Shown one piece after another: positions 1-64,000 of a stretch of DNA of 64,000 nt. Each line of letters begins with the position of its first letter. Position 1 is the first letter of the stretch. A program made the position numbers and the translations under genes. The stretch lies in the NCBI RefSeq assembly GCF_013912065.1, contig NZ_JACESA010000009.1, positions 88,524 to 152,523 on the forward strand, read 5' to 3'. The DNA is from Brevundimonas sp. (lineage in GTDB: Bacteria; Pseudomonadota; Alphaproteobacteria; Caulobacterales; Caulobacteraceae). The notes beneath the pieces were generated by a model. That model was not told the origin of the DNA, did no database searches, and worked only from the letters and a program-made list of their open reading frames with translations.

Positions 1-906
1 CTCGGCCTGACGCACGTCGGGGCGACGCGCCAACAGGGCCGCGCCGTCGCCGACGGGGATCGGCTGGCTGAGTTGCGGCGGCCGGACGCAGGCGGCGGCG
101 GCCTGGCTGGCCTCGGCGGGCGTGACGCCCGTCAAGGTGGCCAGGCGGAACAGCGCCTCGTTCCGCGACGCGCGCAGGGTCGGCAGGGTCGCCGCCGTCT
201 GGGCCAGGGCCGCGCGGGCGCTGGCCACGTCCAGACCGGTGCCCACGCCCTGATCGAGCAGGGTCTGGGTCAGGTTGGCGGTGTTGCGTTGCAGACCCAG
301 GGTCCGTTCCGCCACGGCGATCTGGGCGTTGGCGGAACAGGCGTCGGCATAGGCCCGGGTCGTCTCGGCGGCCACCGTCACCTGCACCGAGGCCAGGGCG
401 GCTTCCGCGGCCCGGGCGTCGGCGCGGGCGGCGCGGATCGTCGATTCGACGCGGCCGAACAGATCGACCTCGTAGGACGCCTGAAGACCGACGTCATAGG
501 TGTCGATCTCGGGCGCCTTGCCGTCGGCTTCCAGCACGGACGACGTGGCGGCCGAGGCGCGGCTGCGCTGGGCCTGGGCGCTGGTCGTCGTGGTCGGGAA
601 CCGGCCCACGCGGGCCTCCGACAGCGACGCCCGGACCGCGCGCAGATTGGCGAAGGCGGCCTCCAGCTCGTTGTTCTGGGCGAAGGCCTGCTGGATCAGG
701 CCGTCCAGCACCGGATCATTGTACAGCCGCCACCAGTCGTCCCTGGCCTCGGCCGTCGAGACGGTGGTCGAGGCGGAGCCGATGAAGGCGCCCGTGCCCG
801 CCGGGGGCAGGTCGGCGGCGGGCGCCCGGGGCCCGACCGCGCAGGCGGCGAGCAAGGCGCTCGCGGCCGCCGCAGTCAGGAAGTTCAGCGTCTGGGTTCG
901 GGTCAT
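1..906 (-). CDS. nodT: NodT/OprM-family outer membrane efflux lipoprotein (partial, 3' end off window)
   Basis: This is the outer membrane channel of a tripartite RND pump, which passes substrates from the periplasm to outside. Reading the minus strand from the ATG at 906 gives a lipoprotein signal ending in LLAAC, then typical OMF helical-hairpin sequence (DDWWRLYNDPVLD, QAFAQNNELEAAFANLRAVRASL, YEVDLFGRVESTIRAARADAEA). About 302 residues are visible and the rest lies beyond position 1. The start overlaps the acrB stop as TGATG, so translation is probably coupled. The gene order MFP-RND-OMF matches acrAB-nodT of Caulobacter. The family call is firm; substrate specificity is not visible. Confidence 0.9.
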   Translation of the reverse strand, partial: MTRTQTLNFLTAAAASALLAACAVGPRAPAADLPPAGTGAFIGSASTTVSTAEARDDWWRLYNDPVLDGLIQQAFAQNNELEAAFANLRAVRASLSEARVGRFPTTTTSAQAQRSRASAATSSVLEADGKAPEIDTYDVGLQASYEVDLFGRVESTIRAARADARAAEAALASVQVTVAAETTRAYADACSANAQIAVAERTLGLQRNTANLTQTLLDQGVGTGLDVASARAALAQTAATLPTLRASRNEALFRLATLTGVTPAEASQAAAACVRPPQLSQPIPVGDGAALLARRPDVRQAE

Positions 907-3900
907 CAGAGGTGGCCTCCCTGGCCCGTCGCCGGAGCCGGCGCATCGGGATCGGTCAGGTTGGAAGTTTGATCGTAGCGGACAGTTTCCGCGCCGGTCG
1001 GTTTGGGCTTCGGCGTCTTGCCCTGCGGCAGTTTCGACGACATCCAGCGCGTCACGACATAGAAGACCGGCGTGAAGATCAGGCCGAAGAAGGTCACCCC
1101 CAGCATGCCGGAGAAGACCGCCGTGCCGAGCGACTGACGCATTTCCGCGCCAGGCCCGGTCGCCAGCATCAGCGGCACGACGCCGAGGATGAAGGCGAAG
1201 GAGGTCATCAGGATCGGACGCAGGCGGGTCTTGGCCGCAGCCACGGCCGCCTCGAACCGGTCCATGCCCTCGTCTTCTTCCGCCTGTTTGGCGAACTCGA
1301 CGATCAGGATGGCGTTCTTGGCCGCCAGGGCGATCAGGACGACCAGGCCGATCTGGACCAGGATGTTGTTGTCCAGACCCCGCAGGTTCACGCCGACGAT
1401 GGCCGCGAGCAGACACATCGGCACGATCAGGATGACCGCCAGCGGAAGCGTGAAGGCTTCATACTGGGCCGCCAGCACCAGGAAGACGAAGACCACGGCC
1501 ATCAGGAAGATCATGGTCGCGCCCGATCCGGCCGCCTTCTGCTGGTAGGCCAGCTCGGTCCACTCGTAGGTGAAGCCCTGCGGCAGGGTGCTGGTCGCCA
1601 TCTGCTCCATCACCTGAAGCGCCTGGCCGGAGGACACGCCCATGGCCGGGTTGCCCTGCAGTTCGGACGCCGGGAACAGATTGTACCGGACCACCCGCGA
1701 CGGACCCGAGTCATTGACCAGGTTCGCCACCGAACCGATCGGCACCATGGCCCCGCTGGAAGAGCGGGTCTTCAGGTTGGCGATGTCGGCGATGTCGTCG
1801 CGATACTGCGGCTCGGCCTGGGCCGTCACACGGTAGGTGCGACCCAGCAAGTTGAAGTCGTTGACGTAGGACGAGCCCAGATAGACCCCCAGGGTGTCGA
1901 ACACTGCGCTGGGCTGGACGCCCATCATCAGCGCCTTGTCACGATCCACGTCGGCCTCGATGCGCGGCGAGCCGGTGTTGTAGGTCGAGAAGACCTGGCT
2001 GACCTGATCCGGGGCCTGGGCGGCGGCGCCCATCATGGCGAAGGTCGCCCCCTCCAGCGCGCGGTAGCCGGCGCCCGAGGTGTCCTGGATCATCATCTTG
2101 AAGCCGTTGCCGTTGCCCAGACCCTGAACCGCCGGCGGGGCGATGACGAAGATCTGCGCGTCCTCGATCTGACCGGTGGCCTGGGTGATGGCCCCGGCCA
2201 GGGCCGTCGCGGCCTCTTCCTTGGTCCGCTCCTCGAAGGGGCTGAGACGCACGAAGATGGTGGCGGCGTTGGAGCCGAACGAGAAGCTGGCGCCGTCGAG
2301 GCCCGCGAAGGCGACGGTGCCGTCCACGCCCCCGGTGCTCCGGATGATGTCGCTGGCGCGCTGCATCACCGCCTGGGTGCGGTCCAACGAGGCGCCGGCC
2401 GGCAGTTGGATGACGCCGATCAGATAGCCCTGGTCCTGCTCGGGAATGAAGCCCGAGGGGGTGTCGACCAGACGCCAGGCGGTCAGGCCCAGCAGGCCGG
2501 CGTAGATGATCAGCACCAGGCCGACCGTACGCACCAGACGCGCGGTCAGACGACCGTAGCGATCCGACAGCCAATCGAAGCCTTCGTTGAACTTGCGACC
2601 GCCCCAGCCGCCGTAATAGACGACGGCGCCCAGAACGCCCGGCTTGCGGACGTTCTCGTGGTCCTTCTTGTGCGGCTTCAGCAGCAGGGCGGCCATGGCC
2701 GGCGACAGGGTCAGGGACACGAACAGCGAGATCACCGAGGCCGAGGCGATGACCACGGCGAACTGGCGATAGAAGATGCCGGGAATGCCGGGGACAAACA
2801 TGGTCGGCACGAACACCGACACGAGCACCAGGCCGATGGCGATCAGGGCGCCCGACACCTCCTGCATCGATCGATAGGCGGCCTCCTTGGGCGACAGACC
2901 TTCGGAGATGGCCCGTTCCACGTTCTCGACCACGACGATGGCGTCATCGACGACGATGCCGACGGCGAGGACGAGCGCGAACAGGGACAGGGAGTTGATC
3001 GAATAGCCCAGGGCCAGCTGCACCGCGAAGGTGCCGACCAGGGCGACCGGGATGGCCACGATGGGGATGAGGGCCGCGCGCCAGGTCTGCAGGAAGACCA
3101 TGACCACGATCACCACCAGAACGATGGCCTCGACCAGGGTGTGCTGAACCGATTCAACCGATGCGGCGACGAATTCGGTCGGGTTGTAGGGTACGGAGAT
3201 CTGCATGCCGGCCGGAAGCTCGGCCTTGACGGCCTCGACCTCGGCCAGGACCCGTTCGGCGGTGCCCAGGGCGTTCGCCCCAGGCTGCTGGACGACCGCC
3301 AGACCGACCCCGCGCTCGCCGTCGAAGAAGCCGCGGATGCCATAGTCCTGGGCGCCCAGCTCCACCCGCGCGACGTCGCGCAGATAGGTGACGCGGCCGT
3401 CGGCGTCGGTCTTGAGGACCACGTCCGAGAACTGTTCCGGATCGGTCAGACGTCCCTGGACCTGGACAGGCAGCTGGAAGGCGGAGGCGTTGTTCGGGAA
3501 GGGCGGCTGGCCGATGGAGCCCGCCGCAGCCTGGACGTTCTGAGCCTGCAGGGCGGCGACGATGTCGGGGCCGGTCAGGCCACGCTCGGCCGCCTTGGCC
3601 GGATCGATCCAGATCCGCATCGAATAGTTGCCGCCGCCGAAGACCTGGACGGCGCCCACGCCCTCGAGACGAAGCAGACGGTCCCGCAGATTCGAGTTGC
3701 CGTAGTTGCCGACATAGTCGTTGCTGAGCGAACCGTCGGGCGAGGTCAGGCCCAGGACCATCAGGAAGCCGCTCTCGGCCTTGTTGACCACGACGCCCGT
3801 CTGACGGACCGCGTCGGGAAGACGAGGTTCGGCCAGGGAGACGCGGTTCTGGACCAGGACCTGGGCGGCGTCGAGATCGGTGCCCGGCTGGAAGGTCACG

Positions 3901-4178
3901 GTGATGGCCACCGCGCCGTCCGAGGTGGACGACGAGGTGATGTAAAGCATGTTCTCGACGCCGTTCACCTCCTGCTCGATCGGGGCGGCGACGGTTTCGG
4001 CCAGGGTCTCGGCGGAGGCGCCTGGATAGGTGGCGTTGATGGTGATCGTCGGCGGCGCGATCTCCGGATACTGCGACAGGGGCAGCAGCGGATAGGCGAA
4101 GACGCCGACGATGGTGATCACCACCGAGATCACGGCCGCGAAGATCGGCCGGTCGATGAAGAAACGGGATATGTTCAT
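906..4178 (-). CDS. acrB: RND multidrug efflux permease (AcrB/HAE1 family)
   Basis: This is the inner-membrane proton/drug antiporter of the pump, 1090 aa, slightly longer than the usual 1030-1050. The N-terminus (MNISRFFIDRPIFAAVISV) is the classic first helix of HAE1 transporters. The proton-relay acidic pair is present in GIVVDDAIVVVEN (TM4), and the conserved Lys in AAKNAILIVEFA (TM10). The C-terminus has an extra hydrophilic tail rich in Pro, Thr and Asp. The gene lies 3 nt after acrA and overlaps nodT by 1 nt, so the three form one operon. Homology assignment is secure; the substrate range is inferred only by family. Confidence 0.96.
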   Translation of the reverse strand: MNISRFFIDRPIFAAVISVVITIVGVFAYPLLPLSQYPEIAPPTITINATYPGASAETLAETVAAPIEQEVNGVENMLYITSSSTSDGAVAITVTFQPGTDLDAAQVLVQNRVSLAEPRLPDAVRQTGVVVNKAESGFLMVLGLTSPDGSLSNDYVGNYGNSNLRDRLLRLEGVGAVQVFGGGNYSMRIWIDPAKAAERGLTGPDIVAALQAQNVQAAAGSIGQPPFPNNASAFQLPVQVQGRLTDPEQFSDVVLKTDADGRVTYLRDVARVELGAQDYGIRGFFDGERGVGLAVVQQPGANALGTAERVLAEVEAVKAELPAGMQISVPYNPTEFVAASVESVQHTLVEAIVLVVIVVMVFLQTWRAALIPIVAIPVALVGTFAVQLALGYSINSLSLFALVLAVGIVVDDAIVVVENVERAISEGLSPKEAAYRSMQEVSGALIAIGLVLVSVFVPTMFVPGIPGIFYRQFAVVIASASVISLFVSLTLSPAMAALLLKPHKKDHENVRKPGVLGAVVYYGGWGGRKFNEGFDWLSDRYGRLTARLVRTVGLVLIIYAGLLGLTAWRLVDTPSGFIPEQDQGYLIGVIQLPAGASLDRTQAVMQRASDIIRSTGGVDGTVAFAGLDGASFSFGSNAATIFVRLSPFEERTKEEAATALAGAITQATGQIEDAQIFVIAPPAVQGLGNGNGFKMMIQDTSGAGYRALEGATFAMMGAAAQAPDQVSQVFSTYNTGSPRIEADVDRDKALMMGVQPSAVFDTLGVYLGSSYVNDFNLLGRTYRVTAQAEPQYRDDIADIANLKTRSSSGAMVPIGSVANLVNDSGPSRVVRYNLFPASELQGNPAMGVSSGQALQVMEQMATSTLPQGFTYEWTELAYQQKAAGSGATMIFLMAVVFVFLVLAAQYEAFTLPLAVILIVPMCLLAAIVGVNLRGLDNNILVQIGLVVLIALAAKNAILIVEFAKQAEEDEGMDRFEAAVAAAKTRLRPILMTSFAFILGVVPLMLATGPGAEMRQSLGTAVFSGMLGVTFFGLIFTPVFYVVTRWMSSKLPQGKTPKPKPTGAETVRYDQTSNLTDPDAPAPATGQGGHL

Positions 4179-4181
4179 GGC

Positions 4182-5387
4182 TTAGTCGCCGGTGGAAAGG
4201 CTGTTGGCGAACGAGGCGCTCGAGGCCGGGGCCGCCTGGGTGACCGGAACGTCGGACGCCTGTTCGGCGACGGGCGCGATGCGGCCGTTCTTGGCCGTGA
4301 CCTTGGAGCCCGGCTGAGCCGCGCGCTGGAGGCCGGCGATGATCACGCGGTCGTTCGGAGCGAGGCCCGACTTGATCACGCGCAGACCCTGGACGATCGG
4401 ACCCAGTTGCACGACCTTGGCCGTCACGGAGCCGTCGGCGTTGACGACCGAGACGACGCGACGCGACTGGTCGGTGCCGATGGCCGTATCGGGCACCAGC
4501 AGGGCGTCGTAGGAGCCGGCGCCCGCGACCTGGGCGCGGCCGAACAGGCCGGGACGCAGGAAGCCGTCGCCGTTCGGCACGATGGCGCGCATGCGGATGA
4601 CGCCCGAAGAGGTGTCCAGCGCATTGTCCGAGAAGTCCAGCCGGCCGGTGCGGGTGAAGCCGCTCTCGTCCTGCAGGCGGATGCGGACCGGGGCGCCGTT
4701 GCTGGCGCCGCCGTCACGCAGATACTTCAGCAGGACCGCTTCCGAACCGTCGAAGACGAAATGGATCGGACCGCCCGAGATGATGGTGGTCAGGACGTCG
4801 CCGGCCGACGAGCCGCCCGCGACCAGATTGCCCGGATCGACGCGGCGGTCCGAGACCCGACCCGAGGTCGGCGCCGTGACCCGCGTATATTCCAGGTTCA
4901 GCTGCGCCGTGCGCGCCGCCGCGTTGGCCGCCGCGAGGTTGGCGACGGCGGCGTCGACGGCCGCCTTGTTGGAATCGTATTCAGCCTTGGACACCGCCTG
5001 CGAAGCCAGCAGGCTTTCGCTGCGCGCCAGATTGGCGCGGGCCAGCGTCAGTTGCGACTGCATCTGTGCGACCTGGGCCTGAGCCTGCGCCAGCGCGGCC
5101 TGGGCCGGGCGGGGGTCGAGGGTGAACAGCAGTTGGCCGCGCTGGACCATCTGGCCGTCGCGGAAATGCACAGCCTGGACGTAACCGCCGACGCGCGCGC
5201 GCACCTCGACGCTTTCGACCGCCTCGAACCGGCCCGTGAATTCGTCCCAGTCCACCACCTTCTGCTGCAGCGGCGTGGCCACTGTCACGGGAGGCGCGCC
5301 TTGCGCCTGCCCTTCAGCTTTTGGGGAACATCCATAAAGCGCACCCGTCACCATGACGGATACGGCAGCAATCTTCAGCCCGCGCAT
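4182..5387 (-). CDS. acrA: RND efflux periplasmic adaptor (AcrA-type membrane fusion protein)
   Basis: This periplasmic adaptor (401 aa) links the AcrB permease to the NodT channel. I choose the ATG at 5387 because it is preceded by GGGAGA 7-12 nt upstream and gives a lipoprotein signal with lipobox LYGC. A longer frame to 5432 adds no signal-like sequence. It shows the biotin-lipoyl-like halves around an alpha-helical hairpin rich in Ala/Gln (AQAQAQVAQMQSQLTLARANLARSESLLASQA is split across this segment) and the barrel segment VTAPTSGRVSDRRVDPGNLV. It is the first gene of the operon, facing away from the TetR gene, with two palindromic operators between them. Confidence 0.93.
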   Translation of the reverse strand: MRGLKIAAVSVMVTGALYGCSPKAEGQAQGAPPVTVATPLQQKVVDWDEFTGRFEAVESVEVRARVGGYVQAVHFRDGQMVQRGQLLFTLDPRPAQAALAQAQAQVAQMQSQLTLARANLARSESLLASQAVSKAEYDSNKAAVDAAVANLAAANAAARTAQLNLEYTRVTAPTSGRVSDRRVDPGNLVAGGSSAGDVLTTIISGGPIHFVFDGSEAVLLKYLRDGGASNGAPVRIRLQDESGFTRTGRLDFSDNALDTSSGVIRMRAIVPNGDGFLRPGLFGRAQVAGAGSYDALLVPDTAIGTDQSRRVVSVVNADGSVTAKVVQLGPIVQGLRVIKSGLAPNDRVIIAGLQRAAQPGSKVTAKNGRIAPVAEQASDVPVTQAAPASSASFANSLSTGD

Positions 5388-5453
5388 CTGCGCAATCTCC
5401 CTATCGGAGTAAAATCCCACCCGTGCGGACACAGACCGATGGGGAGTCGGCCC

Positions 5454-5513
5454 TTGTCAACGCGTGGTGACTTAATGGGGATGCTCGTAACGCTTGTCAA
5501 CAGGCGTTGACAA
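5454..5513. promoter_or_regulatory. Tandem TetR-type operators between acrA and the divergent regulator
   Basis: A perfect inverted repeat TTGTCAAC-N4-GTTGACAA lies at 5494-5513. A second, degenerate copy lies at 5454-5473, with an identical left arm TTGTCAAC, 4-nt spacer and right arm GGTGACTT. The two centres are exactly 40 bp apart, close to four helical turns. They sit in the acrA/tetR intergenic region, where autorepression and pump repression would act. Occupancy by the neighbouring TetR protein is inferred from position and symmetry. Confidence 0.75.
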
Positions 5514-5558
5514 AGCCATATGTGATCTACGGTTATTCATCTGTGGAGTGTCATCCCC

Positions 5559-6128
5559 TTGTTATGTCCCGGCCCACGCCCGAGAAACGCTGCGGCGACC
5601 CGCACTGCCATTCTCGATGCAGCGCGCGATCGATTCGCGGCCGAGAGCTATGACGACGTGGGCATGCGCGATATCGCCCGCGACGTCGGCGTCGATGCGG
5701 CGCTGATCAGCCGCTATTTCGGATCAAAGGACGACCTGTTCCTGGCTGCTCTGGACAGTTGCAGCGACGGCAGCACCCTGATGTCGGGCGAGAAGTCCGA
5801 GTTCGGCCGACGGGTCGCGCACGAGATCGTCTTCGAACCCAAGAAGGCTGAAAAGCTGAAGGGCATGTCGATCATGCTGCGGTCGATCGGCTCGGCCAAG
5901 GCGTCGGAAATGGTGCAGACCACCTGCACCCAGCGCTTCTTCGGCCCGCTGGAGGAATGGCTCAGCGGACCGAGCGCCACGGTGCGCGCGCGACTGCTGG
6001 CGGGCTTCATCATGGGCATGTCGGTCAGCCGCGAGCTGGGGGGCGGCAGCTTCAATATCGAGCAGGCCGAATGCGAAGAGATGCGCGACCGCCTGGCGCC
6101 CATACTCCAGTCCCTTATCGACGGCTGA
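5559..6128 (+). CDS. tipR: TetR-family repressor of the acrAB-nodT pump (TipR-like)
   Basis: This is a TetR regulator of about 189 aa. The N-terminal helix-turn-helix is clear (TRTAILDAARDRFAAESYDDVGMRDIARDVGVDAALISRYF in two blocks, residues about 14-55), followed by a helical ligand-binding domain. The start is TTG at 5559 with GGAG 10 nt upstream. No ATG in this frame precedes the HTH, and the ATG at 5564 is in another frame. It is divergent from acrA. In Caulobacter the adjacent TetR gene tipR represses acrAB-nodT, so orthology is likely but inferred from synteny. The start codon is moderately certain. Confidence 0.85.
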   Translation: MLCPGPRPRNAAATRTAILDAARDRFAAESYDDVGMRDIARDVGVDAALISRYFGSKDDLFLAALDSCSDGSTLMSGEKSEFGRRVAHEIVFEPKKAEKLKGMSIMLRSIGSAKASEMVQTTCTQRFFGPLEEWLSGPSATVRARLLAGFIMGMSVSRELGGGSFNIEQAECEEMRDRLAPILQSLIDG

Positions 6129-6146
6129 CACAGCGGCGGACATGAA

Positions 6147-6177
6147 GAAGGGCGCGGAGGCCAGCCCCGCGCCCTTC
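6147..6177 (+). terminator. Intrinsic terminator after tipR
   Basis: An 11-bp perfect stem, GAAGGGCGCGG at 6147-6157 and CCGCGCCCTTC at 6167-6177, has a 9-nt loop and is followed by a short T-containing stretch. It lies between two convergent genes and could serve both. Confidence 0.7.
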
Positions 6178-6197
6178 GTCTTGTCCAGTCCTGGACC

Positions 6198-7472
6198 TCA
6201 GTGCGACGCGGTCGTGGTCACTTCCGCTGTCGCCTTGGTGCGGGCGCAGGCGATGGCGAAGACGGTCAGGCCGATATAGCCCGCCATCGGCACCAGGAAG
6301 GCCGGCTGAAGCGCGCCGGCGGCGTCGGCGATCCGCGCCGCCACCTGAGGCAGCAGAGCGCCGCCGATGATGCCGAAGACCAGCAGACCCGAGGTGGCCG
6401 AGGTCGGAGCGGTCGACCGCTCCAGCGTCAGGGTGAAGATGGTCGGGAACATGATCGAGTTGAACAGACCGATGGACAGGACGGCATAGGCCGCCGTCGG
6501 GCCGCCGATCTGGCTGACCAGCAGGCACAAGGCCGCAGCGGCGACGGTGCAGAAGGTCAGCACCACGCCGGGCGAAACACGAGACAGAACCCAGGAACCG
6601 ATGAACCGGCCGACCATGGCGCCGCCCCAGTAGAGGGCGACCATCTTGCCCGCCGTCTCGATCGGGGCGTTCAGGATGTCGGGGCTTTCGAGGAAGTTGG
6701 TCAGCATGCCGCCGATCGCCACCTCGGCGCCGACATAGAGGAAGATGGCCAGGGCGCCGAAGATCGCCCAGGGCGAAGACAGGGCCTTCAGCGGCGAAAC
6801 CGCCTCGGTCGCGGCCGGAGCCGCCGCATTGATCTTCTTGCGGGCGGTGAAGATGAAGAAGGCCACGACCGCGAAGAAGGCCCCCATGCTCAGGAAGGCC
6901 ATGTCGATGCTGCGCAGCGACTGGCTGCGTGTCGCAACTGTGACCACGGCGCCGGCGGCGAAGACGCCCCCCGTCAGCAGGACGTGTGAGCCCAGCCACG
7001 GACCGACCGTGGTCCCCAGGGAGTTGAAGGCCTGGGACAGGTTCAATCGGCTGGACGCGCCCTTGCGGCTGCCCAGTTCGGCGACCAGCGGATTGGCCGC
7101 GACCTGCAGCAGGGTGACGCCCGAGGCGATCACGAACAGGGCGATCAGCACGCCCGGATACCAGTCGGCGGCCGTGGCGGCCGGCACGATCAGGCAGCCC
7201 GCCACCATGACGATCAAGGCGCCGATGATCGAACGGCTATAGCCCAGCCGGCCCAGAACCGCCGCCGCAGGCAGTGACATCAGCCCGTAGGCGATGAACC
7301 AGGCGAAGGTGGTCAGAAACGCCTCGGCGTTGTTCAGGTCGAACACCCGCTTCACCGCCGCGATCAGCGGATCGATCAGCGAGGTGGCGAAGCCCCAGGC
7401 GAAGAACAAAGTGGTGATATAGGCGAAGGCCAAGCCTGTGCCCTGGCGCTTTGCGCCCTCTGATGCGGACAT
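6198..7472 (-). CDS. Sugar MFS transporter (FucP/GluP-like, glucose/galactose type)
   Basis: This is an inner-membrane sugar/H+ symporter of 424 aa with about 12 hydrophobic segments. The N-terminus shows FAYITTLFFAWGFATSLIDPLIAAVKRVF and FLTTFAWFIAYGLMSLPAA, the signature start of the fucose/glucose-galactose (FucP/GluP) family, and later QVAANPLVAELG and LNLSQAFNSLGT. GGGGGA precedes the ATG. It lies downstream of the TonB receptor on the same strand, but a strong terminator separates them. It probably carries the glucose released by the starch enzymes into the cytoplasm. The exact sugar is not visible. Confidence 0.88.
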   Translation of the reverse strand: MSASEGAKRQGTGLAFAYITTLFFAWGFATSLIDPLIAAVKRVFDLNNAEAFLTTFAWFIAYGLMSLPAAAVLGRLGYSRSIIGALIVMVAGCLIVPAATAADWYPGVLIALFVIASGVTLLQVAANPLVAELGSRKGASSRLNLSQAFNSLGTTVGPWLGSHVLLTGGVFAAGAVVTVATRSQSLRSIDMAFLSMGAFFAVVAFFIFTARKKINAAAPAATEAVSPLKALSSPWAIFGALAIFLYVGAEVAIGGMLTNFLESPDILNAPIETAGKMVALYWGGAMVGRFIGSWVLSRVSPGVVLTFCTVAAAALCLLVSQIGGPTAAYAVLSIGLFNSIMFPTIFTLTLERSTAPTSATSGLLVFGIIGGALLPQVAARIADAAGALQPAFLVPMAGYIGLTVFAIACARTKATAEVTTTASH

Positions 7473-7615
7473 GAATTCCCCCTGCTCGATAAGATCAAAG
7501 AAGCGCCGCGCTTCCCGCGCGGTTCTAGCCGTCTTGGTTCGGGCATCCGGCGAGCCCCGTCCAGCCGAAAAATCGCTTCTGTAACCAAACTTTGGCGCGT
7601 TCTCGGGGAACGAAC
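7473..7615 (-). promoter_or_regulatory. Upstream region of the sugar MFS gene with a CCAAA-c-TTTGG palindrome
   Basis: This is a short AT-richer intergenic stretch upstream of the MFS gene. It holds an 11-bp palindrome, CCAAACTTTGG, at 7585-7595, a possible operator core. I see no gene here. Function is inferred from location only. Confidence 0.3.
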
Positions 7616-7616
7616 C

Positions 7617-7650
7617 AAAAAAAAGGGCCGCCTCGTTTCCGAAGCGGCCC
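7617..7650 (-). terminator. Intrinsic terminator after the TonB-dependent receptor
   Basis: On the minus strand a GGGCCGC/GCGGCCC stem (7650-7644 and 7631-7625) with internal pairing is followed by eight T residues (7624-7617). This is a strong classical terminator ending the receptor transcript. Confidence 0.85.
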
Positions 7651-7669
7651 AGTCTGCTCAGGGAAGAAA

Positions 7670-10462
7670 TCAGAAGCGGTAGTTCATGCCCACCGCGAAG
7701 GTCCGGCCGTAGCTCTGATAATCGATGGTCCGGCGCTCATCGCCGTTCTCGAAGGTCTTGAACGGTTCGTCGGTCAGGTTGTTGACCTGGGCCAGGATGG
7801 ACAGGCCCTCCAGCGGACCCGACTGGAACTCGTAACCGACCTGGGCGTCCACGACGGTTTCGGCGGCGACCGAACGCAAGGTGCGGCCGTTGCCGAAGCC
7901 GGCGACTTCACCGAGGTAGTCGGAGCGATAACGGGCAGAGACGCGCGACTGGAAGCCGTAGCGCTCATAATAGACGGTGCCGTTCATGACGGTTTCCGAC
8001 AGGCCCGGCATGGTGGTCGGAGCCTCGTTCGGATCCGGCTGGACTTCGCTGTCCGTAGCCGAGGCGCTGAACAGGGCGCCGAAGCCCTCCAGAGCGGGGT
8101 GGAGGATGTCGAACGGCGCGGAGACCGAGAACTCGACGCCCTTGATCCAGCCGCCATCACCATTGTCAGGGCGCGAGGACAGGCCCTGGTTGATCACAGG
8201 GGTCACGCCGCCGGTCGGATAGCCAGTGAAGTCGACGATCTGGTTGCGGGTGTAAACATAGCTTTCGAGGTTCTTGTAATAGGCCGCCACCGAGACATAG
8301 CCCTTGCGGTTGGCGAAATACTTCTCGAGCGAGATGTCCGCCACATCGGCGATATAGGGGCGCAGTTCGGGATTGCCGCCGCTGGCGCTCCAGGGCGACT
8401 GGTTGTCGGGCTGGGCGCTGGGGATGTTGTTCGCCACGTTGAAGGAATAGTTCTGCGAGGCGCGCATGTCGTCCATCCGAGGACGCGCCAGGGTGCGGGC
8501 CACGGCGAAGCGGGCGAACAGGTCGTCGCCGACTTCCAGGATGAAGTTCGAGCTGGGCAAGATTTCCAGATATTCCACGCCGCCGTCGACGGCGACGGTT
8601 TCCGACACGCCGGGGCCCACTTGGCGGGCCGAGAAGCCGGTGGAGCTCTGGTCGGTATAGACGAACTGCATGCCGACGTTGCCGGTCAGCGGCCGACCGA
8701 ACAGTTCATGGTCGATGTTGGCGCGGACATAGGCCGTAGAGACCTTTTCGGTCACTTCCCAGTTGCCGGCGGCGACGTCGGCGTTCGGGTTGCGGACCAG
8801 GTCCAGCAGACCGCTGTTGACCAGGCCCAGGGCGTCATAGCTGAGCACCTGCGAGATGCCGAGATAGCCCAGGTCGGTCGGCTCCAGCAGATATTCCGAC
8901 GGGACGAACAGATCGCCGCCGCCGGGGACGCCGATGTAATACTGGTCGTTGACGAAGCTCTTGTTGCGCTCCGAATAGTTGACGCCGAAGTCGATCGACT
9001 TGAACGGGCTCTGGTGCAGGGCGCGGTTCGCCGTCAGGCGGACAGCCTTGATCTCGTCCTCGATGGAGGGGGTGTTCATATAGCCGACCTGACCGCCGGG
9101 GATGACGTCTGCGCCCCAGCCCTGGGCCGAGGTGATGCGGATCAGGGCCGGGTCGGCGTAGTCCAGCTGGCTGGTGAACCGGGTCACGCCGTCGTCGGTC
9201 AGTTCGAAGCCCAGGGTGTCCAGCGCGCCGTTGATGTTGCGGCCGGTGCCGGCGTTGGTTTCAAGAATGATGTCGTCGCGCTCGACCTTGGAGTAGCTGA
9301 GGTCCAGACCCAGGGTCCAGTCGTCGGTGGCGACGAACTCGGTGTTCCAGCCCAGGGCCGTGATGTTGCTGTCGCGCTTGTTCAGGTCGTTGCGGACGAC
9401 GCCCTTGATGTTGTCCCAGGTGCCGGCGACGATCAGGCCGTCCTCGACCGTGTAGCCCGAACGAAGCGACGGCGCCGGGCGGCAAAGGGACGACGGCACG
9501 TTCACGGTGCAGTCGCCCGCCGAACCGCCCCAGGCCAGCGGGAACTCGATGCCGCGCAGGACCTGGGTATTCTTGAACTCGGAATAGAAGGCGTCGATGG
9601 TCGAGTGGATGCGGTCGTTCGGACGCCATTCCAGCACGCCCATATAGCCGTCGCGCTCCAGCTCCGACGACATGACATAGGGTTTGACGCCGCCGGTCAG
9701 CAGATTGCCGTCGCTGTAGGTCGGATAGCCCCAGGCGTTGAACCGTTCGGACTGGTACGGCGAGCTCATGTGGGCGTAGCCCAGGGCGACGCCCAGCGTG
9801 CCGTCCATGAACTGGTCGATGTAGGAGATGGTGTAGCGGTCGCCGCTGTCGGTCGTGCCCGAGTTCAGGGCGCCGATGTCGTTCCACTCGTGGCGATAGT
9901 TCACCGCAATGGCCTGACGACCATAGGCCAGCGGACGCACGGTGCGCAGATCGACGGTGCCGGCCAGGCCCTGGCCGACCAGGGCCGAGTCCGGGGTCTT
10001 GTAGACGACGACGCTGCCCAGCAGTTCCGACGGGAACTGGTCGAACTCGACGCCGCGGTTGTCGCCGGTCGTGACCAGCTCGCGGCCGTTCAGCAGGGCG
10101 GTGGTGAAGTCGGGGCCGAGGCCGCGGATCGAGATGGCCTGGCTGCGGCCGTCGAGGCGCTGCGAGGTCACGCCCGGCAGGCGGGCCAGGGATTCGGCGA
10201 TGGAGACGTCCGGCAGCTTGCCGATGTCTTCCGCGGAAATGACCTCGACGATCGAGGTGTTGTTGGCCTTGGCCGAGATCGAGGCTTCGATCGAGCGGCG
10301 GATGCCGGTGACGACGATCTCGCCGACCTCGGCGGCCTGATCGTCGGCCTGGGCCGTCGTATCACTGGTTTGAGCCTGAGCGCCGCTGACGGCCATGAGC
10401 GCGGCTGCGCCGAATGCGACACCCGACAGCAGGCGCACGCGCCGATTGAGACCTTGAGACAT
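7670..10462 (-). CDS. TonB-dependent receptor for alpha-glucans (TonB-Xanth-Caul family, MalA-like)
   Basis: This outer-membrane active transporter (930 aa) probably imports maltodextrins. I choose the ATG at 10462 because AGGA lies 6 nt upstream and it gives a clean signal peptide ending AQAQ. ATGs at 10468 and 10528 are less well placed. The mature N-terminus has a TonB box-like VGEIVVTGIR, then a plug domain (SAEDIGKLPDVSIAESLARLPG, ISIRGLGPDFTTALLNGREL). The barrel ends in the usual terminal aromatic (GMNYRF). It is divergent from the amylase gene and surrounded by starch enzymes, which supports an alpha-glucan substrate. That substrate is inferred from context and from the similar Caulobacter malA locus. 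Confidence 0.9.
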   Translation of the reverse strand: MSQGLNRRVRLLSGVAFGAAALMAVSGAQAQTSDTTAQADDQAAEVGEIVVTGIRRSIEASISAKANNTSIVEVISAEDIGKLPDVSIAESLARLPGVTSQRLDGRSQAISIRGLGPDFTTALLNGRELVTTGDNRGVEFDQFPSELLGSVVVYKTPDSALVGQGLAGTVDLRTVRPLAYGRQAIAVNYRHEWNDIGALNSGTTDSGDRYTISYIDQFMDGTLGVALGYAHMSSPYQSERFNAWGYPTYSDGNLLTGGVKPYVMSSELERDGYMGVLEWRPNDRIHSTIDAFYSEFKNTQVLRGIEFPLAWGGSAGDCTVNVPSSLCRPAPSLRSGYTVEDGLIVAGTWDNIKGVVRNDLNKRDSNITALGWNTEFVATDDWTLGLDLSYSKVERDDIILETNAGTGRNINGALDTLGFELTDDGVTRFTSQLDYADPALIRITSAQGWGADVIPGGQVGYMNTPSIEDEIKAVRLTANRALHQSPFKSIDFGVNYSERNKSFVNDQYYIGVPGGGDLFVPSEYLLEPTDLGYLGISQVLSYDALGLVNSGLLDLVRNPNADVAAGNWEVTEKVSTAYVRANIDHELFGRPLTGNVGMQFVYTDQSSTGFSARQVGPGVSETVAVDGGVEYLEILPSSNFILEVGDDLFARFAVARTLARPRMDDMRASQNYSFNVANNIPSAQPDNQSPWSASGGNPELRPYIADVADISLEKYFANRKGYVSVAAYYKNLESYVYTRNQIVDFTGYPTGGVTPVINQGLSSRPDNGDGGWIKGVEFSVSAPFDILHPALEGFGALFSASATDSEVQPDPNEAPTTMPGLSETVMNGTVYYERYGFQSRVSARYRSDYLGEVAGFGNGRTLRSVAAETVVDAQVGYEFQSGPLEGLSILAQVNNLTDEPFKTFENGDERRTIDYQSYGRTFAVGMNYRF

Positions 10463-10513
10463 TGTCATCCTCCCTGGGGCTGTCGCGATTCTGAATGTCG
10501 CAACCGAAGCCGT

Positions 10514-10529
10514 CGCAAAAATATGCAAA
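10514..10529. promoter_or_regulatory. Candidate LacI-family operator upstream of the TonB receptor
   Basis: The site CGCAAAAATATGCAAA lies about 50 bp upstream of the receptor start. It matches a second site at 10687-10702 at 12 of 16 positions and resembles one at 15284-15301. The repeated half-element is YGCAAA. Binding by the LacI protein encoded at 14238-15251 is inferred. Confidence 0.5.
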
Positions 10530-10686
10530 CCTTAGGCATCATTGCAAGCTGTTAATCTCGGCGGCCCAATTTCGCCGCACCGCTGCCGCGTCAACAACCG
10601 CGTACTACTAAGCTTTTGAGGCTGATATTGCCCCTCTATTGCTGCGATGCAGCATTCTAATCCGCGTTGACAGGCAGCATCAGGAC

Positions 10687-10702
10687 TGCAAAATCTTGCA
10701 AA
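10687..10702. promoter_or_regulatory. Candidate LacI-family operator upstream of the alpha-amylase operon
   Basis: TGCAAAATCTTGCAAA contains the inverted arms TGCAA-N4-TTGCA and lies 45 bp before the amylase ATG. It is the clearest of three related sites in the locus. The rest of the 10463-10747 gap holds no gene and should carry the two divergent promoters. Confidence 0.55.
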
Positions 10703-10747
10703 TCGATCTGGAAGGCTTTGCACTTTCCGGACGGGGAGGACGACAGG

Positions 10748-12595
10748 ATGATCATCGCTCGACAATGGAAGAGCCGGACGCGCGCCGTATTGACTGCGGC
10801 GACCCTGCTCGCCGGCGCCTCCCCCCTGCCCGTCCTGGCCCAGACCTCGGTGCAAACGATCGCCCCGACGACCACAACGCCGGACGCGCTGAACGCCCTG
10901 CGTCAGCGCCCGCCGCAGGACGAGGTGATCTATTTCCTGCTGCCCGACCGGTTCGCCAACGGCGATCCGTCCAATGACAACGGCGGCTATGCCCCCGAGC
11001 GGCTGAAGAGCGGCTTCGACCCGTCGGATACCGACTTCTATCACGGCGGGGATTTAGCCGGGGTCACGCAGCGACTGGACTATATCCAGGGCCTGGGCGC
11101 GACCGCCGTCTGGCTGGCGCCCGTGTTCAAGAACAAGCCGGTGCAGTCGCACGGAAACTATACCGGCGCGGCGCACCACGGATACTGGATCACCGACTTC
11201 ACGGCGGTGGACCCTCACTTCGGCGACGAGGCGGCGATGCGCGCCCTGGTCGAGGCCGCCCATGCGCGCGGCATGAAGGTCTATCTAGACATCGTCGCCA
11301 ACCATACGGCCGACGTGATCCGTTATCGCGAATGCCCGGACCGGCTCTGCGAATACCGCGGCCGCGCCGACTATCCCTATACGCGCCGAGGCGGCGTCGA
11401 CGGAGCGCCGATCAACGAGGGCTTCGACGGCCGGGACTTCTCGCGCCTGACGCGGCCCGACTACGCCTATACGCCCTATGTTCCGGCGGGCGAGGAGAAC
11501 GCCAAGACGCCCGCCTGGCTGAACGATCCGATCCACTATCATAACCGGGGCGAGAGCACGTTCGCCGGCGAAAGCGGACTGGACGGCGACTTCGCCGGGC
11601 TGGACGATCTGCTGACCGAGGACCCGGTCGTGGTCCAGGGCATGATCGACATCTTCGGCGGCTGGATCGAGAAATACGGCATCGACGGCTTCCGCATCGA
11701 CACCGCCCGCCACGTGAACCCCGAGTTCTGGCAGGCCTTCATCCCCGCCATGCTGGAGCGGGCGCGGGCCAAGGGCATCCCGAACTTCCACATCTTCGGC
11801 GAGGTCTATGACCATGATCCGGCGGTCACGGCGCGGTTCACCAAGGTCGACGACTATCCCGCCGTGCTGGACTTCCCCTTCCAGAAAACCGCTGTCGACG
11901 TCGCCTCGGGCAAGGCCGGGACCGACGCCCTGGCCAAGCTGTTCGCCGCCGACGCCCTCTATGCCGAAGGCGCGGACACCGCCGCTATCCTGCCGACCTT
12001 CCTGGGCAACCACGACATGGGCCGCGTCGGCTTCTTCGTGAAACAGGCCAACCCCGACGCCGATGACGCCGAACTGCTGGCGCGCGTGAAACTGGCCCAC
12101 GCCCTGATGATGTTCAGCCGCGGCGTTCCGACCCTCTATTACGGCGACGAACAGGGCTTCGCCGGCGCCGGGGGCTATGGAAACTCGCGCCAGGACATGT
12201 GGGCCAGCCGGACGCCGGTCTATGCCTCCGAGGTCCCGCTGGGCGGCCGTCATGACGCCTATTCGACCGAGGCGCCGCTGTACCGCGCCATCGCCGAAAT
12301 GGCCCGTATCCGCGCGGCCGAGCCGGCCCTGCGTCACGGCCGTCAGGAGGTCCGCGCCGCCGGCGACGCACCCGGCCTGTTCGCCGTCTCCCGCCTGGAC
12401 GAGACGGGCGGCGAGACCCTGGTCCTGTTCAATTCCTCGACCGCCCCTGTCACGGCTCAGGTTGAGGTGGAGCCCGCCTCGCTGCGGTGGCAGTCTGTTC
12501 GCGGCGACTGCGCGGCCCAGGCTTCGGCGCCGGCCAGCTACGCCGTACGCATCGCCCCTCTCGACTATCTGATCTGCAAGAGCACGCCACAGTGA
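10748..12595 (+). CDS. Exported GH13 alpha-amylase-family glycoside hydrolase
   Basis: This enzyme (615 aa) probably cleaves alpha-1,4-glucans in the periplasm or at the outer membrane. The ATG at 10748 follows GGGGAGG and yields a signal peptide ending VLAQ; the longer frame to 10667 lacks a signal. All GH13 regions are present: DIVANHTAD (about residue 181), GFRIDTARH with nucleophile Asp318, HIFGEVYDHD with acid/base Glu352, and FLGNHDM with Asp423. The domain order is (beta/alpha)8 barrel then a beta-rich C domain. The stop overlaps the next gene as GTGA, so the two are cotranscribed. It could be an amylase or neopullulanase-type enzyme; the family call is firm. Confidence 0.92.
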   Translation: MIIARQWKSRTRAVLTAATLLAGASPLPVLAQTSVQTIAPTTTTPDALNALRQRPPQDEVIYFLLPDRFANGDPSNDNGGYAPERLKSGFDPSDTDFYHGGDLAGVTQRLDYIQGLGATAVWLAPVFKNKPVQSHGNYTGAAHHGYWITDFTAVDPHFGDEAAMRALVEAAHARGMKVYLDIVANHTADVIRYRECPDRLCEYRGRADYPYTRRGGVDGAPINEGFDGRDFSRLTRPDYAYTPYVPAGEENAKTPAWLNDPIHYHNRGESTFAGESGLDGDFAGLDDLLTEDPVVVQGMIDIFGGWIEKYGIDGFRIDTARHVNPEFWQAFIPAMLERARAKGIPNFHIFGEVYDHDPAVTARFTKVDDYPAVLDFPFQKTAVDVASGKAGTDALAKLFAADALYAEGADTAAILPTFLGNHDMGRVGFFVKQANPDADDAELLARVKLAHALMMFSRGVPTLYYGDEQGFAGAGGYGNSRQDMWASRTPVYASEVPLGGRHDAYSTEAPLYRAIAEMARIRAAEPALRHGRQEVRAAGDAPGLFAVSRLDETGGETLVLFNSSTAPVTAQVEVEPASLRWQSVRGDCAAQASAPASYAVRIAPLDYLICKSTPQ

Positions 12596-14232
12596 ACGCC
12601 CACACCCTCGACCTCGCGACCGCCGCCCAGCCGGCGACCGCCCATCACGAATGGTGGCGGGGCGCGGTGCTGTACCAGATCTATCCGCGCAGCTTCGCCG
12701 ACGCGAATAACGACGGCGTCGGCGACCTGAAGGGGATCACCGACCATCTGGACCACGTCGCCTCTCTGGGCGTGGACGGGATCTGGCTGTCGCCGTTCTT
12801 CACTTCGCCGATGAAGGACTTCGGCTACGACGTCGCCGACTATTGCGACGTCGATCCGATCTTCGGGACCCTGGCCGACTTCGACGCCCTGGTCGCGCGC
12901 GCTCATGCGCTGGGGCTGAAGGTCGTCATCGACCAGGTCTTCTCCCACACTTCGGACGAACACGCATGGTTCCTGGACAGCCGCGCATCGCGGACCGGGC
13001 CGCACGCCGACTGGTACGTCTGGGCCGACGCCAAGCCCGACGGCTCGCCGCCGTCGAACTGGCAGTCAGTGTTCGGCGGGCCCGCCTGGACCTGGGACGC
13101 GCGTCGCGGCCAGTATTACATGCACAATTTCCTGGCCTCCCAGCCCCAGCTGAACGTCAGGAACCTCGAGGTCCAGGACGCCCTGATCGCGGCGGCGCGG
13201 TTCTGGCTGGACCGGGGGGTGGACGGCTTCCGCCTGGACGCCATCAACTTCGCCATCCACGACCTGAAGCTGACCGACAATCCGCCGATCAACGACGGCA
13301 AGAAGCGCACCCGGCCGTTCGACTTCCAGGACAAGATCAACAATCAGAGCCAACCGGAGATCATCGGCTTCCTGAACCGTATCCGCGCCCTGACCGACAG
13401 CTATGAGGGCCGGTTCACCGTCGCCGAGGTCGGGGGCGACCACGCCGACCGGGAGATGAAGGAATATACGGCCGGGGACGACCGGCTGCATTCGGCCTAT
13501 GGCTTCCTCTACCTGTACGCCGATACGTTGAAGAGCGAACTGGTCGCCCAGGGCGAGACCATGTGGCCGGACCAGCAGGGCGAGGGCTGGCCGTCCTGGA
13601 CCTTCTCGAACCACGACGCCCCGCGCGCCGTATCGCGCTGGTCACAGGGCCGCGACCCCAAGGCCTTCGCCGAGATGGCCCTGCTGCTGCTGGTCTGCCT
13701 GCGCGGCAATGTCTTCGTCTATCAGGGCGAGGAACTGGGCCTTCCCCAGGCCGAGGTGCCGTTCGAACGGCTGGTCGATCCCGAGGCCATCTCCAACTGG
13801 CCCCAGACCCTGGGCCGCGACGGCGCCCGCACCCCCATGCCCTGGCATGCGGCCCAGACCAACGCCGGCTTCTCAACCGTCGAGCCCTGGTTGCCCGTCG
13901 ATCCCCGACACCTGGCCCTGGCCGTGGACGCCCAGGAGGCCGATCCGGCCTCGACGCTTCAGGTCGCCCGTCGCCTGATCGGCCTGCGCCGCGAGCATCC
14001 GGCGCTGCGCCACGGCGGCATGGCGCCGATCGAGACCCACGGCCTGCTGGTCTTCGAGCGTCAGGAGCGGGGCGGATCGCAACAGCGGCTGCTGTGCGTC
14101 TTCAACCTGAGCCACGAGACCGCCGACTGGAGCCCGCCCGCCGGAGCGACCCGGATCGAGGCGATCAACTGGACCGAGGCGGACGGGCAGGCCCTGCCTC
14201 CGCTCGCCGGCCTGGTCTTCAGCCTGGCATGA
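12592..14232 (+). CDS. GH13 alpha-glucosidase (oligo-alpha-glucosidase type)
   Basis: This enzyme (546 aa) hydrolyses maltose or short maltodextrins to glucose. The start is GTG at 12592, overlapping the amylase stop by 4 nt. The longer frame from 12487 is only read-through inside the amylase. GH13 hallmarks are WWRGAVLYQIYPRSFADANNDGVGDL (in two parts), VVIDQVFSHTSDEH, GFRLDAINF with Asp216, FTVAEVGGD with Glu279 and FSNHDAPR with Asp342. There is no signal peptide, so it is cytoplasmic. It pairs with the exported amylase upstream in one operon, consistent with stepwise starch breakdown. Confidence 0.93.
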   Translation: MNAHTLDLATAAQPATAHHEWWRGAVLYQIYPRSFADANNDGVGDLKGITDHLDHVASLGVDGIWLSPFFTSPMKDFGYDVADYCDVDPIFGTLADFDALVARAHALGLKVVIDQVFSHTSDEHAWFLDSRASRTGPHADWYVWADAKPDGSPPSNWQSVFGGPAWTWDARRGQYYMHNFLASQPQLNVRNLEVQDALIAAARFWLDRGVDGFRLDAINFAIHDLKLTDNPPINDGKKRTRPFDFQDKINNQSQPEIIGFLNRIRALTDSYEGRFTVAEVGGDHADREMKEYTAGDDRLHSAYGFLYLYADTLKSELVAQGETMWPDQQGEGWPSWTFSNHDAPRAVSRWSQGRDPKAFAEMALLLLVCLRGNVFVYQGEELGLPQAEVPFERLVDPEAISNWPQTLGRDGARTPMPWHAAQTNAGFSTVEPWLPVDPRHLALAVDAQEADPASTLQVARRLIGLRREHPALRHGGMAPIETHGLLVFERQERGGSQQRLLCVFNLSHETADWSPPAGATRIEAINWTEADGQALPPLAGLVFSLA

Positions 14233-14237
14233 GGCCG

Positions 14238-15251
14238 TCAGCCGCCACAGGTCTCGCGCACGATCAGATCGGTCGGAACCCGTTCCGACCGGCCGGCGGT
14301 CGCGCCCCCGTGGTCGAGCAGTTTGGACACCATCAGCCGTCCGGCCTTCATCGTGTCCTGGGCGATGGTGGACAGGGCCGGACGCGAGTAGCGGCTGAAC
14401 GGCACATTGTCGAAGCCGATGACCGAGACGTCGCCGGGCACGGTCAGTCCGGCGTGCTCCAGCGCCCGCACCGCGCCCAGCGCGATCTGGTCCGACGCCG
14501 CCACCACCCCGTCGAAGGCGACGCCGCGACGGACCAGGGCGTCGACAGCCGCCTCGGCGGATTCGACCTCGAAATGGGCGGGGACGATCAGGTCCGCATC
14601 CACCGCAATGCCCGCCGTCTCCAGGGCCTCCAGATAGCCGCGGTGCCGTTGCATGGCCTCGGGCGGGTCCAGGTCGCCCAGGAAGACGATACGTTGTCGG
14701 CCCAGCCGGGCCAGGTGCGAGGTCGCGCGTCGGCCGCCCGAAAAATTGTCCGAGCCGATGGAGCAGTAGTCCTGCTCCGCCAGGTCCGCGCCCCAGACGA
14801 CGAAGCGATGGTCGCCCGCCGCCAGACGGTTGAAGGCGCCGTGCAGGCTGGACTGGCCCAGGAAGATGACGCCGTCGGCGCGGCTGGTGTTCATCGCCGC
14901 CGCCAGTTCGTCATAGGTGGCCGGCGAGATATGGCTCATCAGCAGGTCGCAGTCGCGCTCTCGCGCCGCCTCCCCCACCCCGGCCAGAAGCTCCAGGAAG
15001 AAGGGATCGGAAATCCGGCCCTCGCGCCCCTGCGGACGCGGCGTCACCAGGGCGATGGTGCCCTGGGCCCCGATGGGGCCGGCCGGCATGTAGCGGCGGA
15101 ACGGATAGTCGTGCTCCTTCGCCAGCTTCCAGATCAGCTGTTTGGTGCGGTCGTTGACGGCGGGGCTGTCGTTCAGCGCCCGCGAGGTCGTGGCGACCGA
15201 GACGCCGGCCAGGCGCGCAATGTCTTCAAGTCGGGTGGTCTTGCGGCTCAA
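14238..15251 (-). CDS. LacI-family transcriptional regulator of the alpha-glucan locus
   Basis: This is a 337-aa LacI regulator with an N-terminal helix-turn-helix (TRLEDIARLAGVSVATTSRALND), a hinge, and a periplasmic-binding-protein-like sensor domain (DGVIFLGQSS, RRGVAFDGVVAASDQIALGAVRALE, VIGFDNVPFSRYSRPALSTI). It converges on the alpha-glucosidase and is divergent from the GH97 operon. It probably represses the locus until a maltose-type inducer appears. The TGCAAA-type sites at 10514, 10687 and 15284 are its likely targets by position; the ligand is inferred. Confidence 0.92.
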   Translation of the reverse strand: MSRKTTRLEDIARLAGVSVATTSRALNDSPAVNDRTKQLIWKLAKEHDYPFRRYMPAGPIGAQGTIALVTPRPQGREGRISDPFFLELLAGVGEAARERDCDLLMSHISPATYDELAAAMNTSRADGVIFLGQSSLHGAFNRLAAGDHRFVVWGADLAEQDYCSIGSDNFSGGRRATSHLARLGRQRIVFLGDLDPPEAMQRHRGYLEALETAGIAVDADLIVPAHFEVESAEAAVDALVRRGVAFDGVVAASDQIALGAVRALEHAGLTVPGDVSVIGFDNVPFSRYSRPALSTIAQDTMKAGRLMVSKLLDHGGATAGRSERVPTDLIVRETCGG

Positions 15252-15283
15252 GGTCGCGGGTCCTCGAAGCAGTCTGTCGTGAC

Positions 15284-15301
15284 TGCAAATTTTTCTGCAA
15301 A
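15284..15301. promoter_or_regulatory. Candidate LacI-family operator between lacI and the GH97 operon
   Basis: TGCAAATTTTTCTGCAAA contains two TGCAAA half-elements and is related to the sites at 10514 and 10687, but the spacing is 2 nt longer. It lies 32 bp upstream of the LacI start and 53 bp upstream of the GH97 start. This position allows both autoregulation and control of the GH97 operon. Confidence 0.5.
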
Positions 15302-15354
15302 CATTTCAGCCACCGTTCGCGGCGGTTGGCAAGAGGCGGCGTAACGGAGTTCAC

Positions 15355-17418
15355 ATGATGAAGCGCAGATCCTTCCTGGCCCTCGGCGGCGCCTCGATCC
15401 TGGCCTTCGGCGCCACCGGCGTCCGGGCCCAGACCAGCCCGGTCCACGCCCGCGCCAGCTCGCCCGGCGGGGTGCTGACAGTCGAGGCCTTCACCGACAA
15501 CGACGGCCGACCGATGTATTCGGTCATGCGTCAGGGGCGGGTCGTCGTGGCCCCGTCCAAGCTGGGCTTCCTGCTGACCGACGCCCCGGCGCTGGAGCGG
15601 GGTCTGGCCGTCGCCGCCGGTCAGCCGATCACGTTCGACGAGACCTGGGAGCAGCCGTGGGGCGAGCGCCGCTTCATCCGCAACCACTACAACGAGTGGC
15701 GGGTCGGCTATGTCGAGACCGGCGCCCTGGGCCGCCGCGTGGACGTGGTCTTCCGCCTGTATGACGACGGCCTGGGCTTCCGCTACGAGGTCCCGGACCA
15801 GCCGGGTCTGAAGACGGTCCGCATCGGCTCCGAGATCACCGAGTTCAACCTGGCCGAGGACGGCGAGGCCCTGTGGTGCCCGGCCTGGGAATGGAACCGC
15901 GAGGAATATCTGTACAGCCGCACGCCGATCAGCGCGGTCGGCAGCGCCCAGACGCCGATGACGGTCAAGGGCCAGTCCGGTCTGCACGTCTCGATCCACG
16001 AAGCCGCCTGCATCGACTACGCCGGCATGAACCTGCGCCGGTCGGAGGGCACGAAGTTCCGCGCCCAGCTGACGCCCGGCCTGACCAACGCCGCCGTGGT
16101 GCGACAGGCGCCGTTCAACAGCCCGTGGCGGACGCTGCAGGTGTCGGACAGCGCCGCCGGCCTGATCGACTCCAGCCTGATCCTGAACCTGAACGAGCCC
16201 AACAAGCTGGGCGACGTCAGCTGGTTCAAGCCCATGAAATATGTCGGCGTCTGGTGGGAGATGCACCTGGAGCTGAAGAGCTGGAACTCGGGTCCGAAGC
16301 ACGGCGCCACGACCGAGAACACGATCAAACATATCGATTTCGCGGCCAAACACGGCTTCGGCGGGGTTCTGGTCGAGGGCTGGAACAAGGGCTGGGACGG
16401 CCAGTGGTTCGCCAACGGCTCGGACTTCAGCTTCACCGAATCCTATCCCGACTTCGACATCGAGGCGGTCTGCGCCCATGCCCGGTCCAAGGGCGTGCAG
16501 CTGATCGGCCACCACGAGACGGGCGGCAACGCCTTCCACTACGAGCAGCAGCTCGAACCGGCCATGGCCCTGTACGAGCGGCTGGGCGTCCATTCGGTCA
16601 AGACCGGCTATGTGGCCGATGCGCAAGGCGCGCGCGTCGCCGGACCGGACGGCCAGATGGTCATGGCCTGGCACGAGAGCCAGGCGATGGCTCAGCACCA
16701 CATGAAGGTCGTCGAAGCCGGCGCCCGGCACAAGGTGGCGATCAACGCCCACGAGCCGTTCAAGGATACCGGCCTGCGCCGCACCTATCCGAACATCATC
16801 AGCCGCGAAGGTCAGCGGGGCATGGAATATTCGGCCTGGGGGAACCCCGGCAATCCGCCCGAGCACGAGCCGAACCTGGTCTTCACCCGCCTGCTGGCCG
16901 GGCCGATGGACTATACGCCAGGCATCTTCGGCATGGAGACGCGCAGCCCCGGCGGCGTGCAGACGACCTGGGCCAAGCAGCTGGCCCTCTATGTCGTCAT
17001 CTACAGCCCGATCCAGATGGCGGCGGATCTGCTGGTCAATTACGAGGCCAATCCCGCGCCGTTCCAGTTCATCAAGGACGTGCCATGCGACTGGGCCGAG
17101 ACCCGGGTGCTGGCGGCCGAGATGGGCGACTACGTCGCCATCGCGAGGAAGGACCGGGCGTCGGACGTCTGGGCCCTGGGCGCCATCACCGACGAACATC
17201 CGCGCGTCCTGACCGCGCATCTGGACTTCCTGGACGACGGCCGTCGCTACCGGGCCGAAATCTATCGCGACGGTCCCGAGGCCGACTATCGCGGCAAGCG
17301 CGAGGACATAATCATCGAACAGCGTGAAGTGACCTCGGCCGACGTACTGACCCTGGCCCTGGCGCCCGGCGGCGGCCAGGCCATCCGCTTCGTGCCGATT
17401 GGACGCGCGCGTCGATGA
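15355..17418 (+). CDS. Exported GH97 alpha-glucosidase (SusB-like)
   Basis: This is a GH97 enzyme of 687 aa, the family of SusB, which releases glucose from alpha-glucans. The N-terminus MMKRRSFLALGG is Tat-like and is followed by a cleavable segment ending VRAQ. The order is an N-terminal beta-sandwich, then the barrel (VEGWNKGWDG), then the C-terminal sandwich. Three glutamates expected in inverting GH97 members are visible: GHHETGG (Glu388), INAHEPF (Glu467) and SREGQRG (Glu485). The stop overlaps the MFS start as ATGA. It heads a four-gene operon. Export and the family are well supported; inverting mechanism is by family comparison. Confidence 0.9.
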   Translation: MMKRRSFLALGGASILAFGATGVRAQTSPVHARASSPGGVLTVEAFTDNDGRPMYSVMRQGRVVVAPSKLGFLLTDAPALERGLAVAAGQPITFDETWEQPWGERRFIRNHYNEWRVGYVETGALGRRVDVVFRLYDDGLGFRYEVPDQPGLKTVRIGSEITEFNLAEDGEALWCPAWEWNREEYLYSRTPISAVGSAQTPMTVKGQSGLHVSIHEAACIDYAGMNLRRSEGTKFRAQLTPGLTNAAVVRQAPFNSPWRTLQVSDSAAGLIDSSLILNLNEPNKLGDVSWFKPMKYVGVWWEMHLELKSWNSGPKHGATTENTIKHIDFAAKHGFGGVLVEGWNKGWDGQWFANGSDFSFTESYPDFDIEAVCAHARSKGVQLIGHHETGGNAFHYEQQLEPAMALYERLGVHSVKTGYVADAQGARVAGPDGQMVMAWHESQAMAQHHMKVVEAGARHKVAINAHEPFKDTGLRRTYPNIISREGQRGMEYSAWGNPGNPPEHEPNLVFTRLLAGPMDYTPGIFGMETRSPGGVQTTWAKQLALYVVIYSPIQMAADLLVNYEANPAPFQFIKDVPCDWAETRVLAAEMGDYVAIARKDRASDVWALGAITDEHPRVLTAHLDFLDDGRRYRAEIYRDGPEADYRGKREDIIIEQREVTSADVLTLALAPGGGQAIRFVPIGRARR

Positions 17419-18953
17419 GCAGCGCGACGCCCGAACCCCTCCACGCCCACCGCCCGCGCCTGTCCGGCCTGGCGATCTGGAACATGTGCGTCGGCTTCTT
17501 CGGCATCCAGATCGGCTTCGGCCTGCAAAACGCCAACACCAGCCGAATCTTCCAGACCCTGGGCGCCGAGGTGGATTCGCTGGCCATCCTGTGGATCGCC
17601 GCGCCGCTGACGGGCCTGCTGGTCCAGCCGATCATCGGCCATTTCAGCGACAAGACCTGGACCCGGTTCGGGCGTCGCCGCCCCTATTTCCTGGTCGGGG
17701 CCATACTGACGACCCTGGCCCTGATCGCCATGCCCAACAGCCCCAGCCTGTGGTTCGCCGCAGCCATGCTGTGGATCATGGACGCCTCGATCAACATCAC
17801 CATGGAGCCGTTCCGCGCCTTCGTCGGCGACAATCTGCCCGAGGAACAGCGCACCGCCGGCTATGCGATGCAGAGCTTCTTCATCGGGGCGGGGGCGGTG
17901 TTCGCCTCGGTCCTGCCCTGGCTGCTGTCGAACGTGTTCGGCGTGGTCTCGACGGCGGCCGAGGGGGTCGTGCCCCTGTCGGTCAAGATCGCCTTCTATG
18001 TCGGGGCCATCGGCCTGTTCTCGGCCGTGCTGTGGACCGTGCTGTCGACCAGGGAATACAGCCCCGAACAGATCGCCGCCTTTGAACGCGCCAAACTGGC
18101 GGCCCTGGGCGCTCCCGCTCCCGAAGAGGGGCCTGAAGCGCCGGCCCGCAGCGTCCAGGCCTGGATGGCCTCGGGTCTGGTCTGCGCCGTTTTGGGCGGT
18201 CTGGGCTTCGTGTTGATCTCGGTGCTGAACCTGGAGAAGGAACTGCTGGTCCTGGCCGGCTTCTTCGCCGGGTTCGGCCTGCTGCAGATCGCCGTGGGGA
18301 TGATGCAACGCCGCCGCATCGTCAACGCCGCCACCGAAATCCTGAACGACATCTTCCGCATGCCCGAGACGATGCGCGGCCTAGCGGTGGTGCAGTTCTT
18401 CAGCTGGTTCGCCCTGTTCGCCATGTGGATCTACACCACGGCCGCCGTGACCAGCGTCCATTACGGGACCACCGACACGACCTCGACCGCCTATGCCGCT
18501 GGCGCCGACTGGGTCGGCGTGCTGTTCGGGGTCTATAACGGCGTGGCGGCCCTGGCGGCCTTCCTGCTGCCCCAGCTGGCCCGTCGCATCGGGCGAAAGG
18601 GCGCCCACGCCGTCATGCTGATGTTCGGGGCGGCGGGCCTGTTCGGCGTCTTCGCCATCCGCGATCCGGCCCTGCTGTGGCTGCCGATGATCGGCGTCGG
18701 CTTCGCCTGGGCCTCGATCGTCTCCATGCCCTATGCCATCCTGTCGGCGGCGGTGCCGGACCGGAAGATGGGCGTCTATATGGGCGTCTTCAACATCTTC
18801 ATCGTGGTGCCCCAGCTGCTGGCCGCCACGGTCCTGGGCCTGATCCTGAAGACCCTGTTCGACGGCCAGGCCATCTGGGCCTTGGTCCTGGGCGCCGCCG
18901 CCTTCGTGCTGGCGGCGATCAGCGCCCTGCTGGTCCGGGAGCACCGCGCATGA
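17415..18953 (+). CDS. MFS sugar transporter (GPH/SLC45-like, maltose type)
   Basis: This is an inner-membrane importer of 512 aa with about 12 hydrophobic helices. The start shows LAIWNMCVGFFGIQIGFGLQNANTSRIFQTLGA and PLTGLLVQPIIGHFSDKTWTRFGRRRPYF, typical of GPH/sucrose-maltose type carriers such as the Caulobacter malY product. A central loop of about 100 residues carries an extra hydrophobic hairpin. Start and stop overlap its neighbours by 4 nt each. It probably moves maltose or maltodextrin released by GH97/GH15 into the cytoplasm. Substrate is inferred from the operon. Confidence 0.9.
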   Translation: MSSATPEPLHAHRPRLSGLAIWNMCVGFFGIQIGFGLQNANTSRIFQTLGAEVDSLAILWIAAPLTGLLVQPIIGHFSDKTWTRFGRRRPYFLVGAILTTLALIAMPNSPSLWFAAAMLWIMDASINITMEPFRAFVGDNLPEEQRTAGYAMQSFFIGAGAVFASVLPWLLSNVFGVVSTAAEGVVPLSVKIAFYVGAIGLFSAVLWTVLSTREYSPEQIAAFERAKLAALGAPAPEEGPEAPARSVQAWMASGLVCAVLGGLGFVLISVLNLEKELLVLAGFFAGFGLLQIAVGMMQRRRIVNAATEILNDIFRMPETMRGLAVVQFFSWFALFAMWIYTTAAVTSVHYGTTDTTSTAYAAGADWVGVLFGVYNGVAALAAFLLPQLARRIGRKGAHAVMLMFGAAGLFGVFAIRDPALLWLPMIGVGFAWASIVSMPYAILSAAVPDRKMGVYMGVFNIFIVVPQLLAATVLGLILKTLFDGQAIWALVLGAAAFVLAAISALLVREHRA

Positions 18954-19894
18954 ACCGGCGCGGTCTGCTGGCCCTGATGGCCGCCCTACCCTTCGCGAAC
19001 GCCGCGCAGGCCCAGATCGCGGGCGGGCGTCTGGTCGTTCACGACGACCTGACCCTGGTCCACGCCGCGCCGCGCAAGATCTCAGTCTGGCTGCCGCCCG
19101 GTTATGAGGCGTCGGACCAGGCCTATCCGGTCCTCTACATGCACGACGGCCAGAACCTGTTCGACGCCGCCACGGCCAACTTCGGCGAATGGGGCGTGGA
19201 CGAGCATCTGCAGCGACTAATCGCCAATGGCCAGGTCCGGGCGCCCATAGTGGTGGGGGTCTGGAACACCGACCTGCGCCTGAGGGAATATGTCCCCGCC
19301 GATCTGATCGCCGCCCTGCCCGACGACATGCGGGCGGATGTCCAGGCCATCTATGGCGGCGCGCCCCTGTCGGACGGCTATGTCCGTTTCCTGGCCGAGG
19401 AGCTGAAGCCCTTCATCGACCGGACCTATCGCACCCTGCCGGGTCGCGACGACACGACGGTCAGCGGCTCCAGCATGGGCGGGCTGATCTCGATGTATGC
19501 GGTGATGAAACGGCCGGACGTGTTTTCCGCCGCCGCCTGCCTGTCGACCCACTGGCCGTTGAAGGTCGAGGGGCTACAGGCCGGCCCCCAGCTGGACGCC
19601 TGGCGCGAGCGGCTGGTCGCCGCCTGGACCGGCGTGATCGAACGCGGCCTGCCGGCGCCGGGTTCGCATCGCTTCTATTTCGACCGGGGCGACGAGACGC
19701 TGGATCAGTTCTACGCCGCCTTCCAGGGCCAGGTGGATCAGACCTTCCGTCGTCGCGGCTACGGCCCCGGCGATTTCCGAAGCCTGGTCTTCCCCGGCGC
19801 CCAGCACAACGAGGCCTCCTGGAACAGCCGCCTCGACGTGCCCCTGACCTTCCTGCTTTCCCCCGTCCCCCAAGAGGAGGCGCGTCATGCGTAA
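18950..19894 (+). CDS. Exported esterase-like alpha/beta-hydrolase (putative esterase, Fes/CE1-like)
   Basis: This hydrolase (314 aa) has a signal peptide ending AQAQ, chosen from the ATG at 18950 that overlaps the MFS stop. It shows VLYMHDGQNLFD, VVGVWNTDLRLREYVP, the nucleophile elbow GSSMGG (Ser175) and a late His in GAQHNEASW (His286). These match the esterase D/enterobactin-esterase-like fold. It lies inside a starch operon, so it may remove acyl groups from glycans or act on a glucan ester. No substrate can be read from sequence. Its stop overlaps the glucoamylase start by 8 nt. Confidence 0.82.
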   Translation: MNRRGLLALMAALPFANAAQAQIAGGRLVVHDDLTLVHAAPRKISVWLPPGYEASDQAYPVLYMHDGQNLFDAATANFGEWGVDEHLQRLIANGQVRAPIVVGVWNTDLRLREYVPADLIAALPDDMRADVQAIYGGAPLSDGYVRFLAEELKPFIDRTYRTLPGRDDTTVSGSSMGGLISMYAVMKRPDVFSAAACLSTHWPLKVEGLQAGPQLDAWRERLVAAWTGVIERGLPAPGSHRFYFDRGDETLDQFYAAFQGQVDQTFRRRGYGPGDFRSLVFPGAQHNEASWNSRLDVPLTFLLSPVPQEEARHA

Positions 19895-22256
19895 CCTGAA
19901 ATCCCTCTGCCTCGCCGGCGCCGCCGGCCTGGCCTTCGCCTCGGCCGCGACGGCGCAATCGGTCGCCCCCGGCGCGCCCGGCGACGTGCCGACCTGGTCC
20001 AGCGCGGCCAAGACCGGCGCGGGCGCATCCTATGAAGCCTATGTCGACGGCCAGTACCGCGACGGCGGCCCGACCGGCGCGGTGTCCAAGGTGTGGTTCT
20101 CCATCGCCGACGGCGTTCTGACCGAGACCATGTACGGCCTGATCCACGAGGCCCAGATCAAGGCCCTGCGCTTCGCCGTGGTCACGCCTGAGGGTCTGGC
20201 CCTGGAAGGGACCGACACCACCGAACGGACCGAATACCTGCACACGGACGCCGAGGGCCGCCCGCTGTCGCCGGCCTACAGGGTCACGACGCGCGACAAG
20301 GCGGGCCGGTTCGAGATCCAGAAGCTGATCTTCACCGATCCCGACCACAACGCCCTGGTGCTGCGCGTCACCATCACGGCCCTGAGCGGCGAGGTGACCC
20401 CGTATCTGCTGCTGGAGCCGCACATCGCCAACACCGGCGTCGACGACCACGGCGCGGTGACGACCCAGGCCTTCCACGCCTGGGAGGGCGACACCCATCT
20501 GGTGCTGAGGCCCAGCGAGGCCTTCACGGCGGCCAGCGTCGGCTTCGTCGGCGCATCGGACGGCCTGACCGACCTGAAGGACGGCAAGCTGGACTGGACC
20601 TACGCCTCGACCGGCGAAACCGCCGGCAACACGATGATGACCGGCGCCCTGCCGAGCCTGCGCATGGGCCAGAGCGTCAAGCGCGACTTCGTCATCGGCT
20701 TCGGCGACAGCGAGGCGTCGGCTGAAGGCGCGGCGGACGGCGCCTTCGCCACCGGCCTGGACGAGGTCCTGGCCCGTTTCAACGGCGAGGGCGATCGCAT
20801 GGGCTGGGAGGACTATGTCGCCTCGCTGAGCGAACTGCCGCGCATCGCGCAGCAGGCGACCGACGGCGGCAAGCTGGCCTATGCCTCGGCCCTGATGCTG
20901 AAGGTGCAGGAGGATCGCACCCACGCCGGCGCCCTGATCGCCTCGCTGTCCAATCCGTGGGGCGACACGGTGGACGCCTCCAAGTCCTCGACCGGCTACA
21001 AGGCCGTCTGGCCGCGCGACTTCTATCAGGTGGCCATGGCCCTGGCGGCCCTGGGCGACAAGGCGACGCCGATGGCGGCCTTCAACTATCTGCCCCAGGT
21101 CCAGGTCGGGCCGAACACGCCGGGCAACACCGGCGTCGGCGGCTGGTTCCTGCAGAAGACTCATGTCGACGGCGAGCTGGAATGGGTCGCGGTCCAGCTG
21201 GACCAGACGGCCATGCCGATCATGCTGGGCTATCGCCTGTGGAAGATGGGCTGGCTGTCCGACGCGCAGATGACCGAACGCTACAACGCCATGCTGAAGC
21301 CGGCGGCCGACTTCCTGGTCGACGGGGGCAAGGTCGGGCTGTTGTGGAACGACGCCGAGATCAAGCCACCCTTCACCCAGCAGGAACGCTGGGAAGAACA
21401 GCAGGGCTATTCGCCGTCCACCACAGCGGCCGTCGTCACCGGTCTGACGGTGGCGGCCGAGATGGCCCGCGCCTCAGGCGATACGGCCGGGGCGATGCGC
21501 TACCAGGCCGCCGCCGACCGCTACGCCTCCAAGATCGAAGACCGGATGTTCACCACCAACGGCGACTTCGGCGATGGTCGCTACTACATCCGCATCACCC
21601 AGAACGAGACCCCCAACGACAAGGCGCCGATCGGGGGCGCCAACGGTCAGATCGCGCCGGCCGAGGATCGGGTCGTGGACGGCGGCTTCCTGGAACTGGT
21701 GCGCTATGGCGTGCGCAAGGCCGACGATCCGCACATCCTCGCCACCCTGCCGGTCTATGACGACCAGTCGCTGGAGGACCTGTACCGGGTCCGCTACGAC
21801 TTCGGTCCAGAGGGGGACAAGACGCCGGGCTGGCGCCGTTATGGCGTCGACGGCTATGGCGAGGATCACGTCACCGGCGCCAACTACGGCGTCGGCGGCG
21901 AGATGAGCCCGGGCCAGCGCGGCCGGGTCTGGCCCTTCTTCACCGGCGAGCGCGGCCATTATGAACTGGCCCGCGTGAGCGTGAACGGGACGCCCTCGGC
22001 TGCCGACATCGCCGCCATCCGCCAGACCTATGTGCGCGGCATGGAGCGGTTCGCCAACGACGGGCTGATGCTGGCCGAACAGGTCTGGGACGGGGTCGGC
22101 GACCCGACCGCCCACGACTACGCCCTGGGCCAGAACACCGACTCGGCCACGCCCCTGGCCTGGACCCACGCTGAATATCTGAAGCTGCTGCGGTCGCTGG
22201 CTGACGGCAAGGTCTGGGACCGTTACGATCCGGTCGAAAGCCGATACGCCCGCTAA
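19887..22256 (+). CDS. Exported GH15 glucoamylase (glucan 1,4-alpha-glucosidase)
   Basis: This is a bacterial-type glucoamylase of 789 aa. The signal peptide ends TAQS, and GAGGAGG lies 6 nt before the ATG. The N-terminal beta-domain (PGAPGDVPTWSSAAKTGAG) is followed by the (alpha/alpha)6 barrel with YKAVWPRDFYQVAMAL, GNTGVGGWFLQKT, a general-acid region around QQERWEEQQGYSPSTTAA, and ALGQNTDSATPLAWTHAEYLKLL at the end. It releases glucose from non-reducing ends in the periplasm. Last gene of the operon; a strong terminator follows within 10 nt. Confidence 0.92.
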   Translation: MRNLKSLCLAGAAGLAFASAATAQSVAPGAPGDVPTWSSAAKTGAGASYEAYVDGQYRDGGPTGAVSKVWFSIADGVLTETMYGLIHEAQIKALRFAVVTPEGLALEGTDTTERTEYLHTDAEGRPLSPAYRVTTRDKAGRFEIQKLIFTDPDHNALVLRVTITALSGEVTPYLLLEPHIANTGVDDHGAVTTQAFHAWEGDTHLVLRPSEAFTAASVGFVGASDGLTDLKDGKLDWTYASTGETAGNTMMTGALPSLRMGQSVKRDFVIGFGDSEASAEGAADGAFATGLDEVLARFNGEGDRMGWEDYVASLSELPRIAQQATDGGKLAYASALMLKVQEDRTHAGALIASLSNPWGDTVDASKSSTGYKAVWPRDFYQVAMALAALGDKATPMAAFNYLPQVQVGPNTPGNTGVGGWFLQKTHVDGELEWVAVQLDQTAMPIMLGYRLWKMGWLSDAQMTERYNAMLKPAADFLVDGGKVGLLWNDAEIKPPFTQQERWEEQQGYSPSTTAAVVTGLTVAAEMARASGDTAGAMRYQAAADRYASKIEDRMFTTNGDFGDGRYYIRITQNETPNDKAPIGGANGQIAPAEDRVVDGGFLELVRYGVRKADDPHILATLPVYDDQSLEDLYRVRYDFGPEGDKTPGWRRYGVDGYGEDHVTGANYGVGGEMSPGQRGRVWPFFTGERGHYELARVSVNGTPSAADIAAIRQTYVRGMERFANDGLMLAEQVWDGVGDPTAHDYALGQNTDSATPLAWTHAEYLKLLRSLADGKVWDRYDPVESRYAR

Positions 22257-22265
22257 TGCAAAAAA

Positions 22266-22289
22266 GCCCCGGAGATCGCTCTCCGGGGC
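22266..22289 (+). terminator. Intrinsic terminator of the GH97-GH15 operon
   Basis: A perfect 10-bp stem (GCCCCGGAGA at 22266-22275 with TCTCCGGGGC at 22280-22289) carries a 4-nt loop. It is preceded by six A residues and followed by CTTCTT, so it may work in both directions between convergent genes. Confidence 0.85.
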
Positions 22290-22314
22290 CTTCTTCATTC
22301 AGGGAAGGAAGCGA

Positions 22315-23010
22315 TCAGAACGCCAGTTTCAGGGCGCCGACCACGCGGCCCTCGGCGATGGTGACATCGTCCACGTCGGTGTCGTGATAGCGCACGTCGA
22401 GCGCCAGATTTTCGGTCAGGGCGTAGGCGACGCCGACGTTCCAGGTCACATAGTCGTCGCTGACGTCCAGCCATTGCTGGCCCACGGCGCCCGAGATCGT
22501 CCACCGTTCAGCGGGGGCGAAGGCGGCGTTGACCTCAGCATAGGTCGCCGCCTCGTCCGCGCCGAAGAAGTCGGGCGAATAGAAGACGGCGCCCCCGATG
22601 GTGGCGGGTCCGACGGCGCGGGACGCCGCAGCCTTGAACTCCACATAATTGTAGTCCGCCTCGTCCGGCTCGCCGGGATAGAGGTAGCCGACCACGCCGA
22701 CGTCCAGCGCGAAGCCGCCGGCTTCGGTGCGGTAGCCGCCGTAGAGATCGACCTCTGCGTCGGTGTCATCACCGAAATCGACGTTCGAGGCCCAGGCGCC
22801 GACATAGAAGCTGCCTGCGGTTATATCGACGCCGCCCTGGATGGCGGGATCTTCGTCGGTCTGGCTGAAGCCGCGGAAGACATAGTCGCTGAACACGCCG
22901 GCGTTGAAGGCGACTTCGACGTCGGACTGAGCCGAGGCAGGGGCCGCCAGACCGACCAGACCCAGGGTCAGGGCCGCGGCGGCGGCGGTACCGAGTAGTT
23001 TCACGCTCAT
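22315..23010 (-). CDS. TorF-family putative porin (Gcw_chp family)
   Basis: This outer-membrane beta-barrel candidate (231 aa) has a signal peptide ending ASAQ, then the family pattern VAFNAGVFSDYVFRGFSQTDEDPAIQGGVDITAGSFYVG (in segments), AWASNVDFGDD, ELDLYGGY-like strands, and a terminal Phe. Members of this family often sit beside amtB/glnK, and here it follows amtB on the same strand after 90 nt. A role in ammonium or small-nutrient passage is inferred from this pairing. Biochemical function is unknown. Confidence 0.85.
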   Translation of the reverse strand: MSVKLLGTAAAAALTLGLVGLAAPASAQSDVEVAFNAGVFSDYVFRGFSQTDEDPAIQGGVDITAGSFYVGAWASNVDFGDDTDAEVDLYGGYRTEAGGFALDVGVVGYLYPGEPDEADYNYVEFKAAASRAVGPATIGGAVFYSPDFFGADEAATYAEVNAAFAPAERWTISGAVGQQWLDVSDDYVTWNVGVAYALTENLALDVRYHDTDVDDVTIAEGRVVGALKLAF

Positions 23011-23069
23011 ACTGTATCCCCTTGTTTTGTTTGTTTGTTATGCCTCACCGGCACGAGCGCCGGAAAGTC

Positions 23070-23093
23070 GGGCGCGGCCGGCGGGCCGCGCCC
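23070..23093. terminator. Hairpin between amtB and the porin gene
   Basis: A perfect 10-bp GC stem (GGGCGCGGCC at 23070-23079, GGCCGCGCCC at 23084-23093) has a GGCG loop. It lies 7 nt after the amtB stop on the minus strand. There is no T tract on that side, so it may be a partial terminator or a 3'-end stabiliser. Confidence 0.5.
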
Positions 23094-23099
23094 TTTCCT

Positions 23100-24449
23100 T
23101 CAGTGTTCCAACGCCTCGCCGTGCAGCGACGTGTCCAGCCCGGCGGTTTCCTCCGCCTCGCTCACCCGCAGGCCCGTGGTGAACTTGCAGACGATGAGGA
23201 TGATGAAGGTGCCGACCGCGCTGTAGGCGATGGTCCAGGCCAGGCCGATGGCCTGGGCGCCGACCGTGGCGTCCGCCGACAGGCTGTTGATCGCGGTGGT
23301 CGCGAACACGCCGGTCAGCAGGGCGCCGATCAGACCGCCGGCGCCATGGATGCCGAAGGCGTCCAGGGAGTCGTCGTAGCGCAGCAGCTTCTTGATCCAG
23401 ACCGACGAGATATAGCAGACCGGTCCGGCGATCAGGCCGATGATCACGGCGCCCTTCGGATCGACGAAGCCGGCGGCCGGGGTGATGGCCACCAGACCGG
23501 CGACCACGCCCGACAGCATGCCGATCAGCGAGACCTTCTTCTTCTCGATCAGTTCGATCAGCTTCCAGGTCAGGGCGGCCGCGGCGGCGGCCAGGACGGT
23601 GTTCAGCAGGGCCACGCCCATCAGCTCGTTGGCGGCGCCCGCCGAGCCGGCGTTGAAGCCGATCCAGCCGACCAGCAGCAGCGAGGCGCCGATCATGGTC
23701 AGGACCGGATTGTGCGCCAGGATCGGCTCGGACCCATAGCCCTTGCGACGCCCCAGGAAGATGGCGCAGACCAGACCCGCGACGCCCGAGTTGACGTGGA
23801 CGACCGCGCCGCCAGCGAAGTCCAGCACGCCCGCCGCGCCCAGGAAACCGCCGCCCCACACCCAGTGACAGATGGGCGCATAGATCAGCAGCGACCACAG
23901 GGCCGTGAACAGCAGCAGGCCGGAATATTTCATCCGCTCGGCGAAGGCGCCGGTGACCAGGGCCGGGGTGATGATGGCGAAGGTCATCTGGAAGGAGATG
24001 AACAGATATTCGGGGATGCCCGTCAGCAGGCTGTTGGCCGTGCCCAGGGTCACGCCGTTCAGGAACAGCATGTCCAGGCTGCCGACATAGGGTTGAAGCA
24101 TCGGGTCGGCGTTGGCGCCGAAGGCGATGCTGTAGCCGGCGATGAACCAGACCAGCGAAACGACCGCGAAGACGCCGACCGACTGGGTGATGGTGGCGAT
24201 GACGTTCTTGCGGCGGACCATGCCGCCGTAGAACAGGGCCAGACCCGGCAGGGTCATCAGCAGGACCAGGGCGGTCGAAGTGCCCAGCCAGGCCGTGCCC
24301 GCCCCATCCAGTTCCAGCGCGGACTGGTGGGCCAGAAGCGCGGGCGCGGCCTCCGCCGTCTGGGCGAAGGCGCCGCCCGCATAAAAGAGACCGATGGTCA
24401 GAAGCAGGAGCGCGGCGGCTCCCGGAAGTCGATTCCAGACACGCGACAT
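23100..24449 (-). CDS. amtB: Ammonium transporter AmtB
   Basis: This inner-membrane ammonium channel has 449 aa and a cleavable signal peptide ending AFAQ, as in AmtB. I choose the ATG at 24449 with GGGGGA upstream; TTG at 24455 is the alternative. Signatures are LVLLMTLPGLALFYGGMVRRKN, FQMTFAIITPALVTGAFAERMK, the DFAGGAVVHVNSGVAGLV motif with its pore His, and DDSLDAFGIHGAGGLIGALLTG with the second pore His. No glnK is in the window, which is unusual since glnK often precedes amtB. Confidence 0.96.
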   Translation of the reverse strand: MSRVWNRLPGAAALLLLTIGLFYAGGAFAQTAEAAPALLAHQSALELDGAGTAWLGTSTALVLLMTLPGLALFYGGMVRRKNVIATITQSVGVFAVVSLVWFIAGYSIAFGANADPMLQPYVGSLDMLFLNGVTLGTANSLLTGIPEYLFISFQMTFAIITPALVTGAFAERMKYSGLLLFTALWSLLIYAPICHWVWGGGFLGAAGVLDFAGGAVVHVNSGVAGLVCAIFLGRRKGYGSEPILAHNPVLTMIGASLLLVGWIGFNAGSAGAANELMGVALLNTVLAAAAAALTWKLIELIEKKKVSLIGMLSGVVAGLVAITPAAGFVDPKGAVIIGLIAGPVCYISSVWIKKLLRYDDSLDAFGIHGAGGLIGALLTGVFATTAINSLSADATVGAQAIGLAWTIAYSAVGTFIILIVCKFTTGLRVSEAEETAGLDTSLHGEALEH

Positions 24450-24650
24450 AAGCAATTCCCCCTTGGCAATCTCGCAAGTGCGAAGGTTTTACTGCAATCG
24501 CATTTCGCGCAAGGGGCTTGGCCGTAAACGGTGCAACTTTCTTGCAACGGTTATTGATAAAAAGTTAAGCTCGGCATGATCGTTGCGCTTAAACGCCCAA
24601 AACCATCTCGCCTTTGCAAGAACGAACAGTGTTCGGAGCATGAAATTCAA

Positions 24651-24667
24651 GAGGCCGATTAGGCCTC
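24651..24667 (-). terminator. Weak hairpin after leuB
   Basis: GAGGCC-N5-GGCCTC forms a 6-bp stem 8 nt beyond the leuB stop. On the minus strand it is followed by TTGAATTTC, a poor T tract. It is a plausible end of the ilv-leu operon. The rest of the 24450-24674 gap shows no gene and should hold the amtB promoter. Confidence 0.4.
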
Positions 24668-24674
24668 GACCGGC

Positions 24675-25781
24675 TCAGGCCCAGTGCATCTGCACTCGAT
24701 GCGCCGCCGCCCAGTGAATCGCCCGGATGGCGTCGACGACGGCTTCGGTCGCCGCGCGCGTGCCCAGAGCCCCGCCCAGGTCGGCGGTCACGGCGCCCGC
24801 AGCCAGAACGGCGGCGACGGCGGCCTCGATCGAATCGGCCTCGTCCTCCAGCTTCAGGCTGTGACGCAGCAGCAGGGCGGCCGACAATATGGTCCCGACC
24901 GGATTGGCCAGGTCCTGGCCGGCGATGTCGGGAGCCGAACCGTGGATCGGCTCGAACAGGCCCGGCCCTCCCGCGCCCAGCGAGGCCGACGGCAACAGGC
25001 CGATCGAACCGCCCAGCACCGAGATCTCGTCCGACAGGATGTCGCCGAACATGTTCTCGGTCAGGATGACGTCGTATTCGCGCGGCTTCCTGATCAGGTG
25101 CATGGCCATGGAGTCGACCAGGGCGTGCTCCAGCTCGATCTCGGGGAATTCCTCAGCGTGGATGCGGGTCACGACCTCGCGCCACAGACGGCTGGTCTCC
25201 ATCACATTGGCCTTGTCGACCGAGGTCACCTTGCCGCGCCGTTGGCGGGCGGTCTGGAAGGCGGCGCGGGCGACCCGCTCGATCTCGACCACCGTATATT
25301 CGCACAGGTCGGTCGCGCCCTTGGCGTCCCGCGTCTTCTTGCCGAAATAGACGCCGCCGGTCAGTTCGCGGAAGACGATCAGATCGACGCCCTCGACGAT
25401 CTCCTTCTTCAGCGGCGAGCGGTGGGCCAGAACCGGCGACACCTGCAACGGCCGCAGATTGGCGAACAGACCCATGGCCTTGCGGATGGCCAGCAGACCT
25501 TCTTCCGGCCGACGCTTACCGCCGTCCCACTTGGGCCCGCCGACCGCGCCCAGCAGGACGGCGTCGGCGGCAACGCAGGCCGCGCGCGTCGCTTCCGGCA
25601 GGGGCTCGCCGGTCGCGTCGATGGCCGCCCCGCCGATCAGATGCTCGGTGAACTGGAAATGGTGGCCGTAGAAGTCGCCGATGACGGCCAGCACGTCGCG
25701 CGCGGCCCGAGTCACTTCGGGCCCGACGCCGTCGCCGGGCAGCAGGACGATATTATAGGTCTGGGGGGCGGCTTGGGTCAT
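24675..25781 (-). CDS. leuB: 3-isopropylmalate dehydrogenase
   Basis: LeuB (368 aa) oxidatively decarboxylates 3-isopropylmalate to 2-oxoisocaproate with NAD+ in leucine synthesis. Visible motifs are [61 protein letters not shown] (in parts) and the NAD-site [18 protein letters not shown]. It is the last gene of the eight-gene operon, and its start overlaps the leuD stop by 4 nt. Confidence 0.97.
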
Positions 25782-26365
25782 CGGACGGTCTCTTTCGAAC
25801 GCTCGTAGGCTTCGATCTCTGGCAGGTTTGATTGCAGCCAGCCCAGGGTGTCCACCCCGTTAAGCAGGCACTCGCGCGCGAAGGATTCGACCTCGAACGG
25901 CACGGGCTGGGCATTGCCGCGCCGGATCTGGCCGGCCTGGAGGTCGATCGTGACCGGCTGATCCGGCTGCGACGCCAGATCGTCCCACACCGCCTGGCTG
26001 ACGACGATGGGCAAAAGACCGTTTTTCAACGCGTTAGATGTAAAAATGTCAGCGATCTCGGTCGAGATAACCGCCCGGAACCCATAGTCGTACAGCGCCC
26101 AGGGCGCGTGTTCGCGCGACGATCCGCAGGCGAAATTCCGGCCCGCCAGCAGGATCCGGTGCTCGGCCGGATCGATCCGGTTCAGGATGGCCTCGGGCTT
26201 TTCCGAACCGTCGGCCTCGTAGCGCCAGTCATGGAAGGCGGCCCTGCCCAGCCCCTCGCGCGTCGTCGTGGTCAGGAAGCGGGCGGGAATGATCTGGTCG
26301 GTGTCGATATTGGCCTGGCTGAGCGTGACCGTCTTGGACGTCAGGACCTGGAAGGGCTCAGACAT
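25778..26365 (-). CDS. leuD: 3-isopropylmalate dehydratase small subunit
   Basis: LeuD (195 aa) forms the isopropylmalate isomerase with LeuC. The sequence has [38 protein letters not shown] and [11 protein letters not shown], all typical of the swivelling aconitase-like small subunit. It overlaps leuC by 8 nt and leuB by 4 nt, implying balanced, coupled synthesis of the two subunits. Confidence 0.97.
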
Positions 26366-27791
26366 TTTGCACCCCTACGGTCTCGCGCACGGTCTCGTTC
26401 AAAAAGACGCGCGGATCGGTCAGCACCCCGGCCACCGCCGTCGCCGCCGCCGTCGCCGGACTGGCCAGGATGGTGCGGGCGTCCTTGCCCTGGCGGCCTT
26501 CGAAATTGCGGTTGGAGGTCGAGACGGCCAGCTGGCCCGGCCCGACGAAGTCCCCGTTCATGGCGATGCACATCGAACAGCCGGGAATGCGCCATTCGGC
26601 CCCGGCGGCGATGAAGACCTGGTCCAGACCTTCCGCCTCGGCGTCGCGACGCACGGCTTCCGAGCCCGGCACCACCAGCATCCGCAGGCCCGGCTTGACC
26701 TTGCGCCCGCGCAGCACCTCAGCGGCGGCGCGCAGGTCCGGCAGGCGGCCATTGGTGCAGGAGCCGATGAAGACCACGTCCACCGGCTGGCTGGTCGTCG
26801 CCTCGCCTGCGGTGAAGCCCATATAGGCGATGGCCTTGCGGTCGCTGTCCGACTGGGGCTGGGGCACGGGCGCGCCGATCGGCGCCCCGGCGTCCGGGGT
26901 CGTGCCCCAGGTGGCCATCGGGCGGATGGCGGCGCCGTCGATGACCACTTCCTTGTCGAAGATCGCGCCCGGATCGCTGGACAGCTTCAACCATTCAGCC
27001 GTCGCCGTCTCATAGTCGGCGGGGACGTGCTTGCGGCCGCGCAGCCAGTCGATGGTGGTCTGGTCCGGGGCGATCATGCCCGCGCGGGCGCCCGCCTCGA
27101 TGGACATGTTGCACAGGGTCATCCGCCCTTCCATGTCCAGCGACCGCACCGCCTCGCCGGCGTATTCGATGACATAGCCGGTGCCGCCGCCAAAGCCGAT
27201 GGCGGCGATCACCGCCAGGGCGACATCCTTGCCCGACACGCCGGGCTGCAGCCGTCCGGTCACCGTCACCCGCATGGCCTTGGCCTTACGCTGCAACAGG
27301 CATTGGGTCGCCAGCACATGGCCGACCTCGGACGTGCCGATGCCGAAGGCCAGGGCCCCGAAGGCGCCGTGGGTCGCCGTATGGCTGTCGCCGCAGACCA
27401 CCGTCATGCCCGGCTGGGTCAGGCCCAGCTCCGGCCCCATCACATGGACGACTCCCCGATCCTCGGACCCCCATCCGGCCAACGGCACGCCGTGGGCGGC
27501 GCAGTTCTTCTCCAACCGATGCACCTGGGCCTCGGCCTGGGCGGTGACATAGGGTTTCAGCCCGTTCAAGCCCGCCGGCAGGGTCGGAGTCGAATGGTCC
27601 AGGGTCGCATAGGTCCGGTCGGGACGGCGCACCTTCAGCCCGCGCGCCTCGATCTCGCTGAAGGCCTGGGGGCTGGTGACCTCGTGGACCAGATGCAGGT
27701 CGATATAAAGAACGCCCGGCGTATCGGCCGTCTCCGACCGCACCACATGGGCGTCCCAGACCTTGTCAAACAGGGTTTTGGGATCAGGCAT
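26358..27791 (-). CDS. leuC: 3-isopropylmalate dehydratase large subunit
   Basis: LeuC (477 aa) carries the [4Fe-4S] aconitase-type active site that isomerises 2- to 3-isopropylmalate. The cluster ligands are seen in [13 protein letters not shown] and [11 protein letters not shown], plus [26 protein letters not shown] (in parts). I prefer the ATG at 27791 ([12 protein letters not shown]), which starts inside the end of leuA (8-nt overlap) with AGGAG upstream. The frame could extend to 27812. Confidence 0.96.
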
Positions 27792-29034
27792 ATTGGGCGA
27801 CCGTCTCCTCAACCCCGTCGACCCGGTCGATGATGGCGATCAGTTCGGCGTCGCTGATCTCGCCGATCTGGTCGGCGCGCTGCTTGAAGCCGACGACAAC
27901 GGCGGCCAGACGCTCGCCCTCGATGGGCCGGCCGATGGTCTCGGCCCGCTTGGCGATGGCGTGGCGGCCCGAGTGTTTGCCCAGGACAAACCAGCTGCCC
28001 TCGAAACCCACGTCCTGGGGACGCATGATCTCATAGGTGCGGCTGTCGGCCAGCATGCCGTGCTGGTGGATGCCGGCCTCGTGGGCGAAGGCGTTGATGC
28101 CGACCACCGACTTGTTGCGGGCGATGACCGTCTCGGTGATCTCGCACAGGATCTTGGAGGCGCGCACCAGGTGGCGGCTGTCGGCGCCGGTGGTGACGCC
28201 GTACCGGTCCTCGCGAACCTTCAGGGCCATGATGACTTCTTCGATCGAGGCGTTGCCGGCCCGTTCGCCGATGCCGTTGATCGCACCCTCGACCTGACGC
28301 GCCCCGCCCTCGACGGCGGCCAGTGAGTTGGCGACCGCCATGCCCAGGTCGTCGTGGCAGTGGGCCGAGAAGATCACGTGCGGATGCCGCTTATGGATCC
28401 GGGCCGCCAGGGCGCGAAAGGTCTCGCGCACTTCTTCCGGGGTCGCATAGCCGACGGTGTCGGGCACGTTCAGGGTCCGGGCGCCGGCGTCGGCGGCGGC
28501 CTCCAGCACATCGGCCAGGAACTCCGGCTCGGTGCGGAAGGCGTCCTCGGCCGAGAACTCGACGTCGTCGAACAGGCTGACCGCATATTCGACCGAGCGC
28601 ACCGCCGTGGCCAGGACCTCGTTGGTCGACATCTTCAACTTGGCGGTGCGATGGATCGGGCTGGTGCCGATGAAGGTGTGGCAGCGACGATGGGACTTCG
28701 GCGCGGGCGCCAGGGCGCGGAAGCTGGCGTCGATGTCCTTTTCGTTGGCGCGGGACAGGGAGCAGAAGATCGGCCCCTCGACCTCGCCGGCCACGCGGCG
28801 GATGCAGTCTTCGTCGCCCGGCGAGGCGGCGGCGAAGCCGGCCTCGATAACATCGACGCCCAGGTCCTTCAGGACCTGGGCCATCTTCACCTTGGCTTGG
28901 GCGCTCATGGAGAAGCCGGGCGCCTGTTCCCCGTCCCGCATCGTCGTGTCGAAGACGATGACGCGGTTGGGGTCGGCGGCGATCTCCTCGGTTCGGGATA
29001 CGCCGGATACTCGTACTTTTTCGGCGGTCATCAC
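27784..29034 (-). CDS. leuA: 2-isopropylmalate synthase, short form without regulatory domain
   Basis: This condenses acetyl-CoA with 2-oxoisovalerate, the first leucine-specific step. It has [16 protein letters not shown] (catalytic/metal Asp and Arg), the [13 protein letters not shown] metal site, [14 protein letters not shown] and [15 protein letters not shown]. At 416 aa it is about 100 residues shorter than common LeuA (510-570 aa). The sequence stops soon after the subdomain ([13 protein letters not shown]) where the C-terminal leucine-binding domain should begin, and leuC starts at once. The start is GTG 29034 or ATG 29031, both overlapping ilvM. Homocitrate or citramalate synthase is possible by family, but the leu operon favours LeuA. 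Confidence 0.9.
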
Positions 29035-29282
29035 GCGGCCTCGGATTGAATAATGTCGTTGCCGATGCGGCGCACGCCGAACAGCCGGTCGATCTGACGG
29101 CCCAGATTGTCCATGCAGCGACCGGCGTCGCGACCGCGCACGGTCAGGGCGATGCGGCGGAAGGGGCCTTCGTCGGCCATGTTGATGCCGTCGATGTGGA
29201 AGCCCCGGCGCTCCACAAGTCCGATGAGACGCTGAAGCGAACCGTCGGCACGGTCGATCTGGATGTGGATCGTGTTGCTCAT
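29031..29282 (-). CDS. ilvM: Short acetolactate synthase regulatory subunit (IlvM-type ACT protein)
   Basis: This 83-aa protein is a single ACT domain (IHIQIDRADGSLQRLIGLVERRGFHIDGINMA in parts), the size of E. coli IlvM (about 87 aa) rather than the 160-aa IlvH/IlvN. It lies 1 nt after the large subunit gene and overlaps leuA, so it should be the small subunit of the acetolactate synthase encoded upstream. Whether valine inhibits this short form cannot be read from sequence. Confidence 0.88.
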   Translation of the reverse strand: MSNTIHIQIDRADGSLQRLIGLVERRGFHIDGINMADEGPFRRIALTVRGRDAGRCMDNLGRQIDRLFGVRRIGNDIIQSEAA

Positions 29283-29283
29283 C

Positions 29284-30996
29284 TCAGGAGCCCTCCATCA
29301 TTTCAGCATTGCTCTTGCCCGGCGGAACCAGCGGCCAGACATTGTCTCGGGAATCGATGACCACATGGGCCAGGCAGGGACCGTCGGCGGCCAGCAGGCG
29401 CTGGATGCCGTCGGACACCTGATCGCGACGATCGATGCGGAAGGCCTCGATGCCGAAGGCTTCGGCCACCTTCACGAAGTCCGGATTGTCGGACAGGTCG
29501 ATCTCGGAATAGTTCTCGGCGAAGAACAGCTCCTGCCACTGGCGCACCAGACCCAGGGAGGAGTTGTCGATCAGCACGATCTTCAGCGGGATGCCGTAAC
29601 GCTTCAGCGTCGCCAGCTCCTGGATGTTCATCATGAAGCCGCCGTCGCCGGCGATGGTGACGACCGTCGCGGAGGGGTCGGCCAGCTTGGCGCCGATCCC
29701 GGCGGGCAGACCGAAGCCCATGGCGCCCAGGCCGCCCGAGGTGATGTGGGCTTCGGGCCGCGAAAAGCGGCAGTGCATGGCCGCCCACATCTGATGCTGG
29801 CCCACATCGCAGGCGGCGACGAAATCATCGCCCGCCGCTTCGGACACCGCCTTCAGCAAGGCCGGGGCATAGACGCCCTCGCCCGGCGCGTCATAGCGAT
29901 AGGCGCCGGCCGCCGCAGCCTGGGCGCACTCGCTCGCCCACTGCTGGATGTCCAGGGCCGGCCCGCCCGCCATCCGCGCCGTCAGGGCCTCGATCCCGTC
30001 CTTCAGCTCGCCGACGACGGCGACATTGGCCGCCCGCAGCTTGCCGACTTCCGAGGCGTCGATATCGAAATGGACGATGCGGGCGTTCGGCGCGAACTCC
30101 GCCAGCTTGCCGGTGGCGCGGTCGTCGAACCGGGCGCCGACGACGACCAGCAGGTCGCTGTCCTGCACCGCGTGGTTGGCCGCACGGGCGCCGTGCATGC
30201 CCAGCATGCCCAGCATGCCGGCTGCGTCGGTCGGGATGGTGCCCAGGGCGTTCAGTGTCGAGACCTGGGGGATGCCGGTCGCGGCGACGAAGGCGCGCAG
30301 GGCCTCGGTCGCGCCGCCGATCTTCACTCCGCCGCCGATATAGACCAGGGGCTTCCGCGCCGCCCGGATCGCGACCTCGGCGGCGGCGATGGCGTCGTGG
30401 TTGATGCGCGGCGTCTCATTGGGAATGTGAAAGCCGTAGTCTTCGCTGGTCGTGGCGAACTGCACGTCCTTGGGCAGATCGACCAGGACCGGACCGGGGC
30501 GGCCCGAGGCAGCGATGTAGAAGGCCTCCTCGATGGCCGCCGGAACCTCGGCGGCGTCGCGGACCAGGATCGAGTGTTTCACGATCGGCAGGGTGACGCC
30601 CAGGATGTCGATCTCCTGGAAGGCGTCGGTGCCCATCAAGCCTTGCGCGACATTGCCGGTGATGCAGACCATCGGCACGGAGTCCATCAGCGCATTAGCG
30701 ATGCCGGTGATCAGATTGGTGGCGCCGGGGCCGGAGGTGGCGATGCAGACCCCGACCTTGCCGCTCTTCCTGGCATAGGCGTCGGCGGCGAAGGCCGCGC
30801 CCTGCTCGTGACGGACCAGGATATGCTTCAGCTTGGATCCGGCCAGGGCGTCATAGACCGGCATGATGGCGCCGCCCGGATAACCGAACACCACCTCCAC
30901 GCCCAGCCGCTCCAGGGTGGAGACCAGCAGGCGCGCGCCCGATTGCGGGGCGGCCTCGGCTGAGGATTTGAAGGCGGCGGCGGTCATCAGGGTCAT
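29284..30996 (-). CDS. ilvG: Acetolactate synthase large subunit
   Basis: This ThDP/FAD enzyme (570 aa) makes 2-acetolactate from pyruvate. The three domains are seen in VEVVFGYPGGAIMPVYDAL with catalytic Glu in LVRHEQGAAFAADAYAR, the FAD-binding middle domain, and the C-terminal ThDP motif GDGGFMMNIQELATLKRYGIPLKIVLIDN (in parts). Start choice is ATG 30996; an ATG 9 nt downstream is possible. I use ilvG because of the paired ilvM-type subunit; ilvB would be equally valid. Confidence 0.94.
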   Translation of the reverse strand: MTLMTAAAFKSSAEAAPQSGARLLVSTLERLGVEVVFGYPGGAIMPVYDALAGSKLKHILVRHEQGAAFAADAYARKSGKVGVCIATSGPGATNLITGIANALMDSVPMVCITGNVAQGLMGTDAFQEIDILGVTLPIVKHSILVRDAAEVPAAIEEAFYIAASGRPGPVLVDLPKDVQFATTSEDYGFHIPNETPRINHDAIAAAEVAIRAARKPLVYIGGGVKIGGATEALRAFVAATGIPQVSTLNALGTIPTDAAGMLGMLGMHGARAANHAVQDSDLLVVVGARFDDRATGKLAEFAPNARIVHFDIDASEVGKLRAANVAVVGELKDGIEALTARMAGGPALDIQQWASECAQAAAAGAYRYDAPGEGVYAPALLKAVSEAAGDDFVAACDVGQHQMWAAMHCRFSRPEAHITSGGLGAMGFGLPAGIGAKLADPSATVVTIAGDGGFMMNIQELATLKRYGIPLKIVLIDNSSLGLVRQWQELFFAENYSEIDLSDNPDFVKVAEAFGIEAFRIDRRDQVSDGIQRLLAADGPCLAHVVIDSRDNVWPLVPPGKSNAEMMEGS

Positions 30997-31014
30997 CCGG
31001 TCTTTCGCTCAGGC

Positions 31015-32028
31015 TCAGGCCGCTTCAGATTTGGGCGTGTTCAGCCAGGCCATCCGCTCGCGCAGACGGGCGCCGACCTGTTCGATCTGGCTTTCGCGGT
31101 CCGCCTTCAGCCAGGCTTCGTACTGCGGCTTGCCGGCCTCGTTCTCGGCGATCCAGTTGCGCGCGAAGGTGCCGTCCTGGATCTCGTCCAGAATGGTCTT
31201 CATGCGGGCCTTGGTCTCTTCGTTGACCACGCGCGGACCGCTGGCCACGGCGCCGTATTTGGCGGTTTCCGAAATGAAGTGGTGCATCTTCGAGATGCCG
31301 CCCTCGTAGAACAGGTCCACGATCAGCTTCAGCTCGTGCAGGCATTCGAAATAGGCGATCTCGGGCTGGTAGCCGGCCTCGACCAGGGTGTTGAACCCCT
31401 GCATGACCAGTTCCTTGGCGCCGCCGCACAGAACGGCCTGTTCGCCGAACAGATCGGTCTCGGTCTCTTCGCGGAAGGTGGTTTCCAGCAGGCCGCCCGT
31501 CGCGCCGCCATTGCCCTTGGCGTAGCCCATGGCCCGGTCGCGGGCCTTGCCGGTCACGTCCTTCTCGATGGCGAACAGCGAGGGCACGCCGCGACCGCGC
31601 TGGAACTCGCGACGCACCAGATCGCCCGGCCCCTTGGGTGCGACCAGGATGACGTCCATGTCGGGGCGCGGGGTGATGCGCTCGTAGATGATCGAGAAGC
31701 CGTGGGCGAACAGCAGGGCCGAGCCCTCCTTGGCGTTCGGCTCGATGATGTCGCGATAGACCTCGCCCTGGACCATGTCGGGGGTCAGGATGGCGATGAT
31801 GTCGGCGCCCTTGACGGCCTCGGCCGGCTCGGCGGTCGGCACGCCGTCGGCCGTGGCGTGTTTCCAGCCCGTGCCGCCGTGACGGACGCCGGCGACCACA
31901 TCATGGCCGCTGTCCTTCAGGTTCTGCGCATGGGCGCGGCCTTGCGAGCCATAGCCGATGATGGCGATGCGCTGGCCGGCGATGGCGCCCGGCTTGATGT
32001 CTTCATTGGTGTAGATGGTGATGGCCAT
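31015..32028 (-). CDS. ilvC: Ketol-acid reductoisomerase (class I)
   Basis: IlvC (337 aa) isomerises and reduces acetohydroxy acids with NADPH. The Rossmann motif [21 protein letters not shown] and the knotted helical domain ([49 protein letters not shown]) are clear. The length fits the short class I form. It lies 6 nt after ilvD and 18 nt before ilvG in the same operon. Confidence 0.97.
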
Positions 32029-32034
32029 GAGAAT

Positions 32035-33798
32035 TCAGGCGTCCTGAGCAGCAGTGGATTTGTGAGACGACTGGCCAAAATCGGGGATTTGAGCCGGCGG
32101 CGGGTTGGGGATGGTGACGGCGCCCTGGGCGGCCGAGGCGACCGAGGCGCGGTATTTGGCGAAGACACCTCGCGCCGGGCGGACCACGTGGGGCGTGAAG
32201 CCCGCCCGGCGCGTCGCCAGATCGACGTTGACGTCGATCCGGCGGTTGGTGACGTCGATGGTGATGCGGTCACCATCGCGAATGAGAGCGATCGGGCCGC
32301 CGACGGCGGCTTCCGGCGAGACGTGGCCGGCGACGAAGCCGTAGCTGGCGCCCGAGAACCGGCCGTCGGTCAGCAGGGCGACATTGTCGATCTTGCGGCC
32401 CTTCAGGGCGGCGGTGACTTGCAGCATCTCGCGCATGCCGGGGCCGCCCTTGGGCCCTTCGTAGCGGATGATGATGACGTCGCCTTCGCCGACCGAGCCG
32501 TCCTGGACGGCGTGGAAGGCGTCTTCCTCGCTGTCGAAGACGCAGGCAGGGCCTTCGAACTTATCGACCTTGTGGCCGGTCAGCTTGATGACCGCGCCTT
32601 CCGGGGCGACGTCGCCATAGATGACGGCGTAGCTGCCGCGCGCCATGACCGGGGCGTCGAAGCGGGTCACCACCACCTGGCCGGGGGTTTCCTCGGCCTC
32701 GGCCGCCTCGGCGAACAGGCTGCGGCCGCTGACGGTGGGGGTGTTCACGATCTTGCCGGCCTCGGCCATGCGTTGCGTCACCAGACGGGTGCCGCCGGCG
32801 GCGAACAGGTGCGAGGCCAGGAAACGGCCGCCCGGCTTCAGGTCGCAGATGACCGGCGCCTCGACGCAGGCTTGGTGACAGTCCTCGACGCCGAAATCGA
32901 CGCCGGCCTCAGCCGCGATGGCCGTCAGGTGCATGACCGCGTTGGTCGATCCGCCCGAGGCCGAGACCGCGACGGCGGCGTTCTTCAGGCTGGCGCGGGT
33001 GATGTATTTGCGGGCCGTGTCGCCGGCGAAGACCCGTTCGACGATCAGCCGGCCGCAGCGCTCGCCCTCGGCCGCCTTGTTCGGATCGACCGCCGGCACG
33101 TCATTGGCGCCCATGGGCGAGATGCCCATGACCGACAGGGCCATGGCCATGGTGTTGGCCGTGAACTGACCGCCGCAGGCGCCGGCGCCGGGGCAGACCG
33201 CCTGTTCGACCGCCTTCAGGCCCGCGTCGTCCAGCGCGCCGGCCGAATGGGCGCCGATAGCCTCGAACACCTCCTGGACCGAGACCTCCTTGGTCCCCCC
33301 AGGCGTGGGCATGACGCCGGGCATGATGGTGCCGCCGTAATAGACCAGGCCCGGGATATCCATCCGCGCCAGGGCCATGGCCGCCGCCGGGATCGTCTTG
33401 TCGCAGCCGACGATGCAGACGACGCCGTCCAGTTGGTGGCCTTCGATGGCCAGTTCGATCGAGTCGGCGACGACCTCGCGGCTGATCAGCGAAGCCTTCA
33501 TCCCCGCCGTGCCCATCGAGATGCCGTCGGTGACGACGATGGTGTTGAAGTCGACCGGATAGCCGCCCGCCGCGATGATGCCGGCGCGCACGTCCTTGGC
33601 CAGCCGGTCCAGGTGCATGTTGCACGGGGTGACCGTCGACCAGGTGTTGACGATGCCGATCATCGGCTTGTCGAAGTCGGCGTCCTGCATGCCGGCCGCG
33701 CGCAGATAGGACCGCGCCGCCGCCCGGTTCGGGCCATGCGTCACCGCCGCGCTGCGCGCATTGGGCTTTCTGGGCTCTGAGGTAGAATCTTGCGTCAT
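32035..33798 (-). CDS. ilvD: Dihydroxy-acid dehydratase
   Basis: IlvD (587 aa) dehydrates dihydroxy acids to 2-oxo acids using an Fe-S cluster. Motifs include WSTVTPCNMHLDRLAKDV, VGCDKTIPAAAMALARMDIP, GACGGQFTANTMAMALS and DGRFSGASYGFVAGHVSPEA. Start at ATG 33798 (MTQDST) is preferred; the frame extends to GTG 33828 but that runs into the attenuator hairpin. It is the first structural gene after the leader/attenuator at 33830-34035, so the whole operon is probably controlled there. Confidence 0.96.
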   Translation of the reverse strand: MTQDSTSEPRKPNARSAAVTHGPNRAAARSYLRAAGMQDADFDKPMIGIVNTWSTVTPCNMHLDRLAKDVRAGIIAAGGYPVDFNTIVVTDGISMGTAGMKASLISREVVADSIELAIEGHQLDGVVCIVGCDKTIPAAAMALARMDIPGLVYYGGTIMPGVMPTPGGTKEVSVQEVFEAIGAHSAGALDDAGLKAVEQAVCPGAGACGGQFTANTMAMALSVMGISPMGANDVPAVDPNKAAEGERCGRLIVERVFAGDTARKYITRASLKNAAVAVSASGGSTNAVMHLTAIAAEAGVDFGVEDCHQACVEAPVICDLKPGGRFLASHLFAAGGTRLVTQRMAEAGKIVNTPTVSGRSLFAEAAEAEETPGQVVVTRFDAPVMARGSYAVIYGDVAPEGAVIKLTGHKVDKFEGPACVFDSEEDAFHAVQDGSVGEGDVIIIRYEGPKGGPGMREMLQVTAALKGRKIDNVALLTDGRFSGASYGFVAGHVSPEAAVGGPIALIRDGDRITIDVTNRRIDVNVDLATRRAGFTPHVVRPARGVFAKYRASVASAAQGAVTIPNPPPAQIPDFGQSSHKSTAAQDA

Positions 33799-33829
33799 CG
33801 GTCCGGTTCGTTTCGAACCGCCAAGCACG

Positions 33830-33858
33830 AAAAACCCCGCTTCCTTTCGGGAGCGGGG
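33830..33858 (-). terminator. Attenuator terminator of the ilv-leu operon
   Basis: On the minus strand a 10-bp stem (33858-33849 with 33844-33835, one G-T wobble) with a GAAA loop is followed by five T residues (33834-33830). It lies 32 nt before ilvD and 31 nt after the leader stop. The stem's 5' side, extended to 33861, can instead pair with leader sequence at 33913-33904 (AGCGGCGTGG, 9 of 10 positions). This gives a mutually exclusive antiterminator. Confidence 0.8.
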
Positions 33859-33888
33859 TGGTGCGAGGCGATCCTGAGTGTGTTTAGG

Positions 33889-34035
33889 TCAGGTCGCGTG
33901 CATCCACGCCGCTTGCGTAAGCAGGCCGAGGAGTACGAGGAGAATGAGGAATACAGGGCTTTCCAGGCCGGTCGGCGCGCGAACGGCCGCGACCGCCTTT
34001 GCGGTGCATCCCTTCATCATATCGCGCGTCATCAT
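33889..34035 (-). CDS. Branched-chain amino acid leader peptide (ilv-leu attenuator)
   Basis: This small ORF of about 48 aa ends 55 nt before the attenuator U tract. It carries an uninterrupted control run VFLILLVLLGLL in its second half, with two GTA and one ATT codon, which are scarce in this GC-rich genome. ATG 34035, 34032 or one of the ATG pair near 34020 could be the start. The arrangement (Leu/Val/Ile run, antiterminator strand, terminator, ilvD) is that of ribosome-mediated attenuation, as in E. coli ilvGMEDA. Function is inferred from architecture; the ORF has no signal-peptide or enzyme features. Confidence 0.75.
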   Translation of the reverse strand: MMTRDMMKGCTAKAVAAVRAPTGLESPVFLILLVLLGLLTQAAWMHAT

Positions 34036-34292
34036 GGCCACGGGGGCTCCCTGTTCTGACGCCAAGAAACCATACCGGCCGGAGTCGCACAACCCCTGTC
34101 GCAAAAATTTTGCTCAATGCGCCCAAAACAACCTCCGAAGAGGTGTTTCTTGCCTGACATGGACGCAACCCGGTCAAACCGTAACGCTTGGTCGCACCAT
34201 GTTAGGGCTAACGCGCCGCGACGGGGTTGAAACCGGGCCGCGACAGTTCCATTGAGACGCCAACAACATAATCGTTCAGAGGAGCCTCCCCC

Positions 34293-35300
<1,008 letters not shown>

Positions 35301-35311
35301 GCCGCAAACAT

Positions 35312-35454
35312 CTCCTCCCCACAACGTGGGGAGGGGGACCACGACGTGGTGGAGGGGCTCTTTCCGCCGCACCGAACCTGGGGTGATAACCCCTCCGTCA
35401 CGGCGCAAGGGCGCCGCGCCACCTCCCCATCGCTGCGCGACAGGGAGGAGACAG
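35312..35454. repeat. Palindromic intergenic repeat between gapA and pgk
   Basis: The segment begins with CTCCCCACAACGTGGGGAGG-like palindromic sequence, then GACCACGACGTGGTGGAGGGG, and ends with complementary CCCCTCCGTCACGGCGCAAGG and CCTCCCCATCGCTGCG elements. It resembles scattered intergenic palindromes seen in Caulobacterales and related partial copies at 48669-48727 and 51295-51355. Its right end runs into the region just before pgk, so it may affect gapA/pgk expression. Confidence 0.6.
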
Positions 35455-35464
35455 GGAAACGACC

Positions 35465-36673
35465 ATGACCTTCCGCACCCTCGACGACGCCCCCAACGAC
35501 CTGGGCTCCCTCGCCGGCAAGACGGCCTTGGTCCGGGTGGACTTCAACGTCCCGATGGAGGGCGGCAAGGTCACTGACGACACTCGGCTGCGGGTCGCCC
35601 TGCCGACGATCCAACGTCTGCGCGACGCCGGCGCCAAGGTCGCGTTGCTGGCCCACTTCGACCGTCCCAAGGGCCAGCGCGTCCCGTCGATGAGCCTTCA
35701 GCCGGTCGTCGATGATCTGGAAAATCTGCTCGGCGCCCCCGTTCGCTTCGCCGACGACTGCATCGGCCCGGACGCCGTGGACGCCATCCGCGACCTGGAC
35801 GCCGGCGGCGTGGTCCTGCTCGAGAACGTCCGCTTCCACGCGGCGGAAGAGGCCAATGATCCGGTCTTCGCCCAGAAGCTGGCCGATCTGGCCGACCTCT
35901 ACGTCAACGACGCCTTCTCGGCAGCCCACCGCGCCCACGCCTCGACCGAAGGCGTCGCCCGTCACATCCCCGCCTACGCCGGCGAATCGATGCGGCGCGA
36001 GCTGGACGCGCTGGACGCCGCCCTGGGCAATCCGCAGAAGCCGGTGCTGGGCATCGTCGGCGGGGCCAAGGTCTCGACCAAGCTGGACCTGCTAAAGAAC
36101 CTGGTCGGCAAGCTGGACCGGCTCGCCATCGGCGGCGGCATGGCCAACACCTTCCTCTATGCCCAGGGCGTCGATATCGGCGGTTCCCTGGCCGAGAAGG
36201 ACATGGCCGACACGGCGCGCGAGATCCTGACCGAGGCCGAGGCCAAGGGTTGCGAAATCCTTCTGCCGCTCGACGTCGTGGTGGCGACCGAGGTCAAGCC
36301 GGGCGTCGAAACCCGCACCGTCCTGGCCCGCGAAGACATCGGCGACGACGAAAAGATTCTCGACGCCGGTCCGCTGACGGTCGAGAAACTGATCAAGGCC
36401 ATGGCCCTGTCCAAGACGCTGATCTGGAACGGCCCGCTCGGCGTGTTCGAGGTTCCGCCCTTCGACGCCGCCACGGTCAAGGCCGCTAAGGCCGCCGCCG
36501 ACCTGGCCAAGTCCGGCGCCCTGGTCGCGGTCGCGGGCGGCGGCGACACCGTCTCGGCCCTGAACCACGCGGGCGTGTCGGACGACATGACCTTCGTCTC
36601 CACCGCCGGCGGCGCCTTCCTGGAATGGATGGAAGGCAAGCCCCTGCCGGGCGTCGAAGCGCTCAGGGCCTAG
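35465..36673 (+). CDS. pgk: Phosphoglycerate kinase
   Basis: Pgk (402 aa) makes ATP from 1,3-bisphosphoglycerate. Typical segments are [60 protein letters not shown] and the nucleotide site [13 protein letters not shown]. Start at ATG 35465, with AGGGAA upstream. The gene is 164 nt after gapA, with a palindromic repeat between them. Confidence 0.97.
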
Positions 36674-36777
36674 TCCGACGCATACAAGAATCGGGCTGTT
36701 ACACGGCGTGACTTTGTTGCGTCGCAGCGCTAATCTCCCGCCCAATCATAAAAGACCTCGGCTCAGGAGATTTCATC

Positions 36778-37863
36778 ATGGCGCGCATCACGCTGCGACA
36801 GCTGCTCGACCACGCGGCAGAGAACGACTACGGCCTGCCGGCCTACAACATCAACAATATGGAACAGGGTCTGGCGATCATGGAGGCGGCCCATGAGGTC
36901 AACGCCCCCGTCATCATCCAGGCCTCGCGCGGCGCGCGGAACTACGCCAACGACATCGTCCTGGCCAAGTTGATCGACGCCCTGGCCGAACTCTATCCCG
37001 ACATCCCGGTCTGCATGCACCAGGATCACGGCAACGGCCCTGCGACCTGCGCCACCGCCATCCAGTACGGCTTCACCTCGGTGATGATGGACGGCTCGCT
37101 GGAGGAAGACGCCAAGACCCCCGCCTCCTACGAATACAATGTCGAAGTCACCCGCCGCGTCACCGAAATGGCCCATAGCTGCGGCGTCTCGGTCGAGGGC
37201 GAACTGGGCGTTCTGGGTTCGCTGGAGACCGGCATGGGCGAGGCCGAGGACGGCCACGGCTTCGAGGGCAAGCTGGACCATTCGCAGCTGCTGACCGACC
37301 CGGACCAGGCCGTCGATTTCGTCGCCGCCACCAAGGTCGACGCCCTGGCCATCGCCATGGGCACCAGCCACGGCGCCTACAAGTTCAGCAAGAAGCCGGA
37401 CGGCGACATCCTGGCCATGAATGTGATCGAGGAAATCCACCGCCGCCTGCCCAACACCCACCTGGTGATGCACGGCTCGTCGTCCGTGCCCCAGGACCTG
37501 CAGGACATCATCAACCAGTACGGCGGCGAAATGCCCCAGACCTGGGGCGTGCCGGTCGAGGAGATCCAGCGCGGCATCAAACACGGCGTGCGCAAGGTCA
37601 ATATCGACACCGACAACCGCATGGCCATCACCGGCGCCATTCGTAAAGCCCTGATGGAGAACCCGCGTGAGTTCGATCCCCGCGCCTATCTGAAGCCCGC
37701 CAGGGCTGCGATGAAGAAGCTGTGCATGGAGCGCTATCAGCAATTCGGCTGCGAAGGTCAGGCCTCCCGCATCCGCCCTCTGTCGACCGCCCAGATGGCC
37801 ACGCGCTACGCTTCGGGCGACCTCGATCCGTCCTTCCGCGGCGCCGCGGTCAAGGCGGCCTGA
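36778..37863 (+). CDS. fba: Class II fructose-bisphosphate aldolase
   Basis: This zinc aldolase (361 aa) cleaves fructose-1,6-bisphosphate. It has [20 protein letters not shown], the Zn ligands in [10 protein letters not shown] and [12 protein letters not shown], and [12 protein letters not shown] with a late Zn His. Its subtype is the CbbA-like form common in alphaproteobacteria. It follows pgk after 104 nt on the same strand, completing a lower glycolysis/gluconeogenesis cluster. Confidence 0.96.
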
Positions 37864-37867
37864 TCGC

Positions 37868-38500
37868 TCAGACCGGGTAGCGGCCGCTCAGTTCGCGCCG
37901 CACCCGGACACGATCCCATTCCGCGTGATCCAGCGCGTCGCGCGCCTCACGGGCATTGCGACGCGCCTCGCGGATCTCGCCGCGCACCTCGTCGATCCGG
38001 TCGCGGATACGCTGCCTCTCTTCGTCCGTCAGGCCGTCCGACCGCAGTTCGCGCTGCTTGGCGTCCAGCTTGTCCTCGCGATCGTCTATCCGCGCCGTCG
38101 CGCTGCTCAGCGCGCTCTCCGCCGTCTCGACCGCCGCCTCGACCTGATGCAACCGCAGCCCGTCGTGATAGGCGGGCAGGAACTCCGCCTCTTCGTCTGG
38201 TCGGCAGACCCCGTAATAGGTATTGCCCTCACGCCCCTCGATCCAACCCCGCTGGAAGGTGCAATAGGTCCTCAGACCGTCCTCGCGCGCCGATCCATAG
38301 GCGGCTGGGTTCGGCGCCACCTGATATTTCGCACAGGCCTCGGCGTGGTCGTCCAGCCGGGTGACCGGATAGCCCGCCGCCCCGTCGGCATAGCCCTTCT
38401 CGCCCCAGGCGCCGGCCAGGCATTCGTCCTTGCTCATCGTCGAGCAACTGCCCAGCAAAGCCGCGGCGGCCACGCCGCCGACGATCAACAGACGTCTCAT
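37868..38500 (-). CDS. DUF2799 family lipoprotein with coiled coil
   Basis: This 210-aa protein starts with a lipoprotein signal and lipobox LLGSC. The DUF2799 pattern CSTMSKDECLAGAWGEKGYADGAAGYPV is followed by YCTFQRGWIEGREGNTYYGVCRP with conserved Cys and Trp. The C-terminal third is highly charged and probably coiled coil (DDREDKLDAKQREL, RDRIDEVRGEIREARRNAREARDAL). The function of the family is unknown. It converges on fba with only 4 nt between. Confidence 0.8.
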   Translation of the reverse strand: MRRLLIVGGVAAAALLGSCSTMSKDECLAGAWGEKGYADGAAGYPVTRLDDHAEACAKYQVAPNPAAYGSAREDGLRTYCTFQRGWIEGREGNTYYGVCRPDEEAEFLPAYHDGLRLHQVEAAVETAESALSSATARIDDREDKLDAKQRELRSDGLTDEERQRIRDRIDEVRGEIREARRNAREARDALDHAEWDRVRVRRELSGRYPV

Positions 38501-38582
38501 CGCAAATCCCCTTACGCCCCCGCTTCACTATCAAACGGCGTGCGCCCCTCGCGCAAGCGGCGCGTCGTGCTAGGGAAGCCTC

Positions 38583-39611
38583 GTGTCCGACCCTGATCTG
38601 ATCGACGAAGACGACCTGCCCCCCGGCTCCGGCCCGGGCGACGGTGGCAAGCGGCTTGAGGCGCTCATCGACGCGTCCGGCGTCCGTCTCGACAAGGCCC
38701 TTGCAGAGGCCTTCCCTGCCCTGTCCCGCGCCCGGCTCCAGGCCCTGTTGGCCGAAGGCGCCGTCAGCCGCGACGGCGGCGTCCTCACCGGCGGCTCGGC
38801 CAAGGCCCAGCCCGGCCTCTATGTCGTCGCCCTGCCGCCCGTCGCCCCGGCCACGCCCCAGCCGGAGGCCATTCCCCTGACCGTCCTCTACGAGGACGCG
38901 GACCTGATCGTCATCGACAAGCCCGCCGGCATGGCCGCCCACCCGGCGCCCGGCTGCGAGACGGGCACCCTGGTCAACGCCCTCCTGGCCCACTGCGGCG
39001 CCAGCCTGTCGGGCATAGGCGGCGTCGCCCGCCCCGGCATCGTTCACCGGCTGGACAAGGACACCTCCGGCGTCATGGTCGCCGCCAAGACCGACCGCGC
39101 CCACCAGGGCCTCTCGGCCCTGTTCGCCACCCACGACATCGAACGCACCTATCTGGCCCTGACGCGCGGCGCCCCCTCGCCGTCCAAGGGGCGGATCGAG
39201 ACCCGCATCGGCCGCTCGACCGGCGACCGCAAGAAGATGGCGGTCCTGCGCGCGGGCGGGCGCGAGGCGATCACCGACTATGTGGTCCAGCAGACCTATG
39301 GCGAACCGGCGCGGGCGGGCGGCGCGCCCCTGGCCGCCCGCGTCGCCTGCACCCTGCACACCGGCCGCACCCACCAGATCCGCGTCCACCTGTCGTCGAA
39401 AGGATCGCCCATTCTCGGCGACGCGACTTACGGCTCCGGCAGCCCCGCCGCCTCCGTCCGCTCGGCGATCGCAGAGGCGGGCCTGGCCCGCCAGGCTTTG
39501 CACGCCGCCGTCCTGGGCTTCGTCCATCCGGTCACGGGCGCACTTCTGCGTTTCGAGACAGCCCCGCCGGCTGATATGCAAAGGCTCGAAGCCCTTCTCT
39601 CCCACCTCTGA
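38583..39611 (+). CDS. rluD: RluA-family 23S rRNA pseudouridine synthase (RluD-like)
   Basis: This enzyme (342 aa) isomerises uridine in rRNA. It has an N-terminal S4 RNA-binding domain (GVRLDKALAEAFPALSRARLQALLAEGAVSRDG in parts) and the catalytic motif PGIVHRLDKDTSGVMV with Asp158, then HTGRTHQIRVHLSSKGSPILGD. Start is GTG 38583. RluD versus RluC specificity is assigned by overall layout only. A GNAT gene follows after 7 nt and is probably cotranscribed. Confidence 0.92.
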   Translation: MSDPDLIDEDDLPPGSGPGDGGKRLEALIDASGVRLDKALAEAFPALSRARLQALLAEGAVSRDGGVLTGGSAKAQPGLYVVALPPVAPATPQPEAIPLTVLYEDADLIVIDKPAGMAAHPAPGCETGTLVNALLAHCGASLSGIGGVARPGIVHRLDKDTSGVMVAAKTDRAHQGLSALFATHDIERTYLALTRGAPSPSKGRIETRIGRSTGDRKKMAVLRAGGREAITDYVVQQTYGEPARAGGAPLAARVACTLHTGRTHQIRVHLSSKGSPILGDATYGSGSPAASVRSAIAEAGLARQALHAAVLGFVHPVTGALLRFETAPPADMQRLEALLSHL

Positions 39612-39618
39612 GGCCGCC

Positions 39619-39924
39619 ATGCTCGACCCCGAAATCCACGACAATCCCGAACTGAACCGCTACGAATTGGCGGTCGATGGCGAGGTGGCGGTCGTCACCT
39701 ACAATCTCTCCCCGCCCAATCTGATGATCACCGAGACCCTGGTCCCGGAACGGCTCGAAGGTCAGGGCATAGCCAGCCGGCTGGCGAAACACGTCCTCGC
39801 CGACGCCAAGGCCCGCGACCTGCTGATCCTGCCGGTCTGTCCCTTCTTCTCGGCCTATCTGCAGAAACACCCCGAACACGGCGAGATCGTTCATCCGACC
39901 TATCGCGGGATACTCGGAATCTGA
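39619..39924 (+). CDS. Small GNAT-type N-acetyltransferase (YjdJ-like)
   Basis: This 101-aa protein resembles the short Gcn5-like family: NRYELAVDGEVAVVTYNLS, ITETLVPERLEGQGIASRLAKHVLADAKARDLLILPVCPFFSAYLQKHPEH. The acetyl-CoA loop is reduced to EGQGIASRL. ATG at 39619 follows AGG closely after the rluD stop. The substrate is unknown. Confidence 0.85.
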   Translation: MLDPEIHDNPELNRYELAVDGEVAVVTYNLSPPNLMITETLVPERLEGQGIASRLAKHVLADAKARDLLILPVCPFFSAYLQKHPEHGEIVHPTYRGILGI

Positions 39925-40028
39925 CCGAAGCCGGGGCAGTACTGACACGCCGGCGGCGTCATCACGCGCCTCTGGATTGTCAGGAACTCGGCTTTGAACG
40001 TATTGTCATATGGAAGGGGACTTGGATC

Positions 40029-40331
40029 ATGATTATTCTGGCTTTCGCTCTATTGCTTTCCGGCCAATCGACGGCCTTGCCCCTGCCCGCCGATGCGGCT
40101 GCCGTTCCAGTCCAGCAGGCGGCCCCGGACGCTCTTGAATCCACCCAATCCAACGGCACCGCCGCGGAGGAACGCAGGGCTGGTCGGCGCCTGATCTGCC
40201 GCGACGAGCCCGTCCTCGGATCGCGCTTCCCGGTCAGGCGGTGCCGCCCCGCCGATCTGACGCCGGAAGAACGCGCGCTCGCCGCCGATCAGCTGCGTCG
40301 CCAGCAGACCGTCACGATGAACGGAGACTGA
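40029..40331 (+). CDS. Small exported protein of unknown function
   Basis: This 100-aa ORF starts with a hydrophobic signal (MIILAFALLLSGQSTA). Its core is LICRDEPVLGSRFPVRRCRP, a two-Cys motif seen in small secreted alphaproteobacterial proteins, and it ends with a charged helix (LTPEERALAADQLRRQQT). GGAAGGGGA lies upstream. I do not recognise a function. It is 228 nt ahead of rpoH on the same strand. Confidence 0.65.
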   Translation: MIILAFALLLSGQSTALPLPADAAAVPVQQAAPDALESTQSNGTAAEERRAGRRLICRDEPVLGSRFPVRRCRPADLTPEERALAADQLRRQQTVTMNGD

Positions 40332-40357
40332 TTGGTGATCGACTCCAAGAGTGCGTC

Positions 40358-40386
40358 TTGAATAGAAACTGACCTGTATCTATATT
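40358..40386 (+). promoter_or_regulatory. Candidate rpoH promoter
   Basis: TTGAAT (40358-40363) and TATATT (40381-40386) are separated by 17 nt, close to a housekeeping promoter. The -35 also reads CTTGAA, as in sigma-32 promoters, but no good sigma-32 -10 is seen at the right spacing. Caulobacter rpoH is known to have heat-induced and housekeeping promoters. Confidence 0.5.
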
Positions 40387-40559
40387 GGCCTCCATCGGCG
40401 CGAGTGGCTCCCGGGCAACGGTCACGCTTTCGTGTGATGGCCCGCCTCTAAAAAGGGCGGCAACCCATAGCTACTTCACCGGTTGAGGGGTGAGACGTCG
40501 GTGCACATGTCGTGGCCGATGACGAAGAGCCCGCTCGTTTAGACGGTCGGAGGGACCAT
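40387..40559 (+). other. Long 5' leader of rpoH with small hairpins
   Basis: About 170 nt separate the candidate promoter from the rpoH ATG. The leader holds CACG-CTTT-CGTG and CCGCC-N9-GGCGG stems and two similar GGGC(A/G)..AACC segments. No conserved riboswitch signature was recognised. It could influence rpoH translation, but this is inference. Confidence 0.35.
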
Positions 40560-41447
40560 ATGGCTGCCAATAGCACGCTCGCGGTGATGTCGCCTGAACA
40601 AGGCCTGTCGCGTTATCTGACGGAAATCCGCAAGTTTCCGATGCTGACCAAGGACGAGGAGTTCATGCTCGCCAAACGGTGGTCGGAACACCAGGACCCG
40701 GAAGCCGCCCACCGCCTCGTGACCTCGCACCTTCGCCTCGTGGCCAAGATCGCCATGGGTTATCGCGGCTACGGCCTGCCGATCGGCGAAGTGATTTCCG
40801 AGGGCAATGTCGGCCTGATGCAGGCCGTCAAGAAGTTCGACCCGGACAAGGGCTTCCGCCTGGCCACCTACGCCATGTGGTGGATCCGCGCCTCGATCCA
40901 GGAATACATCCTGCGCAGCTGGTCGCTCGTGAAGATGGGCACGACCGCCGCGCAGAAGAAGCTGTTCTTCAACCTGCGCAAGGCCAAGAGCCAGATTTCG
41001 GCCTTCGAGGAAGGCGACCTGCACCCCGAACACCTCGCCGCCATCGCCACCAAACTGGGCGTGACCGAGGAAGAGGTCACCAATATGAACCGCCGTCTCG
41101 GCGGCGACGCCTCGCTGAACGCGCCCCTGCGCGCGGACGGCGAAAGCGAATGGCAGGACTGGCTGGCCGACGACACGGCCGTGTCCCAGGAAACCCAGCT
41201 CGCCGAGGACGAGGAAAAAGGCATTCGCATGAGCCTCCTTCAGGAAGCCATGGAAGAGCTGACCGACCGCGAGAAACACATCCTGACGGAACGTCGCCTG
41301 AAGGACGATCCCGTGACTCTGGAAGAACTGGCCGGCCAGTACGGCGTCTCGCGCGAGCGTGTGCGTCAGATCGAGGTCCGCGCCTTCGAGAAGCTTCAGA
41401 AGGCCATGCGCGCCGCCGCCGAAGAGCGGAACCTCGTCGACGCCTGA
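40560..41447 (+). CDS. rpoH: RNA polymerase heat-shock sigma factor RpoH (sigma-32)
   Basis: RpoH (295 aa) directs RNA polymerase to heat-shock promoters. The ATG at 40560 has GGAGGGA just upstream; a GTG at 40512 would add 16 residues. Region 2 is seen in LVTSHLRLVAKIAMGYRGYGLPIGEVISEGNVGLMQAV (in parts) and YAMWWIRASIQEYILRSWSLVK. The RpoH box follows (QKKLFFNLRKAK), and region 4 is VTLEELAGQYGVSRERVRQIEVRAFEKL. It is monocistronic, ending in a strong hairpin. Confidence 0.97.
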   Translation: MAANSTLAVMSPEQGLSRYLTEIRKFPMLTKDEEFMLAKRWSEHQDPEAAHRLVTSHLRLVAKIAMGYRGYGLPIGEVISEGNVGLMQAVKKFDPDKGFRLATYAMWWIRASIQEYILRSWSLVKMGTTAAQKKLFFNLRKAKSQISAFEEGDLHPEHLAAIATKLGVTEEEVTNMNRRLGGDASLNAPLRADGESEWQDWLADDTAVSQETQLAEDEEKGIRMSLLQEAMEELTDREKHILTERRLKDDPVTLEELAGQYGVSRERVRQIEVRAFEKLQKAMRAAAEERNLVDA

Positions 41448-41458
41448 TCAGGCCTGAA

Positions 41459-41487
41459 CCGTCATCTGGGCCTGGCCCAGGTGACGG
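41459..41487 (+). terminator. Hairpin after rpoH
   Basis: Arms CCGTCATCTGGGCC (41459-41472) and GGCCCAGGTGACGG (41474-41487) are complementary with one G-T wobble, giving a very stable stem. The T tract is poor. It lies between convergent genes. Confidence 0.7.
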
Positions 41488-41497
41488 CGTCGGTGTC

Positions 41498-42304
41498 TTA
41501 CGACGCCCGGGCCATCCGCGCGGGCGCGGCTTGCGCCGCCATCGACATGATCTCGCCGATCGGCTTGGTCAGCCCGGCCTTGGTCACGGCTCCACCCTTC
41601 ATGAAGGCCTCCAGTCCGCCTGCGGCGATCGCCAGCTTGGCGTCTCCCGCCTTGACGGCGACGGTCTTCAGGGTCTGCGCCTGCTGGTGGATGGAGCGAA
41701 CGGCCTGGGCGGGATCCTGATCGAACTGGGCGATGGCCGCCGCCAGAATGCGCAGCGCCTGATCCTTGACGTCGATCTTCTCATTGGATGCGCCGTCCGC
41801 CCGGCGTTTGCGCGCCCCGGAATATTCGCCCGAGTTGAACCGGCGCCGATCCGGGCCGACATAGCCGACCGCCTCGACCCACGGGCGCGACTTCAAGGCG
41901 ACGTTCTCGACCCGCTTGAAGATGTCGCCGATCGTATAGGGTTTGCGCAGGAACTCGTGCACGCCGGCGTCACGCGCGCCCTTGATCGCGGCGGCGGTGG
42001 CCTCGTTCGTGATCATAATGATCGGCGCCGAGCGGCAGGCCATGTTCGAACGACGGACGCGACGCGCCAGGGTCTCGCCATTCAGCGCCTCGCCCGAACG
42101 TTCGGTGAAGATCATGCCCGGTTCGACGTCGCGCAGTAGTTCCAGCGCGCCTTCCTCATCTCCGGCGACATAGACCTCGCGCGCGCCCAGCCCCTTCATG
42201 ATGTCGGACAACAGCCGCGCGGACGAGGCGTTGGGTTCGACGATCACGATCCGCCGTATGGCGGGCTCGATGCGGCTCAGTGTTCTGGCGTCGGCGGTGA
42301 ACAA
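41498..42304 (-). CDS. Receiver-domain protein with Glu at the phosphorylation site
   Basis: This 268-aa protein has an N-terminal CheY-like receiver (about residues 16-135): RRIVIVEPNASSARLLSDIMKGLG, then GMIFTERSGEALNGETLARRVR, IIMITNEATAAAIKGARDAGVHEFLRKPYTI. The conserved Thr99 and Lys121 are present, but the site normally Asp is Glu68 (FTER), and the upstream acidic pair is reduced to Glu23-Pro. The C-terminal half (residues 165-268) is helical with no DNA-binding motif. The start is TTG at 42304 with GGAG 9 nt upstream. The protein may be phospho-independent. Function and partner are unknown. Confidence 0.8.
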   Translation of the reverse strand: MFTADARTLSRIEPAIRRIVIVEPNASSARLLSDIMKGLGAREVYVAGDEEGALELLRDVEPGMIFTERSGEALNGETLARRVRRSNMACRSAPIIMITNEATAAAIKGARDAGVHEFLRKPYTIGDIFKRVENVALKSRPWVEAVGYVGPDRRRFNSGEYSGARKRRADGASNEKIDVKDQALRILAAAIAQFDQDPAQAVRSIHQQAQTLKTVAVKAGDAKLAIAAGGLEAFMKGGAVTKAGLTKPIGEIMSMAAQAAPARMARAS

Positions 42305-42351
42305 GGGCTTCTGCTCCGGTTTCAGCCGGTTCCTTAACGCACCCCTGGTTA

Positions 42352-42374
42352 AGGCCCGTTGAATCGACGGGCCT
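42352..42374 (+). terminator. Hairpin between the receiver gene and purA
   Basis: AGGCCCGT (42352-42359) pairs with ACGGGCCT (42367-42374), followed by T residues on the plus strand. Its position right after purA on the minus strand suggests it may also end purA, where the 3' side reads TTAACC. Confidence 0.55.
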
Positions 42375-42380
42375 TTTTCC

Positions 42381-43676
<1,296 letters not shown>

Positions 43677-43750
43677 AGCACTTCTCCGCTCGAATGCGGG
43701 CGCAGCCTATAGCGGGGGAATCGGGACATGTCGTCCCGAACCGTCATATT

Positions 43751-44908
43751 TTACGACAGTTCCGACACCGCCGTCTCGAACGCCCATTCCAGCCAGGGCG
43801 TCGCCGCGACCACATCGGCCGTCTCGACCGTGCAGCCGCACCACAATCTCAGCCCCGGCGGCGCATTCCGGTGCGGCTCCATGTCGTACACCGCGCCCTC
43901 GCCTTCCAGCAGGGCCTTGAACCGGGTGACGAAGGCCTTCTGCGCCTTGGCGTCCAGGGCCGCGATCCGCGGAGCGACGAACTTTAGGCAGACCGAGGTG
44001 GTCGAGCGGATCTCCGGCCGTTCGGGCAGGAAGTCGATCCAGTCGGTCCGCTCCACCCATTCCGCCAGGGCCGCGTAATTGGCGTCGGTCCGCCGGATCA
44101 GTTCGTCCAGCCCCCCGATCCCCTGCGCCCACTCCAGTGCGTCGATCCAGTCTTCCAGCGTCAGGATCGAGAAGGTGTTGATCGCCACCCCGTCCGCCAG
44201 CGCCCGGTCGAACCCCTTGCCGTCGGTCAGCCGCAGCAGCTTGGGCACGGCCCGGTCCGGCCTGTACCCGTCCAGTCGCGCCACCGCGTGCGGCGACAGG
44301 GCCACCACCCCGATGCCCGCCTCGCCGCCCAGGGCCTTCTGGAAGCTGAACGTCACCACATCCAGCCTGTCCCACGGCAGGGGCATGGCGAAGGCGGCCG
44401 AGGTGGCGTCGCAGATCGCCAGCCCCTCGCGGTCGTCGGCGATCCAGTCGGCGTCCGGCACGCGCACGCCCGAGGTCGTCCCGTTCCACGGGAACACCAC
44501 GTCTTTTGACCAGTCCGCCTGGCTCAGATCCGGCAGTTCGCCCCAGGGCGCCGTCAGGGCTTCGGGCGCCAGCTTCAGATGATCCTTCACGTCCGCCAGC
44601 CAGGTCAGGCCGAAATTCTCGAACGCCACCACCTGCACCGGCCGCTGGCCCAGCATCCCCCACAGGGCGGCCTCGACCGCCCCCGTGTCGGACCCCGGCG
44701 TATAGAGCAGCACATGGGTCTCGGGGACCTCCAGCACCGCCCGCGTCAGCCTCAGGCCGTGCGCGAACCGCTCCACCACCTCCGGCGCGCGGATGCCGCG
44801 CCCCAGCAGATCCTGCGGCAGGCCCGCCAGACTGTAGCCCGGCCGTTTGGCCGTCGGCCCGGCCGAAAACCACGGCCGCGCCGGCTTCACATCAGGCTTC
44901 GCGATCAT
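43751..44908 (-). CDS. serC: Phosphoserine aminotransferase
   Basis: SerC (385 aa) converts 3-phosphohydroxypyruvate to phosphoserine with glutamate and PLP. It is the longer alphaproteobacterial type: KPARPWFSAGPTAKRPGYSL, LYTPGSDTGAVEAALWGML, CDATSAAFAMPLPWDRLDV, and the PLP-lysine motif TFSFQKALGGEAG. serA often follows serC in relatives but is absent here: purA comes directly after 74 nt. Confidence 0.94.
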   Translation of the reverse strand: MIAKPDVKPARPWFSAGPTAKRPGYSLAGLPQDLLGRGIRAPEVVERFAHGLRLTRAVLEVPETHVLLYTPGSDTGAVEAALWGMLGQRPVQVVAFENFGLTWLADVKDHLKLAPEALTAPWGELPDLSQADWSKDVVFPWNGTTSGVRVPDADWIADDREGLAICDATSAAFAMPLPWDRLDVVTFSFQKALGGEAGIGVVALSPHAVARLDGYRPDRAVPKLLRLTDGKGFDRALADGVAINTFSILTLEDWIDALEWAQGIGGLDELIRRTDANYAALAEWVERTDWIDFLPERPEIRSTTSVCLKFVAPRIAALDAKAQKAFVTRFKALLEGEGAVYDMEPHRNAPPGLRLWCGCTVETADVVAATPWLEWAFETAVSELS

Positions 44909-44949
44909 GATTCCATCTCCTCGGCGCTACCGCGCGGCTTGAGCGCCCT

Positions 44950-45876
44950 TCAGCGTCCCGGCGTATAGGGCCGCTTGGCCCGCCAGTCCTCGGCGAACTT
45001 GACCAGGGCCGCGTCCGGCTCGTCCGGCAGGGTCACGACCAGCCGGGCCAGCAGGTCCCCGCGCCGTCCCTGGGCGAAGGCGCCCCGCCCCTTCAGCCGC
45101 AACAGCTTGCCGGAGTTGGAGCCCGCCGGGATCGTCATCTGGACCGCGCCCTCGGGCGTCGGCACCCGCACCTTTGCGCCCAGCACCGCATCGGGAACCG
45201 ACACCGGCAGGTCCATGGTCAGGTCCGCCCCCTCGCGCTTGTAGATCGGGTGCGGCTCGATCTTCAGTTCGATCAGGGCGTCGCCGTTCTCGGCCCCGCG
45301 ACCCGGCGATCCCTGGCCGCGCAGCCGGATGGTCTGGCCGTCCGCCGCCCCCTTGGGAATGGTCACGTCCAGCGTCCGCCCGTCCGAGAACTGGATCCGC
45401 TTCGTCGCCCCGGCGATGGCGTCCTCCAGGCTGATGTCCAGCGTCGCCCGCACGTCCTGGCCGCGCGCCGTGAAGTCCCGCGCACCGCGTTGACGCCCGC
45501 CCCCGCCGAACATGCCGAACAGATCGTCCAGATCGACGCCGTCGAAATTGGCCCGCCCGCCCGGTCCCCCGGCCCCGGAAAATCCGCCGCCCTGACCGAA
45601 CGGACTCGCGCCCGCGCGACCGCCGCCGCCGCCGAAGCCCCGGTACTGTTCGTTGCCGTCGTTATCCAGCTGGCCGGCGTCGTACTTGGCCCGTTTCTCG
45701 GCGTCGCCCAGGATGTCGAAGGCCGCCGTCACCCGCTTGAACTTGTCCTCGGTGATCTTGTCGCCGGGGTTCTTGTCGGGGTGCAGTTCCTTGGCCAGGT
45801 TGCGGAACGCCTTCTTGACCTCGTCCGCGCTCGCGCCCTTCGAAACGCCCAGTTCCTTATAGGGGTCGCCTGCCAC
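44950..45876 (-). CDS. DnaJ-domain co-chaperone (CbpA-like)
   Basis: This 308-aa J-protein stimulates DnaK. The J domain is at the start (YKELGVSKGASADEVKKAFRNLAKELHPDKNPGD with the HPD motif), then a Gly/Phe-rich linker, and two C-terminal substrate-binding beta-domains (DVRATLDISLEDAIAG, GQTIRLRGQGSPG, TIPAGSNSGKLLRLKGRG). There is no zinc finger, so it is a type II (CbpA) protein. The start is GTG at 45876 after GGAG. Confidence 0.92.
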   Translation of the reverse strand: MAGDPYKELGVSKGASADEVKKAFRNLAKELHPDKNPGDKITEDKFKRVTAAFDILGDAEKRAKYDAGQLDNDGNEQYRGFGGGGGRAGASPFGQGGGFSGAGGPGGRANFDGVDLDDLFGMFGGGGRQRGARDFTARGQDVRATLDISLEDAIAGATKRIQFSDGRTLDVTIPKGAADGQTIRLRGQGSPGRGAENGDALIELKIEPHPIYKREGADLTMDLPVSVPDAVLGAKVRVPTPEGAVQMTIPAGSNSGKLLRLKGRGAFAQGRRGDLLARLVVTLPDEPDAALVKFAEDWRAKRPYTPGR

Positions 45877-45963
45877 GTCCGTTGTCGCTCCAACTGAAAA
45901 ACCGAGAGGTCGTCAGTTAAGCCATGCCCCGCCCCCCGCAAAGGGCCGGACCCGGCATATTTG

Positions 45964-46908
45964 CTAGACCAGCCGGATTTCCGCCTCGACGCCCCAACCG
46001 AACCCCTCGCCCCATTGCGCCACGGCGATCCGCGCCGAGGCCGGCGCCCCGCCCGGAAAATCCGCCGCCAGCGCCGCCGCCGGATAGACCAGGGTCGTCC
46101 CCTCCGCCTCCATCGTCCGCACCACCGTCCCGCCGTCCAGCACGCGCGCCCGGAACCGCATCGGATCGACCGGCGTCGGATCGCCGTCCCAGCCGTCGCC
46201 GTACAGCCGCACCCGCGGCGTCCATCGCACCGTCACACCCTCCACGCCCGCCTCTATCGCCAGACCGGCCGGCGACCACGGCCGCGCATGCAGCCCGCCC
46301 AGTGTGAACGCGACCTCGGCGAATCCCGCTCCGCCCGGCGCCGCCCCCGCCGGCCCGGCGCGACAGACCAGCGGCAGGCCCCGCTCGTTCAGCCCGATCT
46401 CCGCCCGCGACAAGGCCGCGTCCAGGAACACCACGATCGCGCCTTCGACCGCGCCGACCCGCATCGTCGCCTCCACAACGAAATCCGAAGTCTCGACGCC
46501 GCCGACCGCGACCCGCACCGCCCCCTCGACCGGCTTGGCGATCGGTCGTTCCACGTCTCCGTAACGCTTGATCAGCGGAAACCCCGTCCGCGCCCCGTCC
46601 CCGACGCCCAGGACCTGGTCGCCGGCCGAGACCGTCCCGCCCGGCCCGCACGACTTGAAGTCGGCGAAATCCTTGAACCGGAACCCGTACAGCCGCCCCC
46701 GCCGCGCCTCGAAAAAGGCCGTCAGCTCGGCCATGTCGTCCAGCGATCTCAGGTTCGCCCCGATCAGGTATCGCCTGCGCCCCAGGGCCCAGGGCGTCGA
46801 ACGCCGCTCGAACCCCGACGCCAGGGTCGCGATCTCCGTCCGCCGCTCCACCCCGCCGGTCGAGCCGAACGCCAGCCGCGCGGGCAGTCGCACCTCATGA
46901 AAGCCCAT
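45964..46908 (-). CDS. In-frame fusion of GTA gp12 N-terminus to gp15 C-terminus (remnant)
   Basis: This 314-aa ORF joins two GTA tail genes. Residues 1 to about 155 match the DUF2460/GTA gp12 family (FHEVRLPARLAFGSTGGVERRTEIATLASGFE in parts, RRGRLYGFRFKDFADF, LIKRYGDVERPIAKPVEGAVRVAV). From about residue 158 on, the sequence looks like the end of the gp15 host-attachment/baseplate protein (LNERGLPLVCRAGP, HARPWSPAGL, TPRVRLYGDGWDGD, RIAVAQWGEGFGWG). gp13, gp14 and about 1000 residues of gp15 would have been lost between. The frame is open, so a stable hybrid is possible, but a deletion relic is more likely. Assignment rests on remembered family patterns. Confidence 0.75.
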   Translation of the reverse strand: MGFHEVRLPARLAFGSTGGVERRTEIATLASGFERRSTPWALGRRRYLIGANLRSLDDMAELTAFFEARRGRLYGFRFKDFADFKSCGPGGTVSAGDQVLGVGDGARTGFPLIKRYGDVERPIAKPVEGAVRVAVGGVETSDFVVEATMRVGAVEGAIVVFLDAALSRAEIGLNERGLPLVCRAGPAGAAPGGAGFAEVAFTLGGLHARPWSPAGLAIEAGVEGVTVRWTPRVRLYGDGWDGDPTPVDPMRFRARVLDGGTVVRTMEAEGTTLVYPAAALAADFPGGAPASARIAVAQWGEGFGWGVEAEIRLV

Positions 46909-47003
46909 CCGAACCTGTCCCCTGTTTCACTTGTTCGCAAAGCGCCGCTCGTCCATGCTCGCCAAACCGCGGCCGAGGGGCCGTACCGAGACGGGAGCGA
47001 AAA

Positions 47004-47708
47004 ATGCGCGGCGAAATCCTCAGCTTCGACGGCACGGCCGGAACCGGCCTGATCAGCGGCGACGACGGCGCGCGCTACAGCTTCGTCTCATCCAGCCTTC
47101 AGTCGCCGGCCGTTCCCGCCCCCGGCGTCCGCGTCGACTTCGTGCCCGAGGGCGAAGAGGCGACGCAAATTCTGATCCTGGCGGGCGGCCCGTCCACCGT
47201 CGGCGTCGCCGGCGGCCTGTCCGCCCCGACCGACACCACCGTCGCCGGCTTCGACTGGCAGAAGCTGTTCCTGTCGTTCGAGGGGCGCACCCGGCGCAGC
47301 CATTTCTGGATCGGCTGGCTGATCCTGCTGGGCGTCGGCGTCGTCGCCAACTGGCTGCCGATCATCGGCGGCCTGATCTCCCTGGCCCTGATCTGGCCCA
47401 ACCTGGCCATTTCGGTGAAGCGTCTGCACGACATGGGCCTCACCGGCTGGCTGATCGCCATCCCCTGGGTCGGCTCCATCGTCTTCTTCATGGTCGGGCT
47501 CGTCATGGTCGGCATGGGCGCCGTCGCCGGCGGCATGACCGTCAACGACTACGAGGGTGATCCCGCCGCCATTCTCGCCCTGATGGGTCCCGGCATGATC
47601 GCCTTCATCCTCTCCGGCCTGATTCCCCTGATCTTCCTGCTGTGGATCGGCCTGGTCGAAGGCCAGAAGGGCGACAACCGCTTCGGCCCCAATCCCAAGG
47701 GCGAATAG
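47004..47708 (+). CDS. Membrane protein: cold-shock-like N-terminus fused to DUF805
   Basis: This 234-aa protein begins with a small beta-domain like cold-shock proteins (MRGEILSFDGTAGTGLISGDDGARYSF, residues 1-50). A linker leads to a DUF805 membrane domain (FLSFEGRTRRSHFWIGWLILLGVG, NLAISVKRLHDMGLTGWLIAI, GQKGDNRFGPNP) with about four hydrophobic helices. Its function is unknown. It stands on the opposite strand inside the GTA remnant, between gp12/15 and the tape-measure end, so it was probably inserted or left by a rearrangement. Confidence 0.82.
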   Translation: MRGEILSFDGTAGTGLISGDDGARYSFVSSSLQSPAVPAPGVRVDFVPEGEEATQILILAGGPSTVGVAGGLSAPTDTTVAGFDWQKLFLSFEGRTRRSHFWIGWLILLGVGVVANWLPIIGGLISLALIWPNLAISVKRLHDMGLTGWLIAIPWVGSIVFFMVGLVMVGMGAVAGGMTVNDYEGDPAAILALMGPGMIAFILSGLIPLIFLLWIGLVEGQKGDNRFGPNPKGE

Positions 47709-47764
47709 GATCCGACGCGAGGGCGAGTGGTCGGCGGTTCGCCGCCACTCGTCACTCTCCACGC

Positions 47765-48149
47765 CTACATCCGCCGCGCGCCCAGACTGACCGCCCGCGC
47801 CAGCATCTGGGCGATCTGGGCCTCGGACCGCAACAGGGCCGGCGCCCCGCCCTCCACCGCCACATTGACCGTCACTCCGCCGCCCGACGCCGGGCCGACC
47901 TCGCCACCGGTCGTCGGCCGGAACACCTCCGGCCCCCGCTCCCCGACCAGATAGGCGCCACCGCCCAGCACCGGCCCGCCGTCCGCCCGCGCCCCGCCGA
48001 AGCTGGACATCGCCGCCTGGATCGCCGCGCTCAGCCCTTGGCCCGATCCGCCCGAACTCGCCGCGTTCACCGCCTCCAGCACCGCCGCCGCCTCGGCCGC
48101 CCGCACTGGCGCCGCCTCGATCCCGTCGCGTCCGAACTCATCCGCGATA
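47765..48149 (-). pseudogene. C-terminal remnant of a GTA tape-measure protein (gp11-like)
   Basis: About 125 codons keep the characteristic tape-measure end: GGARADGGPVLGGGAYLVGERGPEVFRPTTGG and VTVNVAVEGGAPALLRSEAQIAQMLARAVSLGARR. The long helical body of a tape-measure protein is missing. It adjoins the truncated portal gene in a different frame, so no functional fusion is made. The position fits the GTA order. Confidence 0.7.
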
Positions 48150-48645
48150 CGGCCAGACCCACCGACCGTCCATCGACCGAATAGTCCCAGGCCTCGGGCC
48201 AGCCCGACCGGCCCGGCGCCACCTTCACCCGGTCGGACCGCAGCGCCCACAGCTCGTCCGGCGCTCCGTCGCCGTCGGCGTCCCCGGTCGCCTCAATCCA
48301 GGCGTTGCCCGACACCTGCAGCGCCCCATAGACCGCCTCCATCAGCACCGCCCCCGACTGTTCGGGATTGGGCCGCCGCATCAGCCGGGCCAGCGGATGG
48401 GCCTCGTCCCGCGCCCCGTCCACGAACACCGCCAGCGGGATCGAAGCCGCCGCCTCGGCGATCATCCGGATGCAGCGATAGGCCACGGCATTCCTCTGAT
48501 ACCCCTCCCGCGCCAGACTGGCGTAATCGTTGGGCGTCCACCGCGGCCGCCCCACGCCCGACAGCAGCACCGCCGCCCGACTGGCCTTCGCCTCGGGCGC
48601 GCGCACACGCCCCGCCTGGCCGAACGGCCACCGGATCGAAACCAT
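48150..48645 (-). pseudogene. Truncated GTA portal protein (gp3-like)
   Basis: The first about 162 codons of an HK97-type portal protein are present (WTPNDYASLAREGYQRNAVAYRCIRMIAEAAASIPLAVFVDG, RPNPEQSGAVLMEAVYGALQVSGNAWIEA, WALRSDRVKVAPG). Family members are near 400 aa. Similarity ends around 48160 and a frame change joins it to tape-measure sequence; the frame then stops at 48067. The deletion would have removed the rest of gp3, protease, capsid and tail-tube genes. Confidence 0.75.
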
Positions 48646-48668
48646 CGAAATCTCCCTGAACCAAAAAT

Positions 48669-48727
48669 CCTCCCCCTTGGGGGAGGGGGACCGCCGCGCC
48701 TCTTGCGCGGGGGTGGAGGGGGCGCAA
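48669..48727. repeat. Palindromic intergenic repeat, partial copy
   Basis: CCTCCCCCTTGGGGGAGGGG-type palindrome followed by GACCGCCGCGCCTCTTGCGCGGGGGTGGAGG (in two pieces). It is similar in style to the element at 35312-35454. It separates the portal start from the acyltransferase end. Confidence 0.5.
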
Positions 48728-48739
48728 CGCCCCCCGACC

Positions 48740-49831
48740 TCAGCCGCTCTTCAGCGGATCAAGCGGTCGCGTCGCAACCCGCCCCCGGAACGAGAGCCAC
48801 CGCAGCAACGGCCGCTCCACCCCGACATGCACCGCCGCCCCGGCCGCCAGACTGGCGCCGATGGTCAACACCACCACCGCATTCCCGGGCAGGACCCCGC
48901 CCGCCTCGAACACCCGTCCCAACACGCGGATCACCAGCACATGGACCAGATAGACGGCGTAGGAGGCGTCCCCCATGAAGATCAGCCCGCGCCGCACCGG
49001 CCCCGGTTCGCCCTCCGTCCGCGCCCGCGCCGCCAGCCCCAGCACCACCAGTCCGGCCGGCAGGCCCCAGATGACCACCCGCGCCAGCCCGACCAGAGGC
49101 TGATTCAGCGCCGCTTCCCCGTCGATCTCGCCGTATCCGAACCCCAGCGACAGCCCGAACCCGACTAGGCCCAGCCCCACCGCAGCCAAAGCCGCCGCCC
49201 TAGGCAAACCCCGACCCCAGCGCGCGATCCCGACCCCGATCAGGAACTCCAGCACCAGGGGCGAACCGACGAACCGCAACACCGGCGTCGCCACGACCAG
49301 ACCGGCGACCACCCCCGCCACGGCCCCGACGACCAGCGCCCATCCGGCCCGTCCGCCGCCGGCCATGGCCAGGCCGAACCCGGCGTAGAACAGCATTTCG
49401 AAACACAGGGTCCATCCCGCCCCCAGGGCCGGAAACGTCATCTCCAGCCCGCTGAACGGCCAGAACAGAAAGCTCGCCGCCGCCACATCGGCCGTCAGGG
49501 TCCCGCCCCGCGCCATGCCGATCAGGATCGGCAGCGACAACAGCCAGTAGATCAGCGCCACCCGTATGAACCGCCGCCGCAGGAAATCCCCCGCCGCCCG
49601 CAGTCCCGTCTGCCCCCGCGTCGTCGTGGCGATGATGAAGCCGCTGATCACGAAGAACAGATCGACCCCCGCCGCCCCGAAATCCTCCAGCGTCCCGCCG
49701 GCCAGAACCGTCTCCAGCCCCAGCCGCGCCGTCGTCAGATCGACCGCATGGGCGACCACGACCCCCGTCGCCGCCACGAACCGCAAGACCTGGATCTCGT
49801 CGAACCTCTCCCCCATGCCCGTCGGTAACAT
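48740..49831 (-). CDS. Acyltransferase 3-family membrane O-acyltransferase
   Basis: This 363-aa membrane protein belongs to the Acyl_transf_3 (OafA-like) family, with about 10 hydrophobic segments. Motifs are IQVLRFVAATGVVVAHAVD (conserved Arg and His), VDLFFVISGFIIA and GWTLCFEMLFYAGFG, and near the end FMGDASYAVYLVHVLVI. It would acetylate a surface polysaccharide. It lies 21 nt after the spike-like SGNH gene on the same strand, so they may be cotranscribed. The start could also be ATG 49816. Confidence 0.88.
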   Translation of the reverse strand: MLPTGMGERFDEIQVLRFVAATGVVVAHAVDLTTARLGLETVLAGGTLEDFGAAGVDLFFVISGFIIATTTRGQTGLRAAGDFLRRRFIRVALIYWLLSLPILIGMARGGTLTADVAAASFLFWPFSGLEMTFPALGAGWTLCFEMLFYAGFGLAMAGGGRAGWALVVGAVAGVVAGLVVATPVLRFVGSPLVLEFLIGVGIARWGRGLPRAAALAAVGLGLVGFGLSLGFGYGEIDGEAALNQPLVGLARVVIWGLPAGLVVLGLAARARTEGEPGPVRRGLIFMGDASYAVYLVHVLVIRVLGRVFEAGGVLPGNAVVVLTIGASLAAGAAVHVGVERPLLRWLSFRGRVATRPLDPLKSG

Positions 49832-49852
49832 CGACGCGCGCGGAACCCAACC

Positions 49853-50983
49853 TCAGATAATCACACGCGCCCGCACCGCCTGTGCGATCAGCGCCTGACC
49901 CGCCGCGTTCGGATGGACCGCGTCGAACATCAGCCCCGGCGCGAAACCTCCGCCGAACAGGGCCGCCCCGTCGATCGGCGCCGCCAACCCCTTCTCCGCC
50001 GCCACCTCCACGGCCGCCGCCGCTATCGCCTGTTGCGCGGCGTAGCTCGCCTTGCCCTGGGCCGGGTCCGACGGCGTCCCCGTCATCATCAGCACGTCGC
50101 CGGTGATCAGCGCCCGGTCGACCAGCAGCCCCAGATTGGCCCGATAGGCCGCCACCGCCGTCCCATTGTTCCAGTCGTTGATGGTCAGGCAGATCACCGT
50201 CAGGTCCGCCCCCGCGACCGGCAGTCCGCCATAGGCCCGATACGGCTGGTCCGTCGTGGTCCAGTCGGCGACCCGCGCCCCGCCCCAGCCGCCGTTGATC
50301 ACCTGCACCCGCCGCAGCTCGGACTTCCAGGCCGCGCCCCCGGCGATGAAGACCGCCCCGCCCGACGCCCGCCGCACCGAAATTGGGCCGTTCGTCTCGG
50401 GAAAACCGACCGTATGCCGCTCCAGCGCCGCGGGCTTCAGCGTGTCGATGGTCGCCCGCACCACCCCGTCGGTCTCGACCGCGATCACCCCCAGGGCAGT
50501 ATTGCACACGGCATAGAGGTCGAACCGGTCCACCGGCCCGTCCGGCTGGAACGACCAGGTCTCGGTCCCCCAGTCCGGGGTGGTGAACAGCTTCCCGCCC
50601 AGACTGGTCAGGCTGGTCACGCTCCATCCGCTCCCCAGGCTGAGGCGCGGGTCATAAACGCCGTATCCGCCGCTCGCCAGATCGCCGGCGCCGGCTCCCG
50701 CCAGCGCCGCCGCCGACGCCGGCAGGCCGCCCACGCTCATCAAGTCCGCCAGACGTTTCGGCCAGGCCGCCCCGCGCCCGTTCGGCGTCCAGCCGCCCGC
50801 CACGGCGCCGAACCCCTGGGCCACGCTGTCGCTGACGACCAGCAGCCGCGCGTCCCGCACCCCCGCCAGCATGTTCCGCACCGCCGCCGACCAGCGCGGC
50901 AGATCAGGGACATCGAACTGCGGCCGCCCCGGCGCCAGGACCCCGCCCGGCGCCAGGACGGCGGCCTCGACCGCCGGCCTCAA
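49853..50983 (-). CDS. SGNH/GDSL hydrolase, putative GTA head-spike protein (GhsB-like by position)
   Basis: This protein (about 376 aa) has an SGNH hydrolase fold: block I LLVVSDSVAQGFG (catalytic Ser in SDS), an Asn in TINDWNNG, and block V DAVHPNAAG with the Asp-x-x-His pair. Between blocks is a long beta-rich insert. There is no signal peptide. The start TTG at 50983 overlaps the preceding gene's stop (TTGA). It directly follows a GhsA-type spike-base gene. In Rhodobacter capsulatus ghsA/ghsB encode GTA head spikes that bind capsule. The hydrolase call is good; the spike role is inferred. Confidence 0.75.
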   Translation of the reverse strand: MRPAVEAAVLAPGGVLAPGRPQFDVPDLPRWSAAVRNMLAGVRDARLLVVSDSVAQGFGAVAGGWTPNGRGAAWPKRLADLMSVGGLPASAAALAGAGAGDLASGGYGVYDPRLSLGSGWSVTSLTSLGGKLFTTPDWGTETWSFQPDGPVDRFDLYAVCNTALGVIAVETDGVVRATIDTLKPAALERHTVGFPETNGPISVRRASGGAVFIAGGAAWKSELRRVQVINGGWGGARVADWTTTDQPYRAYGGLPVAGADLTVICLTINDWNNGTAVAAYRANLGLLVDRALITGDVLMMTGTPSDPAQGKASYAAQQAIAAAAVEVAAEKGLAAPIDGAALFGGGFAPGLMFDAVHPNAAGQALIAQAVRARVII

Positions 50984-51267
50984 TCGAACACCGCCACGAC
51001 CTGGGTCGCCGTGGTCCCGGTGGCCAGCACGCGCCGCACCTGGACCGGCAACCAGCCGACCGGATGATTGGCGAAGGTCACGGCCTCCCCGTCCTCACCC
51101 CCGACCGTCAGCACACGGATATTACCCGCCGCCCCGACATACAGGGCCTTGGCGTAGATCGGCAGATCGACCGTATCGCTGGCCGTCACCACCGCCGCGC
51201 GCCGCCCCGGCCCGCTGGCGTCCCGCCCATGGTTCAACAACCCGTCCCGCTCCGCGATCCCCGGCAT
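50980..51267 (-). CDS. Spike-base protein, RCAP_Rcc01079 (GhsA) family
   Basis: This small protein (95 aa) starts at ATG 51267 after GGAGAG. It reads PGIAERDGLLNHGRDASGP, VVTASDTVDLPIYAKALYVGAAGNIRVLTVGGEDGEAVTFANHPVGWLPVQVRRVLATGTTA in parts, the pattern of the phage/GTA spike-base family. Its TGA overlaps the next gene. It supports the view that head-spike genes were part of this GTA locus. Family recall is moderate to good. Confidence 0.7.
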   Translation of the reverse strand: MPGIAERDGLLNHGRDASGPGRRAAVVTASDTVDLPIYAKALYVGAAGNIRVLTVGGEDGEAVTFANHPVGWLPVQVRRVLATGTTATQVVAVFD

Positions 51268-51294
51268 GTCTCTCTCCTTCGATGAAAATGATTT

Positions 51295-51355
51295 CTCCCT
51301 CCCCCGCGGGGAAGGGTTGTCGAGCCAAAGGCGAGACCGGGTGGGGACGGCCGGT
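51295..51355. repeat. Palindromic intergenic repeat, partial copy
   Basis: CTCCCTCCCCCGCGGGGAAGGG followed by GAGCCAAAGGCGAGACCGGGTGGGG (segments) resembles the other intergenic palindromes in the window. It lies between the spike-base gene and the toxin-antitoxin pair. Confidence 0.45.
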
Positions 51356-51411
51356 GCCCCGCGCCGACCCGCTAAGTTCCCCCCGCCCTTGCTTCGTGCT
51401 AGTTTCAAACC

Positions 51412-51684
51412 ATGACGATCCACGTCGATATCGCTCGTTCGCAGGCCACCCTGGCCGAACTCGCCGCCCAGGCTGCTAGCGGCGAAGAAATCGTCCTGTC
51501 CAGCGATGGTCAGGCGGTCGCCGTCATCCGCGCCGCCGAGGTCTCGGAGAAGCCCCGATTTCGTTTCGGCGCCCTGGCCCATCTCGGTCCCTTGACCGAA
51601 GAAGAGGCCAACCTCTTTCTACAGCCTGATCCCGATTTTATCGAAGCGGCCGAATCCGCCGATGAAGACGATCTCTATCGTTGA
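51412..51684 (+). CDS. Phd/YefM-type antitoxin
   Basis: This 90-aa protein has the N-terminal Phd/YefM DNA-binding fold (HVDIARSQATLAELAAQAASGEEIVLSSDGQAVAVIRAAE) and an acidic C-terminal tail (DPDFIEAAESADEDDLYR) for toxin binding. It is followed by a PIN toxin with TTGA overlap, the standard antitoxin-toxin order. It faces plus while the surrounding GTA genes face minus. Confidence 0.85.
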   Translation: MTIHVDIARSQATLAELAAQAASGEEIVLSSDGQAVAVIRAAEVSEKPRFRFGALAHLGPLTEEEANLFLQPDPDFIEAAESADEDDLYR

Positions 51685-52100
51685 GCGGGGTTCTGCTCGA
51701 CACTCATGCGCTGATCTGGAGTCTATTCGACCAGCCTCAGATGACGGCTTCGGCGCGATCTTGGATCGATCCGGCAAAGCCCATCTATGTCAGCGTCGTC
51801 AGTATCTACGAAATCGACAACAAGCGTCGGCGCGGAGGGGGTCGAGCGGCCGACGTCCATCTGCATCGCATGCCCCGCGACATGCCGTCCGCCCTCCCTC
51901 AACTGGGCTTCACCCTGCTTCCCATCGAGCCCGAAGTCGCTTAGCGCGCGGCCAATCTGCCCATAGACGCGCGCGACCCTTGGGACCGTATCCTCGTCGC
52001 TCAGGCCCTGACGCTGGACATACCCCTCATCAGCGCCGACGCCCCGCTACGGGTGTGCACTGAACAACACCCCGACACCGCTGGCGTCATAGTCTTCTGA
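51681..52100 (+). pseudogene. VapC-type PIN-domain toxin interrupted by an in-frame stop
   Basis: The frame starts at TTG 51681 (SGVLLDTHALIWSLFDQP with the first PIN Asp; VSIYEIDNKRR with the Glu). It meets a TAG at 51942-51944 after 87 codons. The same frame continues past it with RAANLPIDARDPWDRILVAQALTLDIPLISAD, the C-terminal PIN half carrying the remaining acidic residues, and ends at 52100. The toxin is therefore probably inactive, while its antitoxin frame is intact. It overlaps the end of terL by 14 nt on the opposite strand. Confidence 0.82.
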
Positions 52101-53325
52101 TCCTCGGCCCCTCCGACCGCTTCTCCAGCAGCAGTCGCGACACGCCCCAGACCAGAGCGTCGGCCCGGTCCGGGCTCGGCCCGCCTTCGCAGCCCAGGGT
52201 CAGCATCTCCTCCTCCAGGGCCGGGAAGTCGTCGCAGTGGACCACCCGTCCCTGTTCGTACAGCAGGGCCACCGGCTCGGCCCGCGCGGCCTTGGACCGC
52301 GAGGCGTGCACCAGGATTACCGGCGCCGGGCATTCGGACTGGTTCAGCACATTGCGCACCATGTCGCCGCCCTGGTTCGCCTCGGCCGCCACCTCGTGTG
52401 CGCCGAACTCCCGCGCCGCCTTTCCCACCGCCGCCGCCCAGCCGCCGGGCGACAGGCCCCGCACCGTCCGGTCGGCCAGGACGAAGGCCTGACGTCCCTT
52501 GCGCCCCACCACCACTATGCCGCAGGCGTCGCCGTGGGCGCTCGCCGGCGGATCGACCGCCACGACCACCCGCTCCAACTCGACCGGCCGGGCGCCGCGC
52601 GCCCGCTTCAGATCCTCGATTTTGAACAGGGCGCCCTCCCCCTCGACCACCAGCCCCTCCAGCTCCTGGGCCGCCAGCCGCGTTCCGCCGTACAGATCGT
52701 TCAGATGGTCCAGAAAGCCCGGCGACAGGTTCGTCGCATTGGCGGCCGTCTCCGCCCGATCCGTCACCGTCCCCGCCTCGACCATCAGCCGCCGCAGCGC
52801 CGGGATCGGCCGGGGCGTCGTCGTCACCGCCAGCCGGGGGCCGGACCCCAGCCTCAATCCAAACCTCAGGTTCGACAGCACCGCCTCCGGCCGCCGCCAG
52901 GCGCAGAATTCGTCAGCCCAGGCGGCGTGAAACTGCGGCCCGCGCAGACTGTCCGGGTCCTCGGCGGAGAAGGCGTAGGCGGCCGAACCGTTCTCCCACA
53001 ACAGCCGCCGTCGCCCCGCCTCCCAGCGCGGCCGGTCGCCCGGTTCGGCCAGGGCCTTGATCCCCGACGCCCCCTCGACCATCACCTCGCGCACGTCGTG
53101 CAGGGCGGGTCCGACCAGGGCCAGCCTCATGCCGGCGTTGTTCCGCGCCGCCAGATCGACCCACACCGCCCCGGCGAAGGTCTTTCCCGACCCCCGCCCG
53201 CCCAGCAGCAGCCAGGTCCGCCAGTCGTCGTCCTGCGGCTCAATCTGATGTCGATGCAGCAGGCTCTCGCGGCAATGCCGCCTTAGCTCGAGTTCGTTCT
53301 GCGGCTTCTGCGCGCTTTTCCTCAA
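52087..53325 (-). CDS. GTA/phage terminase large subunit (gp2-like)
   Basis: The DNA-packaging motor reads as an intact frame. It has Walker A LLLGGRGSGKTFAGA, Walker B AAWADEFCAW, and a C-terminal RNase H-like nuclease region with acidic residues in VVAVDPPAS, VAAEANQGGDMV and DRADALVWG. About 412 aa from TTG 53325; the frame stays open to GTG 53439. The true start is uncertain because it overlaps terS. It matches RcGTA gp2-type terminases. The later GTA genes are deleted, so packaging by this locus alone is not expected. Confidence 0.85.
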   Translation of the reverse strand: MRKSAQKPQNELELRRHCRESLLHRHQIEPQDDDWRTWLLLGGRGSGKTFAGAVWVDLAARNNAGMRLALVGPALHDVREVMVEGASGIKALAEPGDRPRWEAGRRRLLWENGSAAYAFSAEDPDSLRGPQFHAAWADEFCAWRRPEAVLSNLRFGLRLGSGPRLAVTTTPRPIPALRRLMVEAGTVTDRAETAANATNLSPGFLDHLNDLYGGTRLAAQELEGLVVEGEGALFKIEDLKRARGARPVELERVVVAVDPPASAHGDACGIVVVGRKGRQAFVLADRTVRGLSPGGWAAAVGKAAREFGAHEVAAEANQGGDMVRNVLNQSECPAPVILVHASRSKAARAEPVALLYEQGRVVHCDDFPALEEEMLTLGCEGGPSPDRADALVWGVSRLLLEKRSEGPRIRRL

Positions 53326-53638
53326 GTATGAGATCCAGCCGGTCGCAGTTGGCGACCAGTTCGCGTCGCAGTCGCTCGGTTTCCTCGGGGTCGTAGTTGC
53401 GTCCACCCATCCCGTCCTCTTCGCTGTCCGCCTCGACACGGGGTCGGATCGCCTCGACCAGCCGGGCCGACCGCGCGATCACGCCGATGCGCCGCGCCAG
53501 CTTCTCCGCCCCGTCGGCGTCATTGATCTTCTCGTTGCAGACGACCTCCGCCGTCTCCTCGACCTTGGTCTTCAGCTTGTGGAACAGGGGCGCCAGCCAG
53601 CCCCCGCCCGCCCCGCTCTCTTCGCTATTTCCCGTCAT
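53240..53638 (-). CDS. GTA small terminase-like protein (gp1-like)
   Basis: This protein of about 132 aa starts at ATG 53638 (MTGNSEESG); a GTG at 53695 is the alternative. It is charged and helical (LFHKLKTKVEETAEVV, RRLRRELVANCDRLDLIL-like segments). It lies just upstream of and overlaps terL, the position of gp1/TerS in GTA clusters. The identification comes mainly from position and helix pattern. It is the 5' end of the remnant. Confidence 0.65.
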   Translation of the reverse strand: MTGNSEESGAGGGWLAPLFHKLKTKVEETAEVVCNEKINDADGAEKLARRIGVIARSARLVEAIRPRVEADSEEDGMGGRNYDPEETERLRRELVANCDRLDLILEEKRAEAAERTRAKAALPREPAASTSD

Positions 53639-53762
53639 GCCCAAACCATAGCGCACCAGCGTCCTCAGGCTGGGAAACCGCCGCGAGAAAGTCACAACCG
53701 ATTGTATTTTAAGGATTCAGACCAGCGTCATTGTAACAGTTGACGCCGTAACCCCGGCACCG

Positions 53763-54215
53763 TCAGCCCCGCTCGACCGCCCATTCCGGGGCCTCGAAAT
53801 CCAGGGCGTCCTCGGGCTCGGCCAGCGACAGTTCCGAAATCGTCTGTCCCCTCACCGACACCCCGGCCGTATGCACCGTCTCCGGGTCGCCCGAGACCAG
53901 CGGATGCCAGGCCGCCAGCGGCCGCCCCTCGTGCAGCCGGCGATAGGCGCAGGATTTGGGCATCCACTGCAGGGCCTCGATATTGTGCGGCGTCAGCTTG
54001 ATGCAGTCGGGCACCTGGGCCTTGCGGTTCGCATAATCCGAGCAGGAACAGGCCTGCGGATCGAACAGTTTGCAGTGGACCCGCGTCGGGATCACCTCGC
54101 CCGTATCCTCGTCCTCGAACCGGATGACGCAGCACAGGCCGCACCCGTCGCACAGCCCCTCCCACTCCGCGGGGGTCATCTCGGTCAGGGTCTTGGTCTG
54201 CCAGTAGGGTCGCAT
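53763..54215 (-). CDS. YcgN/UPF0260-family cysteine cluster protein
   Basis: This 150-aa protein contains [51 protein letters not shown] (in parts) and [32 protein letters not shown], the pattern of the UPF0260 (YcgN) family with a probable metal-binding Cys cluster. The ATG at 54215 has GAGG upstream; ATG 54227 is possible. Function is not known. Confidence 0.9.
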
Positions 54216-54258
54216 GGCGGGCCTCATACGCCCGCAAATCGGCGATGTCGCGGCGTTT

Positions 54259-54597
54259 TCAGTGCGAAACGGCCTTGGAGAACAGGTTGATGACCAGCAC
54301 CCCGCCCACGATCATCGTCAGGCCGACCACCGCCGGCGCATCCAGTCTCTGGCGGAACAGCACCAGTCCGATCACGGTGATCGCCACCACCCCCAGCCCG
54401 CTCCAGATCGCATAGGCGATCCCGACCGGCATCTGTTTCAGCGCGATCGACAGCAGATAGAAGGCCAGGCCGTAGCAGACCGCCATCCCCGCCGTCGGCC
54501 AGGGCCGGGTGAACTGCTGGCTCTGCTGCAACAGGGTCGTGCCGACCACTTCGCAAGCGATGGCGCCCAGCAGAGCCGCCCAGGTTCCAAAACTCAT
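54259..54597 (-). CDS. Small multidrug resistance (SMR/EmrE-like) efflux protein
   Basis: This 112-aa protein has four hydrophobic helices. It carries the essential membrane Glu in [16 protein letters not shown], then [31 protein letters not shown], typical of the SMR family. Cotranscribed with the TetR gene 8 nt upstream, so it is likely the gene that regulator controls. Substrate is unknown (quaternary cations by family). Confidence 0.92.
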
Positions 54598-54604
54598 TGG
54601 GGCG

Positions 54605-55183
54605 TCACGCCTCGTTGGCCGTGATCGGGTGGCCGGGCGTCAGCAGCGACAACAGGGCCAGCCTCTGTTCGGCGGACACCTTGTGAATGCCGAACAGGTC
54701 CGAGATCCACAGACCGTCCGCCATCAGTCTCAGCATCAGGGCGTCGTCCGCCCCGACCGGATCGCTGGGATCGTCGACCTTCACCTTTTCGATCCATCCG
54801 CACCACCGCTGCGCCAGGGCCGGTTCTATGGCGCAGGCGGCCATGACGACCCGGCCGATGCTGACGTCCTGCGGCGTGACGGGCTCGGTCACGGTGGCCC
54901 GCAGATAGGCCCGCGCATTGCGGCCATAGGGTTCGGGATCGCGCGCCGCCTCGGCCAGAATGGTCTCGGTGTGCATCTCGCCCAGATGGTCGATCATCCC
55001 CTCCAGCAGGGCGATCTTGGTCGGGAAATGATGCAGCAGGGCGCCCTTGCTGACCGTCGTCCGCGCCGCCACCGCATCCAGGGTGAAGCCCGACGCCCCC
55101 AGGTCGGCCGCCACCTCCAGCGCCTTGTCTATGATCTGGGCGCGGGTGTCGTCGGGGGCGCGGCGGCGAATGATCGTGTCCAT
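54605..55183 (-). CDS. TetR-family regulator of the SMR efflux gene
   Basis: This 192-aa regulator has the HTH at residues about 14-58 (RAQIIDKALEVAADLGASGFTLDAVAARTTVSKGALLHHFPTK). Its C-terminus resembles the TetR_C_37-like helical domain. It precedes the SMR gene by 8 nt in one transcript. A 16-bp palindrome at 55194-55209 lies 10 nt before its ATG, suggesting autorepression of the pair. Confidence 0.9.
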   Translation of the reverse strand: MDTIIRRRAPDDTRAQIIDKALEVAADLGASGFTLDAVAARTTVSKGALLHHFPTKIALLEGMIDHLGEMHTETILAEAARDPEPYGRNARAYLRATVTEPVTPQDVSIGRVVMAACAIEPALAQRWCGWIEKVKVDDPSDPVGADDALMLRLMADGLWISDLFGIHKVSAEQRLALLSLLTPGHPITANEA

Positions 55184-55193
55184 CCCTCCAACA

Positions 55194-55209
55194 TACCGAC
55201 CGGACGGTA
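55194..55209. promoter_or_regulatory. TetR-type operator upstream of the tetR-SMR pair
   Basis: TACCGACCGGACGGTA is symmetric at 14 of 16 positions, with TACCG/CGGTA arms around CCGG. It lies between this regulator and the divergent ABC-F gene, so it could affect both. It is a typical TetR-family operator pattern. Confidence 0.65.
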
Positions 55210-55266
55210 ACCGTCAAATTCCAAAGCCCGTGGCGGTTCGTCGCGCCGCCCGCTATATGGCCGCCC

Positions 55267-57093
<1,827 letters not shown>

Positions 57094-57103
57094 AGGCTGC
57101 GGC

Positions 57104-57298
57104 CTAGACCCCCGTCTCACCGTCCTTTGGCTCGCGGTCCTGTTCAGCGGGGGGCTTCGGTCCCTCGCGCCGGTTCTGCATGACGCCGACGACGATGAAG
57201 GCGACGACGCCAAAGGCGAACCAGAGGCCGAAATTCTTCGTCAGCAGGCCGATCAGCCCGAAGATCAGAAGGACGCCGAAGGGAGTGAGCTTTTTCAT
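57104..57298 (-). CDS. Small membrane protein of unknown function
   Basis: This 64-aa ORF has GGAGG upstream of ATG 57298. It holds two close hydrophobic stretches (FGVLLIFGLIGLL and LWFAFGVVAFIVVGVM) and a charged tail ending in GPKPPAEQDREPKDGETGV. It is convergent with the ABC-F gene, 10 nt apart. No family was recognised. Confidence 0.6.
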   Translation of the reverse strand: MKKLTPFGVLLIFGLIGLLTKNFGLWFAFGVVAFIVVGVMQNRREGPKPPAEQDREPKDGETGV

Positions 57299-57397
57299 GG
57301 CCTCCACCTTAAGTCCGATTTCGGCGTTTGGCGAATGAACCGACGCCGGCCGACCCCGCCTCTTGAAACCAATCCCGCCGCCGTCCACTCCACAGCC

Positions 57398-58387
57398 ATG
57401 ACCCTGCGCACCCATGTCGTCGACTTCCCTCCGGCCCAGCAGGCGGCGGTGCGGCGGATCAACGCCGTCCTGGCCCGCGCGCCGCGCCTGCGCACCGACG
57501 CCTGGCGGATCGAGGCGGGCCAGCGCCTGTCGCTGTGGCTGGACGCCGCCGCCGGGGCCGTCACCGTTCCCCGCCTGCGCAAGCGGGGCGTCACGGTCGA
57601 GATCCTGAACACCGACGGCGATCACGCCGTCCCCTTGCGCATCCTCCGCCCCGACGGCCCGCCCCGCGCCGTCATCCTGGACATCCACGGCGGCGGCTGG
57701 GTGCTGGGCAGCGCCGGTCTGAACGACAGGCTCAACGCCCACCTGGCCCGCCACGGCTTCTGCGTCGTCTCGGTCGACTACCGCCTGCTGTCCGAGCGGC
57801 GCGGGATCTATATCGACGCCGCCATCGCCGACTGCCTGGCCGCCGCCTACTGGACGGTCACGAACGTCGATCGACTGGGCGCCGCCACGGTCTTCCTGAC
57901 CGGAGAATCCGCCGGCGGCCACCTGGCGGCCCTGACCGCCGTCGCCCTGCGCGACCAGGGGTTGATCGACCTGGTCCGGGGCTGCGTCTTCACCTACGGC
58001 GTCTTCGACCTGTCGGGCACGGACAGCGTCCGCGCCGCCGGGCCGGAGACACTGCTGTTCAACGGCCCGACCATGCAGGCCGACCTGGCCCGCCTGGCCC
58101 CCGACCGCGACGAGGCCGGCCTGCGTCAAGCCGACGTCTCGCCCCTCTACGCCGACCTGACCGGCCTGCCGCCCGCCCTGTTCCTGGCAGGCGAGTACGA
58201 TCCCCTGTTCGAGGACAGTCTGCTGATGGCGACCCGCTGGGGCGAGGCGGCCGAGGTCGACCTGATCCGCGTTCCCGAAGTCCCGCACGGCTTCCTGCAT
58301 TTCGGCGGGCCCGCCGCACGTGGCGCAAGGGGGGCCATCCGCCACTGGCTGGACGCCCGTCTGGAAACTCCCGAACTAGGTTTCTGA
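57398..58387 (+). CDS. HSL-family alpha/beta-hydrolase (esterase/lipase)
   Basis: This 329-aa hydrolase has the hormone-sensitive-lipase oxyanion motif DIHGGGW, the nucleophile elbow GESAGG, and late Asp (GEYDPLFED) and His (EVPHGFLHF). The ATG at 57398 is chosen over 57335 because the N-terminal extension is not protein-like. No signal peptide is seen. Substrate is unknown; acyl esters by family. Confidence 0.9.
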   Translation: MTLRTHVVDFPPAQQAAVRRINAVLARAPRLRTDAWRIEAGQRLSLWLDAAAGAVTVPRLRKRGVTVEILNTDGDHAVPLRILRPDGPPRAVILDIHGGGWVLGSAGLNDRLNAHLARHGFCVVSVDYRLLSERRGIYIDAAIADCLAAAYWTVTNVDRLGAATVFLTGESAGGHLAALTAVALRDQGLIDLVRGCVFTYGVFDLSGTDSVRAAGPETLLFNGPTMQADLARLAPDRDEAGLRQADVSPLYADLTGLPPALFLAGEYDPLFEDSLLMATRWGEAAEVDLIRVPEVPHGFLHFGGPAARGARGAIRHWLDARLETPELGF

Positions 58388-58465
58388 TTGGCGCCCGTCG
58401 GGATTTCGCCTAACGGCTGATCCTTCAGGGTTGCTCGCGCGGCCCTGGTCGCGGGGAGGCGACGC

Positions 58466-59446
58466 TTGAATCCAATCCTGTTCCGCAGCAAGCCGGTCTA
58501 TGGCTACGGCCTGGCCCTGTGCGTCTGGCTGACGGCCTTCTGCGTCCGCGCCGCCCTGGCCGACTGGTTCCCGCCAGGCTTCCCCTTTTTGACCTTCTTC
58601 CCCGCCGTGGTCGTCGCCGCCTATTTCGCCGGCCTCGGTCCCGCGATCCTGACGGCGGTCCTGTCGGGCCTGACCGCCTGGTGGTTCTGGATCGGCGCGC
58701 CCGGCTTCGACTGGAGCACGGCGACCGGCCTGGCCCTGGCCTTCTACGTCTTCGTGGTCGCGGTCGACATCTTCTTCATCGTCGGCATGAATGCCGCCAC
58801 CGACGAGCTGCGGCGCGAGGTGGCGCGCAACGCCGCCCTGGCGGAAAGCCGGGATCTGCTGCTGAAAGAGGTCCAGCACCGCGTCTCCAACAATATTCAG
58901 GTGGTCAGCGCCCTGTTGCGGCTCGAGGCCGGGGTCTCGTCCGACCCGGGCGCCCGCCGCGCCCTGTCCGAGGCTTCGGCCCGCACCGCCATGATCGCCA
59001 AGGTCCAGCGCAGCCTGCTGGACGCCGACGGCGCGGCCGCGACCTTCGAGGACCTGGCGCGCGACCTGGTCGCCGACGCCCTCAAGGCCGCGGGCCGGGA
59101 CGATGTGACCATCGTGGTCAGGGACGGCCGCACAGGGCTGACGGCGGAAGAGGCCACGCCGATCGTTCTGATCCTGCTTGAATGCGTCAACAACGCCCTG
59201 GAACACGCCTTTTCCGACCGTCCCGGCCGGATCGCGATCGCTCTCCATGACGATGGATCAGAACGCCATCTCGAGATCCGCGACGACGGCGCCGGTCCGC
59301 CGGCCGATTTCGACCCCGCCGGCGGCGACAGCCTGGGCCTGCGCATCGTCCTGGGCCTGGCCGACCAGCTTCGCGGAGAGTTCACCATCCTGCCGGCGTC
59401 GCCCGGCGCCCTGTGCCGCCTCCGCTACCCACGCCCACAGGCCTGA
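58466..59446 (+). CDS. Membrane sensor histidine kinase (HWE/HisKA_2 type)
   Basis: This 326-aa kinase has an N-terminal membrane domain with about four helices (GYGLALCVWLTAFCVRA, FLTFFPAVVVAAYFAGLGPAILTAVLSG, AFYVFVVAVDIFFIVGM), similar to DUF4118 sensors. The HisKA_2 dimerisation motif LLLKEVQHRVSNNIQVVSALLRLE carries the phospho-His. The ATPase domain follows (ECVNNALEHAFSDR, LEIRDDGAGPPADFD, SLGLRIVLGLADQL). The start TTG at 58466 has GGGGAGGC before it. No partner regulator is adjacent. Confidence 0.9.
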   Translation: MNPILFRSKPVYGYGLALCVWLTAFCVRAALADWFPPGFPFLTFFPAVVVAAYFAGLGPAILTAVLSGLTAWWFWIGAPGFDWSTATGLALAFYVFVVAVDIFFIVGMNAATDELRREVARNAALAESRDLLLKEVQHRVSNNIQVVSALLRLEAGVSSDPGARRALSEASARTAMIAKVQRSLLDADGAAATFEDLARDLVADALKAAGRDDVTIVVRDGRTGLTAEEATPIVLILLECVNNALEHAFSDRPGRIAIALHDDGSERHLEIRDDGAGPPADFDPAGGDSLGLRIVLGLADQLRGEFTILPASPGALCRLRYPRPQA

Positions 59447-59458
59447 ACGCCCGTTTCT

Positions 59459-59529
59459 GTGGACAAGGCAAACCACTGATACGCAAAAGCGATTTTGATC
59501 CGTCCACCGATGTTCACAGGCTTGTCCAC
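59459..59529. promoter_or_regulatory. Inverted DnaA-box-like pair
   Basis: GTGGACAAG (59459-59467) and CTTGTCCAC (59521-59529) form a perfect 9-bp inverted repeat 53 nt apart. Read as TTGTCCACA and TTGTCCACC these resemble DnaA boxes (one or two differences from TTATCCACA), with an AT-richer centre. No replication genes are nearby, so an origin role is unlikely. A regulatory role is possible. Confidence 0.35.
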
Positions 59530-59630
59530 CGGCGCCGGGCCAGTCATGCACATCGGCACGATGTGGGAGGCTTGCCTCATACCGGCTTTCGCGAGAACGT
59601 CAACAGGCCGAGGGACACGGCGGCGCGGAA

Positions 59631-59975
59631 ATCGGGGGAGACCCCGATCTCAAGCGAACCGGCCCGGCTCTCCGACCCGGCGCGATCGGGCGGTCTTCGG
59701 ACCGCAACGTGCGACGGGCGGGATCTACGGCCCCGGTCTTCGACGGTCCCCGGACCGACGGCGACAGGGGAACCGGATCGGGATCGATGGACGACGCGGA
59801 CGCAATGCCGCGGTACGCCAAAGACCAGGAGCGCGACAGGATACAGCCGACCGCCCTCGCGGGTTCGCTCGCGACGACGCCCAGGCCAAGGCCCTGACCC
59901 TGCCGGTCAAGTCCAACCCGGACTTGGCGAGGGGACGAAGTAGACGGGTTCCCCCTGAACGCTTCGTCCCCTCGC
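59631..59975 (+). ncRNA. Candidate structured non-coding RNA (unknown class)
   Basis: The 609-nt gap 59447-60055 has no convincing protein frame but many stable hairpins. There is ATCGGGG with a GAGA loop (59631-59648), GCGGTC with a UUCG loop (59690-59705), CGGTC with a CCCG loop (59744-59757), TCGCG (59857-59874) and CAAGTCC/GGACTTG with a 5-nt loop (59908-59926). The last is a perfect 14-bp stem, 59927-59940 with 59962-59975. A GNRA and a C(UUCG)G tetraloop are hallmarks of folded RNA. I found no RNase P, tmRNA, SRP or 6S signature. Strand is uncertain; GC-rich DNA forms hairpins readily. Confidence 0.4.
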
Positions 59976-60055
59976 TCAATTGGGTTCGAATTCATCATCT
60001 TGCGCTAGACAGAGACGACCCGCCGTGCACCGTTGAGGCGTACAGGGAGAAACTG

Positions 60056-61252
60056 ATGCGTGCAGCTCAGATCGCCGTCCTCGTTCTGGCCGCAGGCGCG
60101 GGAGCCACCTCGGTCGCTGCGGCCGCAGTCGATCAGCCGTCCGAACTTATCTGGCCGGACGCCGTCGCCTCTACGCCCCCGCCTCCTCCGCCCGTCGTCG
60201 TTCGGCAAGGCCGCATGGCCGGCCAGGTCGAGGATACGCGCCTGCGCCTGCCAGAGGCCGAGACCACGTGCAACGGGGTTGCGATCTCGCCCGTTTACAG
60301 CGAAGCCCTGGCGGCCCAACAGGCTTCGGCCTGGGACGCGAGGGACGACGACACGGTCTTGAGCTTCTCGATCGCGGCCGACGGGCGAACGACGGACATC
60401 AGCCCCGACGATGCGCCGCGGACCAGCTTCGGCGCCCTCCAGGCCGAGCTCGCCGCCTGGCGCTTTCCCGCTCAGCCCCGCCAGAACTGCCGGCTGACCG
60501 TCCGCTGGCGCGTCACCCCGCTGGCGGAAGCCGAAACCCCGGATCTGCTGAACTATTTCGCCGTGAACCGGACCACGGGCCCGCTTCGCAACGCCGTCGC
60601 CAAACGGCTGGGTGGTCCCGATGCGGACTGCGGCGCACGCTTCGGCGGACGCCGCCCCGAGGTCGTCAGCTTCCCGAACTTCCAGAAGGGCCGTCGCCCG
60701 CCTCCGGGAGGCCGATCATGGTCGGTGACCCGCTGGAACATCGACGCCGAAGGCCGCGCGACGAATGTCGAGACCCTGGGCTCGTCCGGCGACGCCGATC
60801 TGGACGCCGAGGCGCGCCGCGCCACCGCCGAGACCCGTATGCTTCCTGGCCCGGCCCGCACCGGCTGCGTCTACAACGTCTATCGTACGGGCGAGACCCT
60901 GCCGGCGCCGCCCATGCCGCCGGAAGACCAACCCGAGGACCCGCTGCAACAATGCCCGCCCGCCGTCGGTGACCGGTTCAAGGCCCGCTCCAACCCGGCC
61001 TTCCCCGCCGCCTTCAGCCAGCGCTCCATCGAGGGCTGGGCCAAGGTGCGGTTCGACATCGCGCCCTGGGGCCAGATCGGCAACGTCTCGGTGATCGAAG
61101 CCCAGCCGGCCGCCGCATTCGGCGAAGACGCCCTGCGCTTGGTCCAGACCAGCCAGGCCACGCCGGGGTTCGAGGCCGGCGTCCGATGCGTGGTCCCGGT
61201 GCGCTACAGGCTCCCGGACGAGGACGCCGCATCGCAAGCCGACCAGGACTAA
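60056..61252 (+). CDS. Exported protein with TonB C-terminal-like domains
   Basis: This 398-aa protein starts at ATG 60056 after AGGGAGA. It has a signal peptide (AAQIAVLVLAAGAGATSVAAAA), a Pro-rich stretch (STPPPPPPVVV), and two or three TonB_C-like units (FSIAADGRTTDISPDDAPRTSFGALQAELAAWRFP, VTRWNIDAEGRATNVETLGSSGDADLDAEARRA, WAKVRFDIAPWGQIGNVSVIEAQPAAAFGEDALRLV, each in parts). Such proteins are common in Caulobacterales; the partner is unknown. A frame from 59495 runs through the non-coding region and is not credible. Confidence 0.8.
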   Translation: MRAAQIAVLVLAAGAGATSVAAAAVDQPSELIWPDAVASTPPPPPPVVVRQGRMAGQVEDTRLRLPEAETTCNGVAISPVYSEALAAQQASAWDARDDDTVLSFSIAADGRTTDISPDDAPRTSFGALQAELAAWRFPAQPRQNCRLTVRWRVTPLAEAETPDLLNYFAVNRTTGPLRNAVAKRLGGPDADCGARFGGRRPEVVSFPNFQKGRRPPPGGRSWSVTRWNIDAEGRATNVETLGSSGDADLDAEARRATAETRMLPGPARTGCVYNVYRTGETLPAPPMPPEDQPEDPLQQCPPAVGDRFKARSNPAFPAAFSQRSIEGWAKVRFDIAPWGQIGNVSVIEAQPAAAFGEDALRLVQTSQATPGFEAGVRCVVPVRYRLPDEDAASQADQD

Positions 61253-61296
61253 AGCTCCGCCTTCCCAAGGCCCCCGTCGCCTCGTAAAGCAGGGCC

Positions 61297-62340
61297 ATGA
61301 TCCAGCGTGGGAATCGCCTGCTGACACGACGCCGCGCCCTGCTCGCGGGCGGCGCGGCCGTGGTCGGCGGGGCGGCGCTCGGCCTGCGGGCCTGTGGCCG
61401 GGCCGAGGCGCCGGTGGACGATCAGGGCCGGGTGCGGCTGCGCTTCGCCACCGACTGGCGGGCCCAGGCCGAACAGGGCGGCTTCTATCAGGCCCTGGCG
61501 ACCGGCGCCTATGAGAAGCGCGGCCTGAACGTGGAGATCATCCAGGGCGGACCGGGCGTGAACGTGCCCCAGCTGCTGGCCTCGGGCGCCGTCGAACTGG
61601 GCATGGGCTCCAACAGCTTCATTCCGATGAATCTGGTCGCGGCTGGCGCGCCGGTGAAGGCCGTCGCGGCCTTCTTCCAGAAGGACCCCCAGGTCCTGAT
61701 CGCCCATCCCGATCCGGCGCTGGAGACCATCGCCGATCTGACCGGTCGTCCCGTCCTGCTGGCCGACGCCTCGATCAACGCCTTCTGGGTCTGGCTGAAG
61801 GCCAAATATGGCTTCACCGACGATCAGGTGCGCAAATACACCTTCAACCTGGCGCCCTTCCTGGCCGACGAGCGAGCGGTGCAGCAGGGCTATCTGACCA
61901 GCGAACCCTACACCATCGAACAGGAAGCCGGGTTCGAGCCCAAGGTCTTCCTGCTGGCCGACGAGGGCTACCCTTCCTACGCCGCCATGGTCCTGGCCCC
62001 CAACGCCTTTGCGCGGGACAATGCGGCGGCCCTGCGCAGTTTCATCGCCGCCTCGGCCGAGGGCTGGCGCGACTATCTGCGGGGCGATCCGGCGCCCGGC
62101 GACGCCCTGATCCGCAAGGACAATCCGGAAATGACCCAGGCGGTCCTGGATCAGGCGCGCGAGAAGCTGCGCGACTACGGCATCGTCGACGGCGGCGACG
62201 CCGCCCTCTATGGCCTGGGCGCCATGACGGCCGAACGCTGGCAGGCCTTCTTCGAGGTCACCAGCCAGGCCGGCGTCTTCGATCCCGGCCTGAACTGGCG
62301 CGAGGCCTTCACCGACAACTATCTGCCGGGCCGTGGCTGA
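61297..62340 (+). CDS. ABC transporter substrate-binding protein (NMT1/SsuA family)
   Basis: This periplasmic binding protein (347 aa) has a Tat-like start (LLTRRRALLAGGAAVVGGAALGL) and the NMT1/THI5 or SsuA fold (LRFATDWRAQAEQGGFYQALATGAYEKRGLNVEIIQGGPGVNVPQLLASGAVELGMGS in parts). The family carries thiamine pyrimidine precursors, sulfonates or nitrate-like solutes. The WRAQAEQGGFYQA pattern fits the ThiY-like pyrimidine group somewhat better, but this is not certain. Its end overlaps the ATPase gene. Confidence 0.85.
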   Translation: MIQRGNRLLTRRRALLAGGAAVVGGAALGLRACGRAEAPVDDQGRVRLRFATDWRAQAEQGGFYQALATGAYEKRGLNVEIIQGGPGVNVPQLLASGAVELGMGSNSFIPMNLVAAGAPVKAVAAFFQKDPQVLIAHPDPALETIADLTGRPVLLADASINAFWVWLKAKYGFTDDQVRKYTFNLAPFLADERAVQQGYLTSEPYTIEQEAGFEPKVFLLADEGYPSYAAMVLAPNAFARDNAAALRSFIAASAEGWRDYLRGDPAPGDALIRKDNPEMTQAVLDQAREKLRDYGIVDGGDAALYGLGAMTAERWQAFFEVTSQAGVFDPGLNWREAFTDNYLPGRG

Positions 62341-63127
62341 TCCCAGCCTGGACGACGGGGGCCGCGACGAAGGGCTGATCGCCGCCCTGGACGGCGTGGT
62401 CGTGGACTGGACCGCGTCGGGCCGTCCGCCGCTGGGGCCCATCGACCTGACCGTGGCGCGCGGCGAGATCGTCGCCCTGGTCGGCGCTTCGGGCGCGGGC
62501 AAGTCCACGATCCTGCGGCTGCTGGCGGGGCTTCAGAACCCCACCGCGGGCGCCGTGACCCGCGCCGTCGGGGTCGGCCGCACCGGCTTCGTCTTCCAGA
62601 GCCCGACCCTGACGCCCTGGGCCGACGCTCTGGCCAATGTCGCCCTGCCGCTGGAGCTGGCCGGCGTGCCGAAGTCCCAGGCCCGAGACCGCGCCACGGC
62701 CGCCCTGACCGCCGTCGGCCTGGGCGGGCGGCTGGACGCCCGGCCGTCGCAACTGTCGGGCGGCATGGCGATGCGCGTCGCCCTGGCCCGCGCCCTGGTC
62801 ACCGGGCCGGACCTTCTGCTGCTGGACGAGCCCTTCGCCGCCCTGGACAGCGTCACCCGCCGCCGGCTGATCGAGGACCTGCACGCCTTGTGGGCGGGGG
62901 GCCAACCAAGCCCCGCCGTCGTCTTCGTCACCCATGATGTCGAGGAGGCCGTCTATCTGGCCCAGCGGGTCGTGGTGCTGGAGGCCGCGACCGGCCGCCC
63001 CGTCGCCGACCTGGCCTCGCCGGGCGTCGTGCCGCGTCCCGAGCGCTGGCGCGCCGATCCCGCTTGCCGCCAGGCGGTCGAGACCGTCGCCGACGCGTTG
63101 GAGGCCAGCATGGGCGCCGCGACATGA
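62333..63127 (+). CDS. ABC transporter ATP-binding protein
   Basis: This 264-aa ATPase of the SsuB/TauB/ThiZ group has Walker A GASGAGKST, Q-loop FVFQSPTLTPW, signature LSGGMAMRVALARAL and Walker B LLLLDEPFAALD, then a His switch in FVTHDVEEAVYLAQRVVVL. Start GTG 62333 overlaps the binding-protein stop by 8 nt. It energises import together with the neighbours. Confidence 0.93.
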   Translation: MADPSLDDGGRDEGLIAALDGVVVDWTASGRPPLGPIDLTVARGEIVALVGASGAGKSTILRLLAGLQNPTAGAVTRAVGVGRTGFVFQSPTLTPWADALANVALPLELAGVPKSQARDRATAALTAVGLGGRLDARPSQLSGGMAMRVALARALVTGPDLLLLDEPFAALDSVTRRRLIEDLHALWAGGQPSPAVVFVTHDVEEAVYLAQRVVVLEAATGRPVADLASPGVVPRPERWRADPACRQAVETVADALEASMGAAT

Positions 63128-63891
63128 GACGCGTGACGGACCTGATCCCGCCGCTGGCCCCCGCTCTGGCCCTGACCGCCCTTCTGCTGCTGGCCTGGGA
63201 GGCGGCCTGCCGTCTGCTGGACGTGCCCGTCTATTTCCTGCCGCCGCCCAGCGCCGTCGCCCTGGCCCTGGTCCAGGCTGGACCGCGCCTGGCCGCCTCG
63301 GCCTGGGTCACATTCGGCATGGCGGTCCAGGCCCTGATCCTGGCCGGACTGGTCGGCGGCGGCCTGGCCCTGGCGGTGTCGATGCACGCGTCGGCCGAGC
63401 GGGCCGTGCGGCCGCTGGCCGTGGCGCTGCAGGTCACGCCGGTGGTGGCCGTGGCGCCCCTGGTGCTGATCTGGGCCGGGCTGGATCACGCCGACCGGGC
63501 GGTGGTGGCGCTCGCCGCCGTCGTCGCCTTCTTCCCCCTGTTCTCGGGCGTCCTGACCGGGCTGAAATCGGCCGATCCCGACCTGGAGCGACTGTTCGAC
63601 CTCTATGGCGCCACGCCGCTGCAGCGACTGTGGCGGCTGCGTCTGCCTTCGGCCCTGCCCTTCGCACTGGAGGGTCTGCGGGTCGCCGCCGGCCTTGCCG
63701 TCATCGGCGCCGTGGTGGCCGAGTTCGTGTCGGGATCGGGCGCAACCCAGGGTCTGGCCTGGCGGCTGCTGGAGGCCGGCAACCGGCTGCGCACGGCCGA
63801 GATGCTGGCCGGAGTCCTGTGCCTGACCCTGCTGGGCCTGTTGCTGAACGCCGCCGTAGGCGTGATCGAGCGATTCCTGCTGCGCCGTTAG
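63124..63891 (+). CDS. ABC transporter permease (SsuC/TauC/ThiX-like)
   Basis: This 255-aa inner-membrane permease has about six helices and the EAA-like loop (LERLFDLYGATPLQRLWRLRLPSALPFALEGLRVAAGLAVIGAVVAEF in parts). ATG 63124 overlaps the ATPase stop as ATGA; the frame to 63064 is not needed. It completes a three-gene importer operon. Confidence 0.92.
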   Translation: MRRVTDLIPPLAPALALTALLLLAWEAACRLLDVPVYFLPPPSAVALALVQAGPRLAASAWVTFGMAVQALILAGLVGGGLALAVSMHASAERAVRPLAVALQVTPVVAVAPLVLIWAGLDHADRAVVALAAVVAFFPLFSGVLTGLKSADPDLERLFDLYGATPLQRLWRLRLPSALPFALEGLRVAAGLAVIGAVVAEFVSGSGATQGLAWRLLEAGNRLRTAEMLAGVLCLTLLGLLLNAAVGVIERFLLRR

Positions 63892-63955
63892 CCGGGGGTT
63901 AAGCGATCCGGTTCTAAGCTCAAGGTTGCTCTTCGTAGTCACGCGAGACCCGCCG

Positions 63956-64000
63956 TTGCGACACGCCCTGATCCTGTCGACCGCCCTGATCGCCGCCTGC
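63956..64000 (+). CDS. Start of a probable lipoprotein (partial, cut by right edge)
   Basis: Reading from TTG 63956 gives RHALILSTALIAAC, a short signal with a lipobox LIAAC at the window end. The rest is outside. The start codon and reality of the gene are uncertain, as only 15 codons are visible. Confidence 0.35.
   Translation, partial: MRHALILSTALIAAC

What the first reader, a model, noticed from the sequence alone, without database searches (positions are those of the whole stretch)
45964..53638. Decaying gene transfer agent cluster with preserved gene order
On the minus strand the order terS, terL, portal (first 40%), tape measure (end), gp12, gp15 (end) matches RcGTA, but protease, capsid, head-tail and tail-tube genes are absent. 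Two internal deletions plus inserted genes explain the layout. It is a snapshot of GTA loss in a lineage where relatives have working GTAs.
Basis: partly seen in the sequence, partly recalled or inferred. Interest (0 to 1): 0.75.

Follow-up and report, generated by a model that had tools for sequence, protein, structure and literature searches.

The report
Eroded gene transfer agent cluster
This Brevundimonas genome carries the wreck of a gene transfer agent, a phage-like particle that bacteria use to pass DNA to each other, with the DNA-packaging and head-spike genes left but the particle body gone; following it up showed that some related species look like the reverse, with the particle genes kept and a packaging gene sitting alone elsewhere in the genome.

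Summary
On the minus strand lie terS, terL, 40% of portal, the end of gp11, and gp12 fused in frame to the end of gp15; protease, capsid, connectors, tail tube, gp13 and gp14 are gone. Alignment to a sister species shows deletions of ~5.4 kb and ~4.6 kb plus a small one in gp11. No capsid was found in the genome.

One part of the reading is wrong: the 'inserted genes' did not come with the decay. A head-spike-base homologue, an SGNH hydrolase, an acyltransferase and a toxin-antitoxin pair sit at the same place in complete clusters of some relatives. GTA pseudogenization is published; this is one of 23 eroded among 111 Brevundimonas loci.

The unexpected part is outside the window. 15 clusters lack only terL of 12 core genes, and all 15 genomes have a terL hit elsewhere (one weak). 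Such solitary terLs, often TerS::TerL fusions, form one GTA-derived clade at several housekeeping loci. My searches found no description. Their role is inferred, not shown.

The parts
53763..54227 (-). flanking host gene, YkgJ-like (upstream anchor of the GTA locus)
   Evidence: same neighbour in relatives; the name is recalled, no call names it
53240..53638 (-). terS (gp1), small GTA-type TerS without a helix-turn-helix match
   Evidence: conserved in relatives upstream of terL; no HTH family in 14 of 14 homologues scanned at E 0.1
52087..53325 (-). terL (gp2), full length, catalytic motifs kept (motif names recalled)
   Evidence: dN/dS to cluster terLs of relatives 0.28-0.35
51681..51944 (+). 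PIN-domain toxin-like gene, also found between terL and portal in relatives
   Evidence: weak Pfam PIN, below its cut-off; relatives; 6 of 111 loci
51412..51684 (+). antitoxin-like partner of the PIN gene
   Evidence: same pair in L107, L116, L138; name by recall
50980..51267 (-). head-spike-base-like gene (GhsA / Rcc01079 homologue)
   Evidence: PDB 6tb9 chain 'Head spike base Rcc01079' E 4e-6 and 8cjz spike base E 3e-4; similar gene in 33 of 111 loci
49853..50983 (-). SGNH/GDSL hydrolase, possible head-spike fibre or enzyme (next to the spike base, as GhsB is)
   Evidence: Pfam Lipase_GDSL_2 1e-11; 20 of 111 loci; no match to the RcGTA spike fibre in the PDB search
48740..49816 (-). acyltransferase-3 family gene beside the spike genes
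   Evidence: Pfam PF01757 1e-26; same place in intact clusters; 18 of 111 loci
48160..48645 (-). portal (gp3) N-terminal part, cut at about codon 157
48159..48160 (.). deletion join 1: portal | gp10.1 (5,373 nt missing against L158)
47765..48159 (-). end of gp10.1, start of gp11 and gp11 codons 91-176, with a small internal deletion near 48066-48092
   Evidence: tape-measure-like PHROGs
47004..47708 (+). DUF805 gene, passenger between gp11 and gp12 shared with many relatives
   Evidence: relatives
45964..46908 (-). in-frame fusion gp12 (codons 1-~150) :: gp15 (last ~165 codons); join near 46464
44950..45876 (-). flanking DnaJ-like gene (downstream anchor)
   Evidence: matched at E 1e-60 or better in 130 of 131 genus genomes; name recalled from its sequence

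Best explanation
A vertically inherited RcGTA-type gene transfer agent locus of Brevundimonas that has lost its particle-building genes. Two large deletions (portal to gp10.1/gp11, and gp12 to gp15) and a small one in gp11 removed most of the particle body, from protease to tail tube and from gp13 to most of gp15, so no capsid can form. The first genes of the cluster, terS-terL and the head-spike module (spike base, SGNH hydrolase, acyltransferase), remain as open frames. Shown: the pieces, the deletions, no capsid hit elsewhere in the assembly, and presence of the 'extra' genes in intact relatives. Inferred: the locus makes no particles, the loss is recent, and the cells may still receive DNA from GTA producers (the published 'cheater' idea).
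For: Gene identities by Pfam, PHROGs and RcGTA structures. Syntenic intact clusters between the same flanks. Breakpoints by alignment to L158. No capsid hit in G000 while 116 of 131 genus genomes have one, some of them truncated or prophage-like. In the portal remnant the window branch has dN/dS about 0.25 by a three-point estimate done by hand values (window, L158, L105), against 0.08 between L158 and L105. The gp12 remnant (0.14-0.18) and SGNH to its nearest relatives (0.16-0.20; intact pair L158-L160 0.13) show little relaxation: consistent with recent loss. The GafZ-family gene (PF20057) is still present in G000.
Against: One assembly, no reads. All complete retained genes are still open frames and constrained, so some retained function cannot be excluded. 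Window terL dN/dS (0.28-0.35) is above close intact pairs (0.12-0.14) but equal to others (0.30-0.33), so it says little either way. terL identity and gene order alone would also fit a defective prophage, but no locus I read shows a phage version at this site.
Confidence: 0.92

Rival explanations
1. The remnant is kept for a function: terL plus the spike module (spike base, SGNH hydrolase, acyltransferase) now act on the cell surface or on DNA without particles.
For: The complete retained genes are open and under purifying selection; G360 (L165) kept the spike base, the SGNH gene and 158 codons of the acyltransferase while losing terL and nearly all other GTA genes.
Against: Recent loss explains the same data. 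The module is missing from many Brevundimonas with complete clusters (SGNH in only 8 of 52). No test of expression.
Confidence: 0.15
2. A defective prophage unrelated to GTAs that happens to carry GTA-like genes.
For: Head, tail and packaging genes are phage-derived by nature.
Against: Same YkgJ-like and DnaJ-like flanks in the genus loci read; RcGTA order; GTA-type TerS without an HTH match; best structural matches are RcGTA proteins (for a relative's capsid).
Confidence: 0.03
3. The joins are assembly errors and the locus is intact.
For: Only one assembly (45 contigs); no reads available.
Against: Junctions are internal to a 152 kb contig; no capsid hit in a genome rated 99.98% complete; comparable deletions occur in single-contig genomes G250, G231, G360 (contig counts, loci).
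Confidence: 0.04

Closest known systems
RcGTA of Rhodobacter capsulatus (PMC7296036 and PMC6854486, passages read)
   Same: gene order terS, terL, portal ... gp11, gp12 ... gp15; portal, distal tail, gp15 end and head spike base of the window, and the major capsid of a relative, match RcGTA chains in the PDB
   Different: particle genes deleted here; the head-spike genes lie between terL and portal, whereas in R. capsulatus they are at an ectopic locus (PMC6854486 passage)
CcGTA of Caulobacter crescentus (PMC9632790, PMC11150451, PMC13236601, passages read)
   Same: related bacteria, cluster with terL near its start; GafZ-family regulator kept in G000; one Caulobacter locus read (L075) has the genes from terL to gp13 and runs into gp14 at the end of the stretch
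   Different: CcGTA is functional by those papers; no match to the spike-base or SGNH genes was listed for the named Caulobacter loci
Pseudogenized GTA clusters and the 'cheater' hypothesis (PMC10883770, passages read)
   Different: here the breakpoints, a genus-wide series and the retained gene set are resolved
RcGTA-like TerLs in 'small' elements (PMC7947584, section 3.2 read, other passages seen)
   Same: 136 of 527 RcGTA-like TerLs were classed in elements with only 1-5 RcGTA-like genes
   Different: the authors cite the view that such elements are more likely prophages; the solitary terminases here lie among non-phage genes in the flanks read, form one clade and are often TerS::TerL fusions

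Membership tests
RcGTA-type gene transfer agent cluster (ancestry) | gene order and homology to RcGTA gp1-gp15 | tested here: met
   order confirmed for the six remnants; RcGTA PDB matches for portal, gp12 and gp15; none for gp11 or terL by sequence
RcGTA-type gene transfer agent cluster (ancestry) | GTA-type TerS: short, without N-terminal DNA-binding HTH | tested here: met
   132 aa; no HTH family in 14 homologues at E 0.1; criterion from PMC6854486 passages
RcGTA-type gene transfer agent cluster (ancestry) | vertical inheritance at a conserved host site | tested here: met
   same YkgJ-like and DnaJ-like flanks in the genus loci read
Functional GTA | complete head, portal, connector, tube and baseplate genes | tested here: not met
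   7 of 12 core genes counted missing and 4 partial in G000 (the partial gp13 in that table has no counterpart in the chain and is probably a cross-match); no capsid hit
Functional GTA | non-specific packaging of host DNA into particles | not testable with these tools
   needs induction and particle assay
Head spike base (GhsA) | sequence similarity to Rcc01079 | tested here: met
   E 4e-6 over 80 residues
Head spike fibre (GhsB) | similarity to Rcc01080 | tested here: inconclusive
   only an esterase chain at E 0.002; position next to the spike base suggests it
Phage satellite / packaging parasite (for the solitary terminases) | sequence-specific packaging of its own DNA in another element's particle | not testable with these tools
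   weak HTH matches in the N-terminus of some members and swapped N-termini are hints only

The most novel reading that the evidence does not exclude
In Brevundimonas the GTA packaging motor has come loose from the particle. A single clade of solitary terminases, derived from the GTA TerL and joined to a swappable DNA-recognition TerS part (as a pair or as one fused protein), sits at several housekeeping loci and packages DNA into GTA particles in trans. This made the cluster's own terminase dispensable; its presence changed at least eight times on the tree while the particle genes stayed constrained. If the recognition part picks the packaging start, each such gene would favour its own neighbourhood and spread by recombination, as a one-gene GTA parasite or a cargo selector. 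The window is the mirror image: motor and spikes kept, particle gone, and its solitary terminase broken.
Probability: 0.45. Interest if true: 0.88.

Novelty: new variant of a known kind. Interest (0 to 1): 0.62.

Why it matters
The window itself is an ordinary case of a known process, though with exact breakpoints and a dense series of relatives it is a good place to date GTA loss. What may matter more is what the comparison exposed: clusters counted as incomplete for lack of terL may be complete systems with an unlinked motor, and a motor with its own DNA-recognition part would mean that some GTA particles do not carry random DNA. That would bear on the open question of whether GTAs are altruistic devices or can be captured by selfish genes, and it can be tested by sequencing packaged DNA.

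Tried and rejected
Rejected: 'insertions caused the layout' (same genes in intact relatives). Rejected: an overlapping regulatory element in the 3' end of gp15 as the reason why deletions often end there; four-fold sites are not more conserved there (0.51-0.59 in the last windows against 0.61 overall), and in G012 the first 30 codons of the capsid gene end about 90 bp before the DnaJ-like gene. Rejected for lack of a control: low dS of solitary TerLs as proof of horizontal spread. It is below the host-gene dS in most of the 12 pairs, but the host genes beside it are low too, and the control loci wanted could not be cut out. Not reached: a structure of the fusion protein. A first gene list by longest ORF misled in this GC-rich DNA and was replaced by a codon model.

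Results against the trans model. G211, G029, G340, G375, G377 and G162 have a capsid hit but no TerL hit, and G253 only one at E 4e-4; G211, G162 and G253 are eroded at the locus and the other four are on broken contigs, so they are unresolved rather than explained. Eroded genomes G196, G326, G236 and G024 still carry solitary terminases, so these do not strictly follow the particle. Limits of the counts: 'complete' means at least 80% coverage by pooled tblastn matches and ignores frame breaks; apparent frame breaks are seen in G203 and G363 (among the 52) and in G130 and G359 (among the 15) (G130 capsid and gp15, G359 gp9). In one search solitary presence was read by hand from the tables, which are capped; two of the 16 positives with a cluster terL (G332, G350) have internal stops, G247, G221 and G368 have a weak second hit that was not listed (counting them as positive gives p 8e-6 instead of 9e-7), and the G362 hit is weak (1.8e-46). 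The Fisher p does not correct for relatedness; 8 parsimony changes is a minimum on a FastTree tree of GTA and DnaJ-like proteins. 20 of 131 genus genomes are not among the 111 (contig ends, tiny fragments, contamination, no DnaJ hit, or left out to save fetches), and 16 of the 111 could not be classed.
Full report
What is in the window. Between a YkgJ-like gene (53763-54227) and a DnaJ-like gene (44950-45876), on the minus strand, I find terS, a full-length terL, a spike-base-like gene, an SGNH hydrolase, an acyltransferase, the first part of portal, the end of gp11, and a single open frame that starts as gp12 and ends as gp15. On the plus strand are a PIN/antitoxin-like pair and a DUF805 gene. 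The RcGTA identity is direct: the portal piece matches Rcc01684 (E 6e-33), gp12 matches Rcc01695 (E 4e-47), and the fused tail matches residues 1136-1300 of a 1304-residue RcGTA chain (E 5e-10), which by its length is the megatron, in its fibre-binding domain (PMC7296036 passages). No solved structure matched the gp11 piece or terL by sequence.

How it got that way. Alignment to the sister locus L158 (genome G289) places the joins: portal codon ~157 to gp10.1 codon ~60 (5,373 nt missing), a small loss inside gp11 (about 117-144 nt), and gp12 codon ~151 to gp15 (about 4,607 nt missing). gp12 and gp15 are joined in frame. A capsid search of 131 genus genomes found a hit in 116 (some truncated or prophage-like) and none in G000, so the lost genes were not moved within the assembly. 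In a search of 299 family genomes with the fusion, a match through the whole of it was listed only for G000.

The genes between terL and portal are not debris of decay. The same block occurs in clusters that keep the structural genes (L107, L108, L162, L171, L158). Among 111 genus loci a spike-base-like gene is in 33, SGNH in 20 and acyltransferase in 18; among the 52 complete ones 20, 8 and 6. The small gene matches RcGTA 'Head spike base Rcc01079' (E 4e-6) and another spike base protein (E 3e-4). In R. capsulatus head spikes are encoded at an ectopic locus (PMC6854486 passage), so here they are linked. That the SGNH protein is the spike fibre or a spike enzyme, and that the acyltransferase alters the surface sugar it meets, is my inference; the SGNH protein did not match the RcGTA spike fibre. 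One search listed no match to spike-base or SGNH genes in the named Caulobacter loci.

Is it dead, and since when? The complete retained genes are open. Pairwise dN/dS of window terL to cluster relatives is 0.28-0.35 (intact pairs: 0.12 and 0.14 for close ones, 0.30 and 0.33 for two others); of SGNH 0.16-0.20 to three relatives and 0.35 to L171 (intact pairs 0.12-0.14); of the gp12 remnant 0.14-0.18 (intact pairs 0.11-0.19). For the portal remnant a three-point estimate by hand from the values gives about 0.25 on the window branch against 0.08 between L158 and L105. This fits a loss late on the branch, but the segments are short. A GafZ-family gene is still in the genome.

The genus picture. 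Using the DnaJ-like gene as anchor (130 of 131 genomes) I classed 111 loci: 52 complete at 12 core genes; 5 close to complete but cut by my fetch or by low similarity (G018, G002, G009, G148, G284); 15 complete except that terL is missing at the cluster; 23 eroded, including the window; 16 undetermined because of contig ends or fetch limits. Complete means coverage of at least 80% and ignores frame breaks. So GTA loss is repeated, as the literature already says for the class (PMC10883770 passage). One regularity is unexplained: of 17 deletions that end inside gp15, 10 end between codons 1061 and 1121 of 1242 (reference numbering, blastn or tblastn ends, ten codons or more uncertain for some). 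It is not explained by conserved silent sites, and some of these genomes are related.

The missing terminases. The 15 loci lacking only terL keep portal and capsid under the same constraint as complete ones in the pairs tested (portal dN/dS 0.05-0.15 in four pairs against 0.07-0.12 in seven; capsid 0.10-0.18 in five pairs against 0.07-0.22 in seven). In six of them the YkgJ-like gene and portal are only 170-263 bp apart. They are therefore not obviously decaying, although G130 and G359 show split matches. Each of the 15 genomes has another terL hit elsewhere (weak in G362), against 16 of the 52 with a cluster terL (Fisher p 9e-7, not corrected for relatedness; terL presence changes at least 8 times on the tree).

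These other terLs are solitary. In seven genomes (G017, G031, G013, G376, G361, G010, G006) a terS-terL pair lies beside what looks like gmk; in others a single protein of about 570-740 residues carries an N-terminal part and a complete TerL, at several places, among them beside an oxidoreductase gene that 130 of 131 genomes have (neighbour names are recalled from sequence). No other GTA gene matched within the fetched stretches of L125, L127, L130, L136 and L137, whose neighbours read like ordinary cell genes. 34 tree tips (33 distinct genes, one place fetched twice) form one clade, support 0.961, nested among Caulobacteraceae GTA TerLs (node supports 0.97 and 0.82 on the path), and the Walker and nuclease motifs (recalled) are largely kept where the sequence covers them. 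The rooting against the five phage sequences is weak (0.10). Fusion members carry weak helix-turn-helix matches (HTH_7 in 5 of 15, best 9e-5, just under its cut-off; HTH_23 in 3; HTH_28 in 1), while 14 cluster TerS proteins show none. Between G019 and its relatives G278 and G289 at one place the TerL part is nearly the same (dN 0.02 and 0.05) but the front part differs completely (dN 0.64-0.83); between G278 and G289 the front part is alike (dN 0.04-0.07). In the window's own genome the corresponding gene looks broken: its front is on contig C16, its end on C24 with about 254 codons missing; that the two pieces are one gene is inferred. A query with the front part of one fusion found it in 11 Brevundimonas genomes plus one weak outside hit among 299; other front parts would be missed by it.

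Reading. Most likely the window is a recently eroded GTA with its motor and spikes left. The wider data suggest that in this genus the motor can be supplied in trans by solitary terminases with their own DNA-recognition part. That step is inferred from co-occurrence and constraint; nothing here shows packaging, and the results against it are told under tried and rejected. Searches for print on this: (Brevundimonas, terminase, solitary) returned no paper, and PMC7947584 section 3.2 discusses TerLs with few GTA genes nearby as likely prophages. The library lacks most subscription papers.

Noticed in passing
L125, L127, L130, L136, L137, L256-L261, L264, L286-L315: Solitary GTA-derived terminases (terS-terL pairs or TerS::TerL fusions) at several places in Brevundimonas; those complete enough for the tree form one clade with motifs largely kept.
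   Followed up: partly
G000:C16:34225-34983 and L103 (G000:C24 end): The window genome's own solitary terminase looks broken: front part on one contig, end part on another with about 254 codons missing.
   Followed up: partly
L158, L160, L169, L189, L191, L196, L198, L203, L205, L207, L212, L213, L237, L247, L255; L161 partly seen: GTA clusters that keep the structural core genes but lack terL at the cluster.
   Followed up: partly
window 46464 and gp15 of L110, L113, L128, L163, L164, L165, L174, L185, L186: Deletions in different species end in the same 60-codon stretch of gp15 (10 of 17 that end in gp15).
   Followed up: partly
window 51294-51365; L163 13155-13291: Short dispersed repeats in gaps of GTA clusters, direct and inverted, matching other gaps of relatives.
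   Followed up: no
window 47004-47708 and DUF805 copies in L107, L108, L119: A DUF805 gene on the opposite strand sits between gp11 and gp12 in many loci, sometimes two or three copies.
   Followed up: no
window 51412-51944; L107, L116, L138, L248, L250: A PIN/antitoxin-like pair recurs between terL and portal in several species.
   Followed up: no
L105, L110, L111, L161: protease to capsid gap: The gap between protease and capsid varies from tens of bases to over 4 kb and probably holds extra genes in some; not read.
   Followed up: no
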